Source: a virus. Taken from it: a stretch of DNA of 20,801 nucleotides. The notes under the pieces are model-generated. The model saw only the letters and a list, made by a program, of their open reading frames with translations. It did no database searches and was not told where the DNA came from. How positions within the stretch are numbered: position 1 is the first letter of the stretch; each line of letters opens with the position of its first letter. Location of the stretch: positions 1 to 20,801 of IMG/VR virus record IMGVR_UViG_3300020473_000157; one strand, given 5' to 3'. A program made the translations under genes and the position numbers. Shown here piece after piece: positions 1-20,801 of this stretch.

Positions 1-182
1 TCCAACGGATTGGTATATGTTAACATGTCCTCAGGACAATTATCCCTCACAAAATGCAATACATTCATAAACTCTTCAACCGTTTCACACTCTACTGTTC
101 TTGCCTCTCCTTCATCTGAATATAGGTGTACTTTCCGTTGAAGTGTATCAATCACACAACGAGAAAGGAAATCATCTTCCAT
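1..182 (-). CDS. Partial conserved phage hypothetical protein (N-terminal 60 residues)
   Basis: The minus-strand frame is open from an ATG at 182 to the window edge and begins MEDDFLSRCVIDTL. The visible part is acidic, with a predicted beta stretch followed by a helical stretch (VEEFMNVLHFVRDNCPED). From memory it resembles small hypothetical proteins of T4-like cyanophages that start with an M-x-D-DFLxRC pattern. I know of no function. AAGG lies 6 nt before the ATG and serves as the ribosome binding site. The gene lies just downstream of a consensus sigma70-type promoter, with a leader of only about 18 nt, so it is probably expressed early and separately from the structural operon upstream. 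The C-terminus lies outside the window. Confidence 0.75.
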   Translation of the reverse strand, partial: MEDDFLSRCVIDTLQRKVHLYSDEGEARTVECETVEEFMNVLHFVRDNCPEDMLTYTNPL

Positions 183-206
183 TGTAAACCTTATATAGGT
201 CTGACT

Positions 207-235
207 ATTATATCACAACTAGTCTTCGGTGTCAA
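207..235 (-). promoter_or_regulatory. Consensus sigma70-type promoter
   Basis: On the minus strand there is a perfect TTGACA (-35, 235..230), a 17-bp spacer and a perfect TATAAT (-10, 212..207). The -10 is preceded by TG one base away, so it is also an extended -10. The -35 lies within the last codons of the 75-residue gene (Leu-Asp-Thr). The predicted start is near position 200, giving a leader of about 18 nt before the ATG at 182. In T4-like phages such promoters are read by unmodified host RNA polymerase and drive early genes. It marks a boundary between the late structural operon and an early unit to the left. Confidence 0.85.
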
Positions 236-446
236 GGAGATCAGCCATGATCATATAATAGCAATCAACGGGTAACACTTTAGTTTGTAAATGAACCTCT
301 CTTCCCTGAACTCTTTTCACTACTAAACCTTGTGGTGCTCCCACTTCAGTCAAATGAACAGTTATCGTAGACATATCCACCAATTTTTCCCATTCTTCTG
401 GAATGGTTATAACTGATTTCTGTGTTCTTCCATGTAAAAATTCCAT
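219..446 (-). CDS. Small virion-associated protein matching the C-terminal domain of the 340-residue structural protein
   Basis: This is a 75-residue protein. It aligns along nearly all its length with residues about 234-305 of the protein at 1971-2993. Both have GR near the start, then an [IV]xxPExW..LVD motif, (T/S)ITVxLTxxG, and a late CxYxx. It therefore looks like a free-standing copy of the small beta domain that ends many marine phage tail-fibre and structural proteins. Its own function is unknown; a partner or cap for a fibre or spike is a reasonable guess. The SD AGGAG lies 6 nt before the ATG and overlaps the last codons of the 507-residue gene, whose stop is one base upstream of this ATG, suggesting coupled translation. 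Its last codons carry the -35 box of the next promoter. Confidence 0.8.
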   Translation of the reverse strand: MEFLHGRTQKSVITIPEEWEKLVDMSTITVHLTEVGAPQGLVVKRVQGREVHLQTKVLPVDCYYMIMADLLDTED

Positions 447-447
447 A

Positions 448-1971
448 TTATGCTCCTGTAGGTGGTATAGATTTATCCATTACATTTCTAATTGTATCAT
501 CACCTAAGTAAGTTCGTAAAGTAGCAAGTCTATCCATATCCTCATTTTGTTGACCAATAGAAACTCTCATGCCCCATATCCTTAAAGAATATTTTTCATT
601 TCTTTCTCCACGTAAAGCATTTAATCCATCTACTTTAAGATTTCTAATCGAATTACCTCCAATAAGATCAGTTTCCTTAGTAGATGCAATTCCTACAGCA
701 TCCGTAACAGCAGTATTTAAAGCACTTGAACAAGCAGAAAGTGATCCATACATATCACCAATATCATCCTCATCTACTGTTATCGTAGCACCTTCAATTG
801 CCTTAGTAGCACTTCCTGAACTTGCTCTGGGAAAATTGGAGAATCCAACAGGCCAATAACATACCCCTGAACCAACTCTAGGAGGATAAATTATCTCTTC
901 TCTATTAGGATCCATCGACACGTCCCAACCATTCAAATTAGGATCCCATCCCATGGCTGCAGTAGGATAACCAGAATTATCTAATGCGATGGATACTCCA
1001 ATACCAAGATTGGCAGTTTGCATTATTCCTACAGTTTGAGGAACAAAAGGATCTTTTTCTTTATTAATTTGATATAGATATCTTCCAGTGTTAACAACAG
1101 TATCAGGATCATCTATTACCTCAAATGACCCATAAGTTCCATTAGTCTGAGGAGCTTTAACACTTTGAAGAGCACTATTATTAAGAGTAAGAATATTAAC
1201 AAAAGAAAGACTAGTACCAATACCCACCAATGAATCAATATCACGAAGATCAGTAAGACCTGTAGAAATACCAGTAATCTTTGTTGTTCCAGAAAAAACA
1301 CTATCTAGTTCGGGAACAATAATTTGACCAATTTCCAAAACGTCAGACACACCTGCACCCACAGGATTCATTACGGTTAAGTTATTACTTCCTTGAGTTA
1401 TAGTTCCAATAAAACTAGTTACAAAAGTATTACCAATATCCTCCGAATACGGTTCATCATAATATTTTAAACCATAATAATTTCTAGGATCAAATCCAAA
1501 AGTATACCCCACCCCAAGGCCTCTTTCATTTTGAAAGTTTATTGGAAAAACCTCAATACTTGCATTTGGACGCAATAAGATAACAGTATTACCAAAGTAA
1601 TTAGGGTCATCAAGGTCTGATGGATATGTAAAATCGGATTTTTGAGTATATCCTCCTGGAGTTAATTTAGTACATTCGAGATCATATTCAACAGGGTCCA
1701 CAGAACCATTAATATTAGTAACTCTCCAAAATAAATCAGTTTTACATATACCTGCAATTCTATCTTTATAAGCCGTTTCAACATCATTAAATGCTCTATT
1801 AACTACATTAGTTTGTTCCAATAAATTAGCATCAAGTCTCCTAATAGACTCATCATATGGTACTTTTTCATTATCTAGAATTTTTACTTGATCCTGAAAA
1901 AATTCAATTTGCTCCAATGCAACTTGAATACTTTCACTACAATTCTGAGATATATCAGTTGCTAATCCCAT
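448..1971 (-). CDS. Virion structural protein, 507 residues
   Basis: This is probably a tail or baseplate component with no T4 counterpart that I recognise. The N-terminus (about 1-80) is helical and likely coiled-coil. Residues about 85-400 look beta-rich with many Gly, Asn and Asp turns. Residues about 400-507 are helical again and include a repeated Ala/Thr-rich helix and an Arg-rich tail. Residues about 184-245 contain a GTIxxGSNNLTV...IGQII...GTTKITGI pattern that also occurs in the giant spike protein near residues 546-598. The ATG overlaps the stop of the preceding gene (TAATG), and AAGGAGG lies upstream, so translation is coupled. The position after the spike genes and the composition indicate a structural role. 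Confidence 0.75.
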   Translation of the reverse strand: MGLATDISQNCSESIQVALEQIEFFQDQVKILDNEKVPYDESIRRLDANLLEQTNVVNRAFNDVETAYKDRIAGICKTDLFWRVTNINGSVDPVEYDLECTKLTPGGYTQKSDFTYPSDLDDPNYFGNTVILLRPNASIEVFPINFQNERGLGVGYTFGFDPRNYYGLKYYDEPYSEDIGNTFVTSFIGTITQGSNNLTVMNPVGAGVSDVLEIGQIIVPELDSVFSGTTKITGISTGLTDLRDIDSLVGIGTSLSFVNILTLNNSALQSVKAPQTNGTYGSFEVIDDPDTVVNTGRYLYQINKEKDPFVPQTVGIMQTANLGIGVSIALDNSGYPTAAMGWDPNLNGWDVSMDPNREEIIYPPRVGSGVCYWPVGFSNFPRASSGSATKAIEGATITVDEDDIGDMYGSLSACSSALNTAVTDAVGIASTKETDLIGGNSIRNLKVDGLNALRGERNEKYSLRIWGMRVSIGQQNEDMDRLATLRTYLGDDTIRNVMDKSIPPTGA

Positions 1972-2993
1972 TATTCATCCTCCTTATCATAAGTGTAACC
2001 TGCAATTGAAGAGTGTTTAAGATCTCCTGGATAATCTGAAGGAGATTCTCCCTCATATTCTGCAATATTTTTTTCAATATCTTTTCTCTCGCCATAAACA
2101 TGATAAAAACAATTTGCCTGTATTAAATTATCAGACGAAAGAATAATTTTATTTTCTATAATCTCTTTCACATGTAAAGATAAGTCTGGTTTACCTATTG
2201 GCGTAAGACTTACCGTGATTGAATCGGGATCAACTAATCCACTCCAATACTCTGGTAATTCTATCACATTTTTATTTTTAAGTCTACCTCTAACATAAAC
2301 ATCAGATGTAGGGCCTTCTAAACACACATGAGATAATCTATATCCTTCTTTTGTGGGATGAGATATATCAAATTTCTTATTTTTTAATGCTCTTCCTGTA
2401 AAAATAAATCCTTTAGTAATTGGAACTGAGTTTACACTACTTATTTTTCGAGGTCCATAATCAGCAGAAAATCCTGCTCTAAATTTCGCACCAGTTTCAT
2501 TACATACACCAGTTCTTACCTCTGCACCAACCTTATTATTTGCACCAAAATGATTTTTAATACCTGTTAGAGTTAAACTAGGGGTAACTATGTTAATCCA
2601 AGTAGAATTAAGAATATTAATCATCAAAGAATTAACAGTTATTCCAACAATTCCAATTCCAGGATCTCCAAGCATTACATCTAAAGGAGTAGGAGGAAGA
2701 TTTGCTTTAGTTGTAACCTTAAAAAGAGAAGGTACTTTAGATGCTAAAGGATTAGTAACTACATTAGGTCTTGCTACCATCAATGTAGCTTCAGGAGTAG
2801 CAGGAAGAGGATAAGAAAGAGGACTTCCAAGAAGAGTTACACCACTCGAAAATACCGATCCTGGAATAGCAGCAGCACCTATTCCTAGACATAAAGGATC
2901 TCTACCTGGAAGAAGAGGACTCTCATTCATTCCAGGCATTGCCGAGGAAACTTGTAATTGACCTCCTACATGGAGATTTACCTGTTCTGACAT
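1971..2993 (-). CDS. Virion structural protein with C-terminal fibre-type domain, 340 residues
   Basis: Residues 1-150 are Pro-, Gly-, Leu- and Val-rich with little charge, which suggests an extended beta or fibre-like segment. Residues about 205-305 carry the phage fibre-type signature HPTKEGYRLSHVCLEGP, then VYVRGR, LPEYWSGLVD, ITVSLTPIG and NCFYHVYGERKD. This signature is common at the C-terminus of marine T4-like phage fibre and structural proteins, and I infer a fibre or spike-associated role. The end (306-340) is acidic. The start codon directly follows the stop of the 210-residue gene (TAA then ATG) with only a weak SD, so coupled translation is likely. The C-terminal domain is duplicated as a separate 75-residue gene downstream. 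Confidence 0.8.
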   Translation of the reverse strand: MSEQVNLHVGGQLQVSSAMPGMNESPLLPGRDPLCLGIGAAAIPGSVFSSGVTLLGSPLSYPLPATPEATLMVARPNVVTNPLASKVPSLFKVTTKANLPPTPLDVMLGDPGIGIVGITVNSLMINILNSTWINIVTPSLTLTGIKNHFGANNKVGAEVRTGVCNETGAKFRAGFSADYGPRKISSVNSVPITKGFIFTGRALKNKKFDISHPTKEGYRLSHVCLEGPTSDVYVRGRLKNKNVIELPEYWSGLVDPDSITVSLTPIGKPDLSLHVKEIIENKIILSSDNLIQANCFYHVYGERKDIEKNIAEYEGESPSDYPGDLKHSSIAGYTYDKEDE

Positions 2994-3626
2994 TTATAAT
3001 GCACTCTTTGCTAATTTTGCAAAAGCTTTACCATATTGCTCAACAGTTATATTACCAGTACCAGGAAGTTGAAAGACATCTCCTCCTTCAATCACTTTAA
3101 AACTTCCTACATTTTCTTCAAGTTTACCTGGAGTGTTTATATCAATATCCGCATCAGCTGACATTGACATTTTACTATCTGCAGTCATCTTACAATTTGT
3201 TGCTTCTACATCAAAATTTGCATTTGCTCTTACATTAACATATCCAGTACCATCACCATCACCAGTTGAGATAAGATCAATAGACTGTGCTGTTATTCTT
3301 ATTCTTCCTTTAGGTGCATGAATATTAATATCACCATTTTCTGCGTACCATACACCTGCTACATCATTAACAGGTGCTTCCCCACAACTAATTTCAAAGA
3401 CAGAAGGAGTACTACAAAGAATAGCACCATCCAATGCTCCTCCTTGCTGAAGAGCTACATATTGAGCACGTTTATAAGGAGAAGGGAAAATACGACGAAG
3501 AGCAACTGCCATCTTCGCATTATTCTCCATTACATGACCATAATAGGTTCCACCCTCTGTGGTACAAAATTGGTTCTTTTTATAAGTCTTAGCTTCCCCT
3601 TTAATTTGTTGTTGTGTATTTGACAT
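2994..3626 (-). CDS. Beta-helix-like spike protein, possible separate gp5 C-terminal needle
   Basis: This is a 210-residue protein. Residues about 97-170 show alternating short hydrophobic beta strands (GDINIHAP, GRIRITAQSIDLIS, YVNVRANANFDVEA, KMSMSADADIDINTP). This is the pattern of the triple-stranded beta-helix that forms the T4 gp5 and VgrG needle. Residues 1-96 are a conserved-looking head and 170-210 a small helical tail. The gene overlaps the stop of the 2113-residue gp5-like gene by one base (TAATG, with GAGGT as SD), so the two are probably made together. I infer that OB-fold and needle, fused in T4 gp5, are on separate or additional polypeptides here. A general baseplate role is safe; the needle assignment is tentative. 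Confidence 0.65.
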   Translation of the reverse strand: MSNTQQQIKGEAKTYKKNQFCTTEGGTYYGHVMENNAKMAVALRRIFPSPYKRAQYVALQQGGALDGAILCSTPSVFEISCGEAPVNDVAGVWYAENGDINIHAPKGRIRITAQSIDLISTGDGDGTGYVNVRANANFDVEATNCKMTADSKMSMSADADIDINTPGKLEENVGSFKVIEGGDVFQLPGTGNITVEQYGKAFAKLAKSAL

Positions 3627-6600
3627 TATGTTACCTCAGTTTTTGCATTTGGTCCTACATTACCCACGCAATCAATTACCTGAGTAACTACCGTTCCTTC
3701 AGGAAACTCATTAAGATTTTCCCGATGACTCTTTAAAACAGGAATAAGAAAAGCATTGAAACCAGTTTTAGTATTTATATAGACCTCAGGAAGTTCTGTA
3801 AATCCAGCACCACACTTAGTTACTCTAACTCTTATAATACCACCATCACACTCTTCAATGACTGCTTCTGCACCATTAGAAGGTTCAATGACTACGGTAT
3901 CATCACAACAATTATAACCAAAACCAGGATTTGCTACAGTAATCTGATCTAAACATAAAATAACTCTATAAGTAGTACTTGAAGGACAGGTGGTAGGAAC
4001 AATAGGAACACATACACCATTCTCTTTTTGATATCCTGGAGGACAAGTATCCTCATTAGGTATACAATCACCGTTAGGGCCCTTATGGTAACCTGGAGGA
4101 CACTCATCATCAGGAGGAGGTATAGGTCTACATGTACCTCTATCAAAATAATATCCTTCAGGACATGGATCCTTCTCCTTCTCAGGGCAATCAGGAGCAG
4201 TTAATCTAACACTGAAATCGGCACACTTACCCCAATTTTCATCATCCAATTTTTCTTGCATACATCGATCTACTGCTATCCCTTGAGATTCGATAAAGTG
4301 TCTTATATCACAATCACTATACCCTAAAAGTTTCGCATTAAGATAATCGGGTTCGCAACCAAAAATTTCAGGTATTTCTGGGTCAATATTATCATCAAGA
4401 ATTTCATATGGAGCAATAGCATAATAAGTCTTAGTATAACTCTCAGTTTCTTCTATAGTATTTTGGAAAGGATCCAAAGAACTTCTAATAATCTCACCAG
4501 TACCAGTTATATTAGTAGGATAAGATTGACTTCTTATCTCAATTTTCTCTTGACCTATAACAGTTCCTTCTAAATTAACACTCTTAGTCTCAGTTCCACT
4601 TCTACCAGATTGTGTCCAAGTTACAGATCCTATCTGAATGGTTTCTACTGCCACTCCTGCAGTACTTACTCTATCATTCCATTCTAATCTGAGAGTTATA
4701 TCACCTGTTCCTTCAATTCGATTAGCACCATCAATAAATTTTGCATTTCCTCCAATAATAGTAAATCGAGCATTGCAATCATTACCATCACCATCCTTTA
4801 AACATAAACTATTACCAGCATTTTCAACTAAAATAGGATCATTCGCAGCATTCAACCCAGTATAAGTAATATCATGCTTTGATTCGACAATATCCCTAAA
4901 TTCAAAACTTATATTGGTCACAAGTTCAGCAGGAGGGGGAGCTTGCCCCTTTCTAAACACCCATCCTAATGCACCAGGATTAGTGTCAAGGCCCTCTTCT
5001 CCTCCTCGTTTCTGATTTATAATAGAAGCTTCTATTGTAAATGGAGTAGGTAGAATCTTACCCTCATCATCTTTGTTTAAAGATTCCTCTTTTATCTCAA
5101 TTTCAAAAAATGTAGATCTATTGTGAGATTTAAACACAGTCGTAGATCCTAAAAATTTACCATTAAAAGTAATACTTGCCTGATTGTCTGACTGAACTTC
5201 AAAATAATAATCTCCTACATCCTGCAGTAAAACTTCCCAAATTCCTATTTGAGGAATATTAACTAGTGTCTCCGTAGAAGATGGCCAAACTCCATAATTT
5301 TTTAAGAAAGGAGACCAACCTTGAGAATCACTAAGTACCCAATTCTCAGCAGGTATAATATCTGCTACCCTATACCATTCTTGTGGATCTACTGTTAGAG
5401 ATATTACTTTTTTCTCTTTATATTCACCTACTCTATAAATTAAATTTTCCGACCTTCTAACTAATTGAGGAATTTGAGAAAAATTATTTTGAACAAAAGA
5501 TCCTATATACTTTCCATCCTTATAAAACCACCACTGAGCAATTCCAGCTGGAAAATCAGGATCACTACCATCAATTCTTTCAATATAAGTTCCTTTAGCA
5601 TTACCTGATAAGAAAACAAGATCACGCTCTATCCCCCTCAGTCCACTTGGAGTCCATGTTTTAGGACCATTTAATCCATTAATGGTTATACTTTCAACAG
5701 CAACTCCTGCAACATTTGGATCGTCTTTCCAAACTAAAGCAAACTGCACATCAACATAATCACCCTGAACCACAATACCTCTACCATCAGGTGTAAATTT
5801 TGCAATTCCCCCATTCACCTCTTCAATTTCAAAATAAGCATTGGTGTCAAGACCATCACCGTCCCTTAAAAGAATTTTAGTTCTATTATTAGTTACCGTA
5901 AGACTAGTATTTGTAGAATTCAATCCTGTATAATCAATAGTAATCGGGTTTAATTCAGGTTCAACATATAATTCAGGTTCTAATTTTTGAGTATTTTCAT
6001 AATTAATCTCATCCCCTTCATTCTCTACATACTCAGAAAGAGGAAAATCTGACATATCTCTAGGTTTTATTGCCTCCCCTATTATCAAAGAGCCTGGAAT
6101 ATCACTTACCTCAAAATCTTCATTAATACAAATCTCCTCCTTTGCTGGAAGAGTGATGCAATCTCCAGGAAATAATTCAATAATTTCACCAGTAGTATAT
6201 GGAACATCCCAATCTCCATTACCACGATGCACAATAGTTTGACATCTCCCTGCCCATGTTCTTTCCATTCCACCTTTAGAACCATCAGGCCATGGTAGAT
6301 AACCATATCCAGTTCCTGATAATTCCACTCTAACTACCCCTATTCCTTCTTTCTTCACAATTGTACCAAGATTACAAACAGGTGTAATAATATCTCCTAC
6401 TTGATAATTCTTTCCACCATTACTTACTTGAACTCCAGTAATGTTACCAACATCACCCACATTAACAATATTGAAAGCTAAAGAAGTTCCATTACCTCCC
6501 ACAGTCAACATATTAGTTGCACCTGCACCATATCCCGAACCTCCTCTCAATAAAGTAATTGCTATAACTCTACCATCCTCTCCAATATCATTAACTCTTA

Positions 6601-9600
6601 TGGTTGCATTACGACATCCCATCTCCTCATCAACTTCATCTTCTCCATCTACAATATTAATCTTTGCTCCCATCTTAGGATGATTTTCGCAGTAATAATA
6701 TAAAGTATCAGGAGCATTATTATCCACATCAATTTGAACAAATGCATTAGGATCTCCAGGTAGACCTGCTTTAGTAACTCCAGTTGTATATTCTGTACCG
6801 CAATTTTCAAGAACTGCTTCAGGATCCTCTGCAAAGGGTTGAGTAGAATTTGCAAACGAAATTGTACCATCAAGATTTGTTACTTCCCATGCAAGAGCAG
6901 CTGGATTGTTATTCCAATTCCGTGATATCCTACCCATTTGACGGAGTTCTTCCCATGTCCTGCGAGTATTTTGAATGGTAGCTGTTAATATATGTTTCTT
7001 CCCACTTTCAAAAACTTCAAACTCAAAATACTTAGGAGTATTATGAGGACCACGAGAAAGATCTTTATAAGATACCGTTTCTTCAGTAAAAGTTCCACTT
7101 TCTATTTCAGTTAATTTAATAGTCTCAGTTTGTCTACCCGATCCACCCCTTTGAAACCATGTAGTACCTCCAATAGTAATACTCTCCAGAGCAACTCCCG
7201 CTATACCAGGATTATCCCCCCAATTCAATGTTAAAGTTACAGTTCCTGTTCCTTCTATGTCTATTTGAGTTGGATCAGTAATAAGTCCATCAGCACTTTC
7301 AGATTCATCAGGATTAGGAAGCGTTTTCACTACAAAAAAAGCATCCCCACTATCAATACTAAATGTAGCATTGGTATCATTTCCATGCCCGTCTTTTAAT
7401 TCAAGTTTTTTACCATTCTCTTTAATTACCTGACTTACTGGAATATTTGCCGCATTTAAATTACTAATACTCAAAGTTTGTTTTACAGGAGCAACCTCAT
7501 TAAATACTCTATTCGTTTTAGTACTAGTAGGTATAGGGTCCGTAGCACCTAGATAAATTCCATTCCAAGATACTGTTCCTAAATTATCTGCTTGAATTTG
7601 AACTCTATAAGTTCCTGGTTCAGGAATTATAATCTCCCAGTTTCCTGTATGAACTCCAGGTAAAACCTTATACTCTGGATAAACTCCATATGCCTGTAAA
7701 AAGGGTGACCATCCCGCCGAAGCTGTTAAAACCCAGTTATCAGAAGGCATACCCAGTCGAGACACCAACCAATCTACTGGGCCTGCATCAGTACTGGATC
7801 TATCACAATTATGAATTCCATCCGATTTTTCAGAAAACCTTAAAGGATGCCGATTAATTTCCTCATACTCACCAGTAGAAATTTCCCCAAAAGGATCTTC
7901 ACCTTTCATTAAAACTAATTCATCTATACCACCCTGAAGAATGAACCCATTAGAAGGACTAGATTGATCAAACCTATAACTCTTTCCTCTTTCTAAAGTA
8001 ACAACTCTTTGTTGACGATCATCTATAACATATCTATTACCGCTAGGATTTTTCTTAACGGACACATTAAAAGTAGTAATACCAACAGGTTCTTCAAGAT
8101 CAAATCCAATAATATGAAATTGCATATCCCCAACACTACCATCACCTTCAATCCTTCTATTAAGAATAATCCTATCACCCGTAACATCAATAATCTTAGT
8201 TCCTGCTGGAATAGATGGTGAATTGGAGAGTTGCATAATGCTTCTACCCACCAAATCTATATTATTTTGTATAGGAGCATCAGGCAATAAAGTAAAACCA
8301 CTTATATAATTCGTTCCTGAAACAATGGTTCCTGCGAAATCACTAGTAATTACCGTAGTATCAGTCTCTACAGGTCCAAGAATAGCTTTCCCTACTGCCC
8401 CTCTTCCTTTACCGCAAATATCTACAATACTTACATAAGGTGCTTGAGTATAACTTCCACTTTCCACGATATCCACATGTGCCACTTGTCCCGTCTCAAC
8501 AGAAACAACAGCATTTCCTTTTGCTCCAGACCCTGTTCCACCCCAGAAACTAACTTGAGGAACACCACATTCTATAGGACCAGTATCACATTGATCTAGA
8601 GTATTAGCCGCTGCTTCTTGAGGGTCAAATTTAAATTTATACTTACTAATATTTTTTGGAACTTTAGTAAGTTTTTGAAATTTTTCTCCAACTACTTTAG
8701 CCTTATTAAAAATATTACCCGTATTTAAAGTAATTTTTACGGGACTACCCCCATCTAAAAAATTCCATTCTTTTACAACAGGATCATCTTGAGAGGGACT
8801 GACTTCACAATTCAAAAGATCCATTATAGAACCTAAAACATCCCCAATAGAACCTAAAATATCAGTTGCTCCACCAAGAACATTAGAAATAGTTCCTATA
8901 ACACCATTAATTAATGCAGATAATTGACCAACAATTTGTCCAACAAAATTAGATACAAAATTTTCTATCAAACAACTAGCAGTATTAACAACTTTATTAA
9001 TAACTGAAAGCAAACCTTGACCAACAAGATTTGGCATCTCCGCTATTGAGAGATTAAAGGCACAAGAAAGAGCTTTAATTGCCTGATTTATTAATTTATT
9101 ATTAGCAAACTTACCTGATAACGGAAAATTAGCTGTCACCAAATTCATTGCCGTATTAAGTTTTCTAAGGAACTTTTTCTGAACCTTAGCCATAATAGTA
9201 TTAATATATCCACTTATTAATTTTACTTGCTTACTAAGTGCCTGAGAAATTGCTTCAACAGACCTCTCTGCATTATCAAGAGTTTCTAAACTTTGTCTCA
9301 AAGCACTATTACTTCCTATCAAATCCTTTTTTAATTTTTCAACATCTTTTATTGCATTTTCTATTGCAGAAGACATTCCTCCTACAGTATTCTTTGCACC
9401 ATCTAACACTGGAAACTGCCACTTTGCTTCATCTCTAGGAGTATTCTGAAGATAATCTGCATATGATCTCCATGAAACATTAAACTCTTCATTTCCTGGT
9501 ACTAATGCTCCATCCAGCCAATTAAAATCAGGTACAGGATATAAAGTATTTGATGGATCAAAACCACTTAAAGGAGTATAAGCTTGCTCTGCAGTTAATG

Positions 9601-9967
9601 GTAAATTTTTTACAGTATTGGGAGCAACTCTCTCGATAAAGTATTCATTTGATTGAAGATCTTGTGTTACATATACAAATGTACCACGAGGATATGTAAC
9701 TGTACCAATAGACTCTCCTCTTAATCCTGAGGTAGAATTTTTAGGATATGCCCAAGGCAATGCAGGTGAAGGTACATCTGCATTATGAATTCCAAATAAC
9801 CTTATTTTATATCTGATTAAATGAGTCTTTTGATCATCACTAAACTTTGTATCCTGTTCGGTTTTAACCGTGCTGATATCATCCGCAATCTGGGCCAGTT
9901 GCAATCTACTGTGACCCAGTTGCTCTTCTACTAATCTTCGTGAGTATCTTTGGATTTGTGATTCCAT
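3626..9967 (-). CDS. Giant multidomain baseplate hub/spike protein with N-terminal gp5-like OB-fold, 2113 residues
   Basis: It is likely the central spike platform. Residues 1-50 are helical. Residues about 48-120 match the gp5/VgrG OB-fold pattern (YKIRLFGIHNAD, LPWAYP, then TVTYPRGTFVYV). Residues 195-265 look coiled-coil, and 290-390 form a Gly-punctuated hydrophobic helical stretch. Beta modules follow: GSG-type repeats (464-535, 1118-1235, 2000-2080), a split cupredoxin-like fold (628-720 and 1055-1106), two beta-sandwich copies, three copies of a roughly 120-residue module, and a Cys-rich segment (1927-1988). No lysozyme domain with the T4 gp5 active site is visible, and no signal peptide. 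It follows the gp27-like hub gene, as expected if the two interact. The start ATG is 6 bases past the previous stop and has no clear SD. The structural role is secure; the exact position in the virion is inferred. Confidence 0.8.
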   Translation of the reverse strand: MESQIQRYSRRLVEEQLGHSRLQLAQIADDISTVKTEQDTKFSDDQKTHLIRYKIRLFGIHNADVPSPALPWAYPKNSTSGLRGESIGTVTYPRGTFVYVTQDLQSNEYFIERVAPNTVKNLPLTAEQAYTPLSGFDPSNTLYPVPDFNWLDGALVPGNEEFNVSWRSYADYLQNTPRDEAKWQFPVLDGAKNTVGGMSSAIENAIKDVEKLKKDLIGSNSALRQSLETLDNAERSVEAISQALSKQVKLISGYINTIMAKVQKKFLRKLNTAMNLVTANFPLSGKFANNKLINQAIKALSCAFNLSIAEMPNLVGQGLLSVINKVVNTASCLIENFVSNFVGQIVGQLSALINGVIGTISNVLGGATDILGSIGDVLGSIMDLLNCEVSPSQDDPVVKEWNFLDGGSPVKITLNTGNIFNKAKVVGEKFQKLTKVPKNISKYKFKFDPQEAAANTLDQCDTGPIECGVPQVSFWGGTGSGAKGNAVVSVETGQVAHVDIVESGSYTQAPYVSIVDICGKGRGAVGKAILGPVETDTTVITSDFAGTIVSGTNYISGFTLLPDAPIQNNIDLVGRSIMQLSNSPSIPAGTKIIDVTGDRIILNRRIEGDGSVGDMQFHIIGFDLEEPVGITTFNVSVKKNPSGNRYVIDDRQQRVVTLERGKSYRFDQSSPSNGFILQGGIDELVLMKGEDPFGEISTGEYEEINRHPLRFSEKSDGIHNCDRSSTDAGPVDWLVSRLGMPSDNWVLTASAGWSPFLQAYGVYPEYKVLPGVHTGNWEIIIPEPGTYRVQIQADNLGTVSWNGIYLGATDPIPTSTKTNRVFNEVAPVKQTLSISNLNAANIPVSQVIKENGKKLELKDGHGNDTNATFSIDSGDAFFVVKTLPNPDESESADGLITDPTQIDIEGTGTVTLTLNWGDNPGIAGVALESITIGGTTWFQRGGSGRQTETIKLTEIESGTFTEETVSYKDLSRGPHNTPKYFEFEVFESGKKHILTATIQNTRRTWEELRQMGRISRNWNNNPAALAWEVTNLDGTISFANSTQPFAEDPEAVLENCGTEYTTGVTKAGLPGDPNAFVQIDVDNNAPDTLYYYCENHPKMGAKINIVDGEDEVDEEMGCRNATIRVNDIGEDGRVIAITLLRGGSGYGAGATNMLTVGGNGTSLAFNIVNVGDVGNITGVQVSNGGKNYQVGDIITPVCNLGTIVKKEGIGVVRVELSGTGYGYLPWPDGSKGGMERTWAGRCQTIVHRGNGDWDVPYTTGEIIELFPGDCITLPAKEEICINEDFEVSDIPGSLIIGEAIKPRDMSDFPLSEYVENEGDEINYENTQKLEPELYVEPELNPITIDYTGLNSTNTSLTVTNNRTKILLRDGDGLDTNAYFEIEEVNGGIAKFTPDGRGIVVQGDYVDVQFALVWKDDPNVAGVAVESITINGLNGPKTWTPSGLRGIERDLVFLSGNAKGTYIERIDGSDPDFPAGIAQWWFYKDGKYIGSFVQNNFSQIPQLVRRSENLIYRVGEYKEKKVISLTVDPQEWYRVADIIPAENWVLSDSQGWSPFLKNYGVWPSSTETLVNIPQIGIWEVLLQDVGDYYFEVQSDNQASITFNGKFLGSTTVFKSHNRSTFFEIEIKEESLNKDDEGKILPTPFTIEASIINQKRGGEEGLDTNPGALGWVFRKGQAPPPAELVTNISFEFRDIVESKHDITYTGLNAANDPILVENAGNSLCLKDGDGNDCNARFTIIGGNAKFIDGANRIEGTGDITLRLEWNDRVSTAGVAVETIQIGSVTWTQSGRSGTETKSVNLEGTVIGQEKIEIRSQSYPTNITGTGEIIRSSLDPFQNTIEETESYTKTYYAIAPYEILDDNIDPEIPEIFGCEPDYLNAKLLGYSDCDIRHFIESQGIAVDRCMQEKLDDENWGKCADFSVRLTAPDCPEKEKDPCPEGYYFDRGTCRPIPPPDDECPPGYHKGPNGDCIPNEDTCPPGYQKENGVCVPIVPTTCPSSTTYRVILCLDQITVANPGFGYNCCDDTVVIEPSNGAEAVIEECDGGIIRVRVTKCGAGFTELPEVYINTKTGFNAFLIPVLKSHRENLNEFPEGTVVTQVIDCVGNVGPNAKTEVT
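4004..4189 (-). repeat. Cys-rich CPxGY repeats near the C-terminus of the giant protein
   Basis: Residues about 1927-1988 contain three tandem units of C-P-[EP]-G-Y, 4-7 residues, C-x-P (CPEGYYFDRGTCRP, CPPGYHKGPNGDCIP, CPPGYQKENGVCVP) linked by Pro/Asp/Glu-rich spacers. This resembles small disulfide or metal-bound knots. Disulfides would be unusual for a protein folded in bacterial cytoplasm. Confidence 0.75.
4532..4879 (-). repeat. Beta module repeat 3 of 3 in the giant protein
   Basis: Residues about 1697-1812. It has YTGLNAANDPILV, the KDGDGNDCNARF loop, IEGTGDITLRLEWND, AGVAVETIQIG and WTQSGRSGTETK. This is the shortest copy and the closest to repeat 1. Confidence 0.75.
4946..5347 (-). 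repeat. Beta-sandwich module, copy 2 (uninterrupted)
   Basis: Residues 1541-1674 run from ENWVLSDSQGWSPFLKNYGV through FNGKFLGST and FFEIEI to NPGALGWVFRKG in one piece. This matches both halves of copy 1 and shows where copy 1 is interrupted. Confidence 0.65.
5567..5950 (-). repeat. Beta module repeat 2 of 3 in the giant protein
   Basis: Residues about 1340-1467. It has YTGLNSTNTSLTV, the RDGDGLDTNAYF loop, VQFALVWKDDPNVAGVAVES and a closing TWTPSGLRG, aligning with repeats 1 and 3 along their length. Confidence 0.75.
6875..7741 (-). repeat. Beta-sandwich module, copy 1, itself interrupted by a repeat module
   Basis: Residues 743-1031 open with NWVLTASAGWSPFLQAYGVYP and close with NNNPAALAWEV. 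Between WNGIYLGATD and YFEFEVFESGKKHILTATI lie about 155 residues that contain repeat module 1. The intact copy is at residues 1541-1674. The pattern (xWxPFLxxYGVYP, TYRVQIQADNxGxVSWNG) recalls PA14-like or carbohydrate-binding sandwiches, but this is only a resemblance. Confidence 0.65.
7064..7492 (-). repeat. Beta module repeat 1 of 3 in the giant protein
   Basis: Residues about 826-968. Shared landmarks are an introductory LNAANIPV, a KDGHGNDTNATF loop resembling an Asp/Asn-rich cation site, an IEGTGTVTLTLNW strand, AGVALESITIGG, and a closing W-x-x-x-G-x-S-G turn. It lies inside beta-sandwich copy 1. Confidence 0.75.
8798..9085 (-). other. Hydrophobic, Gly-punctuated helical region of the giant protein
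   Basis: This encodes residues about 295-390. It is a long run of apolar residues with regular Gly, Asn and Ser breaks (for example VGQIVGQLSALINGVIGTIS) and almost no charge. It could be a buried helical bundle or trimeric coiled stalk, or a segment that enters a membrane. The sequence alone does not decide between these. Confidence 0.5.
9608..9826 (-). other. gp5/VgrG-like OB-fold domain in the giant protein
   Basis: This encodes residues about 48-120. The order of motifs follows T4 gp5: a KIRLFGIH strand (T4 has VRVVGLHPP), a loop to LPWAYP (T4 has LPWMSV), a Gly/Ser-rich stretch, then PRGTFVYV (T4 has VEGTRVYG), and later a GFDPSNTLYP (T4 has GFSDPTGQYP). In T4 this domain sits on the gp27 trimer. 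I compared the sequences from memory, without a computed alignment. Confidence 0.65.
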
Positions 9968-9973
9968 TAGTTA

Positions 9974-10243
9974 TTAATCGTCGTATACCCTACACTCTAA
10001 AGAATCAGGGTGGTTATCACAATAAACTTCTAAGTGTTGATCCTCATGCCTTGTATGCCAATCATTAATCTTACCTTCATTCTTATCTACTTCATCATCA
10101 CTATGAGCATGAAAAGCATCATTGTGCATTTCTAAATCTTCTTTACTGTACTCTAACATACCATGATTGATATGCTCTTTCCCATCTTTAGGGTCAAGAT
10201 ATACTTCGTGGTTCAAATTGTGATCGGGGGTTTTAGTTGTCAT
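9974..10243 (-). CDS. His-rich, acidic small conserved phage protein, 89 residues
   Basis: It has 11 His in 89 residues, many Asp and Glu, and a C-terminal YCDNHPDSLECRVYDD with two Cys. From memory this C-terminal pattern resembles tails of small hypothetical proteins in T4-like cyanophages. No PAAR motif is present, so it is not an obvious spike tip like gp5.4. The SD GGAG sits 7 nt before the ATG, giving a well-defined start in a 27-nt gap after the gp27-like gene. The spacing to the giant spike gene is only 6 bases, so the two are co-translated or at least co-transcribed. Metal binding is plausible from composition only; the function is unknown. Confidence 0.75.
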   Translation of the reverse strand: MTTKTPDHNLNHEVYLDPKDGKEHINHGMLEYSKEDLEMHNDAFHAHSDDEVDKNEGKINDWHTRHEDQHLEVYCDNHPDSLECRVYDD

Positions 10244-10270
10244 GTTAGTTCTCCGTACTTATTCATTATA

Positions 10271-11635
10271 TCATGAAGATTCGGATTCTCCACTATAGGA
10301 ATCACCATAAGAGTCTCTTACTAAATTTAATCCAGTAAAAGCAGTAGTTCCGTCACCATAATGACATAAATCCGCTATCATATATATGCCACTATCTCGG
10401 AACCTACTTCCCCGCACCGTTTTCTTTGTAGTGAGTTCCTCAAATTCACAATAAACTAAATCACCAGCTTTCAAACTTAAATCTGCACCAATCACAATCT
10501 CTAAGGATATATTCATTTTTTGCCTATAACTTTGATGTGCTTGTTGAAAAATTAATTCTACTTCATAATTGGGTTGATCGGTTTTTTCTACTTGAGATTC
10601 TATAGTTTCATGACCTTTAACAGTTTGACCTACCGCAGCTCTTGTTCTTTGAACTGATGTCTGTTTATCATCATACTCTGGATTAAATGTGGGTAAATGT
10701 TTTCCTGCTAGAATTCCATTTCCTTTATCTGCTGCAGTTAATGGATAAGCTTCATAAGTTTTTGTAACTTCATTAAAAACTTCAATTCTACTTCCTCTTG
10801 CCCCCGATTCAAAATCTGCTAAAGCATCAATACTACGATGACTTACCGAAGATAAAATCTTAGCATGATAACCCACAGGAAGCACAGTATCTGCTTTTTT
10901 ATTCTCAATAAATCTTTTAATTTTCTTATCCGTCGTATCAAATAACTGATCCAAAGATCTGAAATGAAATCTATCCCAAGTTTGCCAAAAAAGATATCCT
11001 GCAGTGTTTCCTAATGAATTTTGACCATCTGATGTTTGTAAATTAGGAATAGCAAGTTGTTGAATATCTAAAAGCATTTCAAATGGATATCGATCCCTAC
11101 CAAATTCATGATATTCATTAAGAGTTTCATCAACAAATGTATCTCTCCATTTAGCAGATTTCAAATCCTTTTGAAGAATAGTTAATGCAATATCTGATAT
11201 CTTTCCACTATACTGCATTTTACATCTATTATCTAAAAGAGTATTATCAAATGCTTCTTTACTTACCGCAGTTACCATATAAGTTTGGTTTTGAAAAGAT
11301 TGCTTAGAACTAGTTACACTAGACAATCTTAAATCAGCACCATCCTGATGAGCTAAATTAACTTTAAAACCATTTCTATCTTGTATATCAAATAATACTT
11401 TTTCTGTTCCTTGACAATAACCACCTTCCAATAATCCAATAGCAGAATCAGAACCATCATCAGCAGGTACAGTATTACCCGTATCCACTATGTACGCAGT
11501 GAGTTCAACATAAGGAGAAAAGACACTCTCCCGATACTCAAAACGTGGAGTACCTGCCCGTAAATCAATAATCTGGCCATCAATATTTGAATGAATTTCA
11601 AATACATTAAATTGTAAGGATTCTTCGACTGCCAT
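10271..11635 (-). CDS. Baseplate hub protein, gp27-like, 454 residues
   Basis: Features typical of tail hub proteins include an N-terminal strand-rich domain with a conserved E-S-V-F-S-P-Y stretch (residues 35-45) and a middle GKISDIALTILQKDL (144-158) followed by a helical region. The C-terminal half ends with GDLVYCEFEEL, SGIYMIADLCHYGDG and LNLVRDS, matching the 'SGxYxIxxlxH...LxLxRDS' close of gp27/D-type hub proteins in marine myoviruses. It is slightly longer than T4 gp27 (391 residues). In T4, gp27 binds the gp5 spike; here the OB-fold giant protein is encoded two genes downstream. The assignment rests on motif pattern and context, not on an alignment. Confidence 0.65.
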   Translation of the reverse strand: MAVEESLQFNVFEIHSNIDGQIIDLRAGTPRFEYRESVFSPYVELTAYIVDTGNTVPADDGSDSAIGLLEGGYCQGTEKVLFDIQDRNGFKVNLAHQDGADLRLSSVTSSKQSFQNQTYMVTAVSKEAFDNTLLDNRCKMQYSGKISDIALTILQKDLKSAKWRDTFVDETLNEYHEFGRDRYPFEMLLDIQQLAIPNLQTSDGQNSLGNTAGYLFWQTWDRFHFRSLDQLFDTTDKKIKRFIENKKADTVLPVGYHAKILSSVSHRSIDALADFESGARGSRIEVFNEVTKTYEAYPLTAADKGNGILAGKHLPTFNPEYDDKQTSVQRTRAAVGQTVKGHETIESQVEKTDQPNYEVELIFQQAHQSYRQKMNISLEIVIGADLSLKAGDLVYCEFEELTTKKTVRGSRFRDSGIYMIADLCHYGDGTTAFTGLNLVRDSYGDSYSGESESS

Positions 11636-11645
11636 ATATCTTTTA

Positions 11646-13586
11646 TTATACTTCTATTGGCTGTATATATGTAGTAGTATTATCTACAACCATCATACCC
11701 CCTTGAGCATAAGAAGGATGAGTATCCAATCCTTCTACTTTACTTTGAGTATTATTGGAAATAATATCTTTAGAATTAACTTTTATTATGCCATATTTGT
11801 CTAATTTTTCTTCTTTTGATAAGTTTATAAATTCACTATACTCATCAGTAGAAACTTCTTGATTATTAATATATGCTTTTCCTGTGTCCATATCAAATCT
11901 ATTAGTAAGGGTTCTCTCCTCTTTCATTTCCTTATCTTCACCATCTTCTTTTTTAGGTTCCTTCTCTTTGAAAATAGCATCATAAATCGCACCAGCTAAC
12001 ATATCACCACCAGCACCACCTATAAAAGCACCAATGGCAGTTCCAACAAATGGGACAGGAATTAAAGTTCCTAACATTCCACCAAGCCACGCACCTACAC
12101 CAGCACCAATTGCCATAAATGCAGATTTTCCTAAAGGTTCTTTAAATACAAAATAATTTAAAGCAAAATCAATTAATGCACCAACAAAAGGAATTTTCTT
12201 TACAATGGGACTAATAATTTTCTTAGCAGACTTAAGAGTACCTGAAACTGCTTTTAATGTGGACTTCCCTGTTGTCTTTGCTGCAGTGCTTAATGTTTTG
12301 GTTGTTGATTTTAGAGCAGGAGTTAATTTTTTTGCCGTAGTAGATAAATTTTTGGTTGTTGTCTTTGCTGCCGTAGATAAATTTTTTGCTGTTGTTTTTG
12401 CTACATTTTTTGCCTTTGAAGCAACATCGGTTACCCCTTCACCAACATTTTTCAGAGTCTGGCCAGGTTTAAAGTTTTTAAAGTTTTTAAAAACTCTTGA
12501 TTGTAAATTAGCAACGTTTTGTGCCTGATTTGGAAAGAGTCGATCTACTCCCATGTCAGCCAACATTCCAATACCAAAACTTCTAAGATTTTTAAGGTTC
12601 TTAAGGTTTTTAAAATTTAATAGGTTTTTACCAAAATTCTTAAACCTAGCAAATCTTCTTAGTTTTCCAAACTTTTTTACTCTCTTTAATTTGTCTGCTC
12701 TAAGTTTTTTAATATTTTTGGCCCTTGATATTTTATCACCACGTTGAGGATCAAAAAATCTTTTGTTTAAGTTTCTTCTTCTTTTTACTTGATCACTAAA
12801 ACTTCTCTTGGGTTGCTTAATTTTAGGTTTTCCTTTAAATAAACCCACTCTTGCTCCAATTAATGCAGCAATCAATGCACCATTAAGTACCTGAGTAAAT
12901 AACTTTCCAAACCTTTCAAATAATTCTTTACCACCTTCTCCACCAATGGCCTCCATTAATTTTTCTAATTTTTCTACACCAGCATATGATAAGTCAATAA
13001 ATCCAACTACAAATCCCATCGTTGCCTTAAAAAGACCACCTATAAAATTAACAATAGGTTTCAGCCAACTAAAAATTTTCCTTAATTGTGGCATCAATTC
13101 AAGGAGTTTATTAACTACAAGTCCAAACACTAACCAAGAAAGGAAATTACCAATACCCAATTTAAGATTAGGCATTTTCCCTTTAGATTCTTTTGGTTTT
13201 ACTTTTGGTTTCTCCAGTTCTTCTTCTCTTTTTTCTCTCTTCTCGGTCTGTCTTGCTTTTCTTTCCTCCTCTCTTTCTTCTTTTTTAGCCGTATAACTAT
13301 CCTTTAATATATCTCTTACTTGTATTACTTGCTTTCTAATAATTACTATATCCGACTCCCCTGAAGTATCACTCACTGGATCAAAATCTTTTATATCCCC
13401 AACCAAATCCGTAGTAGGTCTAACTGCTAATGCTCCACCTTTTTTTTGTTCATCATCCATCCCCATTATCTTTTTAACAGACATTCTTCTTTTATTTGTT
13501 TTCTTTTTTCTATTCAATAATTTATCCTTAGCAATTTTCTTTGCTTTTCCTTTTAATAATGTTTTTCCTAATGCTGCTAACATCAT
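11646..13586 (-). CDS. Second tape-measure-like tail protein, 646 residues
   Basis: Residues 1-45 are very basic. Residues 85-130 form a charged coiled coil rich in E, K and R (KREKREEELE), followed by a hydrophobic segment 140-250. A Lys/Arg-rich region with FKN/LKN repeats covers 255-335, and an 11-residue Lys/Thr repeat (AAKTTTKNLST type) covers 385-450. Residues 465-540 are Gly-rich and hydrophobic, resembling a membrane hairpin. The end YAQGGMMVVDNTTTYIQPIEV is typical of tape-measure C-termini. The SD AGGAGG lies 8 nt before the first ATG. The N-terminal layout mirrors that of the 705-residue protein just upstream, suggesting an old duplication or a jointly working pair inside the tube. 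It has no clear T4 counterpart. Confidence 0.7.
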   Translation of the reverse strand: MMLAALGKTLLKGKAKKIAKDKLLNRKKKTNKRRMSVKKIMGMDDEQKKGGALAVRPTTDLVGDIKDFDPVSDTSGESDIVIIRKQVIQVRDILKDSYTAKKEEREEERKARQTEKREKREEELEKPKVKPKESKGKMPNLKLGIGNFLSWLVFGLVVNKLLELMPQLRKIFSWLKPIVNFIGGLFKATMGFVVGFIDLSYAGVEKLEKLMEAIGGEGGKELFERFGKLFTQVLNGALIAALIGARVGLFKGKPKIKQPKRSFSDQVKRRRNLNKRFFDPQRGDKISRAKNIKKLRADKLKRVKKFGKLRRFARFKNFGKNLLNFKNLKNLKNLRSFGIGMLADMGVDRLFPNQAQNVANLQSRVFKNFKNFKPGQTLKNVGEGVTDVASKAKNVAKTTAKNLSTAAKTTTKNLSTTAKKLTPALKSTTKTLSTAAKTTGKSTLKAVSGTLKSAKKIISPIVKKIPFVGALIDFALNYFVFKEPLGKSAFMAIGAGVGAWLGGMLGTLIPVPFVGTAIGAFIGGAGGDMLAGAIYDAIFKEKEPKKEDGEDKEMKEERTLTNRFDMDTGKAYINNQEVSTDEYSEFINLSKEEKLDKYGIIKVNSKDIISNNTQSKVEGLDTHPSYAQGGMMVVDNTTTYIQPIEV

Positions 13587-13590
13587 CCTA

Positions 13591-15708
13591 TTATCCTCCT
13601 ATCAAATCCTGAATACCTAATGACGCTATCACCATAGATCTTTGAGAAGATACTATAGGAATTCTAAACTCAGGAATATCATTTTTAGTCATCTCCATTT
13701 TCTGATCTTGTTGTTGTTTAGGTATAGTAGGTAAAGTAATTGTTCTATTCGTAGATTGTACAATTGGAGTTCCTACGGGTTCTTTCATCACATCTCCTAC
13801 TACTCCTCCATTTTCCAAATATTGAACTACTCCACCTTGATTATATTCTTGAGTAATTGTTGGGACATTAGTTCCTCCACCAGCTGCATTCATAGAAGCC
13901 AAGGTATTGACTCCAAACTTCTGAACTGCACCCTTACTCATCACAAACTCTCCTGCAGTCAATCTTGCAGGAACTTTATCTACTCCACCAGGTCCAGATA
14001 CAAAACCACCTTGTTTATAATTTTTAATTTTAGTAAGATTATTATAAGTCTCAACTAATCCACCACCCTTAAAGTTTTGATAATTATTAACTAATCCACC
14101 ACCCTTAAAGTTTTGATTAAAAGAACTATAACCTTTTACACTGTTATCAGAATTTATTAAATTATTATCCTGTAGAAATTGCATATTAACAGCACGTTCT
14201 TTAGCATTAGAAACTGCCTGTGCATCACTATTCTGCAGTATGGGATAAAGAACTTCAGCATCGATACCAGATGTTCCATTAACAATACTTTCTATGGTTG
14301 TTCCTTGAGGTAATTGAGAAAGAATTTGCTCTTGATGCTCATAAAGATCTTCAAGTTTAATAGAACCTTGAGTTTTTTCTCTAGTCTTAGTTCTTTCTAT
14401 TTCACCTCCCTTTACCACCTTTTCCGTCTTAAATTTCTTTAAACTATAAACCAATTCCTTATCAACCATTCCACCTTCATTAAAGTTTTGAACTAATCCA
14501 CCTTCATTATACCTTTGAACAAAATTCTGAGCTGATTTTTGATCATTATAATGTTGAACTAAACCACCTTCATTAAAATTAAATCTTCCCATACTATTAC
14601 CACCTAAAGGATCATTCATCCCTGTTTGAAGCATATTAGTATTGGATCTTATATTAGTATCTCCTTCTGTCATTTTATTAACATTACTAGTCGTTACTGA
14701 CTGACTTAATACTTCTGCATCACCAGCACCCATCCCTTCATCTTGAAGTTGTGTTGATGATTGATTCTGTGCTTCTGCTAGATTCTCTCCTTCTTTATCA
14801 CCACCTAAATTCTTCGCAAGGCTCGTTACACCCCACACAGCAAGACCCGTCCCTACTAGTGCTAATGCTGCATAAGGATTGGCAGCTATTGCAATTACCA
14901 ACTTAGGAATAATAGCAGTTAGAAGACTCACTACTCCTGCCAATAATCCACCCAAAGGAGTAAGCCATAACGCTGCTGCAGTTGCTAATGCAGGCCACCA
15001 ATCCTTAAAGAACTTACCAATTCTTTGTGCTTTTTTCTGATTCTTTGGATCCTTAAACCAATCAAGAGTGTCATTTAAAAGCACTCCCAGTAATGTAAAC
15101 TTAAGAAACTTAATTAAAGCATCCCAAATACTCTGGAAAGGAGATAACAATGCCTTAGCAGAACTTCCAATTAGACCTAATGATTTTTTAAGGCCTCCTC
15201 CTTCTAACTTACCTTCTCTTTTCTCTCTTTTATCTTTTGCTTCTTGTTTCCGAGCATCTCTTGCTTCCTTTCTATCACCCTTAAAATCTAAACGCAATAC
15301 CTTTAATATATCATCAAGAATATCTCTTATTCCTTTAAGACCTTCTGTTTCTTGCTTCTGTTCCTCTCCTTCAGGTAAAGATAGGTCAGGAGTCGGTGCT
15401 GGAGGTTTATATGGAACAATAGAACTTGTACCCGTAGCATCTGCTTTTACAGGTTCTTCTTTTTTATTTAAAAAATTTTCTTTAAATGATTTAACATCTA
15501 TTTTTTTTCTTCTTAACTTAAGTTCTTTCTTTGCCTCATCTTGAAGAAGCATCACATAATCTTTATTATATTCACCACCTAGACTTGGATCCTCTGCAAA
15601 ATCCATGACAGCATTACTTAATGCCTTATGATATGGAGTATCGTCATCAAGATATCCATACTCTACAAGGATGTCTAATGGTTCAGTAAGTTTTATAGAA
15701 CTAGGCAT
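13591..15708 (-). CDS. Tail tape measure protein (gp29 counterpart), 705 residues
   Basis: It would act as the ruler and scaffold inside the tail tube and reach the hub. Residues 125-170 form a charged coiled coil (KEARDARKQEAKDKREKREG). Residues 190-300 hold hydrophobic segments. The C-terminal half carries eight GG[LMFV]V motifs, each after an N-[FY]-type stretch, and the tape-measure signature GGFVSGPGGVDKVPARL followed by GEFVMSKGAVQKFG at 567-598. The start overlaps the gp51-like gene by 8 bases with no strong SD, so it is probably coupled. Its length is within the range of T4 gp29 (590 residues), and it is encoded after gp26/gp51 as in T4-like tail clusters. The tape measure call is firm; equivalence with gp29 is inferred. 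Confidence 0.8.
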   Translation of the reverse strand: MPSSIKLTEPLDILVEYGYLDDDTPYHKALSNAVMDFAEDPSLGGEYNKDYVMLLQDEAKKELKLRRKKIDVKSFKENFLNKKEEPVKADATGTSSIVPYKPPAPTPDLSLPEGEEQKQETEGLKGIRDILDDILKVLRLDFKGDRKEARDARKQEAKDKREKREGKLEGGGLKKSLGLIGSSAKALLSPFQSIWDALIKFLKFTLLGVLLNDTLDWFKDPKNQKKAQRIGKFFKDWWPALATAAALWLTPLGGLLAGVVSLLTAIIPKLVIAIAANPYAALALVGTGLAVWGVTSLAKNLGGDKEGENLAEAQNQSSTQLQDEGMGAGDAEVLSQSVTTSNVNKMTEGDTNIRSNTNMLQTGMNDPLGGNSMGRFNFNEGGLVQHYNDQKSAQNFVQRYNEGGLVQNFNEGGMVDKELVYSLKKFKTEKVVKGGEIERTKTREKTQGSIKLEDLYEHQEQILSQLPQGTTIESIVNGTSGIDAEVLYPILQNSDAQAVSNAKERAVNMQFLQDNNLINSDNSVKGYSSFNQNFKGGGLVNNYQNFKGGGLVETYNNLTKIKNYKQGGFVSGPGGVDKVPARLTAGEFVMSKGAVQKFGVNTLASMNAAGGGTNVPTITQEYNQGGVVQYLENGGVVGDVMKEPVGTPIVQSTNRTITLPTIPKQQQDQKMEMTKNDIPEFRIPIVSSQRSMVIASLGIQDLIGG
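13595..13600 (-). promoter_or_regulatory. Strong ribosome binding site for the 646-residue gene
   Basis: AGGAGG lies 8 nt before the ATG at 13586. It is made from the last Ile-Gly-Gly codons of the tape measure gene, so it decides the start and couples the two genes. Confidence 0.75.
14053..14116. repeat. Perfect 28-bp direct repeat with 36-bp period
   Basis: Copies are at 14053-14080 and 14089-14116. They encode a 12-residue tandem duplication in the tape measure protein (NFKGGGLVNNYQ then NFKGGGLVETYN). The near-perfect DNA identity suggests a recent duplication or gene conversion. Confidence 0.9.
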
Positions 15709-15877
15709 TCGCTTGTTGCTGTTTGAGTTTTTCTTCCTCTAGGTGTGCTCTCAATAATTCAACATACACGTCCCTTTCCCAAGGAATCATGTTTTCAATC
15801 TCAGTTAATGAATATTTATGATACTGCATGAGAGAAAAATTAAGTCTAAAATAATTTTCCAGACTCATGTGAATCAT
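15701..15877 (-). CDS. gp51-like baseplate hub assembly protein, 58 residues
   Basis: The ORF reads MIHMSLENYFRLNF, then MQYHKYSLTEIENMIPWERDVYVELL, and ends in a Glu/Lys/Gln-rich helix. The 'YSLxExExMIPWERxxYxxLL' core resembles, from memory, the small gp51-like hub assembly proteins of T4-type marine phages, and more distantly the downstream part of tail assembly chaperones. It begins 2 bases after the gp26 stop, in the -1 frame, and its end overlaps the tape measure start by 8 bases. A good independent SD is lacking: TAGGT is too close to the first ATG and weak for Met4. It may therefore be expressed mainly as a gp26-gp51 frameshift fusion of about 299 residues. In T4, genes 26 and 51 are also adjacent. 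Confidence 0.75.
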   Translation of the reverse strand: MIHMSLENYFRLNFSLMQYHKYSLTEIENMIPWERDVYVELLRAHLEEEKLKQQQANA

Positions 15878-15879
15878 AC

Positions 15880-16599
15880 CTAGCCGAAAAAACTGGAGAG
15901 TCCCTCCAATACTATAGTACTTTCAACCTTAGTCTTTGGATTCTTAACCTTGACTGTATGAGAAAGTTTAGGCATAGTCTCAAAGAAAGTTTCAATTTCT
16001 TTAAACTGAGAAGAATTCATCTGTTCTAAGAATGAGTTAATCTCCTTCTTAGTACAATCCGCAGCAGTCCAAACTTCTTCTGCATTATAAATTTTATCTA
16101 CACATGAAGTAATCAAATCAAAAGACTGATCCATAGTTGCATCATTATTAAAATCAAAATTATTTTTAATAAATTCTGCAAGAGATGGATACTTCATTTC
16201 CATTACTAATGAATCATCTAATTTAATTTTATTAGTATGATTCTCAGTCTTCAATATTCCAATCTCATCAATAGGAATAGTCACGGGAACATAAGTTTCA
16301 TTATCATCAGGACAAAGAAGTTTAACTTCAAGTTCCTCTCCGACAGACTTACCTCGGATATTTAAAAATAGATACTCAATATCAAATGTAGGAAGTGTAT
16401 CTACTTTAATTCCTTTTGTCTGAATACACGATTTTATAACATTCTTAATGGCCGTTGTTATCTCTTTAACATCTTCACCTTCCAAAGCTAAAACCAATAA
16501 TTTCTCTTCTTTAACTAAAAAAGGTCTATATTGAATTGTTTGTCCAGTCGAAGGTAATTCCAACTCATATGTCGGGGTCGCAATCTTGGGTAAAGGCAT
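15880..16599 (-). CDS. 26: Baseplate hub subunit/assembly protein gp26
   Basis: This is a 239-residue protein beginning MPLPKIATPTYELELPSTGQ and then YRPFLVKEEKLLVLAL, the hallmark of the T4 gp26-type baseplate family (Pfam T4_baseplate). T4 gp26 is 208 residues. The middle contains VKLLCPDDNETYVP-type strands and the C-terminal half is helical, ending LEGLSSFFG. In T4 it acts with gp51 in building the central hub. AGGA lies upstream of the ATG in a 51-nt gap after the previous gene, where I see no clear promoter. The last codons contain a slippery heptamer that could extend it into the gp51-like frame, as in tail assembly chaperones of other phages. Confidence 0.85.
   Translation of the reverse strand: MPLPKIATPTYELELPSTGQTIQYRPFLVKEEKLLVLALEGEDVKEITTAIKNVIKSCIQTKGIKVDTLPTFDIEYLFLNIRGKSVGEELEVKLLCPDDNETYVPVTIPIDEIGILKTENHTNKIKLDDSLVMEMKYPSLAEFIKNNFDFNNDATMDQSFDLITSCVDKIYNAEEVWTAADCTKKEINSFLEQMNSSQFKEIETFFETMPKLSHTVKVKNPKTKVESTIVLEGLSSFFG
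15886..15892 (-). promoter_or_regulatory. Candidate programmed -1 ribosomal frameshift site (T TTT TTC)
   Basis: In the gp26 reading frame the bases read AGT TTT TTC GGC TAG, which contains the canonical X XXY YYZ heptamer T TTT TTC four bases before the stop. A -1 slip continues as CGG CTA GGT ATG and is open through the whole gp51-like gene. GGAGGG at 15907..15902 lies 9 nt upstream, comparable to the stimulatory SD of E. coli dnaX. A downstream imperfect hairpin (AGTCT/AGACT arms, 15865..15843) starts about 20 nt after the heptamer, farther than usual. Confidence 0.6.
15894..15908 (-). promoter_or_regulatory. SD-like GGAGGG inside a small hairpin upstream of the slippery site
   Basis: On the minus strand TGGAG (15908..15904) pairs with CTCCA (15898..15894) around a 5-nt loop GGACT, ending one base before the T6 run. 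The same bases contain the SD-like GGAGGG, so the element could pair with rRNA or fold on itself. Confidence 0.5.
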
Positions 16600-16650
16600 A
16601 ATATCCTATAGAAATTTCAGTGTATTTTATTTAGCACGTTTATTTGTAGT

Positions 16651-17442
16651 TTAATTACCAGTCTCATCGAAATTTATACCCATCTCCTGCAATCTGTTTG
16701 CAGCAAATGCAGATTCTGATGCTCCTTCATTAGTTGTAGCCATTACTCCAGTTTCATTAAATCCTTGTCCACCTATAAACTGCGAACTATCACTCTCTCC
16801 TGTAACTTTATAAGCTATAGGTGTAGGTACAGTTGCTCCCGTAATATATCTACTAAAATTAAAATTAACTGTACACTTTAATGTCTGTGCTCCGTCATAA
16901 GAAACTGGCATTGAATCAATACTAACAGGATATGCATTTAAAAATAGATATGTGAGTTGCTGTTCATCATAATTTTCATTTACTTTTTGAGGTTTATTAA
17001 AATCTCTTTCAAATTTAGTAATCCAGATATTTGTTTGATAAGATTTTGGAAAATTAACTCGATAAAAATAATTAAAATCTGCTTTATTTTGTTCATTTAC
17101 AATATATCCAATCCAAGTTTCAAATAACTTTATCTGCCTATAATACCTATCAACATAAAATGTAAATGAAGCAGTAGTATCATATTGTCTTCGATGTACA
17201 TGTCTCTCTGTTATCCCACTATGATCATTCTGCAACTCAACCGTAGCTAAAGAAGTTCCAGGTAATGCTGCTTCCAAACAAGACAACGTATAGTCCTCAT
17301 CTTTTTCTACATCGGCAATTAAATTCTGAACCGAAACAGGAGGATTAAACCAACACTCATAATGGGTAGTAAGAGCAGTATTTAAAATAGATTTTTTTAA
17401 ATCTGATACTCCAACCTTTCTGGGGCGTATTATCTGTGCCAT
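16651..17442 (-). CDS. Tail-tube-fold baseplate protein, likely tube initiator (gp54-like), 263 residues
   Basis: The protein begins MAQIIRPRKVGVSDLKKS. Tube-like features are an LPGTSLATVEL stretch (60-70), RRQYDTTASFTFYVDRYY (84-101), an FETWIGYIV helix (107-115), FLNAYPVSIDSMPVSYD (167-183) and LKCTVNFNFSRYI (188-200). In tail tube, initiator and cap proteins, the 'NAxPxSixxxpvSYdxxxxLxxtVxFxyxRY' close is characteristic. The C-terminal 60 residues are polar and flexible. I chose the ATG at 17442 rather than one at 17586, because the longer form would run antisense through gp4 and through the intergenic late box. Only a weak AGG precedes this start. gp54 is the best T4 match by order and fold; tail tube gp19-like is an alternative. 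Confidence 0.7.
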   Translation of the reverse strand: MAQIIRPRKVGVSDLKKSILNTALTTHYECWFNPPVSVQNLIADVEKDEDYTLSCLEAALPGTSLATVELQNDHSGITERHVHRRQYDTTASFTFYVDRYYRQIKLFETWIGYIVNEQNKADFNYFYRVNFPKSYQTNIWITKFERDFNKPQKVNENYDEQQLTYLFLNAYPVSIDSMPVSYDGAQTLKCTVNFNFSRYITGATVPTPIAYKVTGESDSSQFIGGQGFNETGVMATTNEGASESAFAANRLQEMGINFDETGN

Positions 17443-17448
17443 TAGGCC

Positions 17449-17456
17449 TATAAATA
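17449..17456 (+). promoter_or_regulatory. T4-type late promoter box upstream of gp4
   Basis: TATAAATA lies 23 bases before the gp4 ATG, in the 37-bp divergent gap (17443-17479). The position fits transcription starting near 17462 with a leader of about 18 nt. The box overlaps the 8-bp palindrome TAGGCCTA. No exact box faces the leftward operon. Confidence 0.6.
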
Positions 17457-17479
17457 TTACTACTGATATAGTATGTATA

Positions 17480-17932
17480 ATGGGAGAAAGTAAAAAGAGT
17501 TTCTTCAGACCCACTTTTCCCAAAAAATACAAGGGAAATCCGAATAATATTATATGTAGGAGTACGTGGGAAACGAAATTCTGCAACTATTGTGATCTAA
17601 ATGAAAATATTCTTGAGTGGGGTAGTGAAGAATTCTATATTAAATATGTCTCTCCTGTTGATAATCGGTTTCATCGTTATTATCCAGACTTTATTATTAA
17701 AGTAAAAGAAAGTACTGGGCAAATTAAAACTTATGTGATTGAAGTAAAACCCAAGAAACAAACCCAACCTCCTAAAAAGAAAAAGAAAGTGACTCAATCA
17801 TATCTCTATGAATGCAAAACCTATGCAGTTAATACTGCTAAATGGGCTGCAGCAAGAGAGTTTTGTAATGATAGAAAAATTGAATTTAAAATCATTACCG
17901 AACAAGAACTAGGAATATATCATGGTAGATAA
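17480..17932 (+). CDS. 4: Head completion protein gp4 (gp50), nuclease-fold
   Basis: It is 150 residues, the same as T4 gp4. It begins MGESKKSFFRPTFPKKYKGN, with RSTWE at 27-31, EW at 46-47, YYPDF at 67-71 and VIEVKPK at 86-92. The PD...ExK arrangement (D70, E88, K90) matches PD-(D/E)XK nuclease folds and TnsA-like proteins, to which the gp4 family is related. In T4 it is needed to finish filled heads so that tails can join. A late box precedes the gene, but no SD is visible, and the ATG is the first in frame. The next gene overlaps its 3' end by 11 bases. It faces away from the baseplate operon. Confidence 0.85.
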   Translation: MGESKKSFFRPTFPKKYKGNPNNIICRSTWETKFCNYCDLNENILEWGSEEFYIKYVSPVDNRFHRYYPDFIIKVKESTGQIKTYVIEVKPKKQTQPPKKKKKVTQSYLYECKTYAVNTAKWAAAREFCNDRKIEFKIITEQELGIYHGR

Positions 17933-18344
17933 GTATCTTCAGGAAGAAAATCCATTTGATGAGGAGTATTTTGAACAATATTCCCAACAAGTAGGTGATA
18001 ACCGAATTGCACCTATCAAAGAAGAATTGAGGGAGATGAGTGATCCTGAAGAGATGATGCTTCTTATTATGGATACATTAAAAGATGTAGAAGTAGTGCC
18101 TGATGTAGGACAATATTATACATTCATTTACACTGCAAAAACTCCACGACTTCAATATGACCAACATCCTCTAGTTGCAGTAACTGATATTCAACGATGG
18201 GGATTTCGAGGACTTAATTATCATTGGGGGAAATTTAGAAACTATACATGGGAAGAGATTGGGGGAGTCCTCTATGTGGTTCGACCCAGTGAAATAAATG
18301 ACCTACGTGACATATCTTATGCATATTTCCTCACAACTCTATAA
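17922..18344 (+). CDS. Conserved phage hypothetical protein, 140 residues
   Basis: The N-terminal 60 residues are acidic and helical. The C-terminal half is a compact conserved-looking domain: GQYYTFIYTAKTP, YDQHPLVAVTD, RWGFRGLNYHWG, RNYTWEEIGG, LYVVRPSE. Such sequences sit next to structural genes in marine T4-like phages, and I recall them only as hypothetical proteins. The aromatic and Gly pattern suggests a virion or assembly protein rather than an enzyme. AGGA lies 8 nt before the ATG within the end of gp4 and selects this start. The stop codon lies inside the late box of gp48. The function is unknown. Confidence 0.75.
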   Translation: MVDKYLQEENPFDEEYFEQYSQQVGDNRIAPIKEELREMSDPEEMMLLIMDTLKDVEVVPDVGQYYTFIYTAKTPRLQYDQHPLVAVTDIQRWGFRGLNYHWGKFRNYTWEEIGGVLYVVRPSEINDLRDISYAYFLTTL

Positions 18345-18347
18345 ATA
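18340..18347 (+). promoter_or_regulatory. T4-type late promoter box upstream of gp48
   Basis: TATAAATA overlaps the stop codon of the preceding gene and lies 15 bases before the gp48 ATG. If used, the transcript would start near 18353 with a leader of about 10 nt and no SD. In AT-rich DNA single matches are common, so position is the main support. Confidence 0.5.
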
Positions 18348-18362
18348 ACTAAAAATATTTTA

Positions 18363-19883
18363 ATGTCTACTCCATCAAACAACTATAGTGGAAATAACAC
18401 GGACGGTCAATTCGATCCCACATATGCTCCAGCTGGTGAGGATAGCACTCCCATCAATGTAGTGCATATGCCTATGTTAGTTGGAGGAAAACAAATAGCA
18501 GGATATCAAGCAACTTATGCGAATGGGACATCTAAATGGACAGCACATGTTCATACAGACAGTCTATGGGATAATGATAGATTTGATAATTCAACCTTTA
18601 CAGGATCTTATAACGAATCTACAGAAAAATGGACATGGAAACCAACCACAAGAACTAGTATACAAAATTTAGCAAATGACTGGAAAGGAAATGGGGTGGA
18701 TTATGAAACAGTAACGAAATCACAAATAACAACAGCATTTAATAATAAAACAGGAGCAGAAACAAACCAAAAAAGATTTTCTGGAGTACAAACTAATGCA
18801 TTAGTAGCACAAGAAGGAAGTTTAACAGCCTTAAAAGAAAACGAAAAATTTAGCAAGTTACCTGGAGTAAATGCAACCGCTACTACTAATAATACTACAA
18901 CAGAGAATGGTTCGGATGATTATGAATTTACTGAAGATAGTTTTAATACTACAAGATTAAGAAATTTAACTGGTTCAATAGAAGCAACTCAGGTGAGAAA
19001 AACCTATGGAAATTATTACTATCCTCAGGATATAACATCCAACAAACAAGATAGAATTATATTTACGATGCAACAAAGTAGTGGTAGTGAGATAAATATA
19101 GACCTAAATGATCCAACAGTAAGAAATTTTCAGAGAAAAATCAGTCCTATAAATGGATCAGTCACTCTCCCAATAACTACTGGTATTAAAGATCTTAACT
19201 CTGTAGATTGGCAAGGATCTACTATGAATCCTATGCAAGCATTTGGAGCAGCATCTGCAATAAACATAATTGAAGAAAAAGGTCGGAGAGTCGAGGCAGT
19301 TGGAGATGCTCTGAACGAAGCAGGTGACTTCTTAACAAAAAATAAAGGAGTTGCAAAAGCACTTAATGCAATAATTGCTGGTGAAGCAGTAGGAACTCAA
19401 AATTTATTATCAAGGGCTACAGGTGCGATTGCTAACCCCAATATGGAATTACTATTCAATGCTCCAGGTTTAAGAGCATTTGAATTTTCATTTCAAATGT
19501 CCCCAAGAGATCCCCGTGAAGCACAACAAATAAAAAGTATTATAAATTTCTTTAAACAAGGAATGTCTGTAAAGACCACATCTAGTAATGTATTTTTAAA
19601 AGCACCAAATATCTTTAATATTGATTATGTAACATTTAATGACCAGGGAAAAATGATGAAACACCCCTCCATTAATGTAATTAAAACATGTGCCTTACTC
19701 TCATGCTCTGTAGATTATACTCCCAATAATAGTTACATGACATATAGTGATTCTACGAGAAGTATGGTTGCATACACTATGAATCTACAATTTAATGAAC
19801 TTGATCCTGTTTATGAAAGTGATTATTATACAGGTCTCGCTATGCAAGATAGTGACGCTCCATCCACCGAAATAGGTTTTTAA
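18363..19883 (+). CDS. 48: Baseplate tail tube cap gp48
   Basis: The C-terminal domain (about 355-490) carries the gp48 hallmark NPNMELLFNAPGLRAFEF, SFQMSPRDPREAQQIKSII, and NFFKQGM, then LKAPNIFNIDY, CALLSCSVDYTPNNSYM and TMNLQFNELDP. At 506 residues it is longer than T4 gp48 (364), mainly through a Thr/Asn-rich N-terminal part (1-250), with helices at about 310-345. In T4, gp48 sits on the baseplate centre with gp54 and starts tube assembly. The ATG follows a late box and lacks any SD; no better in-frame start is apparent. gp53 follows with a 2-base gap. Confidence 0.85.
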   Translation: MSTPSNNYSGNNTDGQFDPTYAPAGEDSTPINVVHMPMLVGGKQIAGYQATYANGTSKWTAHVHTDSLWDNDRFDNSTFTGSYNESTEKWTWKPTTRTSIQNLANDWKGNGVDYETVTKSQITTAFNNKTGAETNQKRFSGVQTNALVAQEGSLTALKENEKFSKLPGVNATATTNNTTTENGSDDYEFTEDSFNTTRLRNLTGSIEATQVRKTYGNYYYPQDITSNKQDRIIFTMQQSSGSEINIDLNDPTVRNFQRKISPINGSVTLPITTGIKDLNSVDWQGSTMNPMQAFGAASAINIIEEKGRRVEAVGDALNEAGDFLTKNKGVAKALNAIIAGEAVGTQNLLSRATGAIANPNMELLFNAPGLRAFEFSFQMSPRDPREAQQIKSIINFFKQGMSVKTTSSNVFLKAPNIFNIDYVTFNDQGKMMKHPSINVIKTCALLSCSVDYTPNNSYMTYSDSTRSMVAYTMNLQFNELDPVYESDYYTGLAMQDSDAPSTEIGF

Positions 19884-19885
19884 AA

Positions 19886-20566
19886 ATGTCATCTTACTTC
19901 CGCAACGTCCCTAATTTTGAATATGTAAACAGACTGCCAGAATCTCACAGCAGTTCAGAATATATTGAAGTAAAAAACCTTTTCAAAAGAGCAAAAATTA
20001 GAGATGATATATTTAATAATGTTACATATTTCACCAAATACACAATAAAAGGAGATGATAGACCTGATAATGTTGCTTTAGATGTTTATCAGGACTCCAC
20101 ATTAGATTGGGTAGTTCTTTTATCCAATAATATAATTAATATTCAAAATGAATGGCCTCTGACTCAACAATCTTTTGAAACATATCTCCTTGACAAATAT
20201 GAAACTTATCAAAATATTAACTCACCACATCATTATGAAACAAAAGAAGTAAAAAATTCTATTGGTGCTACAGTTCTTCCAAAAGGTCTTAATGTTCCAA
20301 AAGATTTCTCAATGGAATTTCTTGATATTGAATTAGGAACCTATACAAATGTAGGAGGAGTTGCTAATCCTATTACCACCGAAGTAACTAACTATGATTA
20401 TGAAGTAGACTTACAAGATGAAAAAAGAACCATTTATATATTAAAACAAAACTATTTAAATATAGTATTAAATGATGTAGATCAAATTATGCCATATAAA
20501 ACGGGTTCCACCCAGTATGTGAGTGAAACCCTAGTTAGAGGAGAAAATATTAAAATATATTCTTAA
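19886..20566 (+). CDS. 53: Baseplate wedge protein gp53
   Basis: It begins MSSYFRNVPNFEYVNR. Residues 44-100 contain the gp53 core: NVTYFTKYTIKGDDRPDNVA, then YQDSTLDWVVLLSNNI and NEWPLTQQSFETYLLDKY, followed by HHYETKEV near 115. The 'RPDxxAxxxYxdsxxdWvvlLxN' part is also LysM-like. At 226 residues it is slightly longer than T4 gp53 (196), which completes the wedge and ties wedges to the hub. Only a weak AGG lies about 11 nt before the ATG, so it likely depends on gp48 translation. Its stop codon directly abuts that of gp32 on the other strand. Confidence 0.88.
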   Translation: MSSYFRNVPNFEYVNRLPESHSSSEYIEVKNLFKRAKIRDDIFNNVTYFTKYTIKGDDRPDNVALDVYQDSTLDWVVLLSNNIINIQNEWPLTQQSFETYLLDKYETYQNINSPHHYETKEVKNSIGATVLPKGLNVPKDFSMEFLDIELGTYTNVGGVANPITTEVTNYDYEVDLQDEKRTIYILKQNYLNIVLNDVDQIMPYKTGSTQYVSETLVRGENIKIYS

Positions 20567-20586
20567 TTATTCCTCTGCAAGTTTTT
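20537..20586. terminator. Weak candidate bidirectional terminator at the gp53/gp32 junction
   Basis: AGAGGA (20537-20542) pairs with TCCTCT (20571-20576) across 28 AT-rich bases. An inner ATTAA/TTAAT stem lies at 20549-20553 and 20563-20567. Five T follow at 20582-20586 on the plus strand. The stem is poor in GC and imperfect. Confidence 0.25.
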
Positions 20587-20801
20587 GAAAATAACTTAGT
20601 GCATCATCCTCATCTGAACTAGCAGATGCTACAGCAGCAACAGGCTCTTTACGAGCATTGAAGTCTGGTGCATAAGAACCACGACTGTTATCTTCCTCTG
20701 CTACCTCTTCATCCATACGACGAACAGGTTGCTTGTTACCTAGAACATAGTCCAAACGCTTCTTCAGGTCATCATATGACTTGAATTGGTCTGGTGCGGT
20801 A
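20567..20801 (-). CDS. 32: Single-stranded DNA-binding protein gp32, C-terminal part
   Basis: The visible 77 residues run from TAPDQFKSYDDLKKRLDYVLG through a flexible Ala/Glu/Pro linker to an acidic end, SSDEDDALSYFQKLAEE. From memory this matches the C-terminus of gp32 in T4-like cyanophages: a QFxSYDDLKxRLDxVLG helix followed by an acidic tail. In T4 the acidic tail recruits replication and recombination partners. The OB-fold and zinc site would lie beyond the right edge. The frame is open to the edge, so the start is outside. The gene is transcribed towards gp53 with no gap between stops. Confidence 0.85.
   Translation of the reverse strand, partial: TAPDQFKSYDDLKKRLDYVLGNKQPVRRMDEEVAEEDNSRGSYAPDFNARKEPVAAVASASSDEDDALSYFQKLAEE

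Follow-up and report, generated by a model that had tools for sequence, protein, structure and literature searches.

The predicted baseplate-hub protein P0001 of a T4-like marine phage contains a cupredoxin-like domain whose two halves lie on either side of a second domain, A, into which a third module, B, is itself inserted. The protein is encoded in the window, the whole stretch of viral DNA analysed here, whose 20,801 bases cover part of such a phage's tail and baseplate module. The explanation that we favour, at a probability of roughly 70%, is that residues 628–1108 form one cupredoxin fold with nested guest domains and a metal site. Its structural part, that is, the fold, the insertion and the nesting taken together, is well supported and very probably correct.

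Hub gene and genomic setting

Family membership and synteny support the assignment of P0001, which a sequence-only reading of the same DNA had called a hub/spike protein, to the gp5-type baseplate hubs of T4-like marine phages. The family phrog_1922 (baseplate hub subunit and tail lysozyme) matches the whole protein with E 1.4e-46, the best stretch being residues 205–555; for P0001, Pfam gave no lysozyme family at E values of up to 1. For the N-terminal part, the best 15 of 80 relatives are 24–29% identical and belong to Synechococcus or Prochlorococcus phages, except for one from a single-cell virus, with several of them annotated as hub. The gene order of tail protein, CP12-like protein and hub is the same in the window and in Synechococcus phage S-SCSM1; S-SM2 shares this order, but with a separate 616-aa hub gene in between.

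The CP12-like protein (PF02672, E 2.5e-08) is encoded directly upstream of the hub gene, at 9974–10243 on the minus strand. A CP12 gene is found directly upstream of the hub in S-SCSM1 too, and near the hub in S-SM2, and the proximity of cp12 to gp5 is noted in a passage on cyanophages in PMC3037559. The presence of this gene beside the hub suggests a cyanobacterial host. Elsewhere in the tail module, the plus strand at 17480–17932 encodes a TnsA-like endonuclease N-terminal family (PF08722, E 2.5e-23). Comparison with the near-identical virus L127 also brought to notice a 29-base direct repeat with a spacing of 36, located at about 14053–14117 within the ORF 13591–15708.

Two halves of one cupredoxin-like domain

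The first predicted metal ligand, H707, sits in HPLRFSEKSDGIHN (HPLRFSEK at 707), and the other three, C1093, H1096 and M1099, sit in LYYYCENHPKMG (CENHPKMG at 1093), so that first His and Cys are 386 residues apart (Table 1). Translation and profile placement confirm these positions and this gap, both of which had been claimed from the sequence alone. Profiles for the two half-domains were built from 62 uninterrupted domains (set A5 without the hub homologue L020), cut at the insertion point. On P0001, the N-half profile matches residues 629–673 at 42.9 bits and 706–719 at 10.6 bits, and the C-half profile matches residues 1056–1108 at 74.5 bits. When P0001 was shuffled 500 times, no shuffle scored above 4.6 bits with the first profile or 5.5 bits with the second. 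Judged by these placements, the halves are one domain of common origin.

Uninterrupted homologues, for which the sequence-only reading had proposed a search, are abundant: hundreds of marine phage copies were found, and in a scan of viral contigs at least 581 of 600 pattern-matched stretches were confirmed as the uninterrupted domain. Laboratory phages such as MED4-213 and S-H38 are among the cyanophages that have it in this form. The spacing from His to Cys is about 50 in these relatives, and 48–52 in 100 of the 127 C..H..M sites found in the ORFs of the window and of 126 further loci, drawn from phage records and viral contigs, which lies inside the 40–60 previously given as normal. As translated, P0001 has the type-1 copper pattern of ligands, His followed by Cys-x2-His-xn-Met. 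Its short C-x2-H-x2-M spacing, earlier likened to that of amicyanin, is consistent with the engineered amicyanin-loop entries 2vmj (the title of which names the new loop CTPHPFM), 2ux6 and 5u7n of the PDB. We take the CTPHPFM-type loop of 2vmj to be amicyanin's own.

Table 1 Features of the hub gene and of the interrupted domain, in window coordinates
Feature	Residues of P0001	Window position	Strand	Basis
Predicted baseplate-hub (gp5-type) protein P0001	2113 aa	3626–9967	(-)	ORF and translation, phrog_1922, synteny with S-SM2 and S-SCSM1
Cupredoxin-like domain, N-half (model strands 1–5), holds H707	628–720	7808–8086	(-)	N-half profile, AF2 strands
Small insertion (about 32 aa), strand 4 to ligand-His strand	674–705	7853–7948	(-)	Alignments; low model confidence
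First predicted metal ligand	H707	7847–7849	(-)	Translation; His kept in 14/14 pattern-free phage copies
Large insert (about 335 aa), loop between ligand-His strand and next strand	721–1055	6803–7807	(-)	Alignment with uninterrupted relatives; empty site in L020–L022
N-side neck cysteine	C721	7805–7807	(-)	Alignment of inserted hubs
Domain A (PA14/CBM-like, predicted), N-part	741–813	7529–7747	(-)	Profile An 741–812, 124.4 bits; PA14/CBM structural matches
Inner module B nested in A	814–970 (profile core 827–940)	7058–7528	(-)	Profile B, 104.4 bits; further copies
Domain A, C-part	971–1032	6872–7057	(-)	Profile Ac 972–1031, 85.6 bits
C-side neck cysteine	C1056	6800–6802	(-)	NCG[VT]EY in inserted hubs versus GGGDEY in L020 and L021
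Cupredoxin-like domain, C-half (model strands 6–9)	1056–1108	6644–6802	(-)	C-half profile, AF2 strands
Other three predicted metal ligands	C1093-x2-H1096-x2-M1099	6671–6691	(-)	Translation and conservation
Module B copy B2, outside A	1343–1439	5651–5941	(-)	Pairwise scores and profile map
Second, uninterrupted domain A copy (A2)	1538–1674	4946–5356	(-)	Score of A1 N-part against A2
Module B copy B3, in tandem after A2	1695–1787	4607–4885	(-)	Score of B1 against B3 and profile map

Predicted fold of the domain

The AlphaFold2 (AF2) model of the uninterrupted domain of L020, a hub homologue with an empty insertion site, was computed from 53 sequences and is a 9-strand barrel with a mean pLDDT of 90.3 and a pTM of 0.81. 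A Foldseek search with this model gave 12 PDB chains at E <= 0.001, all of them rusticyanins, copper nitrite reductases or the multicopper oxidase McoA, and, lower down, matches to pseudoazurin, laccases, plastocyanin and the amicyanin-loop entries named above. Two of the Foldseek rows are SO1698, annotated as an aspartic peptidase; the PDB matches are otherwise almost all cupredoxins. VIA-align placed the model on 2dv6_A with Z 9.6 and an r.m.s.d. of 2.9 over 103 aligned residues. This model and its mostly cupredoxin matches lend support to the cupredoxin-like fold that had been suggested for the hub.

The AF2 model of residues 625–1112 of P0001, from an alignment of 39 sequences, has a mean pLDDT of 72.1 and a pTM of 0.47, with poor neck regions. 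Five strands are formed by the N-half (E7-16, E19-24, E32-35, E39-43 and E85-88 in model numbering) and four by the C-half (E440-443, E452-456, E464-469 and E477-482). Their lengths are 10, 6, 4, 5 and 4 before the insert and 4, 5, 6 and 6 after it, in the same nine-strand order as in L020, where they are 10, 6, 4, 5 and 4, then 4, 5, 6 and 7. In the second-best VIA-align row, McoA (6ttd_A, chain 387–527) is aligned with model positions 1..483 at Z 7.1, within the range that VIA-align calls common, with an r.m.s.d. of 3.0 over 102 aligned residues. The target stretch in McoA is ~140 residues long, and its alignment with model residues of which the first is 1 and the last 483 points to one barrel from both halves. 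No cupredoxin was among the best 50 Foldseek matches of the window split model; this search with the whole model gave no usable match, unlike that with the smaller L020 model. A single barrel built from both halves is what the models predict. Structure prediction had been put forward as the check on the split, and its outcome, five plus four strands with an McoA alignment spanning both, goes the way of the sequence-only reading; interruption by whole domains is likewise supported by the alignment of relatives, the window model and the strand pattern.

We regard it as very improbable that the halves instead fold independently, for example by strand exchange with neighbouring subunits of a trimer, which would place any metal site between chains. 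T4 gp5-type hub proteins are trimeric, which counts for such an arrangement, as do the low-confidence neck regions of the model. Against it, each half alone would be an incomplete sandwich of 5 or 4 strands, and one cupredoxin domain is matched across the two halves of the split model.

At the level of sequence families, Pfam Copper-bind (PF00127) matched two of the 39 alignment members at E <= 0.1 (best E 0.044), the window member not being one of them, and its curated cut-off was not reached. The PDB profile match was pseudoazurin at E 0.54. Pfam PF25489 (At5g54830) was rejected as the family of the domain because it covers the C half only and falls below its cut-off.

Insertion states across homologues

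Relatives of the hub show the same loop in three states. The window, L002, L003, L015, L016 and L019 carry A with B, with 363–386 residues from His to Cys (L013 and L014 duplicate the contigs of L002 and L003). L004, L017, L018, L133 and the near-copy L142 carry A only (225–230 residues), and L020, L021 and L022 are empty (51 residues). Counted as distinct contigs besides the window, five have a long insert at this loop, four a shorter one and three none. The large insert was anticipated at close to its true size, ~334 residues, by the sequence-only reading, which overlooked both the nesting and the second, ~32-residue insertion. Inserted hubs have such a smaller insertion just before the ligand-His strand; uninterrupted relatives and empty-site hubs lack it.

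A chimeric contig, in which mis-assembly has joined two unrelated tail genes, would be a rival explanation, and the window is indeed a 20801-base virus record whose near-identical counterpart L127 stops before the insert. The hub of L127 ends at residue 499 and therefore gives no confirmation of the insert. Yet independent contigs at 42–54% identity share the insertion point, L001, with ~84% DNA identity to the window over 4,934 bases, runs from A into B before ending inside B, and the reading frame is open throughout 3626–9967 on the minus strand. Mis-assembly was rejected on the homologues with the same insertion and is extremely unlikely; by this comparison of contigs, the arrangement is a domain insertion.

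Each insertion state occupies one side of a branch in a tree built on 17 rows of hub N-termini, including three outgroup rows, with support of 99/99 for A with B, 100/100 for A only and 100/100 for the empty state. The A-only hubs form the sister group of the empty ones (90/90, not starred), so that loss in the empty lineage or module exchange is as possible as stepwise growth. An ordering of the insertion gains was rejected, as the tree gives no order of events. The same loop holds a different insert of ~66 residues, a GILVGM-type module, in another virion protein (phrog_6005; L040–L046; spacing 114–122), and this unrelated insert makes the loop look permissive. Altered first-His motifs, SHEIKF and SHQFSL, were seen in L032–L039.

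Domain A and the nested module B

From residue 628 to residue 1108, the layout is cupredoxin N-half, A N-part, B, A C-part and cupredoxin C-half. The N-part of the inserted copy of A (A1) scores 170 against the second copy, A2 (best of 500 shuffles, 60); the C-part alone is weak, at 49 (best of 500 shuffles, 46). The nested copy of B (B1) scores 209 against B3 (best of 500 shuffles, 58) and 147 against B2 (best shuffle, 65). Each unit of a nested insertion is found outside this arrangement: the cupredoxin is uninterrupted in L020–L022 and many others, A is uninterrupted in A2 and at the A-only sites, and B stands separately as B2 and B3. Module B is missing at the nested site in L004, L017, L018 and L133. 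The idea that B is always nested in A is ruled out by tandem A and B in the second copy in P0001 and in S-CAM22 (L012).

Structural matches of A are PA14 domains and flocculins at Z 4.6–5.3 and the rhamnosidase domain 3w5n at Z 7.6. Profile matches at E <= 0.1 are to CBM_4_9 in 4 of 39 members (best E 0.0056) and to PA14 in 1 of 39 (E 0.035); P0001 itself had no Pfam match to PA14 at E <= 1. Cyanophage proteins with stretches similar to A are annotated as PA14, and the predicted fold of A is PA14-like. PHROG and RefSeq relatives of A and B (window 4946–5356 and 7058–7747) are labelled 'major head protein', probably a carried-over annotation. The PHROG labels (phrog_773, 26970) were rejected as a guide to function, as A and B both lie inside the hub gene.

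Cysteines at the neck of the insert

Two cysteines, C721 and C1056, directly flank the insert, and both are present in 10 of the 10 distinct inserted hubs compared (the window, L002, L003, L015, L016, L019, L004, L017, L018 and L133). The N-side cysteine is also present in L001, which ends inside B. In place of the pair, the empty hubs L020 and L021 have GTWGGGDEY. Among the 99 profile rows that cover the core, the only extra cysteine besides those of the inserted hubs is in L118, in another column. A disulfide between C721 and C1056 at the neck seems rather likely.

Metal site conservation and cellular relatives

The ligand columns had served as search patterns, so conservation was counted on copies found without a Cys/His pattern. 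In the 14 such phage copies, the first His is kept in all, and Cys, second His and Met in 13 each. All four ligands are present in 37 of 43 such cellular copies (first His 39, Cys 37, second His 37, Met 40), with the reservation that some of the cellular contigs, coming from single-cell or metagenome assemblies, may be of phage origin. Of the six cellular exceptions, five are missing both Cys and second His, and the remaining one is cut off before reaching them; the first His is missing in four. Joint absence of Cys and second His is expected for a site that is lost as a unit. First His, Cys and second His are retained in all inserted hubs. The ligand loop of the L019 hub is longer, with a displaced Met (CENHGGIGGIGGM); in that ORF, from residue 1195 onward (CENHGGIGGIGGMGG), the Met lies six residues away from its place in the usual C-x2-H-x2-M.

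ORFs carrying the domain in SAR86, SAR92 and marine group II (MGII) have N-termini that, judged by eye, resemble those of lipoproteins, as in the 187-aa L187. L187, L204, L212, L207, L176 and L182 are lipoprotein-like ORFs whose last domain is this one, complete in its four ligands. The cupredoxin-like domain of these ORFs was matched by no Pfam family at its cut-off. The envelope is a setting where copper sites are usual. Free copper is scarce in the cytosol, where phage proteins fold, and this counts against a copper site in P0001.

These data bear on whether the site works as a metal site at all. The fold could be a purely structural beta-sandwich with inherited ligands and no metal in the virion, the insertion then being a neutral loop expansion at a non-functional site. 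The weak family scores to copper proteins, the 6 of 43 cellular copies without a complete site and the altered ligand loop in L019 all fit that account, but even in copies that were not chosen for the ligands, these rank with the best-conserved columns, Cys and second His are lost in a correlated way, and the inserted hubs keep H, C and H throughout. We consider the purely structural account possible but doubtful, and lean towards a functional metal site in the cupredoxin domain of P0001.

The bound metal might also be zinc or iron, or the cysteine might serve another chemistry, in a structural site like those of phage tail tips. Phage spike tips hold iron or zinc, and copper is generally scarce in the cytosol. 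This is nevertheless unlikely, in that a cupredoxin fold bearing His and C-x2-H-x2-M has the type-1 copper set and the relatives look like envelope lipoprotein ORFs. Copper is the most likely metal for the functional site that we favour.

Discussion

We propose that a cupredoxin loop following the ligand-His strand received domain A, and that A in turn received B. The cupredoxin would close from its two chain ends into a rigid platform on the tail-tip hub, from whose loop the PA14/CBM-like guest A, enlarged by B, may be displayed as a surface- or glycan-binding module. The display role is putative, and for glycan or surface binding by A we see about an even chance. H707, C1093, H1096 and M1099 would make a type-1-like site, most likely for copper, by which the strand preceding the insert is locked to the loop that follows it; together with the probable C721/C1056 disulfide, the site would tie the chain ends that flank the insert. 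A more elaborate version is a metal-gated platform, in which assembly in the host cytosol leaves the metal site unoccupied and the neck cysteines reduced until copper and oxidation close both in seawater or at the cell envelope; we think this improbable. If it were true, closure would fix the orientation of the A/B module on the tail tip, which would become armed only when the phage is outside the cell or at the surface of a host.

In the fold of its uninterrupted homologue and in the order of its ligands, the domain resembles amicyanin, pseudoazurin, plastocyanin and rusticyanin, with the x2 spacing of the amicyanin loop. As opposed to these small type-1 copper proteins, it is part of a virion hub rather than a free electron carrier, its copper site is a prediction, and its His and Cys are 386 residues apart with two other modules in between. 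It belongs with the marine domain of cyanophage and pelagiphage tail proteins (phrog_677, phrog_693, phrog_30742 and phrog_27200), which has the motifs HPLRFS...DG.H, EYTTGV and LYYYC.NH..MG and recurs in marine bacterial and archaeal lipoprotein-like ORFs. Unlike P0001, the other marine copies are uninterrupted, with a spacing of about 50, except phrog_6005 with its ~66-aa insert in the same loop. Domain A, as modelled, resembles PA14 domains (MpAFP, Flo1/Flo5) and CBM-type beta-sandwiches, but differs from them in sitting inside a cupredoxin and in being split by B.

Nested insertions of the form A1-B1-C-B2-A2 are known and have been surveyed, with ndhH as an example and six levels in RNA polymerase (PMC13114784). 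P0001 has the same topology as ndhH, with two successive insertions. That survey reports insertions that are consistently smaller than their hosts, whereas the 335-aa insert of P0001 is ~2x its host (about 146 aa), a cupredoxin in a phage hub; the main text of the survey mentions neither cupredoxins nor phages. In the open-access literature, covered through top matches by title and abstract start, no report was found of cupredoxins in phage tail proteins or of domain insertions in cupredoxins. Nested insertion is thus already known as a kind, and for its occurrence in a cupredoxin we found no earlier report.

A very common, unnamed tail domain of marine phages, also present in marine bacteria and archaea, is hereby identified as a cupredoxin in which the ligand set is complete. 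That set predicts metal in the virions of ocean phages, a property that can be measured. The hubs and their relatives also provide a natural series at one loop, with no insert, with A, with A and nested B, and, in another tail protein, with an unrelated insert. With this series one can ask how insertions twice as large as their host are tolerated by a fold in which the metal site depends on two distant chain ends.

What the first reader, a model, noticed from the sequence alone, without database searches (positions are those of the whole stretch)
15701..16599. Probable programmed -1 frameshift joining gp26 and a gp51-like gene
gp26 ends AGT TTT TTC GGC TAG, with the canonical heptamer T TTT TTC in the correct frame. 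The -1 frame is open across the stop and enters the 58-codon gp51-like gene through only three linker codons (Arg-Leu-Gly), predicting a fusion of about 299 residues. The gp51-like gene has no good SD of its own. Tail assembly chaperones of lambda (G/GT) and P2 (E/E', T TTT TTG) use the same layout just before the tape measure gene, and here the tape measure gene follows immediately. This would make gp26/gp51 the T4-type equivalent of G/GT. I am not aware of this being described for T4-like phages.
Basis: partly seen in the sequence, partly recalled or inferred. Interest (0 to 1): 0.85.

Follow-up and report, generated by a model that had tools for sequence, protein, structure and literature searches.

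The report
Known tail-chaperone ribosomal frameshift, marine phage
A T4-like marine phage very probably makes a short and a long form of a tail-building helper protein by having ribosomes slip back one base at a T-rich site; the signal is kept in every one of 150 distinct close to moderately distant relatives checked, but this arrangement was already reported for T4-like phages in 2022.

Summary
On the minus strand gp26 (16599-15880) ends AGT TTT TTC GGC TAG. The in-frame heptamer T_TTT_TTC (15892-15886) lets the -1 frame run 61 codons through the gp51-like ORF, giving a 299-residue fusion. It is not chance: 182 of 182 relatives with a gp26-type junction (150 distinct), from cyanophages to Pelagibacter, Delftia, Stenotrophomonas, Pseudomonas, Aeromonas and Vibrio phages, keep an in-frame T_TTT_TT(C/T) 0-1 codon before the stop and an open -1 frame into gp51. 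In 21 of the 150, gp51 has no ATG/GTG/TTG in its first 13 codons, so it can hardly be a separate gene. A predicted gp26 structure has the HK97 tail assembly chaperone fold in its N-terminal ~90 residues. T4 has no such junction: gene 51 is the long form in one ORF, gene 26 the short form. Its claim that this is undescribed is wrong: Vladimirov, Gautam and Davidson (Virology 2022) identified these chaperones, and citing papers describe both the poly-T frameshift signals and the split-gene solution. A possible addition, as a lead only, is an SD-like AGGG 9 nt upstream.

The parts
15880..16599 (-). gp26 = short tail assembly chaperone form (TAC-N), 239 aa; PF12322 T4_baseplate, phrog_150
   Evidence: AlphaFold model pLDDT 86 with HK97 TAC-like N-terminal domain
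15886..15892 (-). slippery heptamer T_TTT_TTC, in the gp26 frame; P-site TTT, A-site TTC
   Evidence: T_TTT_TT(C/T) kept in 182/182 relatives
15880..15882 (-). gp26 stop codon TAG, one codon (GGC) after the heptamer
15902..15907 (-). SD-like GGAGGG, last G 9 nt before the heptamer; possible dnaX-like stimulator (lead only)
   Evidence: codon bias at these two codons:
15701..15885 (-). -1 frame extension: linker R-L-G plus gp51-like domain (TAC-C), 61 codons and stop; the annotated-style ORF alone is 15701-15877
   Evidence: phrog_634 7.9e-27; also C-terminal columns 242-279 of phrog_150
13591..15708 (-). 705-aa ORF directly downstream, overlapping gp51 by 8 nt; tape-measure-like
   Evidence: weak phrog matches to tape measure proteins, best 3.6e-07
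16651..17586 (-). gp54-like tail tube initiator upstream (mechanical ORF from TTG; family match starts at residue 57, so the real start is probably further in)
   Evidence: PF23849 1e-15; phrog_45 5.9e-32, hit by T4 gp54 at 1.2e-65

Best explanation
gp26 and the gp51-like ORF are one gene expressed in two forms. Most ribosomes stop at TAG and make the short chaperone (TAC-N, gp26, 239 aa). A minority slip back one base on T_TTT_TTC: tRNA-Phe in both P and A sites re-pairs with TTT TTT. These continue through R-L-G into the 58-codon domain and make the long form (TAC-NC, 299 aa). By analogy with lambda G/GT, the two forms coat the tape measure protein and recruit tube subunits, then leave before the tail is finished. 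Shown here: site, frame, conservation, fold of the N-terminal domain, gene order, and T4's single-ORF long form. Inferred: that slippage happens, its rate, and the binding of the tape measure.
For: Heptamer, frame and stop as described. 182/182 relatives (150 distinct) keep in-frame T_TTT_TT(C/T) 0-1 codon before the stop with an open -1 frame of 56-67 residues where the contig reaches that far. The residue before Phe-Phe varies (S, D, N, A, G) yet its codon ends in T in 150/150. P-site Phe is TTT in 150/150 and A-site Phe is TTC in about 97%, against about 71% TTT elsewhere in gp26. 31 of 150 lack an ATG and 21 lack any ATG/GTG/TTG in the first 13 codons after the slip; in Aeromonas CC2 the first start codon is 31 codons in. 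gp26 residues 1-96 align to HK97 tail assembly chaperone 2ob9 (Z 7.9, rmsd 4.0, 84 aligned), YqbN 3klu (7.5) and 3fgx (7.9); the next rows are 5ir0 from a PICI-like element (4.7) and human p32 (3.9). An HMM of the -1 extension hits the C-terminus of all five Straboviridae gp51 proteins tested (E 5e-9 to 1.5e-5) and none of the five gp26. T4 gp51 matches phrog_150 to column 280, T4 gp26 only to 235. T4 gp51 is required for assembly but absent from the particle (PMC3004832).
Against: No peptide, ribosome profiling or reporter data were available. The 705-aa ORF is only weakly supported as the tape measure. Downstream RNA structure in this window is no stronger than in shuffled sequence (z -1.1). 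The fold match is to the N-terminal ~90 residues only, just under Z 8. The loci are related, so counts are not independent events. In this window gp51 has an ATG (15877) 2 nt after the stop, so some separate initiation cannot be excluded.
Confidence: 0.93

Rival explanations
1. gp51 is a separate small gene, translated by re-initiation (translational coupling) from the ATG just after the gp26 stop; the T run is only a Phe-Phe codon pair.
For: In this window an ATG lies 2 nt after TAG. Some relatives have a start codon overlapping the stop, e.g. TAATG/TGATG in Vibrio D486, VH7D and Delftia W-14. GenBank records annotate two separate CDSs.
Against: 21 of 150 distinct relatives have no ATG/GTG/TTG in the first 13 codons after the slip. 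Heptamer codons are fixed far beyond codon usage. T4 gp51 carries the gp26-like domain and the extension in one chain.
Confidence: 0.04
2. RNA polymerase slippage on the T6 run, rather than ribosomal slippage, produces the -1 frame mRNA.
For: The run is six T.
Against: Six T is short for bacterial transcriptional slippage (own knowledge). The run does not lengthen across relatives; the A-site codon ends in C in nearly all of them, fitting the XXXYYYZ rule of tandem tRNA slippage.
Confidence: 0.02

Closest known systems
Tail assembly chaperones of T4-like phages (Vladimirov, Gautam & Davidson, Virology 2022, 566:9-15)
   Same: Same genes (26 and 51). Citing papers state poly-T -1 frameshift signals in TAC-N genes of T4-like phages (PMC12846349) and separate short/long genes in some T4-like phages (PMC10885494).
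   Different: Paper not held, so which phages and cis-elements it covers could not be checked. The junction here is one more member.
Lambda G/GT and P2 E/E' chaperone frameshifts (Xu, Hendrix & Duda 2004)
   Same: -1 slip at the end of the short form, extension just upstream of the tape measure; P2's T_TTT_TTG heptamer is nearly identical (own knowledge).
   Different: Sequence unrelated; gp26 carries ~140 extra residues after the TAC-N-like domain; myovirus of the T4 type.
Tail assembly chaperone frameshift of Vandenendeviridae/Andersonviridae (PMC12846349)
   Same: -1 frame open in all genomes, poly-T motif at the end of TAC-N.
   Different: GTTTTT motif, different phage families.
T4 gp26 and gp51
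   Same: Homologous proteins (PF12322 8.8e-64 and 3.9e-52); gp51 has the same C-terminal extension.
   Different: Two separate genes on opposite strands, no frameshift.

Membership tests
Frameshifted tail assembly chaperone pair (TAC-N/TAC-NC, G/GT type) | In-frame slippery heptamer near the end of the short ORF and an open -1 frame into the extension | tested here: met
   conserved in 182/182 relatives
Frameshifted tail assembly chaperone pair (TAC-N/TAC-NC, G/GT type) | Extension not independently initiated | tested here: inconclusive
   21 of 150 relatives lack any common start codon in the first 13 codons, so met for those; in this window an ATG follows the stop, so for the window the support is indirect
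Frameshifted tail assembly chaperone pair (TAC-N/TAC-NC, G/GT type) | Position between tube-type gene and tape measure gene | tested here: met
   gp54-like upstream; 705-aa ORF with weak tape-measure matches downstream
Frameshifted tail assembly chaperone pair (TAC-N/TAC-NC, G/GT type) | TAC-N fold (HK97 gp13, YqbN) | tested here: met
   2ob9 Z 7.9, 3fgx 7.9, 3klu 7.5 over residues 1-96; next row 5ir0 Z 4.7, then 3.9; Foldseek E-values alone not significant
Frameshifted tail assembly chaperone pair (TAC-N/TAC-NC, G/GT type) | Both products made in a fixed ratio, long form a minority | not testable with these tools
   needs proteomics or reporter
Frameshifted tail assembly chaperone pair (TAC-N/TAC-NC, G/GT type) | Binds tape measure protein and is absent from the virion | not testable with these tools
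   for T4 gp51, absent from particle per PMC3004832
T4 gp26/gp51 family (PF12322, phrog_150, phrog_634) | Profile match over the curated cut-off / full-length | tested here: met
   PF12322 246.9 bits vs 24.5 cut-off; phrog_150 2.2e-78, phrog_634 7.9e-27

The most novel reading that the evidence does not exclude
The frameshift in this clade is helped by an internal SD-like AGGG about 9 nt upstream of the slip site (as in E. coli dnaX), which may not have been noted for tail chaperone frameshifts of T4-like phages. Glu GAG at this column is 77%, the highest of the well-conserved Glu columns of gp26; where Glu is GAA, Gly is GGG in 18 of 31 against about 5% elsewhere.
Probability: 0.3. Interest if true: 0.35.

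Novelty: already known. Interest (0 to 1): 0.25.

Why it matters
It explains why T4's gp26 and gp51 are essential for hub/tail assembly although gp51 is absent from the virion, and shows that public cyanophage records mis-annotate one two-form gene as two genes, often with gp51 missing or truncated. The general point has been published, so the value here is confirmation on many environmental genomes and a possible stimulator element.

Tried and rejected
Downstream RNA structure: window fold z -1.1, no support; the hairpin over GGAGGGACUCUCC is not kept in relatives by inspection. SD-like covariation (GAA with GGG): Fisher p 4.9e-8 over loci but not significant in phylogenetically independent pairs (median p 0.5), so a lead only. 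PDB sequence search with gp26: only chance CDK2 matches. Scans of viral contigs with the Vibrio D486 gp26 found nothing and with the Delftia W-14 gp26 found only W-14 itself. First structure job failed and was rerun. A model of the fusion was not attempted; the gp51 domain alone was not folded.

Full report
OBSERVATION. On the minus strand gp26 (16599-15880, 239 aa) ends AGT TTT TTC GGC TAG. The heptamer T_TTT_TTC (15892-15886) is in the gp26 frame, one codon before the stop. The -1 frame continues as R-L-G and then the 58-codon ORF 15877-15701, giving 238 + 61 = 299 residues. Scanning both strands for XXXYYYZ heptamers within four codons of the stop of any ORF of 60+ codons gives two sites; only this one opens into a long -1 frame (61 codons against 6).

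IDENTITY. gp26 matches PF12322 (2.4e-73) and phrog_150 (2.2e-78). The small ORF matches phrog_634 (7.9e-27, 'baseplate hub assembly catalyst') and, tellingly, the C-terminal columns 242-279 of the gp26 family phrog_150. The gene upstream is gp54-like: T4 gp54 hits the same family, phrog_45. Downstream, overlapping by 8 nt, is a 705-aa ORF with weak matches to tape measure proteins (best 3.6e-07). The window is a 20.8 kb virus record.

CONSERVATION. In 80 close relatives from IMG/VR the heptamer and a stop one codon later were kept in all 80. Adding S-PM2-, HTVC008M- and W-14-type loci and annotated phages, 182 of 182 junctions (150 distinct) have T_TTT_TT(C/T) in frame 0 or 1 codon before the stop; the -1 frame is open for 56-67 residues except in two loci that end at a contig edge. 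The Ackermannviridae loci are not in this count (see below). Hosts of isolates range over Synechococcus, Prochlorococcus, Pelagibacter, Ochrobactrum, Delftia, Stenotrophomonas, Pseudomonas, Aeromonas and Vibrio. Vibrio VH7D, read separately, has GAT TTT TTC GTA TAA. The residue before Phe-Phe varies (Ser, Asp, Asn, Ala, Gly) but its codon ends in T in 150/150; the P-site Phe is TTT in 150/150 and the A-site Phe TTC in about 97%, against a 71% TTT usage elsewhere in gp26. The loci are related, so these are not independent counts, but selection on the nucleotides is plain.

IS GP51 A SEPARATE GENE? In 31 of 150 distinct relatives there is no ATG, and in 21 no ATG/GTG/TTG, in the first 13 codons after the slip site; in Aeromonas CC2 the first is at codon 31. 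Annotators have accordingly begun gp51 inside the conserved domain (HTVC008M, P-TIM40) or left it out (CC2, many cyanophages). In this window an ATG does follow the stop by 2 nt, without an SD at proper distance, so a minor contribution from re-initiation cannot be excluded.

FOLD. An AlphaFold model of gp26 on 57 relatives (pLDDT 86, pTM 0.80) was compared with the PDB. The top rows by VIA-align are 3fgx (Z 7.9), HK97 tail assembly chaperone 2ob9 (7.9) and YqbN 3klu (7.5), all over residues 1-96; then 5ir0 from a PICI-like element (4.7) and p32 (3.9). Foldseek E-values alone were not significant. So the N-terminal ~90 residues have the TAC-N fold, with about 140 further residues after it.

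T4. In T4, genes 26 and 51 lie apart on opposite strands, so no frameshift is possible. T4 gp51 matches the gp26 family over its whole length plus the extension (phrog_150 to column 280), T4 gp26 only to column 235; both match PF12322. An HMM built here from the -1 extensions hits the C-terminus of gp51 of T4, KMB19, 44RR, ZZ1 and EC-F2 (E 5e-9 to 1.5e-5) and none of their gp26. Thus gp26 = short form, gp51 = long form. Aeromonas CC2, in the same family Straboviridae, still has the frameshift. Ackermannviridae (Marshall, D532, SD25, 1.244) have a -1 extension but no classical heptamer; how they make the long form is open.

MECHANISM. Most likely tandem slippage of tRNA-Phe from TTT-TTC to TTT-TTT gives a minority long form; by analogy with lambda G/GT the pair coats the tape measure and is lost from the finished tail. 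Slippage itself, its rate and tape-measure binding are inferred. T4 gp51 is known to be required but absent from the particle (PMC3004832). A possible stimulator is the SD-like GGAGGG at 15907-15902, 9 nt upstream: GAG is used for 77% of Glu at that column (14-64% at other well-conserved Glu columns), and GGG is used for Gly in 18 of 31 cases where Glu is GAA against about 5% elsewhere. The phylogenetically independent test is not significant, so this is a lead only. No downstream structure was found.

KNOWN OR NEW. [quoted passage not shown] The paper is not held, but papers that cite it state that poly-T sequences are known -1 signals in TAC-N genes of T4-like phages (PMC12846349) and that some T4-like phages instead carry a short gene and a longer fusion gene (PMC10885494). 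From memory, its abstract says frameshifting is conserved in several T4-like groups while T4 uses separate genes 26 and 51. The finding is therefore correct, and already known in kind; this window is another member. No held paper was found that treats the cyanophage junction specifically.

Noticed in passing
L088 3640-3700; L183-L199; L089 3560-3620; L205 2085-2125; L207 2037-2077: Ackermannviridae gp26 relatives keep a -1 frame gp51-like extension but lack a classical heptamer (GAA ATT TTC ATT TAA, CTT TTC AAG TAA, GTT TTT CGC TAA, CTT TTT CGC TAA); in Marshall there is no start codon early in the extension.
   Followed up: partly
L084 3703-3890; L087 3721-3896; L208 2212-2408; L206 3121-3285; L212 2984-3150: Public annotations truncate gp51 (start inside the conserved domain) or omit it (Aeromonas CC2, Vibrio VH7D), because it is treated as a separate gene; none of the records read joins the two CDSs.
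   Followed up: partly
L211 2001-2755: Acinetobacter phage ZZ1 gp51 matches T4 gp51 in two pieces and is annotated as a 191-aa ORF noted as overlapping another CDS of the same product, suggesting a frame break or sequencing error in its N-terminal part.
   Followed up: no
window 3626-9967 (-): A 2113-aa ORF between the gp27-like and gp5-like region, with several repeated blocks (e.g. DITYTGLNAANDPI...LKDGDGNDCNA), probably a large baseplate or fibre protein.
   Followed up: no
window 11646-13586 (-): A second long lysine-rich, glycine-zipper ORF (646 aa) follows the 705-aa tape-measure-like ORF; either could be the tape measure, or the function may be split.
   Followed up: no
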